Of a DNA stretch of 64,000 bases, positions 1 to 64,000 are shown one piece after another. The DNA is from Terricaulis silvestris (GTDB lineage Bacteria; Pseudomonadota; Alphaproteobacteria; Caulobacterales; Aquidulcibacteraceae). The notes beneath the pieces are model-generated. The model saw nothing but the letters and a program-made list of their open reading frames with translations. It was not told the origin of the DNA and ran no database searches. Made by a program: the position numbers and the translations under genes. The stretch spans positions 3,746,501 to 3,810,500 of the forward strand of contig NZ_CP047045.1 of the NCBI RefSeq assembly GCF_009792355.1. The letters are read 5' to 3'. How positions within the stretch are numbered: position 1 is the first letter of the stretch; each line of letters starts with the position of its first letter.

Positions 1-187
1 CATGCACGCGCACGACCTCTTCCGGCACGCTGCGCTCGGGGTTGAGATAGACGTGAAACTCACGGCCGGTGCGTTCGAGATTGACGATCTCGACGCATCC
101 GATCTCGACGATGCGGTCGCGGAATTCCGCTTCCGCGTGGTCCGGGAAGACACCCGTTGTTTCCGTATCGAACACGATTTCGCGCAT
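1..187 (-). CDS. dnaQ: DNA polymerase III epsilon subunit, N-terminal part (cut by window edge)
   Basis: Only the first 62 codons are present; the rest lies left of the window. The reading starts MREIVFDTETTG, which is the Exo I motif (Asp7, Glu9) of the 3'-5' proofreading exonuclease, followed by a RIVEIGCVEI strand typical of DnaQ. Epsilon removes misincorporated bases within the Pol III core. The start codon lies 9 bp after the coaE stop, at the end of the ppsR-maf-aroE-coaE-dnaQ run, the same order as next to the Caulobacter origin. Confidence 0.9.
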   Translation of the reverse strand, partial: MREIVFDTETTGVFPDHAEAEFRDRIVEIGCVEIVNLERTGREFHVYLNPERSVPEEVVRVH

Positions 188-196
188 GAATCCGGG

Positions 197-790
197 CTAT
201 TCCTGTTCGCGCAGCGCGTCCAGTACGGCTCTGACTTGCGCCCGAGTCGCGTCAAGTTCGCCGCTGGTATCGATCACGAAATCCGCCCGGGCGCGCTTTT
301 CGGCGTCGGGCAGCTGGCGAGCTAGCAGCGCTTCAAACTTCTCCTCCGTCATACCTGGTCGCGACAGAACACGCGTGCGCTGCACTTCCGCCGGCGCCGA
401 CACGACGACAATCTTGTCCACCAGCGCCGAGCCGCCGCTTTCGAACAGGAGTGGAATGTCCAGCACAACGGCGCTGACGCCAGCGTCTCGATTGGCTTGC
501 AGGAACTCTGCCTGGGCTTGCCGGACGAGCGGATGCACGATGCGTTCAAGCCGTGCGATGGCTTCGTCATTGTTCACGACTTGCGCGGAGAGCAGCGCGC
601 GGTCGACGGCGCCATCGCGCACCACGCCGGGAAACGCTTCTCTTACCGGGGCCACTGCCGCGCCGCCGGGGGCGTAGAGTGCATGCACCGCGTCGTCGGA
701 GTTGAACGCCGGCGCGCCCTGCTCGGCGAACATCGCGGCCACGGTCGACTTACCCATGCCGATCGAACCGGTGAGACCAATAACGATCAT
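197..790 (-). CDS. coaE: Dephospho-CoA kinase
   Basis: A 197-residue protein, the normal CoaE length. It phosphorylates the ribose 3'-hydroxyl of dephospho-CoA, the last step of coenzyme A synthesis. The N-terminus [16 protein letters not shown] holds the P-loop (residues about 7-15), followed by the FNSDDAVH substrate segment and a [10 protein letters not shown] stretch. The start at 790 is chosen because it overlaps the aroE stop (ATGA) and places the P-loop directly at the N-terminus; an in-frame upstream extension to 850 lies inside aroE and carries no family sequence. Confidence 0.95.
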
Positions 791-1608
791 TTCAGCGCCG
801 CGATCAAACGTTCGCGAGCCTTCGCCGTATCCGGCTTGATGCCGAACCACAGATCAAATGCGCGCGCGCCCTGATGGATCAACATCCCGAGACCGTCCAT
901 CCCAAGCAGTCCCCGCGCACGCGCGGCGCGCAAGAACTCGGTTTCCAGCGGGCGATAGACGATATCGGCGGCGATCACCGTCGGCCGGCAATAGTCGAGC
1001 GGCCAAACCTGCTCGGGCTGACCGTCCATGCTCAGCGTCGTCGTTTGCACCACCAGATCCGCGGCGCCGAAGCCGCGCTCAAGATCATCCCAGCGCAACA
1101 CACGCCCGTTGCGGATCGCGCTGGCTGCCGTTTCCGCGCGTGCTGCGGTCCGGTTGGCGAAGTGGATGGTGACGACGTGCGGTGACAGCGCTTGGCCAAT
1201 TGCTTGCGCCGCACCGCCGGCGCCGAGCATCAGCACGCGTTGCACCCGTCCGCGCCAATCCGGGGCGGTTTCGCTCAGCGCGTCGAGAAAGCCCGCGCCA
1301 TCGGTGTTGAACGCCGAGACCGAGCCGTCCTCTTCCCAGCGCAACACGTTGGCGACTGCGCCTTCGCTGCGGTCAGCAGCCGCGGCAGCCGCTTCCTTGT
1401 GCGGCACCGTGACGTTCAAGCCCGAGAAGCCTAAGCCTTTCATTGCGCGGATAGCGGCGGTGGGGTCGTCGCTCTTCAGTGGCAGCGCGACATAAACCGC
1501 GTCCAGACCGTGATCAGCGATCCAAGCATTGTGCATGATCGGCGACAAAGAATGGCCGACTGGATCGCCGATGATGCCGAAAACTTTGGTGGCGGCAGTG
1601 ATGCTCAT
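787..1608 (-). CDS. aroE: Shikimate dehydrogenase (NADP+)
   Basis: Reduces 3-dehydroshikimate to shikimate in aromatic amino-acid synthesis. The 273-residue product shows the substrate-binding N-terminus ([14 protein letters not shown], residues about 15-28), the NVTVPHKE motif with the catalytic Lys, the NTDGAGF stretch, and the glycine-rich dinucleotide site [13 protein letters not shown]. The C-terminal [19 protein letters not shown] is also classic. It overlaps maf upstream and coaE downstream by 4 nt each, so translation is probably coupled. Confidence 0.96.
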
Positions 1609-2195
1609 GCTTGCGCGATACCGTGTTCGCGCAGGAACGCCAGCAGCGGCAGCAGCGGTAAGCCGAGCACTGAAAAGTAGTCCCCGTCCACGCGCTCGAA
1701 CAATTGTGCGCCGAGACCTTCGAGCTGATAGGCGCCGACTGAATGCAACGTCGTGTCACCGGCGCGCGCGAGATAATCATCCAAGAAGGCATCCGAGAAC
1801 GCGCGCATCTTCAGCTTGGGCGTATCGACATGCCGCCAAATGATCGCGCCCTCGCGCGCCACCACGGCGGCCGTCAGCAATTCATGCGTCCGACCACGCA
1901 GCCGCAGCAAATGCTCGCGCGCTTCGGCAACGCTCTTCGGCTTGTCCAGCGTATCGCCTTCAATCGCCAGCATCTGATCGGCGCCGATGACGAACCCGTC
2001 GCGTTTGCGTGAAACCGAGAGCGCCTTCAGTTCGGCCAGCGCATCGGCCTGATCGCGCGGCTTCAACCCATCAGCGCGCAAGCTGGCCTTCGCCGCTTCC
2101 TCATCCACACGCGGCGTTTCGACTTCAAACGTGAGGCCAACGTCCTCAAGCATGCGCCGCCGCGCAGCGCTCCCGGAAGCAAGAATGAGCGTCAC
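1605..2195 (-). CDS. maf: Maf-like nucleoside triphosphate pyrophosphatase
   Basis: A 196-residue Maf/HAM1-fold protein. Maf proteins hydrolyse non-canonical or modified NTPs to NMP and pyrophosphate. The signature N-terminus LILASGSAARRRMLEDVGL (residues 3-21), the EEAAKASL segment, VIGADQML and the C-terminal DGDYFSVLGLPLLPLL are visible. It overlaps ppsR and aroE by 4 nt. Whether it is the YhdE (dTTP/UTP) or YceF subtype cannot be told with certainty here. Confidence 0.93.
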   Translation of the reverse strand: MTLILASGSAARRRMLEDVGLTFEVETPRVDEEAAKASLRADGLKPRDQADALAELKALSVSRKRDGFVIGADQMLAIEGDTLDKPKSVAEAREHLLRLRGRTHELLTAAVVAREGAIIWRHVDTPKLKMRAFSDAFLDDYLARAGDTTLHSVGAYQLEGLGAQLFERVDGDYFSVLGLPLLPLLAFLREHGIAQA

Positions 2196-3028
2196 GGCTC
2201 GCGATGCTCCGCCAGCAAGTTCAACACGGCCGCCGCGGTTTCCTCGATCGAGCGGCGTGAGACATCAACCGTCGGCCACCCTTCCCGCTCGAACAATTTC
2301 TGCGCATCCATCACTTCGCGGCGCACATCTTCTTCGTCTGTGTAACTGCCCGCGCGCGTCTCTTTCATCGCAACCAGGCGATTGCGCCGGATGTGAATGA
2401 GGCGATCTGCCGAGATTAACAGGCCAACCACGAGCGGGCGATCCTTCGCGAACAATTCCGGCGGCAACGGCACACCCGGCACCATCGGCACGTTCGCCGC
2501 CTTCACACCGCGGTGCGCGAGATAGACGCTGGTCGGTGTTTTCGAGGTGCGGCTAACGCCGACCAGGATCACGTCGGCTTCGCTCAGCTCGATGTGCTGC
2601 TGACCGTCGTCGTGGTACATCGCGAAATCCAGCGCATCGATGCGCTTGAAATATTCCGCGTTGAGCTTCCGCGCCGCGCCGACCCGATGGTTCAGCTCCT
2701 GGCCCAAATAGCGCGAGGTGATGTCTAGCACTGGGTCGAGCACGGCCACGCAGGGCATGTCCATTGCCTTGCAGGCATCTTCCAGCAACGCCCGGTGCTC
2801 TAGGTTCGAGAGCGTGAACATTACGATCCCAGGCGCCTCCTCGATTTCCTTGATCACCCGCTCGAGCTGCCGGGCGGATCGAACCAGGAAGTAGGAGTGT
2901 TCCACTGGCAGGATGTTGTCGAACTGAGCGCAGGTCGCGCGCATGACGCCGGCCAAGGTCTCGCCGGTCGCGTCCGAGACCAAGTGGACGTTGCAATAGA
3001 TGGCCAGCCGTTCACGCATGGGGTTCAC
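2192..3028 (-). CDS. ppsR: Pyruvate, water/phosphate dikinase regulatory protein (DUF299)
   Basis: A 278-residue DUF299 protein. The family are bifunctional ADP-dependent kinase/pyrophosphorylases that switch PEP synthase or PPDK off and on by phosphorylating a threonine near the catalytic His. Visible motifs are VHLVSDATGET near the N-terminus and the P-loop-like GVSRTSKTPTSVYLA around residue 155. A second Met at 3019 is an alternative start. It is the first gene of the leftward operon and corresponds to RP001 beside the Caulobacter origin. No intact PPDK or PEP synthase target is seen in the window apart from the divergent protein at 41004. Confidence 0.92.
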   Translation of the reverse strand: MNPMRERLAIYCNVHLVSDATGETLAGVMRATCAQFDNILPVEHSYFLVRSARQLERVIKEIEEAPGIVMFTLSNLEHRALLEDACKAMDMPCVAVLDPVLDITSRYLGQELNHRVGAARKLNAEYFKRIDALDFAMYHDDGQQHIELSEADVILVGVSRTSKTPTSVYLAHRGVKAANVPMVPGVPLPPELFAKDRPLVVGLLISADRLIHIRRNRLVAMKETRAGSYTDEEDVRREVMDAQKLFEREGWPTVDVSRRSIEETAAAVLNLLAEHREP

Positions 3029-3047
3029 ATATCAGCCCTGTAACCGT

Positions 3048-3056
3048 TGTGGACAA
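3048..3056 (-). other. DnaA box-like 9-mer
   Basis: Minus strand reads TTGTCCACA, one mismatch from TTATCCACA. It lies 20 bp from the ppsR start inside the putative origin. Confidence 0.5.
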
Positions 3057-3269
3057 GCTGTTGAGCAAAGCAGGGACTGGGGTGGCTTCTCGAGTGGAAA
3101 GCCTCCGACGAGCCGATCCACTCTCCCCTCGTGGGCGATTCCTCCCCGCGATGCTCACAGCGCGACAACGCGTGCACAAAGGAATCACCGCGACCCACTC
3201 ACCCCACCAAGCCGTTTCCGTGTAAGCACTTTCTGGCTGGCGCCGGCAGGAGCAAGTCTGTGAGCAGCA

Positions 3270-3278
3270 TGTGGAGAA
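3270..3278 (-). other. DnaA box-like 9-mer
   Basis: Minus strand reads TTCTCCACA, one mismatch from TTATCCACA. It has the same orientation as the box at 3048 and lies about 40 bp before the AT-rich stretch. Confidence 0.5.
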
Positions 3279-3358
3279 CGAACTTCTCCCGCTTTGAATG
3301 TCGCTACAACAACGAGTCCCAATACATTCGGATTCAAATTTAAGTTTAAGAGGGAGCA

Positions 3359-4387
3359 ATGGGGACACGGGAGAACCTTCCTGCTCTCTTACGTGTCTTG
3401 AGCGGAGAGAGGCTCGATCCTCCTCCGATCTGGATCATGCGCCAAGCAGGGCGATACCTCCCGGAGTACCGTGAGCTTCGAACCCGGGCGAAGAGCTTCC
3501 TTGATTTTTGCTATTCCCCTGCCCTGGCGACAGAGGCCGTGATGCAGCCGCTCCGGCGCTTCCCGCTCGATGCCGCTATTTTGTTCTCCGACATCCTGGT
3601 CGTGCCCGATGCGCTGGGTCGGAAGGTCTGGTTCGTCGAAGGCGAAGGCCCAAGGCTGGAGCCGCTGATCGGTGAGCAGCGCTGGAGCTTCGGTGAAGCT
3701 GAGAAAGCGATCCAACGGCTCGCGCCTGTCTATGAAGCTGTCGAACGGATCAAAGCAGCCATCCCGGCTGGCACTGCGCTGATCGGATTTTGCGGCGGGC
3801 CGTGGACGGTCGCGACTTACATGCTGCAGGGTCGTGGTGGCGATAAGGACGAAGCGCGCCGCGCGGCCTACCAGCGGCCCGAGGACGTCGACGCTCTTCT
3901 CTCCCTGCTCGCCGAAGCCAGCGCGCAGCATCTCGCGGCCCAAGTCGCCGCCGGTGCTGATTGCGTACAGATTTTCGAAAGCTGGGCTGAGGGGCTGTCG
4001 CAGCCGTTGTTCGATCGGCTGATCATCAAGCCCACTCAGCAACTCGTGAAACGGTTGCGCGCGCTTGGCGTCACAGTACCGATCATCGGATTTCCGCGCG
4101 GCGCGGGCCTGCTCATTGCTGAGTATGCACAGCACACCGGCATCGATGCGATCGGCTTAGACACCGCTGTTCCCTCCGCGGCGGCGCTCCCTTCTTCAAT
4201 GCCCGTGCAAGGCAATCTCGATCCACAATTGCTCGTCGTCGGCGGCGATGCGCTGAGGCGCGGCGTTGAAGAAGTGCGCGAGCGTTTTTGTGGAACACCG
4301 CACATCTTCAATCTCGGCCACGGCATCACGCCACAAGCGTCGCCCGAAAACGTCGCAGAACTCGTACGCTTGGTGAAAGGCGCATGA
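3359..4387 (+). CDS. hemE: Uroporphyrinogen decarboxylase
   Basis: Removes four carboxyl groups from uroporphyrinogen III to give coproporphyrinogen III in heme synthesis; a cytosolic enzyme. The 342-residue length is normal. The N-terminal signature PPIWIMRQAGRYLPEYRELR-like region (residues about 21-40), FSDILVVPDALG, GFCGGPWTVATYM, the QIFESWAEGLS segment and the terminal NLGHGITPQ are all present. The ATG is preceded by GAGGGAG. It is the first gene to the right of the putative origin and overlaps hemH by 4 nt. Confidence 0.97.
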   Translation: MGTRENLPALLRVLSGERLDPPPIWIMRQAGRYLPEYRELRTRAKSFLDFCYSPALATEAVMQPLRRFPLDAAILFSDILVVPDALGRKVWFVEGEGPRLEPLIGEQRWSFGEAEKAIQRLAPVYEAVERIKAAIPAGTALIGFCGGPWTVATYMLQGRGGDKDEARRAAYQRPEDVDALLSLLAEASAQHLAAQVAAGADCVQIFESWAEGLSQPLFDRLIIKPTQQLVKRLRALGVTVPIIGFPRGAGLLIAEYAQHTGIDAIGLDTAVPSAAALPSSMPVQGNLDPQLLVVGGDALRRGVEEVRERFCGTPHIFNLGHGITPQASPENVAELVRLVKGA

Positions 4388-5478
4388 GCGCAGTGCCGAT
4401 TGAAGACGATGGCCCGCGTGAGGATGGCCACGGTCTGCGCGTGATGACATCGCGCCGCGTCGCCATCATTCTCTTCAATCTTGGTGGGCCGGATAAGCAG
4501 GATGCGGTGCGCCCGTTTCTATTCAACCTCTTCAACGACAAAGCCATCATCGGCGTACCGCAACCCTTTCGGTATTTCATCGCGCAACTGATTTCGCGCC
4601 GACGCGAAAAGTTGGCGAAGGCGAACTACGCACTGATGGGCGGCGGTTCGCCCATTCTGACGGAGACACGCAAACAAGCCGAAGCGCTCGAAACCGAGAT
4701 GGCCAAACGCGTCAGCAACGTGACGTTTCGATGCTTCATCGCGATGCGTTACTGGAAACCGTTTATCGTTGAAGCGGCCGAAGCCGCGATCGATTGGCAC
4801 GCGACGGACGCGATCCTGCTCCCGCTCTATCCGCAATTCTCAACCACCACGACAGCCTCGGCTCTCGAGGCATGGACGAGCATTTGCGACCTGCCGGTTT
4901 CCACGATCTGCTGCTACCCGGCTGGCCAAAAGCTCGCGCAATCCCATGCCGACGCCATTCTCAATGCCTGGCGTGAAGGCGGCTCGCCGGAACGGCCCCG
5001 CGTCCTCTTCTCGGCGCACGGCTTGCCGCAAAGCATCGTCGATCGCGGCGATCCCTATCAGTGGCAAGTCGAGCAAAGCGTCGCCGCCGTGCGCAAATTG
5101 CTGCCCGCGGAATGGGACACGCGTATCTGTTACCAGTCGCGCGTCGGTCCAATGAAGTGGCTCGCGCCGTCCACTGAGCACGAGATCAAGGTCGCGGCGA
5201 AAAACAAAGCCGGCGTCATCGTCGCGCCGATCGCCTTCGTCTCGGAGCACGTTGAAACGCTGGTCGAACTCGACATCGAGTACCGTGCGCTTGCGAAACG
5301 CTTGCAGCTCCCCTTCTACCTCCGCGCCCAAACGCCTTCCGCCGCGCCGCGCTTCATTGACGCGCTGGCGGATCTGACCGAGCGCGCTTTGTCGGCGCCG
5401 GGTAAGCTGCAGTCGGAAAGCGGCGGCCGGCTCTGCCCGGCGGCATTCGGCCTGTGCGCGCAGGGAAGCGGGACCTGA
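4384..5478 (+). CDS. hemH: Ferrochelatase
   Basis: Inserts Fe2+ into protoporphyrin IX, the last step of protoheme synthesis. The 364-residue product has ILFNLGGPDKQDAV near residue 25, the GGGSPIL loop, LLPLYPQFSTTTTAS, the FSAHGLPQSIVDRGDPY region with the catalytic His, and FVSEHVETLVELDIEY near the C-terminus. The start at 4384 overlaps the hemE stop (ATGA). The stop overlaps the start of hemJ (TGATG). About 30 residues at each end are poorly conserved-looking. Confidence 0.96.
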   Translation: MSAVPIEDDGPREDGHGLRVMTSRRVAIILFNLGGPDKQDAVRPFLFNLFNDKAIIGVPQPFRYFIAQLISRRREKLAKANYALMGGGSPILTETRKQAEALETEMAKRVSNVTFRCFIAMRYWKPFIVEAAEAAIDWHATDAILLPLYPQFSTTTTASALEAWTSICDLPVSTICCYPAGQKLAQSHADAILNAWREGGSPERPRVLFSAHGLPQSIVDRGDPYQWQVEQSVAAVRKLLPAEWDTRICYQSRVGPMKWLAPSTEHEIKVAAKNKAGVIVAPIAFVSEHVETLVELDIEYRALAKRLQLPFYLRAQTPSAAPRFIDALADLTERALSAPGKLQSESGGRLCPAAFGLCAQGSGT

Positions 5479-5948
5479 TGGAACACCTGATCGGCTACGA
5501 CCTCGCGCGCGGGCTGCACATCATCGCGGTGATCGCCTGGATCGCGGGCCTGCTGATGCTGCCGCGCTTCTACGCCTACATCACCGCCAGCCAGCCCGGC
5601 GGCGAGATGGAAGCGGCGATGCTGAAGGCGGCCCGCAGCCTCCGCAGCATCATTCTCATCCCCAGCTTCATCCTGGCCTGGGCGTTCGGCATCTTCCTGT
5701 TCGCAACCTACCTGACGGGCGACTGGACTGGCCCGATCCCCGAGGTGCTCTCCCACGTCCCGCACTGGTTCTGGGCCAAGTTTATCCTGGTGCTGGGCTT
5801 GAGCGGGTATCAAGGCTTCCTATCTGCGCAGGGCCGCAAGCTCGCTCAGGGCCAGCGCCCCCACTCAGAGAAATTCTGGCGGCTGATGAGCGAGATTCCC
5901 TTCCTGGTCGCCATCGCCGCCGTGCTTCTGGCGACACTGGAACCTTAA
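5478..5948 (+). CDS. hemJ: Protoporphyrinogen IX oxidase, HemJ type
   Basis: A 156-residue membrane protein with about four hydrophobic helices and the HemJ hallmarks: an early histidine in RGLHIIAVIAWIAGLLMLPRF and the conserved HFWAKF-like segment HWFWAKFILVL. HemJ oxidises protoporphyrinogen IX in bacteria lacking HemG/HemY, so hemE-hemH-hemJ supplies three late steps of heme synthesis from one operon. The ATG at 5478 overlaps the hemH stop; a GTG 24 nt upstream is possible but less likely. Confidence 0.9.
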   Translation: MEHLIGYDLARGLHIIAVIAWIAGLLMLPRFYAYITASQPGGEMEAAMLKAARSLRSIILIPSFILAWAFGIFLFATYLTGDWTGPIPEVLSHVPHWFWAKFILVLGLSGYQGFLSAQGRKLAQGQRPHSEKFWRLMSEIPFLVAIAAVLLATLEP

Positions 5949-6141
5949 TTTCGGCGAGGGGACCCGGTAACTCCGGCTTGACCCTTTCGGCTGTATGTGG
6001 TGTTCCTGCGCTCAAGCGCGCTTTCCCAAAGCGTGTGCGCGACGGCGGCGCCCAAACTTCTCCACCCGCTGAATTTTCCTTTCCCAACTAACGGCCCTGC
6101 CCGCGCGACATCACGCGCGAGGTCCGTTCCCCGAGATAGAT

Positions 6142-7434
6142 ATGACTGACGAACAAGCACTCGAAGAGCTCACGTCGATGACGCTGCAAGAGCTCAAACG
6201 CAAAACCCCCGCCGAAATTCTCGCTCTCGCTGAATCGCTTGAGATCGAGGGCGCCAACACGCTCCGCACCCAGGACATGCTGTTTTCGATCCTGAAGGCG
6301 GTCGCTGAGCGTGGCGTCGAGATCGGCGGCGCTGGGGTCTGCGAAATTCTATCTGACGGCTTCGGCTTTCTTCGCTCGCCGCAATCGAGCTATCTGCCAG
6401 GGCCTGACGATATCTACATCTCGCCCCAGCAGATCCGGAAATTCGGCCTGCGCACCGGTGATACGGTTGAAGGCCAGATCAAAGCTCCGAAGGATGGCGA
6501 ACGCTATTTCGCGCTGACCAAGGTGAACTCGGTCAATTTCGAAGACCCGGACAAGGTCCGTCACAAGGTTCACTTCGACAATCTGACCCCGCTCTATCCG
6601 ACCGAGCGGCTGAAGATGGAAATCGAAGACCCGACACTCAAAGACAAAACCGGCCGCATCATCGACATCGTTGCGCCGATCGGTAAAGGCCAGCGCTCGC
6701 TGATCGTCGCGCAGCCGCGCACGGGTAAGACCGTCATCCTGCAGAACATCGCCAAGGCGATCGAAGCCAACCATCCGGAAGTGTTTCTGATGGTGCTGCT
6801 GATCGACGAACGCCCCGAAGAAGTCACCGACATGCGCCGCACCGTGAAGGGCGAGGTCATCTCCTCCACCTTCGACGAACCGGCCACGCGCCACGTCGCG
6901 GTTGCCGAAATGGTGATCGAGAAAGCCAAGCGCCTCGCCGAGCACGGCAAGGATGTTGTGATCCTCCTCGATTCCGTTACGCGCCTCGGCCGCGCCTACA
7001 ACACCGTCGTGCCCTCTTCCGGCAAGGTGCTGACGGGCGGCGTCGACGCCAACGCGCTGCAGCGTCCGAAGCGCTTCTTTGGCGCGGCGCGTAATCTCGA
7101 AGAAGGCGGTTCGCTCACCATCATCGCGACGGCGCTGATCGATACCGGCTCGCGGATGGACGAAGTCATCTTCGAAGAGTTCAAGGGCACCGGTAACAGT
7201 GAACTCCAGCTCGACCGCAAAGTCGCCGACCGCCGCATCTTCCCGGCTATCGATGTGCTGAAGTCCGGCACCCGGAAAGACGAACTCATCACACCGAAAG
7301 AGCACCTGCAGAAGATGTACGTGCTCCGCCGCATCCTCTCGCCGATGGGTACGCAGGACGCGGTCGAGTTCCTGCTCGACAAGCTCAAAGGCTCGAAGAA
7401 CAACGACGACTTCTTCCAGTCGATGAATACGTGA
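6142..7434 (+). CDS. rho: Transcription termination factor Rho
   Basis: A 430-residue Rho, normal length: N-terminal helix bundle ([18 protein letters not shown]), cold-shock-like primary RNA site ([22 protein letters not shown]), P-loop [10 protein letters not shown] near residues 189-198, Walker [17 protein letters not shown], the Q-loop ([23 protein letters not shown]) and the R-loop. It lies 193 bp after hemJ; that leader has a TTGACC about 165 bp before the ATG that could be a -35 element. Rho genes commonly autoregulate through a long leader, but no specific structure is evident here. Confidence 0.98.
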
Positions 7435-7447
7435 GGCACGAAACGCT

Positions 7448-7738
7448 ATGGCGAACGATCTCTACTACGCAGTAGCGAAGGCGGCGGCGAAGAAAGTGAA
7501 AGGCCACCCGATTGGGCAGGAGCGGATGCTGGTCTGCTGGACCAAACTTGGCGGCGGCAACGAGCAAGCGCGGATCAAGCAACGGCTCGCGCAAGAAGGC
7601 TGGGACGTGATCGACTTCCGCGACAGCAAGCCTGTGTCGAGCGACGATGACGCCGGCGACGAAGCCATTCGCGCTGCGCTAGACGAAGCCCGCAAAAACG
7701 GCTTCGCGTTCATCGTCTTCTCCCGTCCTCCACTCTAA
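7448..7738 (+). CDS. Small hypothetical protein
   Basis: A 96-residue soluble protein starting 13 bp after rho in the same direction. It begins MANDLYYAVAKAAAKKVKG and contains LVCWTKLGGGNEQARIKQRLAQEGWDVIDF, an alpha/beta pattern, then an acidic linker SSDDDAGDEA and a hydrophobic strand GFAFIVFS. No family is recognised. Codon use matches its neighbours and the start is well spaced, so it is probably a real gene. Confidence 0.65.
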   Translation: MANDLYYAVAKAAAKKVKGHPIGQERMLVCWTKLGGGNEQARIKQRLAQEGWDVIDFRDSKPVSSDDDAGDEAIRAALDEARKNGFAFIVFSRPPL

Positions 7739-7749
7739 GCGGAGCTCAC

Positions 7750-8355
7750 ATGCTCAAAGTCTATCACTCGCAAGGCGCACGCTCGCTGCGCGTGCTTTGG
7801 CTGTGCGAGGAAATGGGCGTGCCGTACGAAACGGCGGAAGCCTCGTTCTTCAAACCCAGCGATGAGTTCAAGGCGGTCAACCCGCTCCGCACCGTGCCGG
7901 CGATGACCGACGGCGACGTGCGGATGATCGAGTCTGTCGCCATGATGATGTACATCATGTCAAAGTACGGCCCGACCGAACTCGAAGTGAAACCCGATGA
8001 GTCGGGCTACGCCAGCTATCTGCAATTCATGCTGTTTGGCGAAGCCGGCGTCGCCGCCTACGGCAACCCCCTCGTCGCCACCCGCTTCATGGCGCCCGAC
8101 GACCAAAAGCAAAACTGGACCGCGGGCTATCTCAAGACCGCCATCCTGAAGCGCCTCGAATTCGTCGCCGATTGTCTCGGCGGCAAAGACTTCCTCGCCG
8201 CCGATCGCTTTACCGCCGCCGATATCTCCGTCAGCTACATCGTCACCGGCGCCAAATTCGCTGGCATCGAGGGCGACATTCCCGCCGGTGTGAAGCTTTA
8301 CGTCGACAAGCTCTGGCAGCGCCCGGCGTTTCAGCGGGCCGCCGCGGTGAAGTAA
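7750..8355 (+). CDS. Glutathione S-transferase family protein
   Basis: A 201-residue GST. The N-terminal thioredoxin-like domain reads LKVYHSQGARSLRVLWLCEEMGVPYE and continues to NPLRTVPAMTDGDVRMIESVAMMMYI, where the cis-Pro and ES pair bind glutathione. The C-terminal helical domain contains FLAADRFTAADISVSY, the usual N-capping/hydrophobic staple region. Substrate is unknown. The stop codon directly abuts the stop of the convergent quinone reductase. Confidence 0.9.
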   Translation: MLKVYHSQGARSLRVLWLCEEMGVPYETAEASFFKPSDEFKAVNPLRTVPAMTDGDVRMIESVAMMMYIMSKYGPTELEVKPDESGYASYLQFMLFGEAGVAAYGNPLVATRFMAPDDQKQNWTAGYLKTAILKRLEFVADCLGGKDFLAADRFTAADISVSYIVTGAKFAGIEGDIPAGVKLYVDKLWQRPAFQRAAAVK

Positions 8356-9327
8356 CTACGGCGCCAGCACCAAGCTGCCGGTCGTCTTGCGGCCTTCCAG
8401 ATCGCGATGCGCTTGCGCGGCGTCTGCCAATGGATAACGCGCTGGCGCCGCAATCTTCACCGCGCCGCTTTCGAGCACCGCGAACAAACCTGCGGCTGTC
8501 TTATCGAGCTTCTTGGTTGTCGCCGTGTAGTGAAACAGCGTCGGCCGCGTCAGAAACAGCGAGCCCTTTTGCGAGAGCACCAGCGGATTGATATCTGGCG
8601 GCGGGCCGGATGCGTTGCCGAACGACACCAACATCCCGAGCGGCCGCAAGCTATCGAGCGATGCGAGGAACGTGTCTTTGCCAACGCTGTCGTACACAAC
8701 GTGCGCGCCCTTTCCATCCGTCAGCGCGCGCACGCGCTCAGCGATGTTCTCGCGCGGCGTGACGATGACGTGATCGGCGCCAAGCGCGCGCACGATATCG
8801 GCCTTCTCATCGCCACCAACGATCGCAATCACGGTCGCGCCAAGATGCTTGGCCCATTGCACGGCGATCTGACCAACGCCGCCGGCGGCTGCGTGGATCA
8901 CGACGACGTGGTCACGTTCCACGCGAAACGTCTTTCGCAGAAGATAACGCGCAGTCATGCCCTTCAGCATCGAGGCCGCCGCAACGTCGAACGAAACCGC
9001 TTCCGGCAGTTGGACGGCGCGATCATCTCGTACAACATGCATCTCGCTGTAAGAACCGATTGGCCCGGTGCAATAGCCGATGCGATCGCCGACCTTGAAG
9101 CGCGTCACGTCCGCGCCAATCGCATCGACAACACCAGCGCCTTCTTGCCCCAAGCCGCTCGGCAGCGGGATCTTGTACAAGCCGGTGCGATGGTAGGTGT
9201 CGATGAAGTTCACGCCGATCGCGTGATTGCGCACGCGCACTTCATGCGGGCTCGGCTCCGGCGTCGCGACGTCCGCCAGCGCCATGACTTCGGGCCCGCC
9301 GTGTCGCTCAATCCGTATCGCCTTCAT
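8356..9327 (-). CDS. qor: NADPH:quinone oxidoreductase (zinc-free MDR family)
   Basis: A 323-residue medium-chain reductase of the QOR1 type, which reduces quinones or enones with NADPH. It shows NFIDTYHRTGLY near residue 42, GQEGAGVVDAIG, the HAAAGGVGQIAVQWAK nucleotide-binding motif and a C-terminal DLEGRKTTGSLVL. Structural zinc cysteines are absent, as expected for this branch. The start at 9327 (MKAIRIERHGGPEV) is the canonical N-terminus; a longer in-frame extension upstream runs into the antisense of the next gene. Confidence 0.93.
   Translation of the reverse strand: MKAIRIERHGGPEVMALADVATPEPSPHEVRVRNHAIGVNFIDTYHRTGLYKIPLPSGLGQEGAGVVDAIGADVTRFKVGDRIGYCTGPIGSYSEMHVVRDDRAVQLPEAVSFDVAAASMLKGMTARYLLRKTFRVERDHVVVIHAAAGGVGQIAVQWAKHLGATVIAIVGGDEKADIVRALGADHVIVTPRENIAERVRALTDGKGAHVVYDSVGKDTFLASLDSLRPLGMLVSFGNASGPPPDINPLVLSQKGSLFLTRPTLFHYTATTKKLDKTAAGLFAVLESGAVKIAAPARYPLADAAQAHRDLEGRKTTGSLVLAP
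8916..8929. other. parS-like palindrome (weak)
   Basis: Reads GTTCCACGCGAAAC, two mismatches from GTTTCACGTGAAAC. It lies inside the quinone reductase gene, about 6 kb right of the putative origin. Confidence 0.3.
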
Positions 9328-9358
9328 CGCGCGCTCCTCTGCGCTGCAGATATGGGGA

Positions 9359-10300
9359 TCAGCGCGCCGCGGCGCAGCGGAGCGACGCCAGCCCGTCAGC
9401 GCCATCATTGGCGTCGAGCTCGCGGGAGGCCTCCACCGGCCGATCAGTCGCAATAATCTCAAGCCCCGTGTCCGCGAACGCCGCATACTGTTCGCGACCC
9501 TCGCGCGCAAAGCGGCCGTCCCATGAGCGCTCCGGATTGCCCAGCGTCCCGAAGATCGTCTCCACCCCACGCTGGTCGAGCGTCACGTTGAGCGCGGCGT
9601 TCGGCTCTTCCGTTCCGGTCCATGCGAGCATGCGCGACAGATCAATGCCGCGACGCTCTAGCGCGTCGATGTCGCTCGCCTCATCGACTGAGATCGAGAG
9701 CATCATCTCCGGCGCGAGGCCGTGCACGCGCACGGCCGCATCGTCGCTGTAGGTAATGAACACGACCCTGCCCATCGCGTCCGCTGCGCGCACTTCGGCG
9801 ATCACGTCCTCGTACGAGACGCCCCGCTTCACATCGACCTCAAGGATTGCCTTGCCTAAAGCCCAATCGAGCGCCTCGCGCAGCGTAGGCGGATGCGCAT
9901 CCAGCACCCGTCCGTCATTGTCGCGCAGCCTAAGCGCCTGAATCTCTGCCAGCGTATGCTCGCGCACCAGGCCCGCGCCTGTGGTCGTGCGATCCAGTTC
10001 ATCGTCGTGCATCAACACGAGCTCATTGTCGCGCGTGCGCGCAATGTCGATCTCCAGGATCGCCGGCGTCCGCGCCACCGTGTTGGCGAACGTCTCGACC
10101 GAGTTCTCGGCAAAGCCTGGCGCCGGCCCGCCGCGATGCGCCGCGTCGATGGTGCGGCTGTTCTCGCGCAAGCAATCGAAGAATGCCGGCAGGTTGTACG
10201 GCGCCAATGTCGATGTTGGCGCGGCGCTTCCGGCCACCAGCGCGTCTTGAACATCGCACGCACTCAGCGCCAACACCGCAGCAATCAGCGCGAACTTCAT
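9359..10300 (-). CDS. Glycerophosphodiester phosphodiesterase, lipoprotein
   Basis: A 313-residue GDPD-family enzyme that would hydrolyse glycerophosphodiesters to sn-glycerol 3-phosphate and an alcohol. A short signal peptide ends in the lipobox LSAC (Cys15), so it is probably anchored in the membrane. Catalytic motifs are present: AAHRGG near residue 54, ENSVETF, EIDIARTRDNELVLMHDDELDRTT-like region, and EVDVKRG. The start at 10300 overlaps the stop of the dienelactone hydrolase gene by 4 nt, so the two are one operon. Confidence 0.9.
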   Translation of the reverse strand: MKFALIAAVLALSACDVQDALVAGSAAPTSTLAPYNLPAFFDCLRENSRTIDAAHRGGPAPGFAENSVETFANTVARTPAILEIDIARTRDNELVLMHDDELDRTTTGAGLVREHTLAEIQALRLRDNDGRVLDAHPPTLREALDWALGKAILEVDVKRGVSYEDVIAEVRAADAMGRVVFITYSDDAAVRVHGLAPEMMLSISVDEASDIDALERRGIDLSRMLAWTGTEEPNAALNVTLDQRGVETIFGTLGNPERSWDGRFAREGREQYAAFADTGLEIIATDRPVEASRELDANDGADGLASLRCAAAR

Positions 10301-10986
10301 GCGAGATACTGATTGAAGAACGCGATGGTCCGGCTGTTCGCCAGCTCGGTCGCTGCCGCGTCGTAGTGCTTGCCGCCTTCGCGGGTGAAGGCGTGATCCT
10401 GCTCCGCGTACTCGTGCACGGTCACCAGCGGATTGGGCGCTAGCGTCTCGCGGATCTGGTTCAGTACCTCGACCGGGATGAAAGCGTCTTTCATCGGGTT
10501 GTGCAGCATCACCGGCTTTTTGATGCCCCCGGCCTCGCCGAGCGCCGTGTGGATGCCGCCGCCGTGGTAGCAGACCGTCGCGTCGGTATCGGTGCGGCAC
10601 GCCGCCAAGAACGCGATGTAGCCGCCCATGCAATAGCCCATGACGCCGGCCTTGCTGACGCCCATGCCGCGTGCATGCGCCAACGTCGCCGCCACGTCCG
10701 TGACGCTTGCGTTCTTGTCGAGCGCATTCATGTGATCGATGGCCTGCTTCCATTCTTCATCGGTTTGATCCGTCAGTTCGATACCTGGCTTGATGCGCCA
10801 GAACAGATCCGGCGCGATCGCGAGGAAGCCTTCGCGCGCCAGCCAATCGGCCTTGCCGCGCATCACCGCATTGACGCCGAAAATCTCCTGCACCGCGACG
10901 ACCACGCCTTTGGGCGTTCCACTGGGCCGCGCCACGTAGGCTTTGAACGAACCATCCGGTCCCTGGACTTCGACCCAATCACCCAT
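10297..10986 (-). CDS. Dienelactone hydrolase family protein
   Basis: A 229-residue alpha/beta hydrolase. The nucleophile elbow GYCMGGY near residue 118 carries the DLH-type cysteine instead of serine; the acid and base are likely Asp in MKDAFIP and His in EQDHAFTR. Other family marks are VVVAVQEIFGVN and APDLFWR. True dienelactone hydrolases open a lactone in chloro-aromatic degradation, but many relatives have other ester substrates and no catabolic cluster is present. It is the first gene of a leftward pair with the GDPD gene. Confidence 0.92.
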   Translation of the reverse strand: MGDWVEVQGPDGSFKAYVARPSGTPKGVVVAVQEIFGVNAVMRGKADWLAREGFLAIAPDLFWRIKPGIELTDQTDEEWKQAIDHMNALDKNASVTDVAATLAHARGMGVSKAGVMGYCMGGYIAFLAACRTDTDATVCYHGGGIHTALGEAGGIKKPVMLHNPMKDAFIPVEVLNQIRETLAPNPLVTVHEYAEQDHAFTREGGKHYDAAATELANSRTIAFFNQYLA

Positions 10987-11067
10987 AGCTCGCTCCCAAC
11001 GCTGTCTCTGAGGCTTTGGCCGCGTTATAGACCGGCAACGCGCACGCCGCGCGCAGGAAGTGGTTCG

Positions 11068-11319
11068 ATGAAGTTCACCGTCAATGTGGAGTGCAGCCCC
11101 GAGGAAGCCCGCCGCTTCATGGGCCTGCCGGATGTCACGCCGATCAACGAAGCCCTGGTCTCCGAGATGACCACCCGCATGCAGAAGAACCTCTCGCTGA
11201 TGAGCGGCGAAAGCATGATGAGCTCGTGGATGAGCGTCGGCACCCAGGCTCAGGACGCCTTCGTAAAGCTGATGACGTCGGGCGCCGCGGCCGCCACGGC
11301 TTCACGTGAAAAGCCCTAA
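11068..11319 (+). CDS. Small conserved protein, DUF6489-like
   Basis: An 83-residue protein starting MKFTVNVECSPEEARRFMGLPDV, a pattern I associate with the alphaproteobacterial family DUF6489; its function is unknown. The C-terminal half is helical and methionine-rich (NLSLMSGESMMSSWM). The gene sits 21 bp upstream of mnmE in the same direction, and one parS-like palindrome lies over its final codons. The ATG follows an AGGAAG ribosome binding site. Confidence 0.75.
   Translation: MKFTVNVECSPEEARRFMGLPDVTPINEALVSEMTTRMQKNLSLMSGESMMSSWMSVGTQAQDAFVKLMTSGAAAATASREKP
11299..11312. other. parS-like palindrome
   Basis: Reads GCTTCACGTGAAAA with an intact CACGTG centre, two mismatches from GTTTCACGTGAAAC. 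It lies over the last codons of the small gene before mnmE. Confidence 0.45.
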
Positions 11320-11333
11320 ACGCGCCTTAGCTG

Positions 11334-11347
11334 TTTTCACATGAAAC
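11334..11347. other. parS-like palindrome overlapping the mnmE start
   Basis: Reads TTTTCACATGAAAC, two mismatches from the parS core. The mnmE ATG at 11341 is inside the palindrome, so ParB binding here could affect mnmE transcription. Confidence 0.4.
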
Positions 11348-12735
11348 CGGACACCATCGCAGCGCTCGCGACTGGCGCTGGCCGCGCCGGCGTTGCGGTG
11401 ATCCGGCTCAGCGGGCCCGCTGCCGGCGCTACGCTGCAAGCGCTGACCGCCCGCGATCTGCCGAAGCCCCGCGTCGCCACCCGCGAAGCCTTCTGCGATC
11501 CGCGCAACGGCGTTTCGCTGGATGACGGCATCGCGCTCTGGTTTCCCGGCCCACGCAGCTTCACCGGCGAGGATGTCGCCGAACTCCAGATTCATGGCGG
11601 CCCCGCGGTAATCGCCGCTGTGATCGACGCCTGCCTCAGCCAGCCCGGCGTTCGTGTCGCCGAGCCTGGCGAATACACCCGCCGCGCCTTCGAGAACGGC
11701 AAGCTCGACCTGGCCGAAGCCGAGGGCCTAGCGGACCTCGTGGACGCCGAAACCGAGGGCCAGCGCCGCCAAGCGCTCCGCCAGCGCCGGGGCGCGCTGA
11801 GCAGCGTCTATGAGGGCTGGCGTGGCCGCCTGATCGAGGCGGCGGCGCTGATCGAAGCCGAGATCGATTTCCCGGACGAGGACTTGCCCGGAGCCCTGGC
11901 GCAGCGGGCCGGGCCCGTCCTGCAATCCCTGGCCGCCGACATGGCCAGCCACCTCGACGACGCCCACCGCGGCGAGCGCATCCGCGACGGCTTCCGTATC
12001 GCCATCATTGGCCCACCCAACGCCGGCAAGTCGAGCCTGCTTAATGCGCTGGCGCAACGCGAGGCGGCGATCGTGAGCGAGCTTCCGGGGACCACGCGGG
12101 ACGTGGTCGAGGTCCGACTGGTGCTGGCGGGTTACCCCGTCTGGATCGCCGATACGGCGGGGCTCCGCGAGGCTGCTGACGCTATTGAAGCCGAGGGCGT
12201 GCGCAGGGCGCTGGCTCGGGCCGAGGAGGCCGATCTTAGAGTCCTCGCGGTGGAAGCCGGTCCTGATGGACCAGCCTGGGCTCAGCGCCTTCTGCGCCAC
12301 GGCGATATTTGGCTCCACACGAAGCGCGACCTTCGGTGGGGGCAGCCGACCGAGATCCCGGGCTACAAGCGGCGCATTCGCTACGAAGACCTCATCAAGG
12401 CTCTTCCGATGATGGGGACGCATCCGCCGGGTCCAATCCCGTTCTCGGTTCTCGACGAGATCGACGTGGCCAACTTGGTCGATCACATCGCTGCCAAGGT
12501 CCACCAAGCCCTCGGCCGCGAGGAGGCGCCGGTGCTCACGCGAGCGCGGCATCGGCGGCTCGTGGAAGAGGCGCGATCGGCGCTGCAGCGCGCGATCCCG
12601 GCGCTGGACCAGGCCGCCGAATTGGCGGCCGAAGACGTGCGCGTTGCGGCTGACCAGATCGGACGTTTGACGGGACGCATCGATGTCGAAGATCTGCTCG
12701 ACGAAATCTTCTCGAGCTTTTGCATCGGCAAATGA
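11341..12735 (+). CDS. mnmE: tRNA modification GTPase MnmE
   Basis: With MnmG it makes the 5-carboxymethylaminomethyl modification at U34 of certain tRNAs. The 464-residue protein has the N-terminal tetrahydrofolate-binding domain (IAALATGAGRAGVAVIRLSG), an embedded G domain with G1 IIGPPNAGKSS (about 222-232), G2 PGTTRD, G3 DTAGLR, and the C-terminal catalytic motif FCIGK. The fourth guanine-specificity motif is TKRD instead of the usual NKxD, and the end of the G domain (residues about 330-385) is divergent. Confidence 0.96.
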   Translation: MKPDTIAALATGAGRAGVAVIRLSGPAAGATLQALTARDLPKPRVATREAFCDPRNGVSLDDGIALWFPGPRSFTGEDVAELQIHGGPAVIAAVIDACLSQPGVRVAEPGEYTRRAFENGKLDLAEAEGLADLVDAETEGQRRQALRQRRGALSSVYEGWRGRLIEAAALIEAEIDFPDEDLPGALAQRAGPVLQSLAADMASHLDDAHRGERIRDGFRIAIIGPPNAGKSSLLNALAQREAAIVSELPGTTRDVVEVRLVLAGYPVWIADTAGLREAADAIEAEGVRRALARAEEADLRVLAVEAGPDGPAWAQRLLRHGDIWLHTKRDLRWGQPTEIPGYKRRIRYEDLIKALPMMGTHPPGPIPFSVLDEIDVANLVDHIAAKVHQALGREEAPVLTRARHRRLVEEARSALQRAIPALDQAAELAAEDVRVAADQIGRLTGRIDVEDLLDEIFSSFCIGK

Positions 12736-12764
12736 GATCGCACGAAAACCCACGTTTGACGCGG

Positions 12765-12778
12765 GTTTCACGCGAAAC
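12765..12778. other. parS: parS site (best match)
   Basis: Reads GTTTCACGCGAAAC, one mismatch from the near-universal core GTTTCACGTGAAAC. It lies about 9.5 kb from the putative origin and about 4 kb before parB, the place where ParB loading sites cluster in Caulobacter. Confidence 0.7.
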
Positions 12779-12798
12779 TGGTGAATTGAAATTAGCGG

Positions 12799-12812
12799 GT
12801 TGCACGTGAAGC
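12799..12812. other. parS-like palindrome
   Basis: Reads GTTGCACGTGAAGC with symmetrical changes (G and G at mirrored positions) and an intact CACGTG centre; two mismatches. It starts 20 bp after the end of the best parS site. Confidence 0.5.
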
Positions 12813-12832
12813 GCTGATGCGTAGCGTCGTGC

Positions 12833-12906
12833 TTCGACAAGCTCAGCATGACGCCAATTCAAACACTGCGCCGCTCCATCAATCGCGTCACCCTGAGCCT
12901 GTCGAA
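12833..12906. repeat. Imperfect inverted repeat (REP-like)
   Basis: Two 21-bp arms in opposite orientation at 12833-12853 and 12886-12906, 18 of 21 positions matching, separated by 32 bp. Each arm contains TTCGACA-GCTCAG. Elements of this look are dispersed between genes in many alphaproteobacterial genomes. It could form a cruciform or RNA hairpin; no coding potential. Confidence 0.6.
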
Positions 12907-12975
12907 GGGCGGCGCGACGCACCGGCGGTAGTGAGCAAGTGACGCGGCAAACCCGCTCCTATATGAACCCAGCAC

Positions 12976-14844
12976 ATGAGCTCTGGACCTGCATACGACG
13001 TCATCGTCATCGGCGGCGGCCACGCTGGCTGCGAGGCTGCGGCGGCGGCGGCGCGTCTGGGCGCGCGCACGCTGCTGCTGACGCACAAGCTCGAGACCAT
13101 CGGCGAGATGAGCTGCAACCCGGCCATCGGCGGCCTCGGGAAGGGCCACCTGGTCCGCGAGATCGACGCCCTCGACGGCGTCATGGGCCGCGTCGCCGAC
13201 GCTGCCGGCATCCAGTTCCGGCTGCTCAACCGGTCCAAGGGCCCGGCCGTCCGCGGCCCTCGCGCCCAGTCCGACCGCAAGCTCTATCGCCAGGCCATGC
13301 AGGCTGCGCTGACGGAGCAGGCCAACCTCGACATCCGCGCCGCCGCCGTCGAGGACCTGATCCTCACCGACGGCGTCGTCACCGGCGTCGCCACGGCTAA
13401 CGGCCGGCTCTTCATCGCGCCCCGGGTGGTGCTCACCACTGGGACGTTCCTGAAGGGCGTGATCCACATCGGCGACAAGCGCATCGCAGCGGGCCGGCAC
13501 GGCGAAGCGCCAGCCATAGGGCTCTCGGACCGCTTGTACGGCGCGGGTTTCGCGATGGGGCGCCTGAAGACCGGCACGCCGGCGCGGCTGCAATCCAGCT
13601 CGATCGATTGGGCGTCGCTTGAGAAGCAGCACGGCGACGAAGAGCCGACGCCATTCTCGTTCCTGACCCAGCGCATCACTAACGCGCAGGTCGCCTGCGG
13701 CGTCACTTACACCAACGCCGAGACGCACAAGATCATCGAAGAGTCGCTCTCGAAGTCCGCCGTCTATTCCGGCGCGATCAGCGGGCGAGGGCCGCGCTAT
13801 TGCCCGTCGATCGAAGACAAGGTCGTACGCTTCGCCGACAAGTCCGCGCACCAGATCTTCCTCGAACCCGAAGGCCTGGATGACGACACCGTCTACCCGA
13901 ACGGCATCAGCACGTCGCTGCCGGAGGACGTGCAGGAGCGTTTCATCCGCACCATCGCCGGGCTCGAGAACGTCGTCATCAAACGCCACGCTTATGCGAT
14001 CGAGTACGACTACGTTGATCCGCGCGAGCTGATGCCGACGCTGGAGACGAAGCGCATCAAGGGCCTCTATCTCGCCGGCCAGATCAACGGCACCACCGGC
14101 TACGAAGAAGCCGCCGCGCAGGGACTCATCGCAGGCCTCAACGCAGCCCGCGCCGCATCCGGAGCAGGGCCGTTCGAGATCACGCGGGCCGAAGGCTACA
14201 TCGGCGTGATGATCGATGACCTCGTCACGCGCGGCGTCACCGAGCCCTATCGCATGTTCACCTCGCGCGCCGAGTACCGCCTCTCGCTGCGCGCCGACAA
14301 CGCCGACCAACGCCTCACGCCGAAGGGCATTGAGCTTGGTTGCGTCGGTTCGGAGCGATCGCGTGTTTTCGCCGATAAAATGCGGGAAATCGACACGGCG
14401 CGAACACTGAGCAAATCACTCCAACTCACGCCGCAGCAGGCGGAAGCGCACGGCCTCAAAGTCAATCAAGACGGCCAGCGCCGCGATGCGCTGCAGCTCT
14501 TGGCGTATCCCTCGATCGACTTCGCTCAGCTCGCTGCAATCTGGCCGGAGCTGGGCTCGTTCTCGCGCCAAGCGCGTGAGCAGCTTGAGATCGACGCGCT
14601 CTATTCCGGTTACCTCGAACGCCAGGCGCTCGACGTCGAAGCCTTCAAGCGCGACGAAGATCTGCGCCTCGATCCATCGCTCGATTACGCCGGCGTTGGC
14701 GGGCTCTCCAACGAAGTGCGCGAGAAGCTCGCGGCCGCGCGTCCGGTCACGCTCGGCCAAGCCTCGCGCATCGAAGGCGTCACCGCCGGCGCGCTCACCG
14801 CGCTGCTGGCGCATGTCAAACGCGAACACAGGAAACGTGCATGA
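12976..14844 (+). CDS. mnmG: tRNA uridine-5-carboxymethylaminomethyl synthesis enzyme MnmG
   Basis: FAD-dependent partner of MnmE in U34 modification. The 622 residues include the FAD-binding [15 protein letters not shown] (8-22), the [12 protein letters not shown] signature (about 47-58), [12 protein letters not shown], the cysteine-bearing [12 protein letters not shown] near residue 275, and [20 protein letters not shown]. The C-terminal helical domain is complete ([20 protein letters not shown]). It overlaps the next gene by 4 nt. Confidence 0.97.
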
Positions 14845-15191
14845 GATTGGCGCGCGATACGTTGTTCATCCTGCGCGCGCCGTTCGAGGATCCCGAACTT
14901 GAGGGCACGTGGTTCTGCACCTCGTGCGCGACGATGGAAGGCGCGCTGCTCGCCAACCCGCACTGGGCGCGCTCGATCGATGTGAAGCGCTCCGCGTATC
15001 CGCGGCCGCGTCACGAGGTGATCGCGCTGATCGGCGAGGAGAACCAATCACTGCCGGTGCTGGTGCTGGCCGACGCCTCGACACCGCCGGACGGCGCCAA
15101 GGAATTCGAAGGCCGCTTCTTTCTCGACGAGCCCAAGCCCATCACCCGCTATCTCGCCGCCAGCTACGGCGGAGCAGGGCCGCATCCGTGA
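14841..15191 (+). CDS. DUF3088 family protein
   Basis: A 116-residue protein of the DUF3088 type, apparently a thioredoxin-fold-like small protein. It begins [26 protein letters not shown] and carries two close cysteines in [11 protein letters not shown] (about residues 27-30, a CTSC motif), then LPVLVLAD. The function is unknown. It overlaps mnmG by 4 nt (ATGA), so it is probably co-translated with it. Confidence 0.75.
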
Positions 15192-15210
15192 GCCATGCTG
15201 GCTGTAAGTT

Positions 15211-15257
15211 GGAGCGCGGGCCTCCGGCCCGCATGCGCGCCGGGAGGCGCGCGCTCC
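15211..15257 (+). repeat. 47-bp double-hairpin REP element, copy 1
   Basis: Contains two adjacent hairpins (GCGGGCC-TCC-GGCCCGC and GCGCGCC-GGGA-GGCGCGC type) joined by GCATGC-like sequence. The 47 bp are the exact reverse complement of 32268-32314. It lies between the DUF3088 gene and rsmG. Confidence 0.85.
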
Positions 15258-15279
15258 GGCCTGCCAAGGGCGGCGCCAC

Positions 15280-15924
15280 GTGAGCTACGGCCCGGACGAA
15301 TTTCAGCGGGACCTAGGTTCCACCGTTCCCCGTGAAACAATCGCCCGCCTGGAAACCCACCGGAGGCTCCTGGAGGAGTGGTCCGCCCGGATGAACCTGG
15401 TGGGGCCCAAGGAACTGGACCTGTTCTGGTCCCGCCATGCCCTCGACAGCGCCCAGCTCATTAAATTCGCGCCACAGGCGAAATCCTGGGCGGACCTCGG
15501 TTCCGGGGCAGGGTTCCCCGGTTTGGTGGTTGCAGCCTTCCTGGCAGACACACCTGGCGCCTCCGTCCATCTGGTCGAATCCACCGGAAAGAAGGCCGCT
15601 TTTCTTCGCGCCGTGGCCCAAGAGGCGGGGCTGCCGGTGACCGTCTTCAACCAGCGGATCGAGGACTTTGGCCGGGGCCAGGGCCCCTATGACGTCGTTA
15701 CCGCCCGTGCGCTGGCGACCTTGCCGCGACTCATCACCTATGCGAAGCCGATTCTGGATCGCGGCGCGATCGGGCTCTTCCATAAAGGCGCAGACGTTGA
15801 CGCCGAGCTGGCCGCCGCATCCGACGCTCTTAATGGTGGGGCGTTCCAAGCAGACGTGCTGGAGAGCCTCAGCGATCCGCGCGGCCGCATAATTCGTGTC
15901 ACGAAGGCCGCGGCGCGATCCTGA
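15280..15924 (+). CDS. rsmG: 16S rRNA (guanine-527-N7)-methyltransferase RsmG
   Basis: Methylates G527 in 16S rRNA with S-adenosylmethionine. The 214-residue product has NLVGPKELDLFWSRHALDS, the SAM-binding WADLGSGAGFPGLVVA (about residues 70-85), and a second motif VHLVESTGKKAAFL. It starts with GTG at 15280, giving MSYGPDEF. A parS-like site lies within its first 20 codons. Gene order mnmG-rsmG-parA-parB is the standard origin-proximal one (gidA-gidB-parAB). Confidence 0.95.
   Translation: MSYGPDEFQRDLGSTVPRETIARLETHRRLLEEWSARMNLVGPKELDLFWSRHALDSAQLIKFAPQAKSWADLGSGAGFPGLVVAAFLADTPGASVHLVESTGKKAAFLRAVAQEAGLPVTVFNQRIEDFGRGQGPYDVVTARALATLPRLITYAKPILDRGAIGLFHKGADVDAELAAASDALNGGAFQADVLESLSDPRGRIIRVTKAAARS
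15325..15338. other. parS-like palindrome inside rsmG
   Basis: Reads GTTCCCCGTGAAAC, two mismatches from the core, and is followed by A as in the extended parS. Its right half is perfect. Confidence 0.5.
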
Positions 15925-15948
15925 CGCCTCCGAGAAGGAGACGGGGAC

Positions 15949-16737
15949 ATGCGTGTTTTGGCGATCGCCAACCAGAAGGGCGGCGTGGGCAAGACGACGA
16001 CGGCCATCAATCTCGGCACCGCTTTGGCGGCCGCCGGGAAGGGCGTCTTGATCTTCGACACCGACCCGCAAGGCAACGCGTCGACGGGCCTCGACATCCA
16101 TCCGCACGACCGCACCGTCACGAGCTACGACGTGCTCGTTGGTCAGCTGCCTTTGTCGAAAGCGATCATGCCGACGAAGGTGCCGAACCTTTACATCACT
16201 GCCGGCGATGCGCGCCTCTCTGGTGTTGAAGGCGAACTGATGGGCGAAGCGCAGCCGCAGTTTTTCCTGCGCAACGCGATCGACAAATTTCGCGCGGAAT
16301 CGCAGCTGGGCGTGGATTATATGCTGATCGACTGCCCGCCGTCTTTGAACGTGCTGACGGTGAATGCGCTCACCGCGGCTGATGGCGTGCTGGTGCCGCT
16401 GCAAACAGAATACTTCGCGCTCGAAGGTCTCGCGCAATTGGTTGCGACCATCAACGCGGTGAAGGTCAATCTCAACGCCGCGCTCGAGATCCAGGGCGTG
16501 GTGCTGACGATGTACGACAAGCGCACCACGCTCTCTGAGCAAGTCGCGCAAGAGGTGAGGGCGCACTTCCCGGATAAGGTCTATGAGACCGTGATCCCGC
16601 GGAACGTCCGCATCAGTGAGGCGCCGAGCCACGGCCTGCCCGCGATCATCTACGATCAGAACGCAACCGGCAGCAAAGCCTACATCAAGCTTGCCAAAGA
16701 GCTGATCGAACGCGAGCGGATGCTGAACGCAGCGTAG
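15949..16737 (+). CDS. parA: Chromosome partitioning ATPase ParA
   Basis: A 262-residue Walker-type ATPase. The deviant Walker A KGGVGKTTTA occupies residues 10-19 with the signature lysine; FDTDPQGNAS and LIDCPPSLN follow. It forms the nucleoid-bound gradient along which ParB-parS complexes move during origin segregation. A GGAGACGGGG ribosome binding site precedes the ATG. It is the short chromosomal type without an N-terminal HTH, so it does not repress its own operon directly. Confidence 0.96.
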   Translation: MRVLAIANQKGGVGKTTTAINLGTALAAAGKGVLIFDTDPQGNASTGLDIHPHDRTVTSYDVLVGQLPLSKAIMPTKVPNLYITAGDARLSGVEGELMGEAQPQFFLRNAIDKFRAESQLGVDYMLIDCPPSLNVLTVNALTAADGVLVPLQTEYFALEGLAQLVATINAVKVNLNAALEIQGVVLTMYDKRTTLSEQVAQEVRAHFPDKVYETVIPRNVRISEAPSHGLPAIIYDQNATGSKAYIKLAKELIERERMLNAA

Positions 16738-16826
16738 GTTTGGCCGGAAATTTTTACCGGTGGGCAAGGATTGCCCATCAAGTTGTTAAGCATACCGAAT
16801 CGGGTCGGACGAAGGACGAGGGCGAT

Positions 16827-17840
16827 ATGAGCGATTTGAGACCGCGAGGACTGGGCCGAGGACTCTCCGCTCTGCTCGGCGAACCCGTGCGCACTGAAAC
16901 GCCGCCCGCGCCGGCGAACCAGCAGACCGCGCAACCTGTGCAACAGCGCGCGCCGATCGAGCCGCCGCGCAATGTATTCGAACTGCCGGTCACGCAGCCC
17001 GCTGCGCCCGCGCCGACGACTACCGCGCCTGCGCCGATGTCGTCGAACGACGCTGGTCCGCGAGGCCTCGCGATCGACTTGGTGCAGCGCAATCCGCAAC
17101 AGCCGCGCAAGCATTTCGACGAAGCCGAACTCAACGACCTGGCCTCGTCGATCAAGTCGCATGGCGTGCTGCAGCCGATTTTGGTGCGCCCGATTGCGGG
17201 TGGCAAGTACGAGATCGTCGCCGGTGAGCGCCGTTGGCGCGCCGCGCAAAAGGCAGGCCTGCATTCGATCCCGGCCGTGATCCGCGAGCTCAATGAAGTT
17301 GAAGTGCTCGAAATCGCCATCGTCGAAAACGTCCAGCGTATGGACCTCAATCCGATCGAAGAAGCGCAAGGCTTCCAAGCGCTGATCGATCGCTTCGGCC
17401 GCACACAACAAGAAATCGCCGACTCTGTCGGCAAGTCGCGCCCGCACATCGCAAACATGCTTCGCCTCTTGGCGCTGCCTGACGATCTGCAGGAAATGGT
17501 GCGCGACGGCCGGCTCTCGTCCGGCCACGCGCGCGCCATTCTCACTGCGCCCGATCCGCGCGGCCTTGCTCAACGCGCAATCAGCGAAGGCCTGAACGTC
17601 CGCGAGATCGAGCGCTTGGCGCAGGTTGCCAAGGACGAAAAGCACGGCCCGCGCGTCAACACCGGCGCCTCGACCGATGGCAAGTCCGCCGACACGCGCG
17701 CGCTGGAGCAAAGCTTGTCCAATGCGCTCGGTCTCGACGTGACGATCTCCGAGAAGGGGACGGCGGGCGAGCTGAGGGTCAGCTACAAGACGCTGGAACA
17801 GCTCGACGACGTGATCCGGCGCTTGCGCGGCGGCTTCTAA
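16827..17840 (+). CDS. parB: Chromosome partitioning protein ParB
   Basis: A 337-residue ParB/Spo0J. The start MSDLRPRGLGRGLSALLG is the standard N-terminus that contacts ParA. A Pro/Ala-rich linker follows, then the CTP-binding core with QPRKHFDE and GERRWRAA (about 133-140), the ENVQRMDLNPIEEA segment, an HTH (TQQEIADSVGKSRPHIANMLRLL) and a C-terminal dimerisation domain. The ParB clamp loads on parS and spreads by CTP binding. The gap to parA is 89 bp. Confidence 0.96.
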   Translation: MSDLRPRGLGRGLSALLGEPVRTETPPAPANQQTAQPVQQRAPIEPPRNVFELPVTQPAAPAPTTTAPAPMSSNDAGPRGLAIDLVQRNPQQPRKHFDEAELNDLASSIKSHGVLQPILVRPIAGGKYEIVAGERRWRAAQKAGLHSIPAVIRELNEVEVLEIAIVENVQRMDLNPIEEAQGFQALIDRFGRTQQEIADSVGKSRPHIANMLRLLALPDDLQEMVRDGRLSSGHARAILTAPDPRGLAQRAISEGLNVREIERLAQVAKDEKHGPRVNTGASTDGKSADTRALEQSLSNALGLDVTISEKGTAGELRVSYKTLEQLDDVIRRLRGGF

Positions 17841-17858
17841 ACGCGCGACGCTGTTCGC

Positions 17859-19004
17859 ATGAACAGCGTCTACGCGTCCCTTGGGACCACTGTTTTCGAG
17901 ACCATGTCACGTCTCGCCGCCGAACGCGGCGCGGTGAATCTCGGGCAGGGATTTCCCGAGGACGACGGACCGCGCGATATTCTTGAAGCAGCGGCGCGCG
18001 CCACGCTGGACGGACCGAATCAGTATCCACCGATGCGTGGCTTGCCGGATCTGCGGCAGGCGGTCGCCGCGCACTATCGCGAGCGCCAGCGCGTCGATCT
18101 CGATTGGCAGCGCGAAGTCACCATCACCTCCGGCGCAACCGAAGCGATCGCCGCGGCGTTGCTCGCGTTCATCGAGCCGGGCGACGAAGTGGTGCTGTTC
18201 GAGCCTTTGTACGATGCGTACGTGCCGATGGTGCGCAGGGCAGGTGGCGTGCCGCGTATTTTGCGCTTGCAGCCGCCGCATTGGCGGCTGGAGCGTGAAG
18301 CTGTCGAGGCGGCGTTCAGCGACAAGACTCGCGTCGTTGTCATCAACACGCCGCTCAATCCAAGCGCGTCCGTGATGAGCCGCGCTGAGCTGGAGATGCT
18401 CGCGGCGCTCTGCGTGGAACACAATGCGATCGTCGTTAGCGATGAGGTCTGGGAGCACGTTCTGTTCGACGGCGCCGAGCATGTCTCGATGCTGGAGGTG
18501 TTGCGCGATCGTACGCTGAAAATTGGCTCGGCCGGGAAGATGTTCTCGCTCACCGGATGGAAGGTCGGGTTCGCGTGCGGCGCGCCGGCGCTCATGGATC
18601 AGTTCGCCAAGGCGCATCAATTCCTGACGTTCACGACTCCGCCCAATCTGCAGCGCGCGGTGAGGTACGCGCTCGGGAAGGAGAGGGCGTACTTCGATGC
18701 GATGCGCGCTGGCTTTCAACGCGCGCGCGATCGGCTGGTGAACGCCCTCACCGCCGAAGGGTTTGTCACGCTCCCTGCATGCGGCGCCTATTTCGTCAGC
18801 ATCGATCTTCCAGCTTCGGGCATTGCCATGAGCGACGAAGCGTTCGCCAAGCATGCGGTCGAACACGGCGTGGCGACAATCCCGATCTCGGCCTTCTACG
18901 CCAATCCGGGCGCGCCGGCCCTCATCCGGCTCTGTTTCGCCAAGCGTGACGAAACGCTCGATCGCGGCGCGGAGGCGTTGGTGCGGGCCAAACGGGCGGC
19001 GTGA
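17859..19004 (+). CDS. Class I/II PLP-dependent aminotransferase
   Basis: A 381-residue fold-type I aminotransferase resembling methionine/kynurenine aminotransferases (YbdL/CCBL type). VNLGQGFPEDDGP near residue 27, the TSGATEAIAAAL cofactor loop, NTPLNPSASVM with the conserved Asn, and GSAGKMFSLTGWKVG with the PLP lysine are visible. It starts 18 bp after parB but is probably unrelated in function. The true amino donor cannot be read from sequence. Confidence 0.9.
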   Translation: MNSVYASLGTTVFETMSRLAAERGAVNLGQGFPEDDGPRDILEAAARATLDGPNQYPPMRGLPDLRQAVAAHYRERQRVDLDWQREVTITSGATEAIAAALLAFIEPGDEVVLFEPLYDAYVPMVRRAGGVPRILRLQPPHWRLEREAVEAAFSDKTRVVVINTPLNPSASVMSRAELEMLAALCVEHNAIVVSDEVWEHVLFDGAEHVSMLEVLRDRTLKIGSAGKMFSLTGWKVGFACGAPALMDQFAKAHQFLTFTTPPNLQRAVRYALGKERAYFDAMRAGFQRARDRLVNALTAEGFVTLPACGAYFVSIDLPASGIAMSDEAFAKHAVEHGVATIPISAFYANPGAPALIRLCFAKRDETLDRGAEALVRAKRAA

Positions 19005-19076
19005 CGGCGTCCTGCCGGCTAGCGATTTCGGCCGTCCGAGGTTATGGAGCCGCTTCAAGTTTCGAAAAGGTGGGAC

Positions 19077-19283
19077 ATGGCTGAATACAAAAAGAAAGAT
19101 TTTACCGGGCAGAACGTCGCCATGGACGGCAACAAGTACGAGGACTGCAACTTCACCGGTTCGTCGCTGACCTTCAACGGCGCCGCGGCGAACACCGTGG
19201 TGCTGCTACAGGCCCTGGCGAAAGATCCAGTGTTGATCGGCGTGGTTCACGGCTTTCTGCCGCAGTTCAAACCGAAATCGTAA
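19077..19283 (+). CDS. Small protein with a pentapeptide-repeat-like core
   Basis: A 68-residue protein starting MAEYKKKDFTGQNVAMDGNKYEDCNF; the spacing of F/C/L residues (DFTGQN, DCNFTGSSLTFNG) recalls about two turns of a pentapeptide-repeat helix, then a hydrophobic tail VVLLQALAKDPVLIGVVHGFLP. An AAAAGGTGGGA ribosome binding site lies 6 bp before the ATG. Function is unknown. Confidence 0.65.
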   Translation: MAEYKKKDFTGQNVAMDGNKYEDCNFTGSSLTFNGAAANTVVLLQALAKDPVLIGVVHGFLPQFKPKS

Positions 19284-19292
19284 CGCGACGCG

Positions 19293-19682
19293 CTAAGTTC
19301 GCTGTGTCAGCCGCTCGGTGGCCTTGTTGTCGATGCAGCGAAGCAGGCTGCCGTTGAGATCGATCAGCGCGAACAGTCGAAGGCCGAAAGGCTCGGTCAA
19401 GGGCGGCGTCAAGCGCGGAATGGCGCATCGGTCGTTCGTCACGCCAGCGCGCGAGAAATCGGCGTAGAGCGCGTCGAGATCATCAACGCGGATGCAGGCT
19501 GAGAACGAACTTTGGAACGGATCGAGATCCGGGAAGGGGAAAAACTCCAGTTCCAGCGATCCGCGCCGCAGGATCATCCAGCCGGAATCCTTCCAGGACG
19601 CGGTGAAGCCGAGCGGCGCGTAAAATGCCTCCGTCGCGTCGAAGTTGATCGCCGGCAGGTTTGCGGTGATGCGGTCGGGCAT
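19293..19682 (-). CDS. Glyoxalase/bleomycin-resistance-like (VOC) protein
   Basis: A 129-residue vicinal-oxygen-chelate protein close to bleomycin-binding proteins: it has one beta-alpha-beta-beta-beta pair with NFDATEAFYAPLGFTASWKDSGWMI, ELEFFPFPDLDP and the C-terminal ALIDLNGSLLRCI. Members bind bleomycin-type antibiotics without catalysis or act on small substrates. Its start is adjacent to the stop of the symporter gene on the same strand (abutting), so they may be co-transcribed. Confidence 0.8.
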   Translation of the reverse strand: MPDRITANLPAINFDATEAFYAPLGFTASWKDSGWMILRRGSLELEFFPFPDLDPFQSSFSACIRVDDLDALYADFSRAGVTNDRCAIPRLTPPLTEPFGLRLFALIDLNGSLLRCIDNKATERLTQRT

Positions 19683-20999
19683 CTAGACTGCGGGCGCAAT
19701 CGGTTCGGGTTCAGCGGTGACCGGGTCCTTCTCGCCGCGTGAAACAACGGTCGCGACGACGAGATCGCCGGTGACGTTGAGCGTGGTGCGGCACATGTCG
19801 AGGAAACGGTCGACGCCGAGGATGAGGCCGATGCCTTCAGCTGGCACGCCGACCATGACCAGGATCATCGCGATCACCGGCAGCGAACCCGCGGGCACGC
19901 CGGCGGTGCCGATGCCGCCGAGGATGCAGACCAGCATCACGACGATCTGCTGATTGAGCGAAAGATCGACGCCGAAGAATTGCGCCAGGAAGAGAACCGT
20001 CACGCCCTCGAACAGCGCGGTGCCGTTCTGGTTGGCCGTCGCGCCGACCGTCAGCACGAAGCGCGCGATCTTGCGCGGCAGCTTCAGCTCAGTTTCCGCG
20101 GCGCGGAGCGAGACGGGCAGGGTGGCGTTCGACGATGCGGTCGAGAACGCGACGACCATCGGGTCGCGGACTTGAGCGAAGAACGCGAACGGGTTCTTGC
20201 CGCCCAAGACCCAAACGAAAATCGGATAGACGATGAACATGTGGATCGCCATCGCGGCGACCGCGACGCCGACATAGGCCGCCAGCCGCGCCAGCAAATC
20301 CCAACCGAACAGGGCGGCGAGATTGAACATCAAGCAGGCAATCGCGATCGGCGCCACGCTGATGACGATGGTGAGGAGCTTCATCATCACTTCGAACAAG
20401 CCGGTGATGGCCTGTTGTAGCGCGTCCGTCGCTTTGGAGCGGACGAGGACGAGGCCGATTCCGAAAAACACCGCGAACACCATGAATGGCAGCACCTGGT
20501 TTTCGGCGGCGGCGGCGAACACGTTGCGCGGCACCAGGTCGAGAAAGAACTGGCCGAGATCGACGCGCTCGGGCGCATTCTCAACGATGCCGCGCGCGCT
20601 ATCGGCATATTGCGCGAGCAAGCTCTGGGCGAGCGCTGGATCGACGCCGTCGCCAGGTCGGAAATAATTTACCAGCGCGAGGCCGATCAGCACGGCGATC
20701 GACGACACCACCACGGTCAGCGCCAATGTTTTCCATCCGACACGGCCAAGCGAACCCAGATCGCCCATCTCGGCGACGCCGACGACGATGGCGCTGAACA
20801 ACAGCGGCAGCACCAGCATGAACAGAAGGCCGAGGAAGAGCTGGCCGATCGGCCCAGTGACGCTCGACGTCACCGTCTGCACCCAGGGCGTCTCGGCGCC
20901 GACATAGAGGTTCACATAGAGCCCGACCGCGAGGCCGATGAAGAATCCCAGAAACATCAAGACGTGGAACGGGATGCCGCCCTTTTTTGTCGTGTCCAT
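19683..20999 (-). CDS. Dicarboxylate/amino acid:cation symporter (DAACS family)
   Basis: A 438-residue inner-membrane symporter with about eight hydrophobic helices. Hairpin 1 and TM7 motifs appear as SSNATLPVS and [12 protein letters not shown] (cation/substrate binding), and hairpin 2 to TM8 as [14 protein letters not shown] and [19 protein letters not shown] with the substrate-binding Asp/Asn. Likely substrates are glutamate, aspartate or C4-dicarboxylates taken up with Na+ or H+. Confidence 0.93.
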
Positions 21000-21231
21000 C
21001 GTGTCTCGGCTCCTGGTGTTGAGCGTGGCTAGCGGCGCGAGCGCGGGGGATCAAGCGAACATGCGTTCTCGCCGTCGCTTCGCGGCTGCGAAAGCGAGAG
21101 GAGGGCGGAGACGCGGGACGGCAGTTAGTCGCCGGCAGCGGACACTTTTCAGGCAAGATACTTTCACCTCGACGGCTTGGCTGCTGAGGATCGCTGCAAT
21201 AGTCTTCACCCGCATCCTCATGGGGGTTTCG

Positions 21232-21996
21232 ATGACAGCGACGACAAGCGCTCCGTCGGCGAGCCGAGCCAAGCCGTCTTTTTACGTTTGGATGATGGTG
21301 GCATGCGCGGCCACCGCTGTGCTGGGCTTTGCGCCCACCTACTTTTTACCCATGGCGCAAGGCGCCTTTCGCGGCAGCGCTTTGGTGCATATCCATGGCG
21401 CCTTGTTCTTCGCCTGGACCGCGTTCGTAATCTACCAGACGAGTTTGGTCTCATCCGGCCGCGTAGCGCATCACCGCGAAGTTGGATTGGCCGGGATCGC
21501 TCTCGCGACCACCATGACGGTTCTCGGCATTGTGGTCGCGATTGTCGCGGCCAACCGCCAGATCGCCGCGGGTTTCGAGCAAGGAGCGAAGGCGTTTCTC
21601 ATCGTGCCGCCGAGCGTGATGATCTTCTTCGGCGTCGTCGTAGCGTTTGCCATCGCCAATGTGCGTCGGCCCGAATGGCACAAGCGGTTGCTACTGGTAG
21701 CGACAGTTTCTCTTCTCGAAGCGCCGATCGCCCGCTGGTTCTTGGTTCTCCTTGCGCCGCCGGGCGCCAATCCGCTGGCGCCGCCCCCAGTTGCCGTCGC
21801 ACTGATGCCGGGCCTTATCAGCGACGTGCTGATCATCGCGGCCATGATTTACGATTGGCGGACGCGCGGCAGACCACATCCGGCTTACCTCATTGCCGGC
21901 GGCGCATTGTTGGTGCTTCAGTTGGTTCGCGAGCCTATTTCCGCGACGCAAGCGTGGGGCGCCATAGCCACTTGGCTAACCGCGATTGGCGGCTGA
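21232..21996 (+). CDS. Multi-pass membrane protein of unknown function
   Basis: About 254 residues with seven hydrophobic segments. Conserved-looking histidines occur in VHIHGALFFAWTAFVIYQ (helix 2 start) and RVAHHREVG, and again in RPEWHKRLL, a pattern that could bind heme or a metal but is not proven. The ATG at 21232 has a GGGGG 5 nt upstream; an ATG at 21220 is an alternative. The preceding 230 bp hold nothing clear beyond the promoter region divergent from the symporter. Confidence 0.65.
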   Translation: MTATTSAPSASRAKPSFYVWMMVACAATAVLGFAPTYFLPMAQGAFRGSALVHIHGALFFAWTAFVIYQTSLVSSGRVAHHREVGLAGIALATTMTVLGIVVAIVAANRQIAAGFEQGAKAFLIVPPSVMIFFGVVVAFAIANVRRPEWHKRLLLVATVSLLEAPIARWFLVLLAPPGANPLAPPPVAVALMPGLISDVLIIAAMIYDWRTRGRPHPAYLIAGGALLVLQLVREPISATQAWGAIATWLTAIGG

Positions 21997-22066
21997 CTCA
22001 GCGAGCATCCGCATCGGGCCAGCAGTCGCCATCGGAGTTCACGTCGTCGTATCACCCAAAACGCGT

Positions 22067-22104
22067 GAAGGGCGCTGAGGGGGGAGCAACCCTCAGCGCC
22101 CTTC
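22067..22104 (-). terminator. Intrinsic terminator-like hairpin after the first MTKFY peptide pair
   Basis: Perfect 15-bp arms (22067-22081 and 22090-22104, GAAGGGCGCTGAGGG and its complement) with an 8-nt loop. Read on the minus strand it is followed by ACGCGTTTTGGG, a short T-run. It lies 34 bp past the second peptide stop and also after the rightward membrane-protein gene, so it may work in both directions. Confidence 0.7.
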
Positions 22105-22137
22105 TTCAGGACCAAACCTAAATCGTCAGCTTGGGAG

Positions 22138-22230
22138 CTACGCGACGATCTGGGCGGCTTGGTTCATGGCGGACATCGCGAACGGCGCGAACACGGCGCA
22201 GGCGGCGATCAGAGAATAAAACTTGGTCAT
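22138..22230 (-). CDS. MTKFY peptide 1A (30 residues, novel family)
   Basis: A 30-codon gene too short for usual gene callers. The product starts MTKFYSLIAACAVFAP, continues as a hydrophobic helix (FAMSAM) and ends NQAAQIVA. The only charged residue is Lys3. It resembles either a signal-peptide-like segment with a very short mature tail or a one-helix membrane peptide. It is the second gene of a pair; the gap to the upstream peptide is 26 nt and contains GAGAG as a ribosome binding site. Three paralogues in this window share its length and both ends, which is the main evidence that it is real. Confidence 0.75.
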   Translation of the reverse strand: MTKFYSLIAACAVFAPFAMSAMNQAAQIVA

Positions 22231-22256
22231 CGGACTGGCTCTCTTCGAAACTTGCT

Positions 22257-22349
22257 TCAGGACATGATCTGCGCGGCTTGGTTCAGCGCGGCGTAGGCGA
22301 ACGGCGCGAACAGGGCGGCGGCGAGGAAGAGGCTGTAAAACTTGGTCAT
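22257..22349 (-). CDS. MTKFY peptide 1B (30 residues, novel family)
   Basis: First gene of the leftward pair. The 30-residue product begins MTKFYSLFLAAALFAPFAYA and ends ALNQAAQIMS. Residues 5-20 form a hydrophobic stretch with an AYA-A step that could be a signal-peptidase site. An ACGGGAG ribosome binding site lies 6 nt before the ATG. A leader hairpin (22367-22382) and a CRP-type palindrome (22419-22434) precede it at the same distances as in the second locus. Confidence 0.78.
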   Translation of the reverse strand: MTKFYSLFLAAALFAPFAYAALNQAAQIMS

Positions 22350-22366
22350 TGGTGGCTCCCGTTGGT

Positions 22367-22382
22367 GAAGCGCCATCGCTTC
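22367..22382 (-). promoter_or_regulatory. Leader hairpin before MTKFY peptide 1B
   Basis: GAAGCG and CGCTTC arms with a 4-nt loop, 17 nt before the start codon and just upstream of the ribosome binding site. An equivalent hairpin of different sequence detail lies at 52167-52185, 16 nt before peptide 2B. Confidence 0.5.
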
Positions 22383-22418
22383 GATGAAGCTAACCTAATG
22401 GGCGCCTAACCTTGTCGC

Positions 22419-22434
22419 CGTGACGGTGGTCACG
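22419..22434. promoter_or_regulatory. CRP/FNR-type palindrome upstream of MTKFY pair 1
   Basis: Minus strand reads CGTGACCACCGTCACG: GTGA-N6-TCAC symmetry, the geometry of CRP-family sites (TGTGA-N6-TCACA). Its first base is 85 nt upstream of the peptide 1B ATG. The same element at the same 85-nt distance precedes pair 2. Confidence 0.6.
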
Positions 22435-22528
22435 CAGCTGCGGCGGGGAGGGCGGATGCGGTAGTTCCGCAGGAACGGCGCTGCGTGCGCAGCCGTTCAC
22501 GGGCGAACCTCATTCCTGGAGCGCTCCC

Positions 22529-22615
22529 ATGATCGATCTGTCGCCGCTGTTGTGGATTTCGCCCTACGTCGCACTCGCGGCGCTGCTGTTTCTCATTCCC
22601 ACGGTTGATCGTTGA
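22529..22615 (+). CDS. Possible 28-residue membrane mini-protein
   Basis: ATG preceded by CTGGAGCG (GGAG 7 nt upstream) opens a 28-codon frame, MIDLSPLLWISPYVALAAL and onward to a TVDR end, with one hydrophobic helix. It is divergent from MTKFY pair 1 and ends 7 bp before the convergent holA stop. No homologue is known to me; short length means it may be chance. Confidence 0.35.
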   Translation: MIDLSPLLWISPYVALAALLFLIPTVDR

Positions 22616-22622
22616 TCGCGAA

Positions 22623-23648
22623 CTAGCCGCCGACCAGCTTCGCAACACCGCGATACGCATCCGCTGCGATCAGCTCCTGCGGCGCGCCGGCGGTTTTGCT
22701 GCGGAGTTCGGCGCTCCAAAGCACGTCGTAGGCGGCGTTCAGTTTCTTAGCGGACCAAAGCCGCGCTTGGGCGGCGACGGCGTCGCGTTCTTTCCAGAAC
22801 ACGGGCGGGCGAAGCTTGGCGACGGCGTCGATGGGTGACGCGCCAGCGTCGATCAGCGCGCGCGCTTCGCGGAGCTGGTGCAGGCGGCGGAGCAGGGCGC
22901 GCAGCGCCGAGACGCCGGAAAGCGCATCGATCCGGGCGAGCGATTCTACCGCTTGCGCGGCTTTGCCTTGCGCTGCGGCGAGGGAGGCGGCGTCGAGCGC
23001 GCTTTCGGCTTCGCTGGCCATCAGCGCTTCGAGATCCTCGGTGGTGACGGCGCGGCCGAGGTCGTGCGTGAACAGCGCGAGCTTCTCGATTTCCTGACGC
23101 GCAAGCCCGCGATCGCTTGGCAGGAGCGCAAGGAACGTATCTTCAGCGCCGCGATCGAAGGCGATGTTGAGTTCTTTGGCGAGCGCTTTCGCGAAGACCG
23201 CGCGTTCGGCCTCGGTCTCTTCGTAGAACGGAATGACAGCCCCGGCCTTGGCGTTCGTAAACTGTTTCACCAGCGGCGCGGTTGAGCCGAGATCGCCGGC
23301 TTCGATGATGAGATAGCCGCCGGGATCGCCGCGCTCGATGGTGTTGAGCGCATCGACGATGGCGTCGTCGGCCGCTTTGCCGCTAATGCGCGCCCAGACG
23401 ATGGTGGGGCCGCCGAGTAGTGATTGCGCGGAAAGCGCATCCGACAGCTTGGCGCCGTCCTTCTTGATCTCGCCTTCATCGAGCTTGGTCACGGCATACG
23501 GATCGTCGCTCTTGCCCATCGCCCAGGCGCTCAAGCGCTGCGCGGCTTCGTGCACGAAGCTTTCGTTGGGGCCGTAGAGCAGGACGGCGCGGACCGCTTT
23601 GTCCGGCTTGTCGAGAAAGCGCCGGATCGAGGCGCCTTGGATCTTCAC
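22623..23648 (-). CDS. holA: DNA polymerase III delta subunit
   Basis: A 341-residue clamp-loader delta subunit that opens the beta sliding clamp. The N-terminus VRAVLLYGPNESFVHEAA is the degenerate P-loop region typical of delta; SLLGGPTIVWARISG and the RLHQLREARALIDAG C-terminal collar helices follow. The stop is near the right edge of a non-coding gap. It overlaps lptE by 4 nt in the usual leuS-lptE-holA operon. Confidence 0.92.
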   Translation of the reverse strand: MKIQGASIRRFLDKPDKAVRAVLLYGPNESFVHEAAQRLSAWAMGKSDDPYAVTKLDEGEIKKDGAKLSDALSAQSLLGGPTIVWARISGKAADDAIVDALNTIERGDPGGYLIIEAGDLGSTAPLVKQFTNAKAGAVIPFYEETEAERAVFAKALAKELNIAFDRGAEDTFLALLPSDRGLARQEIEKLALFTHDLGRAVTTEDLEALMASEAESALDAASLAAAQGKAAQAVESLARIDALSGVSALRALLRRLHQLREARALIDAGASPIDAVAKLRPPVFWKERDAVAAQARLWSAKKLNAAYDVLWSAELRSKTAGAPQELIAADAYRGVAKLVGG

Positions 23649-24139
23649 CGTTGCGCGCCCTCGTCGCGCGCTTGCGCCATGCGGAGCGCGAGTTCGGCGC
23701 GGAAGCGCTGCGCCATGGTTTCGGCGGCGCGTTCGCGCGCGTCATCCTGCGCGGTGATTTCGCCGAAGGCGGCGGTGGGGATGGCGTAGTTCACGACGGT
23801 GAAGACGGAGCCGCGCATCACCTGCGCGCCGGGGGCTGCGGGCGTCAGAATGTAATTGGCGATCAGCCGAAGCTCCGCGCGCGTGGCGGATTCGTCGATG
23901 CGGATGCCGAGGGGGGTGACGGTTTCGGAGAGGGTGATCTGCAGCATCGCCGGCGTCGTGCCGTTGTTCTCGACCGAGAGGAGGCGATCGAGCTCGGTTT
24001 TTAGAACGTGACCGGCTTTGCCTTCGATCATCTCGACCGTCACAGGTCCGATCGCGGCACCGCCGCCGGGCGGGGCGTACATCGGCGAGAAGCCGCAAGC
24101 GGCAACGAGCAGGGTGAGACTGGCGATCAGTGCGCGCAT
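23645..24139 (-). CDS. lptE: LPS-assembly lipoprotein LptE
   Basis: A 164-residue outer-membrane lipoprotein that plugs the LptD barrel during lipopolysaccharide export. The signal peptide MRALIASLTLLVAAC ends in a lipobox with Cys15, followed by GFSPMYAPPGG, which is the typical LptE start. The start at 24139 is preferred to a frame extension that overlaps leuS. Placement between leuS and holA is the conserved arrangement. Confidence 0.9.
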   Translation of the reverse strand: MRALIASLTLLVAACGFSPMYAPPGGGAAIGPVTVEMIEGKAGHVLKTELDRLLSVENNGTTPAMLQITLSETVTPLGIRIDESATRAELRLIANYILTPAAPGAQVMRGSVFTVVNYAIPTAAFGEITAQDDARERAAETMAQRFRAELALRMAQARDEGAQR

Positions 24140-24146
24140 GGCTTCC

Positions 24147-26912
24147 TCAGTTCGCGACGATATTGACGATCCTGTCGGCGACCACAATCACCTTGCGGAC
24201 GGTCTGTCCTTCAAGGAATTGCGCCACGGACGGGTGTTTCAGGGCCATTTCCCGCACATCGGCTTCCGGCGCGCCCTTGGGCGCTTCGATTTCACCGCGT
24301 TTCTTGCCATTCACCTGGATCGGCAATGTGACGCTGTTGCGCGCCGCCAGTTGCGGATCGGCCACAGGCCAGGGCGCGATCGCCAGCAGGCCCTCGCCGC
24401 CGAGCGTCTCCCAGCACTCTTCGGCTAGGTGCGGCATGTAAGGGGAGATCAGCTGCGCCAGGATGCGCAGCGCCTCGCCGCGTGCGTAGATGCTGGCTTC
24501 GTCGTCGCCCTTCAGCTTGGCGATGGCGTTCACCAGTTCGTAGCAGCGCGCGATCGCGACGTTGAAGCGGAAATGCTCGATGTCGTCGGTAACGCTTTGA
24601 ATGGCGCGGTGTGCGAGTTGGCGCAGCGCCAGCGACTCGCCTTCGGCGGCGCGGTTGGGTGGCGTGTCGGTTGCCTTTGGCGCCGGCTTTCCGTGCGCGT
24701 CGACCAACGTCCAAACACGCTGCACGAAACCCCACGCGCCTTTGACGCCGGCGGCCGTCCATTCGACGTCGCGCTCCGGCGGTGAGTCGGACAGCACGAA
24801 CCAGCGCGCAACGTCGGCGCCGAAATCGGTGATGAATTCGCTGAGATCGACGACGTTCTTCTTCGACTTCGACATCTTCTCGATGTCGCCCGTGAGGTAG
24901 AGACGGCCTGCTTTCAGAGATTCCCGTTCTTCTGGGAGCAGCCATCCACCCATCGCCACCCTTGTTCCTGAAGCGCCGGCGACACTGTCGAATTCAAGAA
25001 CGACGGCCGAATGGGGCGACTTTCCGAGCGCTTCCGCAACGGATCTCGCCCTGGAAGGTTCGTCTGGCGGGAGGGGATCGTCTTTGCTGAAATCCGTTGC
25101 GGCGTAGTTGTGCGTGAACGGCACGACCTCTCTATACGTCTCGTGCACGACCATGCCTTGCGTGAACAGGCTAGCGAACGGCTCGCCGTTGGCGGGACCT
25201 TCGAGGTAACCGCAATCGCGGAGGCCGCGCGTGAAGAAGCGCGAGTAAAGCAGGTGCAGCACCGCGTGCTCGACGCCGCCGACATATTGGTCGACCGGCA
25301 GCCAGTAGGCGGCCTTTTTCTGATCGAACGGCGAGGTTTCGTTTTTCGGATCGGTGAAGCGGGCGAAGTACCAGCTTGAGTCGACGAACGTATCGAGCGT
25401 GTCGGTTTCACGCGTGGCCTTGCCGCCGCACGTCGGACAGGCGGTGTGTTTCCAAGTCGGGTGGCGGTCGAGCGGATTGCCCGGATGCTCGCGGTCGAAC
25501 GTGACGTCGTCCGGCAGCGCGATCGGCAGATCGCTTTCCGGCACGGGCACGACGCCGCATTTTTCGCAGTGGATCGCCGGAATCGGGCAGCCCCAATAAC
25601 GCTGCCGCGAAACGCCCCAATCGCGCAGCCGCCATTGCGTCGTCGCCTCGCCTGCGCCGAGCTTCACCAATTCTTCGACGGCGCGCGCAATCGCGGCGCG
25701 TGAGCCGAGGCCATCGAGGAAGCGCGAATTGTAGGCGACACCGTCGTCTGTGTAGGGCTTGTCGGCAACGCTGAACGTCGCCGCGTCTTCGCCGTTCGGC
25801 AGCACCACCGGGATGATCGGCAGCTTATACGTGCTGGCGAAAGCGTGGTCGCGTTCATCGTGGCCCGGGCAGCCGAAGAGCGCGCCGGTGCCGTACTGCG
25901 ACAGCACAAAGTTCGCCGCCCACACCGGCAATTCCCAGCTCGGATCGAACGGGTGTTTCACGCGCAAGCCCAGATCGACGCCGAATTTCTCGGCTTTTTC
26001 GATGTCGGCTTCGCTGGTGCCGAGGCTTTGCGCGCGCGTGATAAACTCGGCCACGTCGGCGTTTTCGATCGCGGCTTGCTTGGTCAGCGGGTGATCGGCG
26101 GCGAGCGCGACAAAGCTCGCACCGAACAAAGTATCGGGCCGCGTTGTGAAGACTTCGATCTGGTGCTCGCCGCTCGTGCCGCCCGGTTCGCGATCGACAA
26201 TGTCGAACTTGAAGCGCGCGCCCTGGCTTTTGCCGATCCAGTTCGACTGCATCAGCCGCACTTTGTCGGGCCATTTGTCCAAGCCGCCGATCGCGGTCAG
26301 CAGATCTTCAGCGTAGGCGGTGACGCGGAACATCCATTGCTCTAGTTCGCGCGTTTCAACCGGTGCGCCAGAGCGCCAGCCCTTGCCATCCACCACCTGC
26401 TCGTTGGCGAGCACGGTGTTGTCGACCGGGTCCCAGTTCACCTTTTGCTTTTTGCGATAGACCAAGCCCTTCCGCCAAAACGCCAGGAAGATGGCTTGCT
26501 GGTGCTTGTAATAGCTCGCGTCACACGTCGCGATTTCGCGCGACCAATCGATCGCGAGGCCCAGCAATTTGAGCTGCTCGCGCATCGCGTCGATGTTGTC
26601 GTAGGTCCAGCCTTTGGGATGGACGTTCTTTTCGATGGCGGCGTTTTCCGCTGGAAGCCCGAACGCGTCCCAGCCCATCGGGTGCAGCACATTGTAGCCG
26701 TTGGAGCGGCGGAAGCGGGCGACGACATCGCCCATCGTGTAGTTGCGCGAGTGGCCGACATGGATGCGTCCCGACGGATAGGGAAACATCTCGAGCACGT
26801 AGGCTTTCGGCTTGCCGTTAGCCTCTTCGGGTGAAAGCGCGCGGTCGATGCCTGCCGCGGCCCAACGCGCGCGCCACTTCGGCTCGACTTCTCGATGATT
26901 GTAACGCGACAT
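24147..26912 (-). CDS. leuS: Leucyl-tRNA synthetase
   Basis: A 921-residue class I synthetase, somewhat longer than the about 860 of E. coli. The HIGH motif is HVGH (51-54) in [27 protein letters not shown] lies near residue 680. The editing domain shows [14 protein letters not shown] likely lineage-specific insert (residues about 590-630, [14 protein letters not shown]) interrupts the C-terminal part of the catalytic region. It is the first gene of the leuS-lptE-holA operon. Confidence 0.97.
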
Positions 26913-26961
26913 TCCAACGCCCTCTTATGGGGCGTTTCGTGGCGGCAAACGCCCCGCCTGT

Positions 26962-27477
26962 CTAGTTGCCAACCGTGCTCAGCCGAAGCTGACGCGCGCG
27001 CGTAAGGATCGCGTTCTCGATCTGCACTTCGGTGTCCGGATCAACCGTCGCGTCCACCCAAGCGCCGTTCGCTTGCTGCTGGCGGAAGATCGACACGTTC
27101 AGCGCGTCAGCGCGGAGGCGCGTATCGAGGATATAGACGGTCGCCTTGAAGCGTTCGCTCGGCGTGGTTGGATCGGAATACCAATCGGTGATGATGACGC
27201 CGCCGAAAGGATCAGCCGACGCAAGCGGCATGAAGTTCAGCGTGTCGAGCGAAGCGCGCCACAGGAACGAGTTGACGCCGATGCCGGCATCGCCGCCGCC
27301 ACCACCGCCGCTGCTGCTCGAGCCGCCGCCGCCGAGTGTCACGCCGCCGCCGCGGCCAGCGTTGTCGTCAGCGCGCGAGCCGCCGCTATCGTCGCCTCGG
27401 AACATCGAGCAAGCGGAGAGCGCGAGGGCCGCGACCATGAAAAGTGCGCCCCTGAAGAGCAAACGCCCAGCCGTCAT
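26962..27477 (-). CDS. DUF3576 family lipoprotein
   Basis: A 171-residue protein with a signal peptide ending in the lipobox LSAC (Cys23), a Gly/Ser-rich low-complexity linker (residues about 43-65), and the DUF3576 core: GVNSFLWRASLDTLNFMPLASADPFGG, then VIITDWYSDP and a VNIFRQ-like strand. It is probably a periplasm-facing lipoprotein. Function is unknown. It lies just upstream of leuS on the same strand. Confidence 0.88.
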   Translation of the reverse strand: MTAGRLLFRGALFMVAALALSACSMFRGDDSGGSRADDNAGRGGGVTLGGGGSSSSGGGGGGDAGIGVNSFLWRASLDTLNFMPLASADPFGGVIITDWYSDPTTPSERFKATVYILDTRLRADALNVSIFRQQQANGAWVDATVDPDTEVQIENAILTRARQLRLSTVGN

Positions 27478-27740
27478 TCGAATTTCCTCCGCTTTCGTGT
27501 CGCCACGCCATCCCCAGGCGCTCGCTCCTATATCATGGGCGATTGGCAGGGCCAGTGGGGCACTGCGAAGCTGGCGATGTTGTGACGGGGTTCGCTTAGA
27601 TGGTTAATCCACCGGAACCGAAACAACTGCCCCGGTTTTGACGAAATATTCGCGGGGGCTGTGTCCTAAAGTTCACTGCGGATCAGTTCCTCTTAAGCTA
27701 TATTGGCTGGTCAGGTGCTGAAGCTGAGGGGAAAAGTCCG

Positions 27741-28205
27741 GTGTTTAAAGGGTCTACATGGGTGATCGCGGGAGCCGCCGTCTTGGCGTCGGCCGGCGTC
27801 GCGCATGCTCAGGACCGCGCTCCGGTCGCCCCAGTGACTGCGCCAGGCGTGTCCGCCCCCTCGTCGGCGGTACCTTGGTACCAGCGCTTTACCACCTCTA
27901 GCGGCGTCACCGAACAGATCACCGGCGAGAGCGAGAACGACCGCTTGCTCGCCCCGGCGTGGACGCTGAACCAGCGTTGGGGTGTGACCCTGGATGTCCG
28001 CGAGGCCGAGCGTATCGAGCGCCTGCCAGAAGTCAGCCGCGGCGATCAGGCGTCTGTGGGCGCCTATTACCAGTTCACACCGAGCATGCGCGTGGGTGGT
28101 CAGTTGAGCGTCGAGACGCCGGATACGGCGCCGATCACAGCGCAGCCGCAAGAGCACGAAGAGCCGAACGCTGGCGTTCGGATCGAGTCGGCGTTCCGCT
28201 TCTAA
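27741..28205 (+). CDS. ntrZ: NtrZ-type periplasmic regulatory protein
   Basis: A 154-residue secreted protein: GTG start, signal peptide ending AGVAHAQ, then WYQRFTTSSGVTEQITGES and a C-terminal beta-rich NAGVRIESAFRF tail. This pattern recalls NtrZ of Caulobacter, a small periplasmic protein that restrains the NtrY sensor kinase. The partner genes ntrY-ntrX are not in the window. A -10-like TATATT lies about 40 bp upstream, in the 263-bp divergent gap shared with the DUF3576 gene. The stop overlaps the convergent ThiE-like stop by 4 nt. Confidence 0.75.
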   Translation: MFKGSTWVIAGAAVLASAGVAHAQDRAPVAPVTAPGVSAPSSAVPWYQRFTTSSGVTEQITGESENDRLLAPAWTLNQRWGVTLDVREAERIERLPEVSRGDQASVGAYYQFTPSMRVGGQLSVETPDTAPITAQPQEHEEPNAGVRIESAFRF

Positions 28206-28792
28206 GCATTCATCAGAGCATCAATTGCAGCGACGCCGGCGAAACCGCGTCCAGCGAGTAGCCGTGCATTGTGCGCGGTGACGCCGCCCAGTGCGATCAC
28301 GGGAATGGCGCTGCGTTGTGCAAGTTGGCTGGCGCGGAAAACGCCGAGCGGCTCGCGCCGCAGCTTGCTGCGTGTGGGAAAGACGGGACTGAGTATGCAC
28401 GCATCGGCGCCGCATGCGGCGGCGCGGGCGATGGCGTCAACGTTATGCGCGGCTGCGATTATGAGACCTGGTCCGTCGCGCGCGAGGATGCGTGTCTCCG
28501 GCCAGTGCACACCGGCGCCGACGCGGCGTGCCAGTTCGGGATCCGCCGCGATCAACAGAATGAGCGCCCGGGACCGGCAAATCGCGGCGAGTTGGCGCGC
28601 GATGTGCGCACGGTCGGTTGCACCGAAATGGCGATAAACCACGGCTGTGCCGCGCGGCAGCCGCTTGGCGGCGGCCACTGGATCGGGCGTGCGCTTTGGA
28701 TCGGTCAAGAAAAACAGTGCTGGAATCGCCGGGCTGCCCGCGGCGCGGTTGAGCCGGCGCGCCAGCGCGGCTAGCTGATAAGGCGAACCCAT
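28202..28792 (-). CDS. Thiamine-phosphate synthase-like protein (ThiE/TenI family)
   Basis: A 196-residue TIM-barrel protein of the ThiE/TenI type. Visible motifs are LFFLTDPKRTPDP, GVHWPE (the GVHLGQ loop), CILSPVFPTRSK (phosphate/pyrophosphate loop) and IPVIALGGV. ThiE couples HMP-PP and thiazole phosphate; TenI relatives instead aromatise the thiazole tautomer. Missing thiamine neighbours leave the exact reaction open. Its ATG overlaps the ATG of the divergent yggS gene. Confidence 0.82.
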   Translation of the reverse strand: MGSPYQLAALARRLNRAAGSPAIPALFFLTDPKRTPDPVAAAKRLPRGTAVVYRHFGATDRAHIARQLAAICRSRALILLIAADPELARRVGAGVHWPETRILARDGPGLIIAAAHNVDAIARAAACGADACILSPVFPTRSKLRREPLGVFRASQLAQRSAIPVIALGGVTAHNARLLAGRGFAGVAAIDALMNA

Positions 28793-29468
28793 GAGCGCTT
28801 CTTACTCCGACGTCGCCGCTTCACGCGCCGAGATTCTCGCGCGGATAGCGGCTGCCGCGAAAGCGGTGGGACGTGCGGCGGACGCCGTTGGTCTGGTCGC
28901 GGTGTCGAAGCTGCAGCCGGATGAGCGCGTCGACGCGGCGTTAGCGGCAGGGCTGCGCCTGTTCGGTGAGAACCGGGTCCAGGAAGCGCAAGCGCGCTGG
29001 GTCGATCGACGTGGCCAGTTCGATGCTTTGCGCCTGCGTCTGATTGGGCCGTTGCAGAGCAACAAGGCCGAGGACGCGGTGCGCTTGTTCGATGCGATCG
29101 ATGTGCTCGATCGCCCGAAGCTTGCCGCTGCGATTGCAGGCGCCGCGCAGAAGGTGGGGCGGTGTCCCGAGTTGCTGGTGCAGGTGAATACCGGCGAGGA
29201 GCCGCAAAAGGCCGGAATCGCACCGCCCGAAGCGGACGCTTTCATCAAGGAAGCGCGCGAAACCTACGGGCTCCCCGTCGTCGGCCTGATGTGCATTCCG
29301 CCTCTGGAGGAGGAGCCGGCGATGCACTTCGCGCTCTTGGCGAAGATCGCCGCGCGCAACGGATTGGCTGAGCTCAGCATGGGGATGAGCGACGATTTCG
29401 AGACGGCCATCCGCTTTGGCGCGACGCAAGTGCGCGTCGGATCAGCGCTTTTCGGCGCCCGGGTTTAG
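28791..29468 (+). CDS. yggS: YggS-family PLP homeostasis protein
   Basis: A 225-residue single-domain fold-type III PLP protein, non-catalytic, that buffers pyridoxal phosphate. VGLVAVSKLQP carries the PLP lysine (about residue 43), FGENRVQEAQAR and LIGPLQSNKAE follow, and VQVNTGEEPQKAG and LSMGMSDDFETAIRFGATQVRVGSALFG complete the signature. An AAGGCG ribosome binding site lies 7 nt before the ATG. Divergent start codons with the ThiE-like gene share 2 bp. Confidence 0.94.
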   Translation: MSASYSDVAASRAEILARIAAAAKAVGRAADAVGLVAVSKLQPDERVDAALAAGLRLFGENRVQEAQARWVDRRGQFDALRLRLIGPLQSNKAEDAVRLFDAIDVLDRPKLAAAIAGAAQKVGRCPELLVQVNTGEEPQKAGIAPPEADAFIKEARETYGLPVVGLMCIPPLEEEPAMHFALLAKIAARNGLAELSMGMSDDFETAIRFGATQVRVGSALFGARV

Positions 29469-29517
29469 GCGACAGTCATTCCCTAGTGCATACCTTGTCC
29501 TGTAAGCTGGGGCGGAC

Positions 29518-30207
29518 ATGACGCGCGAAACCACTATCCTGATCATCGATGACGATACCGACCTCCGCCAGGCGCTGGTGGAGCAGTTCGATCTTGAGCC
29601 CGGTTTTGGCGGCGTCGGCGCGGCGAACGCGGCCGAAGGCCTCGCGGCCGCCGAGAGCGAAAAGCCGGCCGTGATCGTGCTCGATGTGAGCCTGCCGGAC
29701 ATGGACGGGTTCGACGCGTGTCGGAAATTGCGCGAGCAGGGCGTCAAGGCGCCAATCATCATGCTAACGGGCGCGGCGCAGGAAGAAGAGCACCAGGTGC
29801 AAGGCCTCGACGCCGGCGCCAACGATTACGTGCTGAAGCCGTTCAAGTTCTCGGTGCTGCTGGCGCGCATACGCGCGCACTTGCGCAGCCACGAAGCCAG
29901 CGAAGACGCGGTCTATCGCATTGGGCCGTACGAGTTTCGTCCGTCGATGCGGGTGCTGGTCGATCAGACGCAGAAGAAAGTACGGCTGACCGACAAGGAA
30001 ACCTCGATCCTGCGCTACCTCTATCGCTCCGGCGAAAAGCCGGTCGGGCGCGAGGAGCTGCTGCGCGAAGTGTGGGGCTACAACTCCAACGTCACCACGC
30101 ACACGCTGGAAACGCACATCTATCGCCTGCGCCAGAAGATCGAGCCGGACGCGCAGAGCCCAAAACTGCTGATCACCGAAACCGGCGGGTATCGGTTGCA
30201 GGTTTGA
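29518..30207 (+). CDS. OmpR/PhoB-family response regulator
   Basis: A 229-residue two-domain regulator. The receiver domain has DDDTD (residues 11-15), the phospho-acceptor Asp in VIVLDVSLPDMDG (about 62), LTGAA and LKPF. The C-terminal winged helix includes LTDKETSILRYLYRSGEKPVGREELLREVWGYN and THTLETHIYRLRQKIEPD. No sensor kinase gene is adjacent, so it is an orphan in this window; its targets are unknown. Confidence 0.92.
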   Translation: MTRETTILIIDDDTDLRQALVEQFDLEPGFGGVGAANAAEGLAAAESEKPAVIVLDVSLPDMDGFDACRKLREQGVKAPIIMLTGAAQEEEHQVQGLDAGANDYVLKPFKFSVLLARIRAHLRSHEASEDAVYRIGPYEFRPSMRVLVDQTQKKVRLTDKETSILRYLYRSGEKPVGREELLREVWGYNSNVTTHTLETHIYRLRQKIEPDAQSPKLLITETGGYRLQV

Positions 30208-30288
30208 TTCAGTGCGAGCACTGATTAACCGCGTCGGCTGCCGCAACTCTTAAATATGCCTTGCTAGCGTGCTCCTTGGAGCATCGGC

Positions 30289-31401
30289 ATGAAACGCTTT
30301 TTGGCGGCGATGGTGGTGGTTGGCGCACTGAGCGCCACGACGCCCGCGTCCGCGGATGAATTGTGGATGTACGGCGCGGTGGTCTGCCAGGGCGACCGCG
30401 CGATGGTGCGTTTCGCCGCTGCCTACAATGAAACTGCGCCGGTGTTTTCGGCGCCACCCGCCGCGGTCGATCGCGGACTCTCCAGAATTGCGATTCGTGA
30501 TCCCTCTACTTGCACGTTCGATGACGGTCGCGTCGTTCACCTCGCTCACACCATGCTCGCGGATGCGACCCCGTACGGAATGGCTGGCGGGATTTCCTCG
30601 AACGTCTTTACCCTCAGCATCGGCGATCGCGTGCTTTATCGACGCGATGCGATCTGGCGGACCAGAGAGCCATTTCAGACGCTCGCCACCGTCATCATCG
30701 AGCCGGAGCGCGTGCTGGAGTGCCGCTACACCGAAGGTAGCTTAGAGCCCGAGCAGCCTGGCCGGCCGCAAACCTGCACGAACGCGTCGCAGCGCTTGGC
30801 GGGTCTCGAACCAGACCGTTCGCGCGGCGCGCCGGGGACGCTGCATCTCGAACGGTCAGCGCCGGGTGAGGAGGGTTTCTGCCGCGCGCTCGTTGTGCCG
30901 GCGGCGCGGCTATTCAGCTCGCCACTGGATGCCTGGCCCGCGTTCGTGAGCAGCTTGCCCGCGGAGATGATCGTGGATCGAGAAGACGCAAGATATCGCT
31001 TGAGGGATAAATTGCTCGCGGACGGCTTTGATCTCGACAATGACGGCGTTCACGACCGTCCGGTCTTGATCGAGAGCGAGGGTAATTACATCGACGCGGC
31101 ATATTGGGCGTTGCCGCCACGGCCGGTGCGAGAACGAAGGATCATGCGCGCCGACGCGCACGACTTCACCGACAATGTCGATACGCTCCGTGCCGAAGGC
31201 TGGCGCGTCTTTGCTGGGGACCAAACCACGTACGGTGAAATCCGCTACGTGACGTTGACGCCGATCTTTCGCTTCGGCGACACCTATTTTCACGCGCGTT
31301 GGGCTGTTCCGAACCAGCCGCTCAGCGACCTTGTCATGCGGCCAGGGCCAGATGGCGGCATGGACGAGGTTTGCGTCTTCACGGTCGTCCCGGCGCTCTA
31401 A
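30289..31401 (+). CDS. Secreted hypothetical protein
   Basis: A 370-residue protein with a signal peptide MKRFLAAMVVVGALSATTPASA before DELW, so it is probably periplasmic. Six cysteines (CQGDR, TCTF, ECRY, TCTN, FCRA, VCVF) could pair as disulfides. The segment DGFDLDNDGVHDRPVLIES has EF-hand/dockerin-like acidic spacing but only one copy. No family is recognised. It has a GGAG ribosome binding site and normal codon use. Confidence 0.75.
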   Translation: MKRFLAAMVVVGALSATTPASADELWMYGAVVCQGDRAMVRFAAAYNETAPVFSAPPAAVDRGLSRIAIRDPSTCTFDDGRVVHLAHTMLADATPYGMAGGISSNVFTLSIGDRVLYRRDAIWRTREPFQTLATVIIEPERVLECRYTEGSLEPEQPGRPQTCTNASQRLAGLEPDRSRGAPGTLHLERSAPGEEGFCRALVVPAARLFSSPLDAWPAFVSSLPAEMIVDREDARYRLRDKLLADGFDLDNDGVHDRPVLIESEGNYIDAAYWALPPRPVRERRIMRADAHDFTDNVDTLRAEGWRVFAGDQTTYGEIRYVTLTPIFRFGDTYFHARWAVPNQPLSDLVMRPGPDGGMDEVCVFTVVPAL

Positions 31402-31412
31402 ACGGCGCGCCG

Positions 31413-32186
31413 CTAGCCGAGTTTGGCGAAGTCCGGTGGGCGGCGTTCGAGGAAGGCGGCGAAGGCTTCCGCGGCTTCAGCCGATTTGAGTCGCTCGCCG
31501 AACAGTTTGCCCTCTTCATTCATGCGCTCACTCAACGCGGCGCGATTGCGCATTAGGTTCTTGGTGAGCCGCAGCGATTCCGCTGGCTTCTTTGTCAACG
31601 CCACGGCGGCCGAGCGTGCGCGTGTTTCCACTTCGGCGGAGGGCAACGCAGCGTTGGCGATGCCGAAAGCAGCGGCATCCGCGCCGCTCAACGGTTCGCA
31701 CAAGCCGAGCAGCGCGAAGGCGCGGGCGTGGCCGATGCGGGCGGGGAGCGTGAGGCTGGAGGCGTTCTCCGGCACGAGGCCGAGGTCCGTGAACGGCGTT
31801 GTGAGTTTGGCGCTTTCGGCGACGTAAACCAGATCGCACTGGAGCAGCATCGTCACACCCACGCCGACGGCGTTGCCTTGCACGGCGGCGACCACCGGCT
31901 TCTCCGCTTCGATCATGCGCCGCAGGAAGCGCTCAACATGGCGCGGGCCGCTGACGGACCCAGCATTCTGCGCCGCGAAATCCATCAGGTCGTTGCCGGC
32001 AGTGAAGAAATCGCCGGCGGCGGTGAAGAGGATGGCGCGCACGGCCTTGTCTGCTGCGGCGCTCTCCAGCGCATCGGCCATCGCGCCGTACATGGCGTTG
32101 GTGATGGCGTTCTTTTTGGCCGGGCGGTTGAAGCGGATTTCCAACACCGCGCCGTCGCGCGTGACCAGGATGTGTTCGTCGCTCAT
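31413..32186 (-). CDS. Enoyl-CoA hydratase/isomerase family protein
   Basis: A 257-residue crotonase-fold enzyme. ILFTAAGDFFTAGNDLMDF forms the CoA-binding oxyanion region, AAVQGNAVGVGVTMLLQCDLVYVAESAKLTTPFTDLGLVPENAS carries one acidic residue in PEN, as in delta3,delta2-enoyl-CoA isomerases, rather than the two glutamates of true hydratases. The reaction is therefore probably isomerisation or another crotonase activity on acyl-CoA. It converges with the secreted protein gene. Confidence 0.88.
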   Translation of the reverse strand: MSDEHILVTRDGAVLEIRFNRPAKKNAITNAMYGAMADALESAAADKAVRAILFTAAGDFFTAGNDLMDFAAQNAGSVSGPRHVERFLRRMIEAEKPVVAAVQGNAVGVGVTMLLQCDLVYVAESAKLTTPFTDLGLVPENASSLTLPARIGHARAFALLGLCEPLSGADAAAFGIANAALPSAEVETRARSAAVALTKKPAESLRLTKNLMRNRAALSERMNEEGKLFGERLKSAEAAEAFAAFLERRPPDFAKLG

Positions 32187-32267
32187 GGGTAGGGCCTCCG
32201 AGCGAGTTTCTACACTGCGCCTTCAATCACCGCGAGGATGCGCCGTTAGGTCAGGTGTTGGAAAGCT

Positions 32268-32314
32268 GGAGCGCGCGCCTCCCGGCGCGCATGCGGGCCG
32301 GAGGCCCGCGCTCC
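32268..32314 (-). repeat. 47-bp double-hairpin REP element, copy 2
   Basis: Exact reverse complement of 15211-15257 over all 47 bp, with looser similarity on one flank (AACCTGC versus AACTTAC). It lies between the crotonase gene and pckG, immediately after the pckG stop. Confidence 0.85.
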
Positions 32315-32328
32315 AACCTGCAAACAGT

Positions 32329-34227
32329 TTAGTTGGCGTTCGCTTCTTTCGCGGTAGCGCGCGGTTGGCTGACGCCACGCGCAGCGGCGGCGCGCATCGG
32401 CGTGCCGGCCTTGGCGGCGCCGAGGCGATTCACCAGCGCGGCGTACTCGTCCCACAGCCGTTGCGGCAGACGATCGCCGAACTTTTCGTAGTGGCCGGGG
32501 ATCAGGTCAGCCTCTTCCGCCCAGACGTCGAGATCGACGCTGGTCAGCGTGTCCATCGCTTCGTCGCTGATGGTGAGGCCGCTGACATCAAGAGCGCCTT
32601 TGGTCGGCACGAAGCCGATCGCGGTTTCCTTCGCTTCGGCATTGCCATCAAGACGGTCGGAGATCCACTTCAGCACGCGGGCGTTGTCGCCGAAGCCCGG
32701 CCAGATGAACTTGCCGTCGGCGCCTTTGCGGAACCAGTTGACGAAGAAAATCTTCGGCAGCTGCGCGCCGTTGGTTTCGCCGACCTTCAGCCAATGCGCG
32801 AAGTAGTCGCCCATGTGGTAGCCGCAGAACGGCAGCATCGCGAACGGATCGCGGCGGAGTTCGCCGACTTTGTTTTCCGCGGCGGCCGTACCTTCGCTGG
32901 CGACGTTCGACGCCAAGAACACGCCATGCGCCCAGTCGAACGCTTCGGTCACGAGCGGCACGGCGCTGGCGCGACGGCCGCCAAAGAGAATGGCGTCGAT
33001 CGGCACGCCTTTCGGGTCTTCCCACTCCGGCGCGATCACCGGGCATTGGCCGGCGGGCACGGCGAAGCGCGAGTTCGGATGCGCGGCCGGAAATTTGGAA
33101 TCAGGCATCCAGCGATTGCCTTGCCAGTCGGTGATGCCGGCCGGCGGCGGTTCGCTCAAACCTTCCCACCACACATCGCCGCTATCCGTGAGCGCGACGT
33201 TGGTGAAGACGGTGTTGGCGAAAAGCGTATCGAGCGCGCTCTTGTTGGTCTTGGAGCCCGTTCCGGGCGCGACGCCGAAAAAGCCGGCTTCCGGGTTGAT
33301 CGCGTAGAGACGGCCATCGTCGCCGTACCGCATCCAGCAAATGTCGTCGCCGATGGTCTCGGCTTTCCAGCCGGGAATAGTCGGCTGCAGCATGGCCAAG
33401 TTGGTCTTGCCGCACGCCGACGGGAAGGCGGCGGCGATGTACTTGTGCGCGCCCTTTGGGTTGGTGAGCTTCAAGATGAGCATGTGCTCGGCGAGCCAAC
33501 CCTCATCCCGCGCCATCACCGAAGCGATACGCAGCGCAAAGCACTTCTTGCCGAGCAGCGCGTTGCCGCCGTAGCCCGAGCCGTAGCTCCAGATTTCGCG
33601 TGTTTCGGGGAAATGGACGATCCACTTCTCTTCGTTGCACGGCCACGGCACATCCTTCTGGCCGGCCGCGAGCGGCGCGCCGAGCGTGTGAACGGCCGGA
33701 ACGAAGAAGCCGTCTTCGCCAAGCTGATCGAGCGCGCCTTTGCCCATGCGGGTCATGATGCGCATCGAGACGGCGACGTAGCCGGAATCGGTGATCTCAA
33801 CGCCGAGCTGGCTGATCTTGGAGCCCAGCGGTCCCATGCAGAACGGCACCACGTACATGGTCCGGCCGCGCATGCAGCCATCAAACAGGCCAGCGAGCTT
33901 GGTGCGCATCTCGGCGGGCGCGATCCAATTGTTGGTCGGGCCGGCGTCGGCTTCGTCTTGGCTGCAGATGTAAGTTTGCTTTTCGACGCGGGCGACGTCC
34001 TTCGGATCCGACGCGGCGTAGAACGAATTCGGACGCACTTCCGGGTTGAGCTGCTTCAGCGTGCCCGCCGCAACCAAGTCCTTGGTCAGCCGATGCCACT
34101 CGATTTCCGAGCCATCGCACCAATAGACGCGGTCCGGCTTGGCCAGCGCGGCGATCTCTTCGACCCAAGCAACGAGCTTCTTGTGGTTGGTCGGCGCTGG
34201 ATGCAGGCCTGGAATATTTGCGGACAC
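32329..34227 (-). CDS. pckG: Phosphoenolpyruvate carboxykinase (GTP)
   Basis: Converts oxaloacetate and GTP to PEP, CO2 and GDP in gluconeogenesis. About 632 residues, usual for the GTP type. The kinase P-loop [12 protein letters not shown] (with the reactive Cys of the GTP family) lies near residue 275, the [16 protein letters not shown] segment before it, and [10 protein letters not shown] and FGGRRAS after. I prefer the GTG at 34227 ([12 protein letters not shown]) because GGAGGA sits 4 nt upstream of it; a GTG at 34239 would place that sequence inside the gene. Confidence 0.95.
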
Positions 34228-34429
34228 GGAATCCTCCACGGCGTCGCGGCTCGAAGTGGCGCGGCGCTCGGTCTTTGACGCCCAAAATGTGTGAGCGCGG
34301 CTTTATGTCAAACGTGTTCTACGGACCACTGTGACAGGGCCGCGCATTCGCCTTTGCCACCGGTAGCAATCGCCTTTGCGGGGCAGAATTGCCGTAGCGG
34401 TTAGCTCCCGAAGGAATGACCCTGGAACG

Positions 34430-36268
34430 TTAAGCACGAAGCCGGCTGGCCGCCCATTCGTTCATGATGGCGTCGAGAACCGAAAGCGGCACCGCGCCAT
34501 TGCCCAGCATGGTGTCGTGGAAACCCTTCAGGTCGAACCGCGCGCCTAGCGTGTTCTGCGCCGTCTCACGCATGCGGTTGATGGCCTGGCGCCCGACCAT
34601 GTAGCTGCAGGCCTGCCCCGGCCACACGCTGTAGCGCTCGATCTCAGTGGCGACGGATGTTTCGAGATCGCCGGTGGCTTGCATCATGGATTGGATTGCT
34701 TGTTCGCGAGTCCAGCGCTTCGCGTGCATGCCGGTGTCAACGACGAGACGCGAGGCGCGGAATGTCATCGATTGCAAATAGCCCAAACGGCCAAGCGGAT
34801 TATCGGCATAGACGCCGAGTTCGTCCGCGAGCTGTTCGGCGTAAAGCCCCCAGCCTTCGCTGAACGCGCTGAAGCCCAGCAGCGCACTCCGGATGAAGGG
34901 GATCGAGCCGGATTCCTGTTGGATCGAGATCTGCCAGTGATGGCCTGGTACGCCCTCGTGGTAGCTCAGCGTCGGCAGTGAGAACTTCGGCCATTCGCGC
35001 GTGTCGCGCAGGTTGATGTAATAGGCGCCGGGGCGTGATCCATCGAGCGAGGCGCGCTCGTAATAGCCGCCTGGCGCACCCGCTTCAGTGGTGACCGGCA
35101 CGCGGCGGATTTCGAGCGGCGCTTGCGCCAGCGTGGTGAACGCGTTCGGCATCAGCGCGGTGACGGCTTGGATCTGCACGTTGAGATCGGCCAGCAACTG
35201 CGTGCGGCCGGTGTCGTTATTCGGATAAAGCTGCTCTGGGCGGCGCGAGAGCGCTTGGATGCGCTGCGCCACGGTGCCTTGCGTCATGTTCTGACGCTGC
35301 AGGATGGCTTCCATTTCGCTGGTGTATTGCGCGACAAGATCGACGCCCACGTCGTGGATTTCATCCGGCGTCATCGATGTTGTGGTGCGCTGACGCAGCG
35401 AGACCGCGTACATTTCCGCGCCCTGGTTCAGCCGCCACACGCCAGCGTCATGCGGCGCGCGCGCGCGAATGGCGCGCAGCGCATCGATTTGGCGCTGATA
35501 CGCGGGCAGAATCTGATCGCGCACGGCGGTTTCGGCGCGGGTAAGATATCCGGCGCGATCGGCTTCCGGAATCTCGCTGACTTCAGGCAAGCGTCGCACC
35601 AGCGACTGCACCAGCACGGTTTGCGCCGGTGCAGCTCGTGCGAATTGGTTGAGCTGCGTGATGGCTTTGTCGATCGCAAAGTCTGGAGGGATGACGCCGG
35701 TGGTGGCATCGGCCGCGATGATGGCGGTGTCCTGATCGAGTTGGCGGACGTATTCGCCTAGGCGCGCGATGTAGGCTTCCGTTTCGTCGCGCGTGGTCAG
35801 CGGATGCTGGTTGTCCATGAAATCCGGCACAGAGGTGTAGGCGCCGGTGAGTTGGGTGACGACATAGGGCGCGCCGGCGCCGCTGCCGATTTCATATGTT
35901 GATGTGGCGACGGAGTTTTCGAACGAGGTTTTGACGACATCGAGCGTCACCGCGTCTTGTGGCGCCAGCCGGGCGCGATCGAGCGCATTGAGATCGCGCA
36001 GGGCTGTTTCCAGAATGCCGCGATAACGCCGCGCGCCTTCTTTGGAATCATCGCTCAATTTGTCGATGAAGCGCCCGCCAGCCTGTTCTTCAGTCACGCC
36101 CAGCGCGGTGCAGCGCTCCGGGGATTCCTGCAGGATTTGAGTGGAGACCCGGTCGAGGATCGTAGTGAGTTGCGCGCCTTGATCGCCGGCGGGCTGTGCG
36201 CAGCCGGTCGAAAGAAGCGCAACGCCGGCGGCGCCGGCGCCGAGAACGGCGCGTCGTGTCGTGTTCAT
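34430..36268 (-). CDS. DUF885 family lipoprotein, probable metallo-hydrolase
   Basis: A 612-residue protein. The N-terminus MNTTRRAVLGAGAAGVALLSTGC combines a Tat-like RR with a lipobox Cys, so it is probably exported to the periplasmic face. The DUF885 core has LSYHEGVPGHHWQ near residue 440, an HExxxxHH zinc-site-like motif, then the GWGLYAEQLADELG segment with a third ligand candidate. Family members are thought to be peptidases; the substrate is unknown. The ATG at 36268 has GGGG 7 nt upstream. Confidence 0.88.
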   Translation of the reverse strand: MNTTRRAVLGAGAAGVALLSTGCAQPAGDQGAQLTTILDRVSTQILQESPERCTALGVTEEQAGGRFIDKLSDDSKEGARRYRGILETALRDLNALDRARLAPQDAVTLDVVKTSFENSVATSTYEIGSGAGAPYVVTQLTGAYTSVPDFMDNQHPLTTRDETEAYIARLGEYVRQLDQDTAIIAADATTGVIPPDFAIDKAITQLNQFARAAPAQTVLVQSLVRRLPEVSEIPEADRAGYLTRAETAVRDQILPAYQRQIDALRAIRARAPHDAGVWRLNQGAEMYAVSLRQRTTTSMTPDEIHDVGVDLVAQYTSEMEAILQRQNMTQGTVAQRIQALSRRPEQLYPNNDTGRTQLLADLNVQIQAVTALMPNAFTTLAQAPLEIRRVPVTTEAGAPGGYYERASLDGSRPGAYYINLRDTREWPKFSLPTLSYHEGVPGHHWQISIQQESGSIPFIRSALLGFSAFSEGWGLYAEQLADELGVYADNPLGRLGYLQSMTFRASRLVVDTGMHAKRWTREQAIQSMMQATGDLETSVATEIERYSVWPGQACSYMVGRQAINRMRETAQNTLGARFDLKGFHDTMLGNGAVPLSVLDAIMNEWAASRLRA

Positions 36269-36320
36269 TGGAATCCCCACTCCGAGTTCGGACGCAGTTT
36301 AGCGGGGGAAATGCGCGGAG

Positions 36321-37109
36321 CTAGAGTTTCAGCGCCGCAACCACGGGAACATGGTCGCTAGGCCGCTCCCAGGAGCGGACGGGAACATGGATGTGGAAAG
36401 CTTCCGCCTGTGAAACCGCTGCGATGTCCGAGGTGGCCCAGATGTGATCGAGGCGGCGACCGCGATTGTTCTTGGTCCAATCCGGGCTGCGATAGCTCCA
36501 CCAGGTGAAGAGCTTTTCAGGATCGGGCTTATGCAGCCGCGCCAGGTCGACAAAGCCGCCGAGATCGCGGACGGCGTTGAGGCGATCGGTTTCGCCGGGG
36601 GTGTGGGAGACGACATTGAGGAGCTGTCTGTGGCTCCATACGTCGAACTCACCGGGCGCGACGTTGAGATCGCCCACGAGCACCGTTGGCGTTTGGCCTT
36701 TGCGCTTTTTGTAGAGCGCTTTCATGCGGTCCAGCACTTTGAGTTTGTGCGCGAACTTGGGGTTGCTCAGATCGGGCAAATCCGCGCCGGCGGGGACGTA
36801 GAGATTGTGGATCTCGATGCCGTCGATTTTGGCCGCTGCGATGCGGGCTTCGCTCTTGGGACAGATCTTTGGGGCTTCGACGGGTTCCAGCTTCACACGT
36901 GAAACAATGGCGACACCGTGCCAGCCTTTTTGGCCGACGACGTGGATGTGTTTGTAGCCGGCTTGTTTGAACGCCTTCTCGGGAAACTCGCCATTACGGC
37001 ATTTGATTTCCTGGAGGCACAGAACGTCCGGCTTCGCCTCAGCTAAAAAGCGGCAAACGGTTTCGATGCGCAGCCTAACGGAATTGATGTTCCAGGTGGC
37101 GATTTTCAT
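36321..37109 (-). CDS. xthA: Exodeoxyribonuclease III
   Basis: A 262-residue AP endonuclease/3'-5' exonuclease for base-excision repair. MKIATWNINSVRLR, DVLCLQEIKC (catalytic Glu), NLYVPAG, VLVGDLNVAP (Asp/Asn pair), RRLDHIWAT and a terminal SDHVPVVA are all intact. The start is the canonical N-terminus. It lies downstream of a terminator-like hairpin, so it probably has its own promoter in the 37110-37143 gap. Confidence 0.95.
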   Translation of the reverse strand: MKIATWNINSVRLRIETVCRFLAEAKPDVLCLQEIKCRNGEFPEKAFKQAGYKHIHVVGQKGWHGVAIVSRVKLEPVEAPKICPKSEARIAAAKIDGIEIHNLYVPAGADLPDLSNPKFAHKLKVLDRMKALYKKRKGQTPTVLVGDLNVAPGEFDVWSHRQLLNVVSHTPGETDRLNAVRDLGGFVDLARLHKPDPEKLFTWWSYRSPDWTKNNRGRRLDHIWATSDIAAVSQAEAFHIHVPVRSWERPSDHVPVVAALKL

Positions 37110-37143
37110 GGGCGGGTTCTGGGGGGCCGGGGCCTGAAATGAA

Positions 37144-37176
37144 AGAGACCCGATCGCATTCAGCGACCGGGCCTCT
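37144..37176 (-). terminator. Hairpin terminator downstream of lolA
   Basis: 14-bp arms at 37144-37157 and 37163-37176. Two positions are A-C mismatches on the plus strand but G-U wobbles on the minus-strand RNA, so pairing is complete only in the lolA direction. It is followed by TTTCATTTC. The rest of the 37110-37400 gap shows only minor dyads (GCCGGCAGGGGATAACCGGC-like) and no gene. Confidence 0.65.
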
Positions 37177-37400
37177 CCGAGCGCCTTGAGGGAGGCGCAA
37201 TAAGAGCCGGCAGGGGATAACCGGCAGGCGGACGCCGCGCTGGATCCGTCAGCGGGGGGGACGACGCCAATCCAGGGGGATGTGCGGCGACCGCTGCGTT
37301 GTATGTACGCCACAGGGGCGAAAAAATCAAGGGCGGAACAGGAGAATGCTCTTGCCAGCGCAGTGCTGATTTGGGGTGCGCCGCAAATTACCGCAACGCG

Positions 37401-38039
37401 CTACGGCCTGCCGCGGCGGTTGGGATCGAGCACGTCCTCCAAACGGAAGAGGCTGTTCTGAAAGCTCGCGGGCTGCGTCACGCCGGTGAGCGTGATGCGG
37501 GTTCGTGCGCCGGTGGCGTCGATTACATCCCATGAGCGCAGCTCGGCGTTGGGGCCGTGGAATTGCAGCGTGATCTGGCCATCGGTTTGGCCGCCGCGAT
37601 CGCGCGCGGTGATCATGAGCCATGGTCCTGCGCGCGAGACGCGCAGAATGCGGGCGTTGCGCTCAAGATCGATGTTGGCGCCGAGAATGAGATTGAGCGG
37701 CGTTGAGCGCAACGGCGTGCGTTCTGTGGTGCGCAGTTCGGTGTCGCGCATGGCGACGACGCTGCCGTCTGAGACGATCAGCAATGTCGCTGGCGGATCG
37801 TATTGGAAGCGCATTTTGCCGGGGCGCTGGATGTAGACGATGCCGCTGGCGCGGGCGCCGCCGGGCGCGGTTTGGGTGAAGCGCGCTTGCAGGCGGGTGA
37901 AGCCGTTGAGCGACCGGTTCGCGGCGGCGAGCCCTGCTGCGCGCTCGGCGCCGGTGAGCACGACGGGTGCGGTTTGCGCGAACGCGGATGGCACGAGCGC
38001 TAGGGCTGAGAGGCCAAGGAGGGCGAAGCGGCGGTTCAT
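37401..38039 (-). CDS. lolA: Outer-membrane lipoprotein carrier LolA-like protein
   Basis: A 212-residue periplasmic protein: signal peptide MNRRFALLGLSALALVPSAFAQ, then LNGFTRLQARFTQTAPGG, ASGIVYIQRPGKMRFQYDPP and SDGSVVAMRD, which is the LolA/YhdE-like half-barrel pattern. LolA carries lipoproteins from the LolCDE complex to the outer membrane. The ftsK gene, which is often its neighbour, lies 5 kb away, separated here by the accessory block. An ATG 9 nt upstream is an alternative start. Confidence 0.85.
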   Translation of the reverse strand: MNRRFALLGLSALALVPSAFAQTAPVVLTGAERAAGLAAANRSLNGFTRLQARFTQTAPGGARASGIVYIQRPGKMRFQYDPPATLLIVSDGSVVAMRDTELRTTERTPLRSTPLNLILGANIDLERNARILRVSRAGPWLMITARDRGGQTDGQITLQFHGPNAELRSWDVIDATGARTRITLTGVTQPASFQNSLFRLEDVLDPNRRGRP

Positions 38040-38198
38040 TGGGGTCATGTGCCGCAAACGCGTGGCGGAAAAAAGGGTTCGCTTTGCCCAGAAATGGCCT
38101 TTTCGCTTCAGCTTGCGTTCATCGCGGCGGGGAGCGGGCTTGGCGAACGCAGTCCAAGGGCGCTTGATCCTGGCGTTACGATTCGTCGCGGGGGCCCA

Positions 38199-38876
38199 AT
38201 GTTCTTTTCCGAAACCGAGCAGCTGCCATCGATCGGCTGGGCTGGCTTCCTTGACGGCACCCACATGCTGCAATCGGCGCTGGCCTTGCTGCTGGCGATC
38301 GCGCTGGGCGCCGTCGTCGCGTTTCACCCGACGACCAGACGTAGCATCGATACCCGCGAAGAGGCCGAGCTTCCGAAAGTGCTGATCATGTACGCGCTGA
38401 TCGGCGCGGTGATTGGCGAGATCGTGCTGAAGTACGGGATGGTCATCGGCTTTGTGATCTTCGGCATCGGCGGCCTGATGCGCTTTCGCACCGATGCGGC
38501 ATCGACCCGCGACACCAGCCGGCTCATTCTGGTGACGTTGCTCGGGCTGATCGCGGGGCTGAACCTGCCGCACTTTGCGGTGATGGCGACGGTGTTTGCT
38601 TGCATCCTGATTTATATTTTCGACGGCCATCCGGTTTATCAGCTCGAGGTCAACGAAATCCCGAAGGGGCGGGTGAAGGAATCGGCGGCGGCGTATCGCG
38701 CGGTGTTGGCTTCGCTGAAGTGCACTTTGATTAGCGAGGGCCGGCACTTCAACAAGAGCCGCATTGAGTACGTTTTCCGCGCGCCCCGCGACTCGACGCA
38801 GGAAACTTTGCACGCCGCACTTTGCGAACAAGTGCCGGCGGAGGTGCGCGGCGAGATCGATTGGGAAGTCGAATAG
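38199..38876 (+). CDS. DUF4956 family membrane protein
   Basis: A 225-residue protein with four hydrophobic helices (residues about 22-45, 60-80, 83-100, 108-132) including VIGFVIFGIGGLMRFRTDAASTRDTSRLI, the DUF4956 signature, and a soluble C-terminal domain of about 85 residues (alpha/beta, ESAAAYRAVLASLKC). The family resembles MgtC-like membrane proteins; its role is unknown. The ATG at 38199 gives the family-like start, although the frame is open further upstream. Confidence 0.8.
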   Translation: MFFSETEQLPSIGWAGFLDGTHMLQSALALLLAIALGAVVAFHPTTRRSIDTREEAELPKVLIMYALIGAVIGEIVLKYGMVIGFVIFGIGGLMRFRTDAASTRDTSRLILVTLLGLIAGLNLPHFAVMATVFACILIYIFDGHPVYQLEVNEIPKGRVKESAAAYRAVLASLKCTLISEGRHFNKSRIEYVFRAPRDSTQETLHAALCEQVPAEVRGEIDWEVE

Positions 38877-38933
38877 GCGCGCGGAAGCGTCGCGCCGTGG
38901 CGCGGTTTTGGCGATCAGCGGAGCGGGCTGGCT

Positions 38934-39641
38934 TTAGGCCGAGCTAAAATGCGGACTCCACGCGCTTTCGGCTTGGTGAGTCATCGCGTCGAAGCAATCG
39001 ATGCGATGGACCGCTTCGGGTGGGGCGCGGAGCGCTTCGACGATGCGGTGCGGCGTGGCGTGGAGACGGCGCGCGAGCCGGCGCGCATAGGGCGCTGGAT
39101 CGTTGAAGACGCGGAGCAGCGCTTCGTAACGCTCGGCGAGCGGCCAGGCGGAGTAGAACCGTTTCTTGTCTCCCCCGCGTGCGGGGGAGGAGGAGCCGAA
39201 GGCGACGGAGGGGGCGACTTGCCCCTTCGCCTCGCTTCGCTTGGCACTTCCCCCGCTGCCCGCGGGGGAAGATGAGAACACGCGAAAACTCACGCGCCAG
39301 GCTTCGGGTTTGTCGGCGTCGAAATAGCAGAGCTTGCGCTCGCGTTGGCGCGACGTGTGAAGCAGCGGCCCGCCTTCGCTGCGCTTCGGCGCGGTAAACC
39401 GGGTGTTGGGTTTGGCATAGGCTTGCGCTTCGATCAGCAGAAGCCGCCGCAGCATCGCCTCGGCGCAGCGGAGCCATTGGGCGAGCTGCGCGTGCGCTTT
39501 GCGCAGCAGCGTGTGGTCGGCCGCGACATCCTCCGGCGCGCCGAACAGCCCATGCAGCGTATGCAAAAACGCCCCCGCCACGCGCCAAAGCGCGATCGGC
39601 GCTGCGCGTGGGGTGCTGGATGGGGCGTCGTCTGCGGACAT
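38934..39641 (-). CDS. Hypothetical helical protein carrying an in-frame palindromic element
   Basis: A 235-residue protein. The N-terminal part is helical (LLRKAHAQLAQWLRCAEAMLRRLLLIEAQAYA) and the C-terminal part also (YALLRVFNDPAPYARRLARRLHATPHRIVEALRAP-type). Residues about 124-157 (SSSPAGSGGSAKRSEAKG to SSSPARGGDKK) are encoded by a roughly 102-bp palindromic element and look foreign to the fold. The family is not recognised. It is the last gene before the accessory cassette and is read toward the DUF4956 gene. Confidence 0.65.
   Translation of the reverse strand: MSADDAPSSTPRAAPIALWRVAGAFLHTLHGLFGAPEDVAADHTLLRKAHAQLAQWLRCAEAMLRRLLLIEAQAYAKPNTRFTAPKRSEGGPLLHTSRQRERKLCYFDADKPEAWRVSFRVFSSSPAGSGGSAKRSEAKGQVAPSVAFGSSSPARGGDKKRFYSAWPLAERYEALLRVFNDPAPYARRLARRLHATPHRIVEALRAPPEAVHRIDCFDAMTHQAESAWSPHFSSA
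39170..39271. repeat. Palindromic element inserted in a coding region
   Basis: Bounded by two hairpins, CTCCCCCGC-GT-GCGGGGGAG at 39170-39189 and CTTCCCCCGC-TGCCC-GCGGGGGAAG at 39247-39271. It keeps the reading frame open and adds about 34 residues to the host protein, like the Rickettsia palindromic elements. Confidence 0.65.
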
Positions 39642-39794
39642 GGGTGAGCCATGATAATGCTGGCTCAGGAGGGGGCGGATAGATTTATTTTTTGGGGCTG
39701 TGATTTCAGCGTATTAGCAACGAACAGGTGCGGGATTGGTCGTTGCGCGCTGAGTGAAGAGAGTGGCGAAGTCGTAACCCCACCCATATAAGCT

Positions 39795-39812
39795 AACCGG
39801 AATTTACCGGTT
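39795..39812. promoter_or_regulatory. Operator-like palindrome before the accessory cassette
   Basis: AACCGG-N6-CCGGTT, a perfect 6-bp inverted repeat. It lies 3 bp after a -10-like TATAAG (39787-39792) and 28 bp before the HIT-like ATG. A repressor bound here would block transcription start or elongation. No regulator gene is adjacent. Confidence 0.5.
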
Positions 39813-39840
39813 CGCCGACGCGGTGTACGAGTTGTTGACC

Positions 39841-40446
39841 ATGGAATTCAAGAACGGTCCCCGCTTCAAATCGCTCTCCCTTCACGACCAACCGGTTGCG
39901 GAGTCCGATCATTTCATTGCGCTTCCATCGCTCGGTAGCGTTGTGAAAGGCTGGATGCTGATCGTGCCGAAGGCTCCTTTGCTCTGTTACGCCGACCTTG
40001 ATCGGAGCCTACTCGCCGAGTTCGACCGGTTCGCTCAGCAAGTAGCAGATCATCTGCGGGGTATGTACGGCGAAGTCTTGCTCTTCGAGCATGGTGCTCG
40101 AACTGCGGGATCAAGCTTCGGCTGTGGAGTGGATCAGGCACACATGCACATTGTGCCGGTTTCCAGTGATAGGTTCGTGCATGCTGTTGAGTTTGAGATA
40201 GCGCGACCAGAGTGGCGTTCGTTCGGAAATCGCTTCCCTAACCAAGCGTTGTTGGGCGAGTACCTTTGGTACCGCACGGACAAAGGATCGATGATGACCA
40301 ATCCGGTCCGACCGACTTCGCAGTTTTTCCGGCGCTGCGTGGCCAACGCAGTCGGACGTCCGAGCGAATGGAATTATCGTGACCATCCCAACTACGTCCG
40401 GATTGTCGAGACTGTGAACGACTACGGTCGTGCTGAAGCCGTCTGA
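39841..40446 (+). CDS. HIT-like (histidine triad) protein
   Basis: A 201-residue protein (207 if the in-frame GTG at 39823 is used). The segment GWMLIVPKAPLLCYADL resembles the HIT entry to the core, and GCGVDQAHMHIVPVS (about residues 98-112) is the triad: the first His is replaced by Gln (QAHMHIV), while the middle, nucleophilic His and the third are kept. HIT proteins hydrolyse or transfer nucleotidyl groups on nucleotides such as AMP conjugates. It has a distinct C-terminal extension and lower GC than its neighbours. It overlaps the next gene by 17 nt. Confidence 0.8.
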   Translation: MEFKNGPRFKSLSLHDQPVAESDHFIALPSLGSVVKGWMLIVPKAPLLCYADLDRSLLAEFDRFAQQVADHLRGMYGEVLLFEHGARTAGSSFGCGVDQAHMHIVPVSSDRFVHAVEFEIARPEWRSFGNRFPNQALLGEYLWYRTDKGSMMTNPVRPTSQFFRRCVANAVGRPSEWNYRDHPNYVRIVETVNDYGRAEAV

Positions 40447-41038
40447 GGGCTCCGGCGCCGCTGGGTCTCCGCAGGAGATGCCGGAGCACGTCCGTATCAC
40501 CGACAATGATCATCGACCGCTGGGTGAGTTTAGAACACGCTATCCCGCGTCCGCATGGGCGCAGATCGTTATCGAGCTGATGGTTCTGCTCGTGTATCTC
40601 TCCGCGTCAATTTACGGCGTGGGCTTCATCCTCTGGGACATTGAACACGCGCCGACAACCCCACTTGAGGTGCGCCTCAGCGCGACTGCACCTTGGTCTG
40701 GAATGTTTTTCGCGGGCATTGCGGGCGGAACGCTATTTGCGCTGAAGTATCTGTACCACGTTGTGGCGAAGGCAGAGTGGAATCGGGATCGAGTACTCTG
40801 GCGTTTCATCGCTCCCATCAATTGCGGAGTGCTTGCTACGGGATCAGGTTTCGGTATCGCCTCAGGCATCATTCCGTTCATCGACGAGAGTTCATTTCAG
40901 AATATCTACGTCGCACTGTTCTATGGGTTCTTCATCGGCCACTTCTCAGACAATGTGTTGGCCGCACTTCAGCGACTCGCGCTGGAATGGTTTGGTACGG
41001 TTGATGCCACGACAAAATCGCGGGACGACATCCGTTGA
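40430..41038 (+). CDS. Four-helix membrane protein of the accessory cassette
   Basis: A 202-residue protein starting with GTG. Hydrophobic helices lie at about 44-70 (IVIELMVLLVYLSASIYGVGFILW), 87-110, 125-148 and 158-185, with a 40-residue cytosolic-looking N-terminus (DNDHRPLGEFRTRYP). No family is recognised; the overall size and topology resemble membrane effector or anchor subunits of some defence systems. It overlaps both neighbours (17 nt with the HIT gene, 35 nt with the next), so the three are translated together. Confidence 0.72.
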   Translation: MLKPSEGSGAAGSPQEMPEHVRITDNDHRPLGEFRTRYPASAWAQIVIELMVLLVYLSASIYGVGFILWDIEHAPTTPLEVRLSATAPWSGMFFAGIAGGTLFALKYLYHVVAKAEWNRDRVLWRFIAPINCGVLATGSGFGIASGIIPFIDESSFQNIYVALFYGFFIGHFSDNVLAALQRLALEWFGTVDATTKSRDDIR

Positions 41039-43462
41039 AATATTGAAGTCTGCGCACTTCAGCGCAGGCGGACAACTGCTGTCATCCGACCGGATCGGTG
41101 AGAAGGCCACCAATCTGCTGACGATTCCCACGGAATGGACGCCGCCGTTTATCGTTTTCTCGTGTGACCTTCATCACGCGTGGCGGCACGCAGACGATGT
41201 AGGAAGACAGCGGCTCGCGGATTTCGTGACGACGACGGCGAACGAGTTGCTTGGCGGCGGCGGGGTCATCCTCCGGTCAAGTGCGACCTGCGAGGACATT
41301 CACGCGAGAGGCCAATTAGAGAGCCAGAGCTTCTCGACTAAGCTTGTTGGTGGGCAAGCGCATTCATTTCTTGGCCGGCTGTTCGACGGCGCTGCGGCGC
41401 GTCACGGCGATGTCGCCGTGATTGCTCAAGTCTACAGCTCGCCAGAACTCCGCGTTCATCTGTCGAACGAGAAGCGCGTGTCGAAAACGATGAACGAATG
41501 GCAGTACGACCAAGAGACGAACGACGGGATCTCTCAACCGCCTGCCGGGTGTAACTCCAAGAAGGCTCCGCTCCCTGCGGAGGACGCTCCAATGCTCATA
41601 CGGCGGGGCGCGATGCAGCATGACTTGCGGCTGACCCTTCGTCGCTTAGGCCGCTGGGCCACCAGACGATCAAACCGACGACTGCACTTTGAGATTGTTG
41701 TCTCAAGCGGTCGATTGTTTGTGGTTCAGCTCGATTACGAGAAAGACTACGGCGGAACGGATCCGCGCAAAACATCCCTTGTCTACAAACCCGGAGACAT
41801 GGAAGGCGCTTTGACGTTCTTGCAGCGTTACGCGCTTGGGGAAGAGACTCCCTTTGCCAAGCTCAACAACATCGGGGATTTTCATGTCGACAACTACACG
41901 CCGCCTCACAGGCTCTTCTGGATTCGAGCCGATGTATTTGAGAGCGCGGTACAGACGTCGCGAGAAGAGCTGATCGCAGAAGTGGAGCGAGTGACCGGCG
42001 GTCGGCTGGTTGTGAGGGAAGATCGCAATCTCGCGCTCCGCGAACAGATTCCGGGTAAAAACCTCTTTCGAACCGATACGGTTACAGCCGAACAGGCAAT
42101 CGCCCAAACCGAGGGGCGGCTGGAGTATTGGCGGTCAAAATCGATCCCATTGCAGCAAGTTTGCTTCATCATACATGGTTTCATTCCTGCGCGGTCGGGC
42201 GCGTGGGCGCACTATGACAGGAACCAGCAACGCGTTCGCATACACGCGCTCTGGGGCCTGCCCGACGGATTGCAATTTCTAACGCCGGACGAGTACGAAT
42301 ACGATCTTGCGACAAGAGAGCTATCAGAGCGCATTCACTTCAAAGAGTTCTTCCTTGAAGAAGCGGCTGACGGGAAATGGTTGCGACAGCCGATTTCGCT
42401 AAACGCAACTCGATCGCGCGTTCTGCCAGCATCAGAGTTGCTCGAGATCGCTCGAATATCCCGGCTTGTCGGGAACAAGCTTGGATCGGATGTCCACATC
42501 ATGTTCTTTTGCGGTGTTCCCGAGGCCGTGGGGTTGGGTGAGGTGCTGCCTTGGTATCGCGAGCGAGAAACTATTGCGTACGAGGCCAAGCGCACCAAGC
42601 GACTTCGGCGAATTGCCATCTCCTCATTGCAGGACTTGGAGAAGGTGGGCGAGATTGATGCCGCCGGTGTCGTTCTCCTGCTGACCCCAGAGCCTGAAAA
42701 CTACCGCAACTCGAAATTTCTGCAGCGAGTGGCGGAGGTCGCCAACGAACGGGGCATCCCGGTCGAGATTCAGGGCTCTCCTCTCGCTCATGCATACTAT
42801 GTGCTTCGCTCAAGCGGCTGCACGGTCTTCACATCCTTCGCGGCAGACTACGAGCGCGTTAGGAGCAAGCGTGAGTTCGGCAAACTTGTGCGCGACCTAG
42901 TGGTGCAATCGATCATTGATCGCGGAGAGCAGGTGGTTTCTTTCCGCCTCGGCGCTGACGAAAGATCGAGCGCATTGATGGGTAAACTCCTGGAGGAAGC
43001 GGTCGAATTGGTCGGCGCCGAGAATTCGGCTGCCAAACTCGAAGAGCTATCGGATCTATTCGAGGTGGTTCGGTCTTGGATTGAGATTGAAGGGTTTGAA
43101 CTGGACGAGGTCGTAATGGCGGCTAACGAAAAGCGCCGCCGTCGTGGTGCATTCCTCAACGGAGATGTTCTGGTTGGAACGGGGGCGAAGGCCGGCGCGT
43201 CTCTGAAGATTCAGAGTACGCGTAACTATGATCGGCTTACTGCACCCAGCGGTGCAGCAGACACATTGCGGGTGCCAATTGCACGCCTTGGTCTCATTGC
43301 GGACGGCGTCGTGAGCGAAACGGCTCTTCCGGACTTGGGCGTGACCCTCAAACTGTCGATTTCGGACGATGCCGAACTGATCTTGCAGGTTGTAACGAAT
43401 CCCGCGGCACCGCTCGATCCGCAGCAAGGTGATTTGGCTGACTTATGGGCAAGTCGGCCGGC

Positions 43463-43466
<4 letters not shown>
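41004..43466 (+). CDS. PEP-synthase-like ATP-grasp / phosphohistidine / MazG-like fusion protein
   Basis: About 820 residues. Residues 20-97 ([32 protein letters not shown]) match the first half of the PPDK_N ATP-grasp domain; the second half ([32 protein letters not shown]) begins only near residue 405, so some 200 residues are inserted. A swivelling phosphohistidine domain ends in [20 protein letters not shown] with His near 596. Residues about 624-735 ([44 protein letters not shown]) resemble MazG-like NTP pyrophosphohydrolases of the COG4997 type. The start is uncertain (ATG 41004 or TTG 41043). It ends by sharing 4 nt with the convergent ftsK. Confidence 0.78.
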
Positions 43467-45826
<2,360 letters not shown>

Positions 45827-45974
45827 GTCCGGGAGCGCTCTTCTGGCCGCAAACTTAAGCTCGCGACTGTTGTCCCTCCCGGTAAACGAGGGATGAAGAT
45901 TCGGCTGCGAACAGGGTTACCCGCGCATTCATGTGGTAGTGCGCGAAACCCGCGTTAATGCAGGTAAAAAAGAA

Positions 45975-46006
45975 TGAAACGCGGCTCCGTTGGGAACCGC
46001 GTTTCA
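45975..46006 (-). terminator. Intrinsic terminator after amt
   Basis: Perfect 10-bp arms (TGAAACGCGG and CCGCGTTTCA) around a 12-nt loop; the minus strand continues TTCTTTTTTACC, a good U-tract. It begins 20 nt after the amt stop. Confidence 0.85.
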
Positions 46007-46025
46007 AGGCTCGGGGAAGAGATCG

Positions 46026-47552
46026 TTACGAGTGGTAAGCGACTTCGCCGTGTTCGGCGTAATCGACGCCTTCGGACTCGATTTCCTTGCTGACACGTCC
46101 GCCGGTGAGGCCGCGGGCGATGACCCACACGATCAAGCTGCCGACGCCTGACCACGCGATGGTGACGAGAACGCCTTTGGCCTGCGAGATCACCTGCGGA
46201 ACGATGCCCGGATAGATGGCAGCACCACCGGCTGCGTAGTCGACGATGCCCGCGCCGCCGAAGGCTGGGTTGACGACGATGCCTGTGCCGATGGCGCCGA
46301 CGATGCCGCCAATGCCGTGGATGCCGAAGACGTCGAGGCTGTCGTCGTACTTGAGCCAGGTCTTGAGCGCCGAGCAGGCGAACAAGCAGATCGGTCCAAC
46401 GACGAGGCCGAGGATGAGCGCGCCGACTGGGCCAGCGAAGCCCGCGGCCGGCGTGATGGCGACGAGGCCAGCAACGGCGCCGGAGGCGAGGCCGAGCAAG
46501 CTGGGCTTACCCTTGAAGATCCATTCGGTGAGCATCCACGACAGTGCTGCTGCGGCCGGCGCGATGAAGGTGTTGAAGAGCGCCAGCGCCGCGTAGGCGT
46601 TGCTCTCGAGGTTGGAGCCGGCGTTGAAGCCAACCCAACCGGCCCACAGCAGACCAGCGCCGATCATGGTGAGAACGAGGTTGTGCGGCGGCATCGGTTC
46701 TTTGCGATAGCCGGTGCGTGAACCGATCAGCAGGCAGCCGACAAGAGCGGCGACGCCGGAGTTGATGTGGACGACAGTGCCGCCGGCGAAGTCGAGCGCG
46801 CCGAAGCTCCAGATCAGGCCGGCACCGGCGGAGACCGCTTCCGCGTTGGCGGGATCGGAGGCCATGAGCGGGCCGCCCCACCACCAGACCATGTGCGCCA
46901 TCGGATAATAGACGACGACCGGCCAAAGGATCGAAAACACCACAATTGTGCTGAATTTCACGCGTTCCGCGACGCCGCCGAGAACGAGCGCCGCCGTGAT
47001 GCAAGCGAACGTCATCTGGAAGGCGACGAAGATGAGTTCGGGAATGGCGACGCCGACGGAGAAGGTTTCGATCAGCGTCGAGGTATCGACGCCGGCGAGG
47101 AAGGCTTTACTTAGTCCGCCCACGAACCTGTTCAATCCGCCGCCATCGGTGAACGACAGCGAGTAGCCGACAAGCAGCCACATCACCATGCCGATCGCGG
47201 TGACGACGAAGACTTGGCTCAGGATCGAGACCATGTTCTTCGCGCGCACCAGGCCGCCATAGAAGAGGGCGAGGCCTGGGATGATCATTATGAGCACCAG
47301 CACGGTGGAGATGAGCATCCAGCCGGTATCGCCCTTGTCGACGGTGAGCGCAGGCGCCGCGGCCTCTTCAACTGCTACGTCCTCAACGACGGCTTCAGGC
47401 GCGGCCGTTGCTTCAACGGCGGCAGGGGCCGCCTCTTGTGCAAAAGCGAGTTCCGGCGCGACGGCGCCGAGCGCGAAGGCGGCGGCAAGCGCCAACCCGC
47501 CCATTCTTATTACGCGCCACACGTCGCGCTGTGTTTCCCTGGATCGATTCAT
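46026..47552 (-). CDS. amt: Ammonium transporter (Amt/MEP/Rh)
   Basis: A 508-residue channel with a cleavable signal peptide (to about AFAQEA), an Ala/Val-rich acidic linker of about 40 residues, and 11 helices. The signatures are PGLALFYGGLVRAKNM, HMVWWWGGPL (pore aromatic region), DFAGGTVVHINSGVAALV with the pore His, and VFGIHGIGGIVGAIGTG. Its glnK partner is not adjacent. No clear sigma54 promoter was found in the 183 bp upstream. Confidence 0.95.
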   Translation of the reverse strand: MNRSRETQRDVWRVIRMGGLALAAAFALGAVAPELAFAQEAAPAAVEATAAPEAVVEDVAVEEAAAPALTVDKGDTGWMLISTVLVLIMIIPGLALFYGGLVRAKNMVSILSQVFVVTAIGMVMWLLVGYSLSFTDGGGLNRFVGGLSKAFLAGVDTSTLIETFSVGVAIPELIFVAFQMTFACITAALVLGGVAERVKFSTIVVFSILWPVVVYYPMAHMVWWWGGPLMASDPANAEAVSAGAGLIWSFGALDFAGGTVVHINSGVAALVGCLLIGSRTGYRKEPMPPHNLVLTMIGAGLLWAGWVGFNAGSNLESNAYAALALFNTFIAPAAAALSWMLTEWIFKGKPSLLGLASGAVAGLVAITPAAGFAGPVGALILGLVVGPICLFACSALKTWLKYDDSLDVFGIHGIGGIVGAIGTGIVVNPAFGGAGIVDYAAGGAAIYPGIVPQVISQAKGVLVTIAWSGVGSLIVWVIARGLTGGRVSKEIESEGVDYAEHGEVAYHS

Positions 47553-47735
47553 TGCCCCGCTCCCTCAAGCTGTTTTGGCTGGTGGAATTGACCGGGGCGC
47601 CATGCGCGCGGGCAAGGTTGAGAGCTGGAAGCATTGTGCAGTGCAGCGTCATCGCTCAAAAAAGCGGCAGGGCGCCTCATGCTTGCGCGTTGAGGCCGCA
47701 TCGACGGGGGCGAGCGCGGAGGGCTATCGTTCGGC

Positions 47736-48995
47736 ATGAGCAACGGACGCGGTTTCGATGCCGATGTGATTCTGGGCGGCGGCGGCCTGGTCGGGCAGAC
47801 GCTGGCGTTGGCGCTGGATCAGGCGGGCGTCTCGGTCGCGGTGATCGACGCCTCGAAACCGGCTGACACGTTAGCGCCGACGTTTGATGGCCGCGCGTTC
47901 GCGATTGCGTTTGCCTCGTTCCGGATGTGGCGGGCGCTCGGGATCGGCGACCAGATCGACGCGCAACCGATCGAGCAGATCATGGTGACGGACGGACGCC
48001 TCGGCGATGGCGTGCGCAAAGGCGGGCCGTCGCTGCTGCATTTGCATTTCGACCGCGCCGAGATGCGCGATCATGACGAGCCGCTGGGCCTGATGTGCGA
48101 AGCGCGGCACGTGCGGCTGGCGCTCGATAGCGCGGTGAAGGCGAAGAGCTCGATCCGGATGATCCAGCCGATGTCGGTGACGTCGATCGAGCGCGATCCT
48201 GCCGGCGTGCGCGTTGCGCTGGCGAATGGCGAGACATTGCGGGCGCCGTTGCTGGTGGGGACGGATGGGCGGCGCTCGTTCGTGCGCCAGGCTGTCGGCA
48301 TTCGCACTATCGGTTGGGATTATCCGGCGACGGCGATTGTCGCGACCATCGCGCATGAAGAGCCGCACAACGCAGTGGCGTACGAGCACTTCCTACCGAA
48401 CGGGCCGTTTGCGATTTTGCCGCTCACAGGCAATCGCTCGAACATCGTCTGGGCTGAGCCGCGCAAGGCCGCGGACGCGCTGCTGAAGATGGGCGAGGAC
48501 GACTTCCTCGCGGAGCTGCGGTTGCGGTTTGGTGATTTTCTTGGCGAGCTTTCGTTGGAGGGGCCGCGGTTTGGTTATCCGCTGTCGCTGCAATTGGCGG
48601 AGCGCATGATCGATGCGCGTGTCGCGTTGGCGGGCGACAGCGCGCATGGGATTCATCCGCTGGCGGGGCAGGGTTTGAATCTCGGTTTGAAGGATTGCGC
48701 GGCGTTGGCGGAGTGTATTGCTGACGGTGTTGCGCTTGGGTTGGACCCGGGCGACGTCTCGATCCTGGAGCGCTATCAGCGCTGGCGGCGGTTCGACAAT
48801 GTGTCGATGGCGCTGGGGATGGAGTTCTTCGACAAGCTGTTCTCCAACGACATTCGCCCGCTCGCGGTGGCGCGGCGGCTGGGCTTGGGCGCGGTGAATG
48901 CGGTCGGCCCGGCGCGGCGCTTCTTCATGAAATACGCCGGCGGCGGCGCGGGCGATCTGCCGAAGCTGCTGCGCGGCGAAAGCTTGGCGGCTTAA
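47736..48995 (+). CDS. FAD-dependent ubiquinone-biosynthesis hydroxylase (UbiH/UbiF/COQ6 family)
   Basis: A 419-residue flavin monooxygenase. The N-terminal VILGGGGLVGQTLALALDQAGVSVAVID is the FAD-binding Rossmann motif, FDGRAFAIAFASFRMW is the family mark, LLVGTDGRRSFVR the DG motif, and VALAGDSAHGIHPLAGQGLNLGLKD the GD/FAD-ribityl motif. It probably hydroxylates a ring position of ubiquinone precursors with O2; which position (C5, C6 or C1) is not decidable here. Confidence 0.9.
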   Translation: MSNGRGFDADVILGGGGLVGQTLALALDQAGVSVAVIDASKPADTLAPTFDGRAFAIAFASFRMWRALGIGDQIDAQPIEQIMVTDGRLGDGVRKGGPSLLHLHFDRAEMRDHDEPLGLMCEARHVRLALDSAVKAKSSIRMIQPMSVTSIERDPAGVRVALANGETLRAPLLVGTDGRRSFVRQAVGIRTIGWDYPATAIVATIAHEEPHNAVAYEHFLPNGPFAILPLTGNRSNIVWAEPRKAADALLKMGEDDFLAELRLRFGDFLGELSLEGPRFGYPLSLQLAERMIDARVALAGDSAHGIHPLAGQGLNLGLKDCAALAECIADGVALGLDPGDVSILERYQRWRRFDNVSMALGMEFFDKLFSNDIRPLAVARRLGLGAVNAVGPARRFFMKYAGGGAGDLPKLLRGESLAA

Positions 48996-49076
48996 GCATA
49001 TTCATTCGACTTTTTAATTCGCCAGGGATGCGGCGTGCGCTTCTGGCTGCCGCGCAGTCGACGTATGCTGCGCTGA

Positions 49077-49697
49077 ATGCGGGTCGTCTTTATCTTCGTG
49101 GTTTTGCTGGTGCTGCTCGCGCTTGCGCTGCCGACGACGTTTGCTGTGTCGTACTGGCTGGACGGCCGGGCGGTCATCACTCGCGCTGAGCAGTCAGGCG
49201 CGTTGCGCCCGGCGCTAGCAGGGCGGTTGACCACCGCGGAATACATGATCGCGATGAGCGAGTTTCGCGAGACATGGCGCACGCAAGCGCAGCCGTGCCG
49301 AACGTTTGCGAATATTTGGTCGGACCTCACGGGTGAGTTCGTCTCAACGGGTATGCCGGTCTCGCAGATGCTGTCCACGTCGTTGCTGGGAGAGCGGCGC
49401 GGAACGTCGATCCGCTGGCAGATGCAGCGGCTGATCGTGGCGTGCCAACTGGAGCGGCGGTACGACGACCGACAGATGCTGAGGCTCTGGCTTGAGGACG
49501 CTTACTTTGGACGCGAGGAGCGGGGCATCGAGGCTTCTGCGCATGCGTACTTTGGAAAGTCGAGCAGCGAACTCGACAGTAATGAGTCAGCTCGGCTGGC
49601 CGCTCTGCTAAAAGGACCCGGCATGCGCAGCAATCCGGAGCGCTGGACGGAACGTGCGCGCTTGATACAGAATCGTGTCGCCGAGATCGCGCGATGA
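49077..49697 (+). CDS. Degenerate glycosyltransferase-51-like (transglycosylase) protein
   Basis: A 206-residue protein with an N-terminal membrane anchor (VVFIFVVLLVLLALALPTTFAV). The C-terminal half LWLEDAYFGREERGIEASAHAYFGKSSSELDSNESARLAALLKGP matches the second half of the penicillin-binding-protein transglycosylase domain (NxIYFG, GIEAAA, YFGK, LTLAEAALLA). The first half with the catalytic EDxxF glutamate is missing or unrecognisable, so it is probably not an active glycosyltransferase. Confidence 0.72.
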   Translation: MRVVFIFVVLLVLLALALPTTFAVSYWLDGRAVITRAEQSGALRPALAGRLTTAEYMIAMSEFRETWRTQAQPCRTFANIWSDLTGEFVSTGMPVSQMLSTSLLGERRGTSIRWQMQRLIVACQLERRYDDRQMLRLWLEDAYFGREERGIEASAHAYFGKSSSELDSNESARLAALLKGPGMRSNPERWTERARLIQNRVAEIAR

Positions 49698-49729
49698 CGT
49701 GCTAGCGTGTCGCTCAGGGAGACGCGCGC

Positions 49730-51142
49730 ATGACTGAAGCGACGGCGGCATTAGCGCAAGGGAAACCCGCCGCGCGCATTGATCGCGGCGCGTGGTCGTG
49801 GGCGCTGTTTGAGTGGGCGCGCAATCCGTGGGTGTTGCTCGGCACGATCTACGTGTTCACGCCGTACATCTCTAACGTCGTCATCGGCGATCCGGTGCGC
49901 GGGCAATCCATCATTGCGGGCTGGCACACGACGTCGGGCGCTATCATCGCGTTCACTGCGCCGTTTCTCGGCGCGGCAACCGATCGCATGGGACGCCGCA
50001 AGCCGCTGTTGGGCGTGGCGGCGGGTGTGTTGGCGCTGGCGATGGTCGCCATGTGGTGGGCGCTTCCGAATGGCGCCGGTCTGCCGCTGTGGGCGATTGG
50101 GCTTGCGGTTATCGTGAGCAGCATTTCGTTCGTCTACACCGAGGTGGTGCACAACGCGATGCTGACGCGCGCGGCGCCGCCGGGGACGCTCTCTCACGTT
50201 TCGGGCTTGGGGCTTGCGCTGGGCAGCGTCGCGTCGGTGCTGCTCCTGGTGTTTGTGCTGGTGACGATGGCGTTGCCGGGCCAGGTCGCTTTGCCGTTCC
50301 TGCCGGACGCGCCGATGTTCGGACTCGATCCGGCGCAATATGAGCCGAGCCGCATCGTCACACTCTTGTGCGCGGCGTGGCTGATCGTGTTTTCGATTCC
50401 GATTTTTCTTTACACGCCGGATTTGACGACGACGGGGGAATCCTTCGGCGCGGCGCTAAAGAACGGCGTCGGCAATGTCGTGCGCACCGTGATGAAACTG
50501 CGCGACTATCGCAATGTCGCGCTCTTTCTGATCGCACGCATGCTCTATGCCGACGGCAAGACCGCGATCCTTATTTTTAGCGGCGTCTATGCGTCGGGCA
50601 CCATGGAATGGAATCTGGTGGAGATGCTGGCGTATGGCATCACGCTGACCATCTTCGCGATCGCCGGCGGGCTCGGCGCCGGACTGCTGGATCACGCGGT
50701 CGGCGTGAAGCGCGCTGTGGTGATCGAGATCGGCGTCACCATTCTTTGTCTGATCGGCATGGTGTCGATGGCGCCTGGGTCGATCTTCTTTACGCCGATC
50801 GAGCCGAACGTTGCGGTGTGGGATAGCCAGATCTTCTCGACGGCGCCGGAGCTTGCTTATCTCGGCTTCGCCATTCTGATCGCGATCTCCATCACCGCCG
50901 CGTATGCATCGAGCCGCTCGCTGATGGCGCGGCTGGCGCCGGCCGGCATGGAGGGCGAATTGTTTGGGCTTTATGCGCTGGCAGGATCGGCGACGGCGTG
51001 GCTGGCGCCGGGTCTGGTGGCGTATTTCACCTCGACCACTCAGAGCCTGCGCGTCGGCTTTGCCTCGATTGTCGTCCTGCTGTTGGCGGGCTTTCTGTTG
51101 CTGCTGTTTGTGAAGCCGCCGGCGCGTGAGCGCGCGGTGTGA
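49730..51142 (+). CDS. MFS transporter, UMF1/Vps22-like family
   Basis: A 470-residue membrane protein with about 12 helices. The N-terminal WSWALFEWARNPWVLLGTIYVFTPYI and a later AYGITLTIFAIAGG and GELFGLYALAGSATAWLAPGLVAY are typical of the UMF1 branch (autophagy-related ATG22 relatives). TAPFLGAATDRMGRRKPLL is the MFS loop-2 motif. Substrate is unknown. Its stop overlaps the GtrA start by 4 nt. Confidence 0.88.
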   Translation: MTEATAALAQGKPAARIDRGAWSWALFEWARNPWVLLGTIYVFTPYISNVVIGDPVRGQSIIAGWHTTSGAIIAFTAPFLGAATDRMGRRKPLLGVAAGVLALAMVAMWWALPNGAGLPLWAIGLAVIVSSISFVYTEVVHNAMLTRAAPPGTLSHVSGLGLALGSVASVLLLVFVLVTMALPGQVALPFLPDAPMFGLDPAQYEPSRIVTLLCAAWLIVFSIPIFLYTPDLTTTGESFGAALKNGVGNVVRTVMKLRDYRNVALFLIARMLYADGKTAILIFSGVYASGTMEWNLVEMLAYGITLTIFAIAGGLGAGLLDHAVGVKRAVVIEIGVTILCLIGMVSMAPGSIFFTPIEPNVAVWDSQIFSTAPELAYLGFAILIAISITAAYASSRSLMARLAPAGMEGELFGLYALAGSATAWLAPGLVAYFTSTTQSLRVGFASIVVLLLAGFLLLLFVKPPARERAV

Positions 51143-51513
51143 GCGTGGCGCGGGAGTTTTTGCGCTTTGCGGCGGTGGGCGTTGCCGCGACGGCGGCGCA
51201 CTACGCGGTGCTGATTGCGCTGAAGGAGCTGGCGGGCGTTGATCCGGTGCCGGCGACGGTGGTGGGCTTCGCGGTGGGTGCGGTGGTGAGTTATGTGCTC
51301 AATCGCATGTTCACGTTCGCGACGCGGCCGGCGTTTGCGTCGGGGCTGGCGAAGTTTTTGGCCATCGCGACGGTGGGCGCGTTCATCAATGCGGGGATCG
51401 TGGCGCTGCTGATTGGGCAGGGCTTGCACTATCTCGTGGCGCAAGTGATCGCGACCTTGGTGGTGCTGGTGTGGAATTACGCCGGCGCGCGGCTGATTGT
51501 GTTTCGCCAGTGA
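51139..51513 (+). CDS. GtrA-family membrane protein
   Basis: A 124-residue four-helix protein starting GTG. LRFAAVGVAATAAHYAVLIAL, VGFAVGAVVSYVLNRMFTF (the conserved NRxxTF motif) and LVVLVWNYAGARLIVF fit GtrA, which moves glycosyl-linked polyprenyl phosphates across the membrane. Its glycosyltransferase partner is not adjacent. Its last 37 nt overlap a small convergent gene. Confidence 0.9.
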   Translation: MSVAREFLRFAAVGVAATAAHYAVLIALKELAGVDPVPATVVGFAVGAVVSYVLNRMFTFATRPAFASGLAKFLAIATVGAFINAGIVALLIGQGLHYLVAQVIATLVVLVWNYAGARLIVFRQ

Positions 51514-51656
51514 CGCTTGAAGTATTGCACGTCGCGTTCGTGCTTTTCGGCGGCGGCGCGTGATTTGAAGGTGCCGAGGTTGCGGCGCTTGCCGGTCTTT
51601 GGATTCTTTTTACGCGAGTAGAGGCGGTAGCCGCCGGATTTCAGTTTGCGGATCAT
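51477..51656 (-). CDS. Small basic conserved protein
   Basis: A 59-residue Lys/Arg-rich protein starting MIRKLKSGGYRLYSRKKNPK with TGKRRNLGTF, KSRAAAEKHERDVQYFKRH. This is a widespread small basic family in alphaproteobacteria, in which most members end at QYFKRH; here 11 more residues read into the 3' end of gtrA on the other strand. Its role is unknown, possibly nucleic-acid binding. Confidence 0.7.
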   Translation of the reverse strand: MIRKLKSGGYRLYSRKKNPKTGKRRNLGTFKSRAAAEKHERDVQYFKRHWRNTISRAPA

Positions 51657-51693
51657 GCAAATCCGAACATCGTTGGCGATCCGTTCGTTCCGT

Positions 51694-51802
51694 CGTCATC
51701 CTGGGGCTTGGGCGAAGCCAAGAGCCCAGGACCCAGCGGATCGTAGAGCTGTGTGTTTGCCCCTGGGTCCTGGGCTCGCCCTGCGTGCGCCCCAGGATGA
51801 CG
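51694..51802. repeat. Nested inverted-repeat element (MITE/REP-like)
   Basis: Outer arms CGTCATCCTGGGGC at 51694-51707 with complement at the other end (51789-51802), inner arms GAGCCCAGGACCCAG at 51722-51736 and 51763-51777, about 109 bp in all. Between them is a centre with no coding function. Such elements usually occur in many copies; here only one is in the window. It also overlaps no gene. Confidence 0.75.
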
Positions 51803-51836
51803 ATGTTGGAGGCAGATCGCCGGTTGTGAAAAAGAA

Positions 51837-51873
51837 GAAGGCCGCGGAGGGGGAGCTGTCCTCCGCGGCCTTC
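51837..51873 (-). terminator. Intrinsic terminator after the second MTKFY pair
   Basis: 14-bp perfect arms (GAAGGCCGCGGAGG and its complement) with a 9-nt loop. The minus strand continues TTCTTTTTCAC, a good U-tract. The hairpin starts 63 nt after the second peptide stop, the same kind of position as the terminator at 22067-22104. Confidence 0.8.
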
Positions 51874-51936
51874 TCTTGTGCGCCGCGCTGAGCTTGGGCG
51901 GGCTTGGTTTGTCGTCGCCTTTGGGCTTTGGGGGTC

Positions 51937-52029
51937 TTAGGCGACGATCAGCGCGGCTTGGTTCATCAGGCTCATCGCGACCGGTGCGCAGACGGCGGCG
52001 GCGGCGATCAGGGCGTAAAACTTGGTCAT
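51937..52029 (-). CDS. MTKFY peptide 2A (30 residues, novel family)
   Basis: Second gene of the pair. The 30-residue product begins MTKFYALIAAAAVCAP, continues VAMSLM and ends NQAALIVA. It pairs with peptide 1A at locus 1 (SLIAA, AMS, MNQAA). It starts 28 nt after the 2B stop and is followed by a strong terminator. Confidence 0.75.
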   Translation of the reverse strand: MTKFYALIAAAAVCAPVAMSLMNQAALIVA

Positions 52030-52057
52030 GTGATTGGCTTTCGGTTCGGGGTTCGGA

Positions 52058-52150
52058 TCAGGCGACGATCTGAGCGGCTTGCGCGAAGGCGGCATAAGCG
52101 GCCGGGGCGAAAACCAGAGCGGCGATCACGAGGCTGTAAAACTTGGTCAT
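52058..52150 (-). CDS. MTKFY peptide 2B (30 residues, novel family)
   Basis: First gene of the pair. The 30-residue product begins MTKFYSLVIAALVFAPAAYA and ends AFAQAAQIVA; it pairs with peptide 1B (SL, FAP, AYA). A GCGGAGC ribosome binding site lies about 7 nt before the ATG. All four peptides have identical length, an MTKFY(S/A)L start, AP near residues 16-17, and a QAA(Q/L)I end. Confidence 0.78.
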   Translation of the reverse strand: MTKFYSLVIAALVFAPAAYAAFAQAAQIVA

Positions 52151-52166
52151 TGGCTTGCTCCGCAGG

Positions 52167-52185
52167 TCGAAGCGGCTTGCTTCGA
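52167..52185 (-). promoter_or_regulatory. Leader hairpin before MTKFY peptide 2B
   Basis: TCGAAGC and GCTTCGA arms with a 5-nt loop, 16 nt before the ATG. It matches in position the hairpin at 22367-22382, and both contain the CGAAGC element. Confidence 0.5.
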
Positions 52186-52219
52186 TAGGGAGAAGGTAGT
52201 GGGGCGTTAGGGATGGCGA

Positions 52220-52235
52220 TGTGACGGGGGTCACG
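52220..52235. promoter_or_regulatory. CRP/FNR-type palindrome upstream of MTKFY pair 2
   Basis: Minus strand reads CGTGACCCCCGTCACA: GTGA-N6-TCAC, with its first base exactly 85 nt before the 2B ATG. It lies in the divergent gap with the TonB receptor gene and might serve both. Confidence 0.6.
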
Positions 52236-52271
52236 GGCGCGTTCGCTCGCAGTAAGCCGTTGGGAAATCGT

Positions 52272-52290
52272 ATTGCGAATGCGTCGCAAT
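52272..52290. promoter_or_regulatory. Fur-box-like inverted repeat before the siderophore receptor
   Basis: ATTGCGA-ATGCG-TCGCAAT, perfect 7-bp arms, 38 bp before the receptor start. It resembles the TGCnAnT-type Fur boxes of alphaproteobacteria. Iron repression would suit the gene; not proven. Confidence 0.55.
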
Positions 52291-52327
52291 TGAATTACGG
52301 GCAGATCCTCAATCGGTGGGGATGCAA

Positions 52328-54454
52328 ATGAACAGTTCCGACGGCGCTCGGAAGAGCCTCTTTCTGGCGTGCGCGGCTGTGGCGATCAGCACGGCATTTG
52401 CGGCGACCGCCGCCGCGGAAATGACGAGCGCCGAGACGATAACGGTCATTGGCTCGCGCACTTACCGCGCGACGGACACGTCGAGCTCAACGAAAACCAA
52501 CACGCCGCTGGTCGATGTCCCGCAGTCGGTGACCGTCATCACCGAAGTCGAAATTCGCGATCGCGCCGTGCAGAACTTGGCCGACACCGTGCGCTACGTT
52601 CCCGGCGTTTCGTTCGCGCAAGGCGAGGGCAACCGCGACACGCCGATCTTTCGTGGCAACGCATCTACAGCGGACATGTTCGTCGACGGCGTACGCGATG
52701 ACGTTCAGTATTTTCGCGATCTCTACAATGTGGAGCGCGTCGATGTGCTTCGCGGCTCCAACGGGATGATTTTTGGCCGCGGCGGCGGCGGCGGCATCAT
52801 CAACCGCATTACGCGTCAGGCGAATGGCCAAGACGTCCGCGGGTTCACCGCGCAGCTTTCGGGCGAGGGCGGCGGGCGCGTCACCGGCGATTTTGGAATG
52901 CGCATCGATGACATGGCCTCGTTCCGGGTTACCGGCGTTTACGAGGATTCCGAGGGCTATCGCGACGACGCTTTCTACGAACGCAACGGTCTCAACCCGA
53001 CGTTCGCGCTGCAAATAGCGCCATCGACGGAGCTGCGCGTCGGCTACGAATACTACGATTACGAGTTCGTCGCCGATCGTGGCGTGTCTAGCTTCGCCGG
53101 CCGGCCGCTGGATATCGATCTGAGCACGTTCTTTGGCGACCCGGCGCGGAGCCCGACAACCGCCACCGTTAATGCGCTCAATGTGCGGTTCGAGCACGAG
53201 TTCGGCGGTGGGGTGCGGCTGGTGAACCACACGCGGTGGGGCATTTACGACAAGTATTATCAAAACATCTTCGCCGGCGCGACTTCCGGCGGCGGCGCCA
53301 ATGTCGCGATTGAAGCGTACAACAACGCCACCGATCGCGATTCCTTGTTCAACCAAACCGATCTGACCTTCGATGTCGCGACAGGTTCGCTCCAGCACAC
53401 GATCCTCGCTGGCATTGAAGTGGGCCGCCAGATCACGGACAATTTCCGAGAAACGGGCTTCTTCACCGATGTTTCGCCGACCGCGACTTCGATCATCGTG
53501 CCGGTCAGCAATCCGCGCTACACGGGGCCGGTGGCGTTCAGCCAGGGTGCGACCGACGCCGACAATCACGGCACGGCGACGCAATATTCCGTTTATCTGC
53601 AAGACCAGATCGAGTTCTCTCCGCGATGGCAGGCGGTGGTGGGCGTGCGCTTCGACCGCTTCGAGGCTGAGCTTCGCAACAACCGCAACGGCGCCGAGTT
53701 CAATGCCGAGGACAATCTGTGGTCGCCGCGCGTGGGCTTGATCTACAAGCCGGTCGAGAACGCATCGATCTATGCCAGCTACTCGCAGACGTTCGTGCCG
53801 CGCGCCGGCGAGCAGCTTGCCTCGCTGAACGCGACCAATTCGGCGCTTGATCCGGAAGAATGGGAGAACATCGAGCTTGGCGCGAAGTGGGATGTGTCGC
53901 CGACGTTGTCGCTCACGGCGGCGGTGTATCAACTGCGGCGCACCAATATCGCCATCACCGATCCGCTGAATCCGGCGCAGCTTATTTTGGTTGAGGGCCA
54001 GGAAGTGCGGGGCGTTGAGCTTGGCGTGTCGGGTGAGATCACTGACGCGTGGCACGTTGTCGGCGGCTACGCTTATCAGGACAGCGAGATACTCTCGAAC
54101 CAGTCAGCGACCGTGCGCGCCGGGGCGACTCTGGCGCAGACGCCGGAGCATTCGTTCTCGCTGTGGAACCGCTACGATTTCACGCCGTCGATTGGCGCGG
54201 GCCTCGGCGTCATCTATGTCGGCGAGCGGTTTGCTACGGTGCAAAACTTGGTGACGCCGGCGAATAACGTCGTGCTGGAGGATTACACGCGCGTCGATGG
54301 CGCGGTGTATTGGACGGTCAGCGACAATCTTCGCGTCCAGCTCAACGTCGAAAACCTGTTGGACGAAGAGTATTTCGTGAATGCGCACAGCGCGACGAAC
54401 ATCATGCCGGGCTCGCCGCGCGCGTTCCGCGTGGGGCTAAGCGCGGCGTTCTAA
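52328..54454 (+). CDS. TonB-dependent siderophore receptor (Fiu/FhuA-like)
   Basis: A 708-residue outer-membrane receptor. A signal peptide ends near ATAAAEM, followed by a TonB-box-like ETITVIG (about 36-42), the plug domain (VPQSVTVITEVEIRDRAVQNLADTVRYVPGVSFAQGEGNRD, VERVDVLRGSNGMIFGRGGGGGIINRITR) and a 22-strand barrel ending in FRVGLSAAF with the C-terminal Phe. It probably imports a ferric catecholate-type siderophore. The ATG at 52328 is chosen because GGTGGGG is 7 nt upstream; GTG 52316 and ATG 52322 are alternatives. Confidence 0.92.
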   Translation: MNSSDGARKSLFLACAAVAISTAFAATAAAEMTSAETITVIGSRTYRATDTSSSTKTNTPLVDVPQSVTVITEVEIRDRAVQNLADTVRYVPGVSFAQGEGNRDTPIFRGNASTADMFVDGVRDDVQYFRDLYNVERVDVLRGSNGMIFGRGGGGGIINRITRQANGQDVRGFTAQLSGEGGGRVTGDFGMRIDDMASFRVTGVYEDSEGYRDDAFYERNGLNPTFALQIAPSTELRVGYEYYDYEFVADRGVSSFAGRPLDIDLSTFFGDPARSPTTATVNALNVRFEHEFGGGVRLVNHTRWGIYDKYYQNIFAGATSGGGANVAIEAYNNATDRDSLFNQTDLTFDVATGSLQHTILAGIEVGRQITDNFRETGFFTDVSPTATSIIVPVSNPRYTGPVAFSQGATDADNHGTATQYSVYLQDQIEFSPRWQAVVGVRFDRFEAELRNNRNGAEFNAEDNLWSPRVGLIYKPVENASIYASYSQTFVPRAGEQLASLNATNSALDPEEWENIELGAKWDVSPTLSLTAAVYQLRRTNIAITDPLNPAQLILVEGQEVRGVELGVSGEITDAWHVVGGYAYQDSEILSNQSATVRAGATLAQTPEHSFSLWNRYDFTPSIGAGLGVIYVGERFATVQNLVTPANNVVLEDYTRVDGAVYWTVSDNLRVQLNVENLLDEEYFVNAHSATNIMPGSPRAFRVGLSAAF

Positions 54455-54530
54455 GGCTGCGACAGGTACGCTTTGTTTGCACCACGTCTCACGCCATTGC
54501 GTGTGGTGGCGTGGCGCTTTCGCGTTTTGG

Positions 54531-54890
54531 CTACGCCTCGTCCCGCAACCCACGCAGCCTGAGCGTTTCGCGATACACGCGCAGCTTCTCTTCTTTGTGC
54601 GCGCCTAGATCGTAGATGAGGTCCCAGCTGTAGAGACCGGTGTCGTGGCCGTCGTCGAAGACGATGCGGACGGCGTAACGCCCGACGGGTTCGGCGCGGA
54701 CGATGCTGACATTGGCTTTGCCGGTGACGGGCGCGGGCGCGTCGCCGCCGTGGCCTTTGTTCTCGGCGCTGGGGCTTTCGACGCGGAGCAGTTCGAACGG
54801 GATGTCGAACTTGGCGCCGTCGTCGAAGCTGGCGTGCAGTTGCTTTGCGGCGCGGTCGAATTGGAGATCGGTGGGCCAGGGGGCGGTCAT
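54531..54890 (-). CDS. DUF971 family protein
   Basis: A 119-residue protein with the gamma-butyrobetaine hydroxylase N-terminal (DUF971) fold: [36 protein letters not shown] near the start, then [23 protein letters not shown]. These small stand-alone proteins lack the catalytic domain; they are linked to Fe-S cluster delivery in some bacteria, which is not proven here. It starts by overlapping the Trm112 gene stop by 4 nt. Confidence 0.85.
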
Positions 54891-55081
54891 TCGTCGGCTC
54901 CCAGCTCGCGGGCTTCGTCGATCAGCATGATCGGGACGCCGTCGCGGACGGGGTAGGCCAGGCGCGCCTTATCGCTGATGAGTTCTTGCTTGGCTTTGTC
55001 GTAGCGCAAATTGGTGCGGGTCTGCGGGCAGACCAGGACTTCGAGCAGTTTAGGATCGACGTCACTCATTCTCTGGCTCAT
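54887..55081 (-). CDS. Trm112-like zinc-ribbon-related protein
   Basis: A 64-residue Trm112 family protein (YcaR-like): [49 protein letters not shown]. Bacterial members keep one or two of the four zinc cysteines; here only one Cys is seen. Trm112 proteins stabilise methyltransferases. It overlaps both neighbours by 4 nt, within a five-gene leftward operon. Confidence 0.85.
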
Positions 55082-55740
55082 TGCAGTGTACCAGGCGGCT
55101 GGGTGTCGTCGGCGGCGACGTCCCAGGCGAGCAGCGCGATCAGCGCGCGGGCGCGTTCGGGGAGCGTGACAGTCTCCAGCAGCGCTTGCTTGGCGGCGCT
55201 ATCGAACGGGCAGATTTGGGCGGCGACATTGATCACGGTTTCTGTTGGCGCCTGTTCGACGGAATCCCAATCGACTTGGAAGCCGTGCAGGCCAGCGTAG
55301 CTCTTGAGTGATGCGATCAGCGACGGGCGGTCGATGCCGTGTTCGTCCGCGGGCGAGAAATCGGTGGCATAGCCGTCGAAGCTGACCAAAGCCTGGCGAT
55401 AGGGCGTGCCGGCTTTGATCTCCTGGTGCATGTGGAAGCGGGCGATGCCGGTGAGCGTCACGAGATAGCGGCCGTCGTCGGTTTCGGAGAACGTGGTGAT
55501 GCGGCCGACGGTGCCGACGTCGGCGAGTTCGGGGATGGTCTCGTGCTCTTCGCCGGTGGCGGGCTGGATCATGCCGATCAGGCGCTCGCCGCCGAGGGCG
55601 TCGTCGATCATGTTGAGATAGCGCGGCTCGAAGATGTTGAGCGCGAGCACGCCGCGCGGCAGCAGGATGGCGCCTTCGAGCGGGAAAAGCGCGATCTGCT
55701 GCGGCAGGTCCGCAGGCTTACGGAAGCCGAACGCGCTCAT
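55078..55740 (-). CDS. LON peptidase substrate-binding domain protein
   Basis: A 220-residue protein containing only the Lon N-terminal (LAN) domain: [34 protein letters not shown], then [25 protein letters not shown]. The ATPase and protease domains are absent, as in the stand-alone family common in proteobacteria. Substrate-binding or protein-scaffold roles are likely; not proven. It overlaps the CnoX-like gene by 4 nt. Confidence 0.9.
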
Positions 55741-56639
55741 GAGAACAGAATCGCCGACAGCTTGCGGCGTCCCTGTTTGGCGACCTCGGAGGTGGGGCCG
55801 GCGGCTTCGAAGATTTTGAGGAGCTGCGTGCGTGCGGCGCCTTCGTTCCAGTCGCGGTTCTTGGCGATGATGGTGAGGAGTTCTTCGCTAGCCGCTTCGA
55901 GATCGCCACGCGCTGAGAGTGCTTCGGCGTAATCATAGCGCGCTCGCCAGTCGGTTGGGTTGGCGGCGACTTGCGCGCCGAGCTCGTCGTTGTCGCCGAC
56001 GGCTTCGGCCTTGGCGGCGAGATCGAGCGCGGCTTTGACGCTGAGGACTTCTGGGTCGTTGGCTTTCTCGGGCGGGACGTGCGCGAGGATTTCTTGCGTT
56101 TGTTCGGCGTCGCCTTGGCTGAGCGCGATGCGCGCCATGCCGGCGATGGCTTTGACGTTTTCGGGATCGAGCTGCAGCACGGCGGTGTAGCCTTGCGCCG
56201 CGCCGCCAATGTCGCCGAGCTTCAGCGAGTCCGCGGCTTGTTCGAGCAGTGGTTCGATCTCGGCGGTCATGTCGGCGCCGGCGAGGCGATCGACGAAGAG
56301 TTTGATCTGGCTTTCAGGGATGGCGCCCATGAAGCCGTCGATGGGGCGACCTTGGTCGAATGCATAGACGGCCGGAATCGATTTCACACCGAGCTGGCCA
56401 GCGACGCCGGGGTTCTCGTCGATATTGATCTTCACCAGGCGCACTTTGCCGCCGGCTTTGCGCACGGCTTTCTCAAGCGGAGGACCGAGTGTTTTGCAGG
56501 GGCCGCACCAGGGCGCCCAGAAATCCACGATCACGGGCGCAGCGCGCGAGGCCTCGATGACGTCGGCCATGAAGCCTTGGTCGGAACCGTCTTTGACCAG
56601 CTCTGTTTCGGGCGGCGCTGCGCCGTCGATGAAAGTCAT
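55737..56639 (-). CDS. cnoX: Thioredoxin-TPR chaperone/redox protein (CnoX/YbbN family)
   Basis: A 300-residue protein. The thioredoxin domain has VIVDFWAPWCGPCKTLGP with the active-site CGPC at 45-48, IDENPGVAGQLGVKSIPAVYAF with the cis-Pro, and then tetratricopeptide-like helices (SLKLGDIGGAAQGYTAVLQLDPENVKAIAGMARIAL and repeats). CnoX protects substrates from over-oxidation and hands them to the GroEL system; some family members lack the full CxxC, but this one keeps it. Confidence 0.92.
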   Translation of the reverse strand: MTFIDGAAPPETELVKDGSDQGFMADVIEASRAAPVIVDFWAPWCGPCKTLGPPLEKAVRKAGGKVRLVKINIDENPGVAGQLGVKSIPAVYAFDQGRPIDGFMGAIPESQIKLFVDRLAGADMTAEIEPLLEQAADSLKLGDIGGAAQGYTAVLQLDPENVKAIAGMARIALSQGDAEQTQEILAHVPPEKANDPEVLSVKAALDLAAKAEAVGDNDELGAQVAANPTDWRARYDYAEALSARGDLEAASEELLTIIAKNRDWNEGAARTQLLKIFEAAGPTSEVAKQGRRKLSAILFS

Positions 56640-56672
56640 GCGTACTCCTCGTTGGGAGGGAAGATGGGCTGT

Positions 56673-57239
56673 TCAGGCGCCGGGTTCAATTCTTGACGGC
56701 GCGCCTTCGGCGTCGAAGGCGAGCCGGATCGGCTCGCGGCCCAGGGAACGGATGAATTTCAGGAGATCATCCGGGCTGATCGCGGTGGTGGCGTCGTTGC
56801 GGAGTGGGTGGAAGTTGACCGGGTCGTGGGCGAGGAAACCTTCGTCCAGCAGCAGGGTGACGTTGCGGTCGGGGTCGTTGATCAGAGCGAACAGCGTGAC
56901 CGAGCCGGGCGTGACGCCGAGGTGCTGCATCAGCAGGTCAGCGTTGCAGAAGGTGAAGCGACCGGACGCGCCGATCAACTTGGCGACGGCGTTCAGATCG
57001 ATCTTCGCGTCGCCAAGTGCGCAGAGCAGGTAGAGTCGGCCTTTTTTGTCTTTGAGGAACAGGTTCTTGGAATGGCCGCCGGGGAGGCTGGCTTTGATCT
57101 CGGTGCTTTCGGCGACGGTGAAGACTGGCGCGTGCCGGTGGGTGACGTGCGCGATGCCGAGCGCATCGAAGCGGGCAAAGAGATCGGCCTCGGTGGCGGG
57201 CGTTCTCCCAGGCGTAGCGGCGGGTAGCGAAGCAATCAT
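56673..57239 (-). CDS. proX: Prolyl-tRNA editing protein (ProX/YbaK family)
   Basis: A 188-residue aminoacyl-tRNA deacylase domain: HVTHRHAPVFTVAESTEIKASLPGGHSKNLFLKDKKGRLYLL, the K in KNLFLKD being the catalytic lysine; NADLLMQHLGVTPGSVTLFALINDPDRNVTLLLDEG is the ProX/PrdX signature. It clears mischarged Ala-tRNAPro. It is the first gene of the leftward operon with cnoX, LON, Trm112 and DUF971, with a 33-bp gap to cnoX. Confidence 0.9.
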   Translation of the reverse strand: MIASLPAATPGRTPATEADLFARFDALGIAHVTHRHAPVFTVAESTEIKASLPGGHSKNLFLKDKKGRLYLLCALGDAKIDLNAVAKLIGASGRFTFCNADLLMQHLGVTPGSVTLFALINDPDRNVTLLLDEGFLAHDPVNFHPLRNDATTAISPDDLLKFIRSLGREPIRLAFDAEGAPSRIEPGA

Positions 57240-57260
57240 TTGGCCCTATAAGTCGCAGCG

Positions 57261-58016
57261 ATGAGGCTGACTTGCTACCCGTTGCAGACCTACCCGCCGG
57301 AAATTCGTCCCGGCCGGCCGGAACGCGATTGGATGGACGAGTTCACCGACCGCCACGCGTATCGTTGCCTGCCACTTACGATCGCCAACTGCACCGGATG
57401 GGAAATCGTGACGCCGGCGGCGTTTCGCGCCACGTGGAACGGCGGGCGCGATGTCAGCGACGTCATTGTTGAATCCGAGAACGACATTCACAAGGCGTTC
57501 GTGATGTCGATGTTCGCGCGCGGCACGCTGACGTTCGGCCCGGGCTGGCTGTTTCGCACCGAGCCCGGTTGGGACATGTGGGTCGGCGGGCCGCCGAACA
57601 CGATCAAGCACGGCATCCAGCCGCTGACGGGCATCGTCGAGACCAGCTGGCTGCCGCAGCCTTTCACCATGAATTGGCGCTTCACGGCGCCGGGCACGGT
57701 TGAGTTCGAGAAGGGCGAGCCGTTCTGCATGATCATGCCGACACCGCACAACGCGATCGATGCGTGCGAACCGGAGATCAAAGCGCTCAAGGATGATCCC
57801 GAGTTCGAGGCGGAAACGCAGGCTTGGATGAAGGGGCGCACTGAGTTCATCGCGCGCGTGAAGGCGGGCGATCCGGAGGCGGTCGGTCAAGTCTGGCAGC
57901 GCAACTATTTCGCCGGCAAGACGCTGCGCGGCGAAGCCGCTACCAGCGACCACATTCACAAACGCAGATTGGCGCAGCCGCGCGTGGCAGGCGCGGAAGA
58001 CCAAGGTTCAGAATGA
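57261..58016 (+). CDS. DUF6065-like protein, paralogue 1
   Basis: A 251-residue protein starting MRLTCYPLQTYPPEIRPGRPERDWMDEF with motifs RHAYRCLPLTIANCTGWEI, TFGPGWLFRTEPGWDMWVGGPPNTIKHGIQPLTGIVETSWL and FTMNWRFTAPG, which recur in its neighbour. I associate these with DUF6065; function is unknown, although conserved Cys, Trp and His suggest a metal or substrate site. It overlaps the second copy by 4 nt. Confidence 0.78.
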   Translation: MRLTCYPLQTYPPEIRPGRPERDWMDEFTDRHAYRCLPLTIANCTGWEIVTPAAFRATWNGGRDVSDVIVESENDIHKAFVMSMFARGTLTFGPGWLFRTEPGWDMWVGGPPNTIKHGIQPLTGIVETSWLPQPFTMNWRFTAPGTVEFEKGEPFCMIMPTPHNAIDACEPEIKALKDDPEFEAETQAWMKGRTEFIARVKAGDPEAVGQVWQRNYFAGKTLRGEAATSDHIHKRRLAQPRVAGAEDQGSE

Positions 58017-58768
58017 AACTCACGTGCTACCAAGTCGATCCGCAGCCAGCCGAGATGGTGCCCGGTTCGCCCGATCGCGAGTGGATGGATAAATTCTCGG
58101 ATCGGCATCCGTACCGGTGTTTGCCACTGGTGGTGGCGAACACGACCGGGTGGGCGTTGCTCTCACCGGTGAGCTTTACCGCGACGTGGAATGGCGGGCC
58201 GCGCATCGAAGATATTCGGCTCGATCCGGATGACGACACGCCGCGCGCATTGCTCGATCGCTGGGCTGTGTCGCACTTTTCTGGCGGCGTGCTGACGCTT
58301 CACACTGGCTGGCTGTTCAAGACGGAGCCCGGGTGGGATTTGTGGGCTGGCGGACCGCCGAACCATCTCAAAGACGGCATCCAGCCTTTGATCGGCGTGG
58401 TGGAGACCTATTGGCTGCCGTTTCCGTTCACGATGAACTGGCGCTTCACGCGGCCGGGGATGATCTCGTTCAAGAAGGGCGAGCCGTTCTGTTTTGTGTA
58501 TCCGCTGCCGCACGAAAAGATGGATGAGGTGCAGCCGATCATCAAATCGATCCACGACGATCCGGAGCTGAAGAAGCAATACGAAGCGTGGGGCGCGAGC
58601 CGCACCAACTTCCTCAACAAGCTCGGCGATAAAGATAGCGAAGCGGTGAAGCACGGTTGGCAACGCGATTATTTCCGCGGCCGTACACCGGAAGGGCATG
58701 TCGCGCCGGATAGCCATATCAATCGCCGGCGGCTGAAAGCGCCACGCAAGGCGGAGCCGGGCGAGTGA
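58013..58768 (+). CDS. DUF6065-like protein, paralogue 2
   Basis: The same length as the upstream copy (251 residues), with the same order of motifs: MKLTCYQVDPQPAEM, RHPYRCLPLVVANTTGWAL, TGWLFKTEPGWDLWAGGPPNHLKDGIQPLIGVVETYWL, FTMNWRFTRPGM and a final GHVAPDSHINRRRL. This is a tandem duplication; the copies have diverged clearly at the DNA level, so the event is old. Confidence 0.78.
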   Translation: MKLTCYQVDPQPAEMVPGSPDREWMDKFSDRHPYRCLPLVVANTTGWALLSPVSFTATWNGGPRIEDIRLDPDDDTPRALLDRWAVSHFSGGVLTLHTGWLFKTEPGWDLWAGGPPNHLKDGIQPLIGVVETYWLPFPFTMNWRFTRPGMISFKKGEPFCFVYPLPHEKMDEVQPIIKSIHDDPELKKQYEAWGASRTNFLNKLGDKDSEAVKHGWQRDYFRGRTPEGHVAPDSHINRRRLKAPRKAEPGE

Positions 58769-58898
58769 GCGCGGCGCTGCACCGGCCTGGGCGCGTGGTG
58801 TGGGACAATCACGCATGCGCGCCGTTGCGGCCTGGGTCGCTGCTGCGCGTGGCGGAGCACGCCTGGCGCACGTAAAAGAAGTTGGTGGGGGAGCCGAA

Positions 58899-59600
58899 AT
58901 GACGAACGCGGAAACCGGCAGGCGCCGGCGCAAGGGCTGGTTCACGCCGACCGTAATCACGCTCGGCTTGATTGCAGCGCTGTTCATCTCGCCGTTTGGA
59001 CTTGGGTTTCGGCTTTACCGGGCGCCGTCGGGATCGATGCAGCCAACGGTTTACCCCGGCGACTATTTCGTGATCACAAAGTGGTCGTACGGCTACAGCC
59101 GTTATTCGGCAGCGCCGTTGTCGTTGATGTTTCCGGCGGGGCGCGTGTTCGCGCGTCAGCCGGAGCGCGGCGACCTTGTTGTCTTCCGGCCGGCGCCCGA
59201 GCCCGATCGCGATTTCATTAAGCGCGTGGTCGGCGTGCCTGGCGATCGCATCCAAATGATTGACGGCGTTCTGCACATCAACGGCGTCGCTGTGGAACGC
59301 GAGTCGCTCGGCGACGTGTCGTTCGGGGACGAATACGGCGGCACGGTCGAAGCGCAGCTCTACCGCGAAACACTTCCCGGCGGTGCGAGCTATCGCACAC
59401 TCGAACGCGGCGACGGCGAGTTGGACAACACCCGCGTGTTTGTCGTGCCGGCCAACCGGTATTTCGTCATGGGCGACGACCGCGACAATTCCGCAGACAG
59501 CCGCGTGCCGTCGGTGGTGGGCTATGTGCCGTTCGACAATTTCGTCGGCCGTGTCGCCTGGACCATCCCGTCTTCGCCCTCGGAGCGATTGCCGGAATAG
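58899..59600 (+). CDS. lepB: Signal peptidase I
   Basis: A 233-residue membrane peptidase that removes signal peptides. One N-terminal helix (TVITLGLIAALFISPFGLGF), then YRAPSGSMQPTVYPGDYFVITKWSYGYS with the catalytic Ser46, and RDFIKRVVGVPGDRI with the general-base Lys near 108; GDDRDNSADSR marks box E. The ATG at 58899 has GGTGGGGGAG upstream; the frame is open further up. It lies 130 bp after the DUF6065-like pair. Confidence 0.95.
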   Translation: MTNAETGRRRRKGWFTPTVITLGLIAALFISPFGLGFRLYRAPSGSMQPTVYPGDYFVITKWSYGYSRYSAAPLSLMFPAGRVFARQPERGDLVVFRPAPEPDRDFIKRVVGVPGDRIQMIDGVLHINGVAVERESLGDVSFGDEYGGTVEAQLYRETLPGGASYRTLERGDGELDNTRVFVVPANRYFVMGDDRDNSADSRVPSVVGYVPFDNFVGRVAWTIPSSPSERLPE

Positions 59601-59690
59601 GGCGGTCGTCGCCCCTTGCTTCCGTGGCGGGGCTCTGCGATATGAGCCGCCTTCTCAGGCCCGGGCGCTAATCTGGGCCACCCCACGGAT

Positions 59691-59765
59691 GCGGGCGTAG
59701 CTCAGGGGTAGAGCACAACCTTGCCAAGGTTGGGGTCGTGAGTTCGAATCTCATCGCCCGCTCCA
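59691..59765 (+). tRNA. tRNA-Gly (anticodon GCC)
   Basis: 75 nt including an encoded CCA. The 7-bp acceptor stem (GCGGGCG with CGCCCGC), D-arm with AGGGGTAGAGC, anticodon loop TTGCCAA with anticodon GCC at 59723-59725, and the GTTCGAATC T-arm are complete. It reads glycine codons GGC and GGU. Confidence 0.95.
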
Positions 59766-59819
59766 TGTTTCTCTCAGATAACTCTTTGGTGGCCCCACCG
59801 GTGGTGGGGTTCGTGCGCG

Positions 59820-60188
59820 TTAGCGGCCGATCGCGCCGTGGTTCATTGCGTCGGTTAGCAGACCGTCGAGCGCCTTCATCTCGGCGCTGCCGGAGAGGCG
59901 GAGCAGGCGGTCGGCTTGCTTTAGGGCGTCGGCGCACCGGAAGGCTTGGTTGCGCTCGGCTTCGCTGATGGCGGCGGCCATGATTTGCAGCATGTGGCGG
60001 CGATCTTCCGGCGTGCTGAGATCCATCGCTTGCACGCGGAGACGCCGGAGCATGTGGCCGAGAGAGGGAAGCTGGCCGGCTTCCTCGAGCGTTCGCCGAT
60101 CTTTCCACGGCTTCTTGCCCGTCCGCCGCCGGCGGTCGGGGCCAAAATAACCATGCGTATCGACCCATTTCTCGCGCATTTGGCCCAA
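59820..60188 (-). CDS. Hypothetical Arg-rich protein
   Basis: A 122-residue protein with a basic N-terminus (GYFGPDRRRRTGKKPWKDRR) and a helical C-terminal half (STPEDRRHMLQIMAAAISEAERNQAFRCADALKQADRLLRL). The FGPDRRR start recurs in several alphaproteobacterial hypothetical proteins I have seen. Function is unknown; DNA or RNA binding is possible but not shown. Confidence 0.6.
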   Translation of the reverse strand: MGQMREKWVDTHGYFGPDRRRRTGKKPWKDRRTLEEAGQLPSLGHMLRRLRVQAMDLSTPEDRRHMLQIMAAAISEAERNQAFRCADALKQADRLLRLSGSAEMKALDGLLTDAMNHGAIGR

Positions 60189-60251
60189 ACGCTACGCCCG
60201 CAGTGCTAACGCGCCGTTAGTGATACGGTACTTCGAACCGCTAGCGCACCG

Positions 60252-61091
60252 TCAGCCGCGCTGGCGGATCAGGCCTTCCTGCGCCACCGACGCCACCAGC
60301 ACGCCGTCTTCGCGATAGAGCGCGCCGCGGTTGAAACCGCGTGCGCCGGAGGCAGAAGGGCTGTCCTGCACGTAGAGGTGCCAGCGAGCGAAGTTGGTAG
60401 GGCGGTGGAACCAGATGATGTGATCGAGGCTCGCGGTCTGCACGCCGGACTGCCAGCTGACGCCGTGCGGGCGCATGGCGGTGCCGAGCAGAGAGTAATC
60501 GGAGGCGTAGGCGATCAGGGTTTGGTTGAGCGCGATGTCGTCGCCGACATCGGCGCGGGCGCGGAACCACGTCATCTGATGCGGCGGCTTCACCATGGGC
60601 TTGGCGGCATCGACCGGGTCGATGGCGCGCATCTCGATTGGCAATTCGCGGAGCCAGCGTGTGTTCTCTTCTGGCTGGGTTTTCACCCAGGTTTCGATGA
60701 GCTTGCCGATGTGTTCTGGCGAAGGCGCCTCGGGCATTTCGCTTTGGTGCTCGTATCCCTCTTCGGGCACCTGGAACGAGCAGGCCATGTTGAAGATCTG
60801 CTCGCCCTTCTGGATCGCAAGCACGCGGCGGGTGGCGAAGCTTTTGCCGTCGCGCGAGCGCTCGACCTGGTAGAGCACCGGGCGCGTCGGGTCGCCGGGG
60901 CGGATGAAGTAGCTTTGCAGCGAATGGCAGATGCTGCCGTTTACGGTTTTGTACGCGGCGGTCAGCGCCTGCGCGACGACCTGGCCGCCGAAGATGCGGG
61001 TGCGCTCTTCCGGCGGAGAATTGCCGCGGAACAGGTTCTCCTCGATCGGTTCGAGGGAGAGCGTTTGAATCAATGTGTCCATCGGGGACAT
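60252..61091 (-). CDS. tesB: Acyl-CoA thioesterase II
   Basis: A 279-residue double hot-dog protein that hydrolyses acyl-CoA. LFRGNSPPEERTRIFGGQVVAQALTAAYKTV, SLQSYFIRPGDPTRPVLYQVERSRDGKSFATRRVLAIQKGEQIFNMACSFQ, ASDYSLLGTAMRPH and LDHIIWFHRPTNFARWHLYVQDSPSASGARGFNRGALYREDG are family motifs, the last with the catalytic Asp/Thr-Gln network. An ATG 9 nt downstream is an alternative start. Confidence 0.94.
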   Translation of the reverse strand: MSPMDTLIQTLSLEPIEENLFRGNSPPEERTRIFGGQVVAQALTAAYKTVNGSICHSLQSYFIRPGDPTRPVLYQVERSRDGKSFATRRVLAIQKGEQIFNMACSFQVPEEGYEHQSEMPEAPSPEHIGKLIETWVKTQPEENTRWLRELPIEMRAIDPVDAAKPMVKPPHQMTWFRARADVGDDIALNQTLIAYASDYSLLGTAMRPHGVSWQSGVQTASLDHIIWFHRPTNFARWHLYVQDSPSASGARGFNRGALYREDGVLVASVAQEGLIRQRG

Positions 61092-61173
61092 GGGTGCGCC
61101 TAACGGATCGGGGAGAGATGAGCCGCATATGGCGTGGCGGGCGCACTCAGCACAAGCGCGACGCCACGTCAGA

Positions 61174-61668
61174 TCAGGGGATCAGGTTTCCGTCAGCGTT
61201 GCACCAGGGTTCGCGGCGGCCGCGCCAAGGGCGAGCGAGGCCGTCGGCGATCAGGGTTTCGCCGAGATCGCGGCCATCGACGCGGACGTAGGCGATGGTG
61301 CGGCCGTAACGATCGATGCGGCCGGTGGGGCGGGTTTCGAAGGCGCGGGCGTTGGTGATGAGCGTGCGGGCTGTGCGCGTGGCGCGGTTGCCCAGTTCTC
61401 GTTCGGCGGCGCAGCGCGCGCGTGAGCCGGTTTCGGGTGTGTCGATGTTGACGAGGCGATAGGTGATGTCGGTCGTCATGTCTTCGAGCGTGTCGCCGTC
61501 GATGACGCGGATATTGCTAGTGTCGGCGTTGGGCGTGATGGATTTCGCGGTTTCAGCGCGGGCTGAGGCGGCGGGGTCGTTGCCGATCGCGGGCAATGCG
61601 AAGAAGCCGGCGATCAGCACGCAGGCGAAAACAGCGACGGCGAGCAGCAGATTGGGGCGCGATTTCAT
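61174..61668 (-). CDS. Secreted thermonuclease-like protein
   Basis: A 164-residue SNase-fold protein with an N-terminal hydrophobic signal (LLLAVAVFACVLIAGFFALP). The nuclease core contains NIRVIDGDTLED, TYRLVNIDTPE, RCAAERELGNRATRTARTLI and RYGRTIAYVRVDGRDLGETLIADGLAR, preserving the catalytic Arg/Glu/Arg set in most positions. It probably cuts DNA or RNA in the periplasm or outside the cell. Confidence 0.88.
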   Translation of the reverse strand: MKSRPNLLLAVAVFACVLIAGFFALPAIGNDPAASARAETAKSITPNADTSNIRVIDGDTLEDMTTDITYRLVNIDTPETGSRARCAAERELGNRATRTARTLITNARAFETRPTGRIDRYGRTIAYVRVDGRDLGETLIADGLARPWRGRREPWCNADGNLIP

Positions 61669-61719
61669 GCGCGCCAGCGAGCGCTTAAGGTCTTACCGAA
61701 ACGTAAATGCCGTGGCGGC

Positions 61720-63939
61720 TTAAGCCGATTTCACGTCGCGTTCGGCGCTGGCCTCGGCTTCGATGAAGCGCTGCTCGATCATCGCCACCGTGTCGGCGAC
61801 TTGTTCCAGGGTGCGCACACTGCGTTGCTCGATGCCGTGGATGCGGTCCTCGATGCGGGTGCGCAGATCCTTGAACGCGGCGAGCATGTCGTCTGTGGGG
61901 GCGGTGGACGCTGCGGCCGTAGCGGCGACGGGCGCGTCTTCGAGCGTTGCCAACCGTGCGTCGTTGTCGGCGACGAAGCGGGCGATGTCGTTGCGCAGCA
62001 TATGCAGCGCATCAGTCTGGCGCTGCTCCATACCGGCGACGCGGACTTCGAGTGCGAGCACGAGATCGCCGATATTGGCTTTCTCGTTGAGCGAGATGTG
62101 GTCGAGGCGAACGTCGGCGAGCGCGAGTTCGACTTGGTGCGCACGATCCTCAGCACGCTGGGTGCTTTCGACGCTTTGCGCAGCGACGCGGTTCAGCATG
62201 CGGGCGACGCCTTGAAGTGATTCATCTGCGCTGGCGGTGCGGGCTTCAATGTCGGCGATGCGGCCGGTGAGTGTGTGTTCGAGGCGGCGGTCGTCAGCGC
62301 GTTCGGTGAACGCGGCGATTTGCTGGCGGATCATCGCGAGCGCTTGTTCAGTTTCCGCGATGCCTGACGCTTCTTCGAGCTGTGCGAGGCGTGCGGCGAG
62401 CGGGGCGTTGTCGGCTTCGACGCGGGCGAGGGCGCCATCCATGAGCGTGAGGCGTGCGGCGATGCCAGTTTGATCTTCGCGCAGCGCGGTGGTTTCGGTG
62501 ACTACTTGGTTGCGCAGGGCGTCGAGTTCGGCGCGGGCGCTGCGTATCGCGATTTCGATGTGGTTCTGGGCGGCGGTGTCACTGGAGGCGATGTCGCGGG
62601 CGAGCTTTTCGAGTGAGGCAAAGGTCGAGGCTTCGACGCGCTCGATCTCGACAATCAGCGTTTGGCGGAGGTGCGCCGTCTCGCGCTCATTGTTGTTGGT
62701 GCGGGCGGAGAGGGCGTCGAAACGGGCGTCGGTTTCGCTTTGCGCGTCGTCCAAAGCGCCGCGCAGGCGGTTTTCGACGGCTTCGCGCACGGCGCCGAGT
62801 TCGTTGATGGTGTTGCCGACAGCGACGTCGATGAGCTTGAGGCGCGCCAGTTGCGAGAGCTGATCTTCGCGCACGGCGATGATCTCGGCGCTCAAGGCGG
62901 CGCGAGTGTTTTCGAGTGCGGCGCGGCTTTCTTGGCCGGCGAGGGCGATGTCTGCGGCGAGCACGCTAGCGGTTTGGCGGAGGCCCTGGGCGGTTTCTTC
63001 CAGCGCGATCTGCGCGGCGTCTTCGACGTCGGCGATCTGAGCGCGGAGCTGTTCGGAGACGCGGCTGTTGAAGCGCTCGTTTTCGGCGACGCGATCGGTC
63101 AGGCCGGCGATGCGCTCGGAGGTTTCGGCGAAGGCGGCTTGGACGCGGGCGCGGGTTTCGCTGACGCCGTCAGAGACGCGCTCGTCCAGTACGTCGCGCA
63201 TGGTGCGGAGTTCTTGGATCAGGTGTGCGACGGCAGAGTCGGCTTGCTCTGCGGCGGCGTCCGCGGCGGAGCGGACGTCGTGCAGGCCGGCGCCGAGGCG
63301 ATCGGCGATCTCGTGGGCGAAGGCCGAGAAGTCTTCGGCGACGGCGTGCTTCAGCGTTTCGTGGGCGTCGGCAAGGACGGCGTTGGCTTGTTGGGCGGCG
63401 CGCGCTTGGCTCTCGACGTAGTCGATGCGGTGCGAGAGGCCGCCGGCGCGTTCGTCTTGGGCTTGGCCGAGCGCGCCCATGTTGTCCTCGAGGACAGCGA
63501 TGTGCAGCTGCAGGCCGGTGACGACGTTGTTGATCTCTTGCTGGGTCTGGCCGAGCGCATGGGCGGTGTCGCCGGCAAGCGCTTCGGTTTCGCCCAGGCG
63601 GGCGGTGACGTCGTAAAGGGCGGTATCGACCGCGTGGATGGCGCCGTCGAGGCCGCCGACAGAGGCGCTGAGGCGGCGTTCGAGCCCCTTGAGGCGGTGG
63701 CGGACGGCAAATCCTTCTGGAGATTCAGGCGGTGGCGCAAAATTCACAGCCTCTTCATGCGCAAAAGGAGCAGTTTCAGCCTCGCCGAGGGCGTTCACCT
63801 GGTCGATCAGTGCGCTGCGCAGCAGCATGTCGGTGAGGTAGTCGCCGACGTTCACGCCCAGCCGGGCCGCTTCCGCGACCGCCTTCTCGCGGACCTCAGG
63901 CTCGACGCCCTTCAGGACCCAGGAATTCTCACTCATCAC
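61720..63939 (-). CDS. PodJ-like coiled-coil protein without membrane segment
   Basis: A 739-residue acidic, Ala/Glu/Asp-rich protein that is coiled coil nearly throughout (residues about 70-700). The first 45 residues (SWVLKGVEPEVREKAVAEAARLGVNVGDYLTDMLLRSAL) recall the N-terminal WSVKGIDPKAR region of the Caulobacter polarity factor PodJ. The Sel1 repeats, transmembrane segment and peptidoglycan-binding tail of PodJ are missing. It may be a cytoplasmic polarity or scaffold factor; this is inference. Confidence 0.7.
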   Translation of the reverse strand: MMSENSWVLKGVEPEVREKAVAEAARLGVNVGDYLTDMLLRSALIDQVNALGEAETAPFAHEEAVNFAPPPESPEGFAVRHRLKGLERRLSASVGGLDGAIHAVDTALYDVTARLGETEALAGDTAHALGQTQQEINNVVTGLQLHIAVLEDNMGALGQAQDERAGGLSHRIDYVESQARAAQQANAVLADAHETLKHAVAEDFSAFAHEIADRLGAGLHDVRSAADAAAEQADSAVAHLIQELRTMRDVLDERVSDGVSETRARVQAAFAETSERIAGLTDRVAENERFNSRVSEQLRAQIADVEDAAQIALEETAQGLRQTASVLAADIALAGQESRAALENTRAALSAEIIAVREDQLSQLARLKLIDVAVGNTINELGAVREAVENRLRGALDDAQSETDARFDALSARTNNNERETAHLRQTLIVEIERVEASTFASLEKLARDIASSDTAAQNHIEIAIRSARAELDALRNQVVTETTALREDQTGIAARLTLMDGALARVEADNAPLAARLAQLEEASGIAETEQALAMIRQQIAAFTERADDRRLEHTLTGRIADIEARTASADESLQGVARMLNRVAAQSVESTQRAEDRAHQVELALADVRLDHISLNEKANIGDLVLALEVRVAGMEQRQTDALHMLRNDIARFVADNDARLATLEDAPVAATAAASTAPTDDMLAAFKDLRTRIEDRIHGIEQRSVRTLEQVADTVAMIEQRFIEAEASAERDVKSA

Positions 63940-64000
63940 GATTTGCCTTCGCGTGCGGACCTCCTTGGATGACCCATCGTGCTTAAGGTCGCGTAAAATC

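Follow-up and report, generated by a model that had tools for sequence, protein, structure and literature searches.

The window analysed here is a 64,000-nucleotide stretch of the chromosome of the soil bacterium Terricaulis silvestris. It spans contig positions 3,746,501-3,810,500; the contig, a single one of 3,864,763 bp, starts near dnaA. Close to its left end, the genes ppsR and hemE diverge around an intergenic gap (Table 1), with the order coaE-aroE-maf-ppsR upstream of the gap and hemE-hemH-hemJ-rho downstream. An Rfam search returned no match within the gap; the sole Rfam match in the window was a tRNA gene at 59691-59762.

Table 1. Features of the ppsR-hemE locus and the neighboring parS region, in window positions
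Feature	Position	Strand	Basis or remark
ppsR (COG1806/DUF299 kinase-pyrophosphorylase)	2192..3028	-	left flanking gene; Pfam PF03618, 302 bits
Putative chromosomal replication origin, intergenic, 330 bp	3029..3358	.	synteny in 94 alphaproteobacterial loci and genus footprint
DnaA box A, TTGTCCACA	3048..3056	-	genome-wide scan; 7/9 positions identical in 26/26 genus sequences, other two in 23/26
GATTCCT, GANTC site 1 and left arm of GATTCCT/AGGAATC inverted repeat	3137..3143	+	CGATTCC in 26/26
Degenerate DnaA-like box C, here ATGCTCACA	3151..3159	+	genus alignment; CTCTCCACA or CTTTCCACA in many relatives
AGGAATC, GANTC site 2 and right arm of inverted repeat	3180..3186	+	GAATC in 26/26
DnaA box B, TTCTCCACA	3270..3278	-	TGTG kept in at least 24/26, rest variable
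Degenerate DnaA-like site D, TTCTCCC, adjoining box B	3284..3290	+	T-S-T-C-C-C mostly conserved
CAACAACGAGTC conserved block with GANTC site 3 (3314-3318)	3307..3318	+	each column in at least 24/26
AT-rich stretch, candidate DNA-unwinding element	3322..3351	.	77% AT 30-mer; overlaps GANTC site 4 (3331-3335)
hemE (uroporphyrinogen decarboxylase)	3359..4387	+	right flanking gene; Pfam PF01208, 352 bits
parS-like site inside qor, 2 mismatches	8916..8929	+	conserved in 16/16 genus genomes
KOPS (GGGNAGGG) polarity flip, minus to plus	9766..13145	.	window KOPS scan; 8-10 kb from gap
parS-like site in DUF6489 gene	11299..11312	+	
parS-like site at mnmE start	11334..11347	+	16/16 genus genomes
parS-like site GTTTCACGCGAAAC, 1 mismatch, mnmE-mnmG gap	12765..12778	+	
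Second parS-like site, mnmE-mnmG gap	12799..12812	+	
parS-like site in rsmG	15325..15338	+	
parB	16827..17840	+	PF02195, 133 bits; parA at 15949-16737

Divergent ppsR and hemE genes around a gap, mostly of 330-600 bp, were found at 94 alphaproteobacterial loci. A sequence-only reading of this DNA had noted synteny with the Caulobacter origin (Cori) and divergent flanking genes, and both are borne out by the Pfam families (PF03618 and PF01208) that enclose the gap. The experimental Caulobacter Cori lies between hemE and a COG1806 gene (PMC1914354), and the marker-frequency peak of Hyphomonas neptunium lies close to hemE (PMC6650430). Origins of the hemE/COG1806 type are recognized, among other criteria, by a hemE and/or COG1806 orthologue as neighbor and by above-average AT content (PMC1914354); here, both genes are present, and the AT share is 44% in the gap vs. 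37% locally. In three records labelled “Caulobacteraceae” (L121, L122, and L123), hemE is 67-70% identical to that of the window and has no neighboring ppsR.

The gap contains the two near-consensus DnaA boxes proposed earlier, TTGTCCACA and TTCTCCACA, and both are conserved in the genus. They fit the pattern TTNTCCACA, which occurs 47 times in the 3.86-Mb genome and would be expected 0.004 times in 331 bp, a chance figure that is somewhat optimistic because the pattern was itself derived from these two boxes. At 222 bp apart, boxes A and B are the closest such pair genome-wide (the next-closest pair is separated by 401 bp), and no comparable gap exists elsewhere in the genome when DnaA boxes, the sole site type compared, are considered. 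Across the whole window, DnaA boxes with one mismatch were no more frequent than chance (4 found vs. 3.25 expected). The AT-rich stretch reported alongside the boxes is also real, with an AT content reached by ~5e-5 of sampled genome windows.

Four GANTC (CcrM) sites, at 3137, 3182, 3314, and 3331, had been missed in the sequence-only reading, as had the degenerate DnaA-like sites at 3151(+) and 3284(+). The gap was kept in each of the 26 genus sequences aligned, one of which is the window's own. Most of it could not be aligned among them, and what did align were seven short blocks: box A as TGTGGACAAG, GCGATTCC, the CACA of box C, GAATC, the TGTG of box B, CAACAACGAGTC, and a TATC near ppsR. 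The resulting genus layout is box A-88/89 bp-GATTC-45 bp-GAATC-124 bp-ACAACAACGAGTC. The distance from box A to GATTC was 88 or 89 bp, or 77 bp in three genomes, which is about one helical turn shorter and possibly reflects a single event. From GATTC to GAATC, the distance was 45 bp in 25 of the 26 sequences and 44 bp in the other, and from GAATC to the CAACAACGAGTC block it was 123 or 124 bp wherever the block was scored. Fixed distance without fixed sequence is the pattern that a rigid protein-DNA assembly would demand. Pooling 16 genus genomes, we counted 21 TTNTCCACA sites in 5.5 kb of gap vs. 1 in 321 kb of flank and a GANTC density of 12/kb in the gap vs. 1.3/kb in the flank, although these counts are not independent because the relatives share ancestry.

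As had been claimed from the sequence, no clear CtrA sites were found. No TTAA-N7-TTAA match with at most one mismatch occurs in the gap, and its sole TTAA pair is spaced as TTAA-N2-TTAA. Exact CtrA motifs were present in the gap of 0 of 16 genus genomes, with an imperfect one in seven, and none was found in the gaps of three sister-genus genomes. By contrast, the positive control recovered exact motifs in the gaps of 8 of 10 Caulobacteraceae and 4 of 5 Hyphomonadaceae-like (f2) genomes. An IHF search gave no site in the gap at up to one mismatch, no match to the consensus in the window, and no position conserved in the genus; neither a TGATCCACA G-box nor a TCCCCA W-box was found at the gap. 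The gap differs in this from a CtrA-repressed Cori of the Caulobacter type, with its CtrA sites and G- and W-boxes, and also from the CtrA and IHF sites looked for in hemE/COG1806-type origins, some accepted members of which have no CtrA sites either. The genome does encode CtrA (84% identity over 224 residues, using a Caulobacter sequence as query), as well as GcrA and a single CcrM-type RAMA-domain protein.

These results support, at the level of sites, the earlier suggestion that cell-cycle control may differ from Caulobacter, even though CtrA is encoded. Judging from the motifs, the best explanation would be that direct Caulobacter-style CtrA repression is absent or much weakened at the gap. 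CtrA sites are described in Caulobacter origins and not in most other alphaproteobacterial origins (PMC4468827), so an origin that has lost its CtrA sites is no novelty in itself. Within this one order, the Caulobacteraceae and Hyphomonadaceae-like gaps carry CtrA sites, whereas the genus and three sister-genus genomes have none or imperfect ones, and it is therefore worth asking what replaced CtrA. Terricaulis is placed beside the Hyphomonadaceae, and its description is cited as prosthecate and budding (PMC12700997). The question raised is what brakes replication in such a lineage instead of CtrA.

Comparison with known origins places the gap among its relatives. Like Cori of Caulobacter crescentus (hemE-CC0001/COG1806), it has the same divergent flanks, DnaA boxes, an AT-rich stretch, and GANTC sites, with parABS on the hemE side ~10 kb away. 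Unlike Cori, it has none of the TTAA-N7-TTAA, G-box, W-box, or IHF matches listed above, its boxes read TTGTCCACA and TTCTCCACA, and it measures 330 bp vs. ~530 bp in Caulobacteraceae. The H. neptunium origin is likewise hemE-proximal, with parAB/parS several kb off and a GC skew that is uninformative too (PMC6650430), whereas the Hyphomonadaceae-like gaps differ from Terricaulis in having CtrA-like sites and double the number of GANTC sites. The hemE-type origins of Rickettsiales (Wolbachia, Ehrlichia, and Rickettsia) answer to the same prediction criteria and in some cases have no CtrA sites (PMC1914354), but they sit in AT-rich, reduced genomes and have IHF sites. Finally, ppsR-hemE gaps in Rhizobiales (22 of loci L127-L193) resemble the Terricaulis gap in their TTNTCCACA boxes, at 1.8 per genome, and in their scarcity of CtrA-like sites, but are longer and more AT-rich, and TTATCCACA boxes, absent from the Terricaulis gap, are common there.

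Strand polarity was assessed over the whole genome. Raw 20-kb GC skew had no clean minimum and was too scrambled to decide the origin. Skew at four-fold sites by arm and strand showed an effect of 0.02-0.15 against a per-gene scatter of 0.2 and therefore cannot place the switch within 10 kb. By contrast, KOPS octamers, which orient FtsK, showed nearly perfect polarity: those of the left arm were minus and those of the right arm plus, and the sign switched near 3.76 Mb and again near 1.90-1.96 Mb, delimiting arms of ~1.8 and 2.0 Mb. Because a dif search (CGCATA-N6-TTATGTTAA, up to two mismatches) gave no match, the terminus is placed by the KOPS switch alone. The GC skew of the genome consists of many alternating blocks, which suggests many inversions, and yet KOPS polarity is still nearly perfect.

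In the genus, the KOPS switch was consistently displaced from the gap, on the hemE side; in the window, it lies between 9,766 and 13,138. In 19 pooled genomes, KOPS counts were 72 minus and 2 plus before 11.4 kb and 0 minus and 36 plus after 13.1 kb, and a switch modelled at 3.2 kb fit worse by ~50 log units. After homologous sites were collapsed in the 16 genus genomes, 10 distinct KOPS remained between the gap and the switch, all minus, and 12 beyond it, all plus. Elsewhere, the switch lies near +8 kb in the Hyphomonadaceae-like genomes, beyond +11 kb in Rhizobiales, and on the opposite side of the gap in Caulobacteraceae (near -12 kb, where polarity is weaker). As these displaced flips include the family of Caulobacter, with its proven Cori, a KOPS switch does not mark an origin exactly, and an origin call in Terricaulis is not overturned by its 8-10-kb offset. 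A GC-skew inflection far from the gap had been named beforehand as an observation that would refute an origin. No such refutation arose: the KOPS flip lies at 9.8-13.1 kb, not at the gap but within ~10 kb of it on a 3.86-Mb chromosome. This offset warns against placing origins from skew or KOPS alone.

The same region contains five to six parS-like sites over 8.9-15.3 kb, beside parAB, most of which are present in all 16 genus genomes. The gap between parA and parB (16738-16826) is GANTC-rich in the genus, at 10/kb vs. 1.5/kb over the whole 20-kb loci, which suggests methylation-dependent control of parB.

Taken together, synteny, a DnaA-box pair unique in the genome, the AT-rich element, the GANTC sites, and genus-rigid spacing support the proposal that the chromosomal origin lies here. 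We put at roughly 85% the probability that the chromosome replicates bidirectionally from a single origin in the ppsR-hemE gap, and we classify the gap as a hemE/COG1806-type origin, a variant without CtrA or IHF sites and with a phased GANTC pair. This would fix the origin of a Terricaulis-like chromosome at the sequence level, with a testable anatomy in which CtrA sites are missing and DnaA boxes accompany an inverted GANTC pair of constant spacing.

From this anatomy and the Caulobacter precedent, we infer how initiation, including DnaA binding, unwinding, and a role for methylation, might proceed. DnaA would bind boxes A and B, along with the weaker C and D, and nucleate a nucleoprotein complex whose geometry across the fixed-length core would be set by the helical spacing. 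The AT-rich element beside hemE would then open, followed by helicase loading. CcrM-type methylation of GANTC, chiefly of the invariant 45-bp inverted pair, probably serves to mark origins already replicated or to recruit a reader, such that the methylation state would report whether the origin had been copied. Finally, the parS array and parAB, 6-12 kb away, may organise segregation, with ParB/parS moving the new origin.

Several observations count against an origin in the gap. The KOPS switch is 8-10 kb off, with the 10 distinct KOPS in between all of left-arm polarity. There are two near-consensus DnaA boxes only, with no IHF, W-box, or G-box signature, and the conserved blocks beside hemE might belong to a promoter. 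In Caulobacter, transcription is also under DnaA and CcrM control. It could be argued that the gap is a conserved divergent ppsR/hemE promoter region under DnaA and GANTC methylation, with the origin elsewhere, as conserved blocks do lie close to both start codons. However, we consider this highly improbable: over ~260 bp, the central spacers keep their length but not their sequence, the gap holds the genome's only close DnaA-box pair, and the homologous gaps of relatives have been proven or mapped as origins (PMC1914354, PMC6650430).

If replication started instead in or near mnmE-mnmG, 8-10 kb right of the gap, and the gap were merely a promoter region controlled by DnaA and methylation, then the pooled KOPS flip of the 19 genomes would be accounted for, as would a local sign change in GC skew to the right of the gap, near 17 kb. 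Yet the gaps near the flip contain no TTNTCCACA site, the flank having one in 321 kb, and families with the same synteny flip elsewhere (Caulobacteraceae near -12 kb and Rhizobiales beyond +11 kb). With no such boxes nearby and the KOPS flip an inexact marker, we rejected this placement as quite unlikely. An origin at dnaA, at the contig start and 115 kb from the gap, is barely credible. The gene does lie at contig position 370, and the 1.90-1.96 Mb switch is almost exactly opposite position 0, but KOPS polarity is plus on both sides of dnaA, and no switch occurs there. Moreover, dnaA has no DnaA boxes, no TTNTCCACA site occurs between 3,749,778 and 218,462, parS and parAB are located elsewhere, and the Caulobacter origin is not at dnaA (PMC1914354). 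We rejected this candidate for its lack of both DnaA boxes and a polarity switch.

With the gap retained as the origin, the most interesting and unexpected by-product of the analysis is that the KOPS switch falls inside the parS array. This pattern holds in the genus and is compatible with the Hyphomonadaceae-like genomes. It breaks down in Caulobacteraceae and Rhizobiales and may thus be restricted to certain lineages or due to chance. One tentative and rather doubtful reading is that the parS centromere, and not the replication origin, sets KOPS polarity in the genus and maybe also in its sister families. The DNA between the origin and parS would then read as part of the opposite arm, with FtsK/SMC sorting DNA relative to a parS-anchored pole. 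If true, this arrangement and the loss of CtrA sites would mean that initiation, arm polarity, and the centromere, usually thought to be one point, are separated. The offset between origin and KOPS switch thus allows one to ask whether polarity tracks parS or the origin.

The parS region is not always on the hemE side. In two genomes of the genus Caulobacter, G104 (L218-L219) and G069 (L226-L227), the mnmE-parB block with parS lies inverted on the ppsR side, as it would after an inversion spanning the origin. In an Oceanicaulis metagenome-assembled genome (L165), the mnmG-rsmG-parA-parB block is also on the ppsR side of the gap, on the same strand as hemE.
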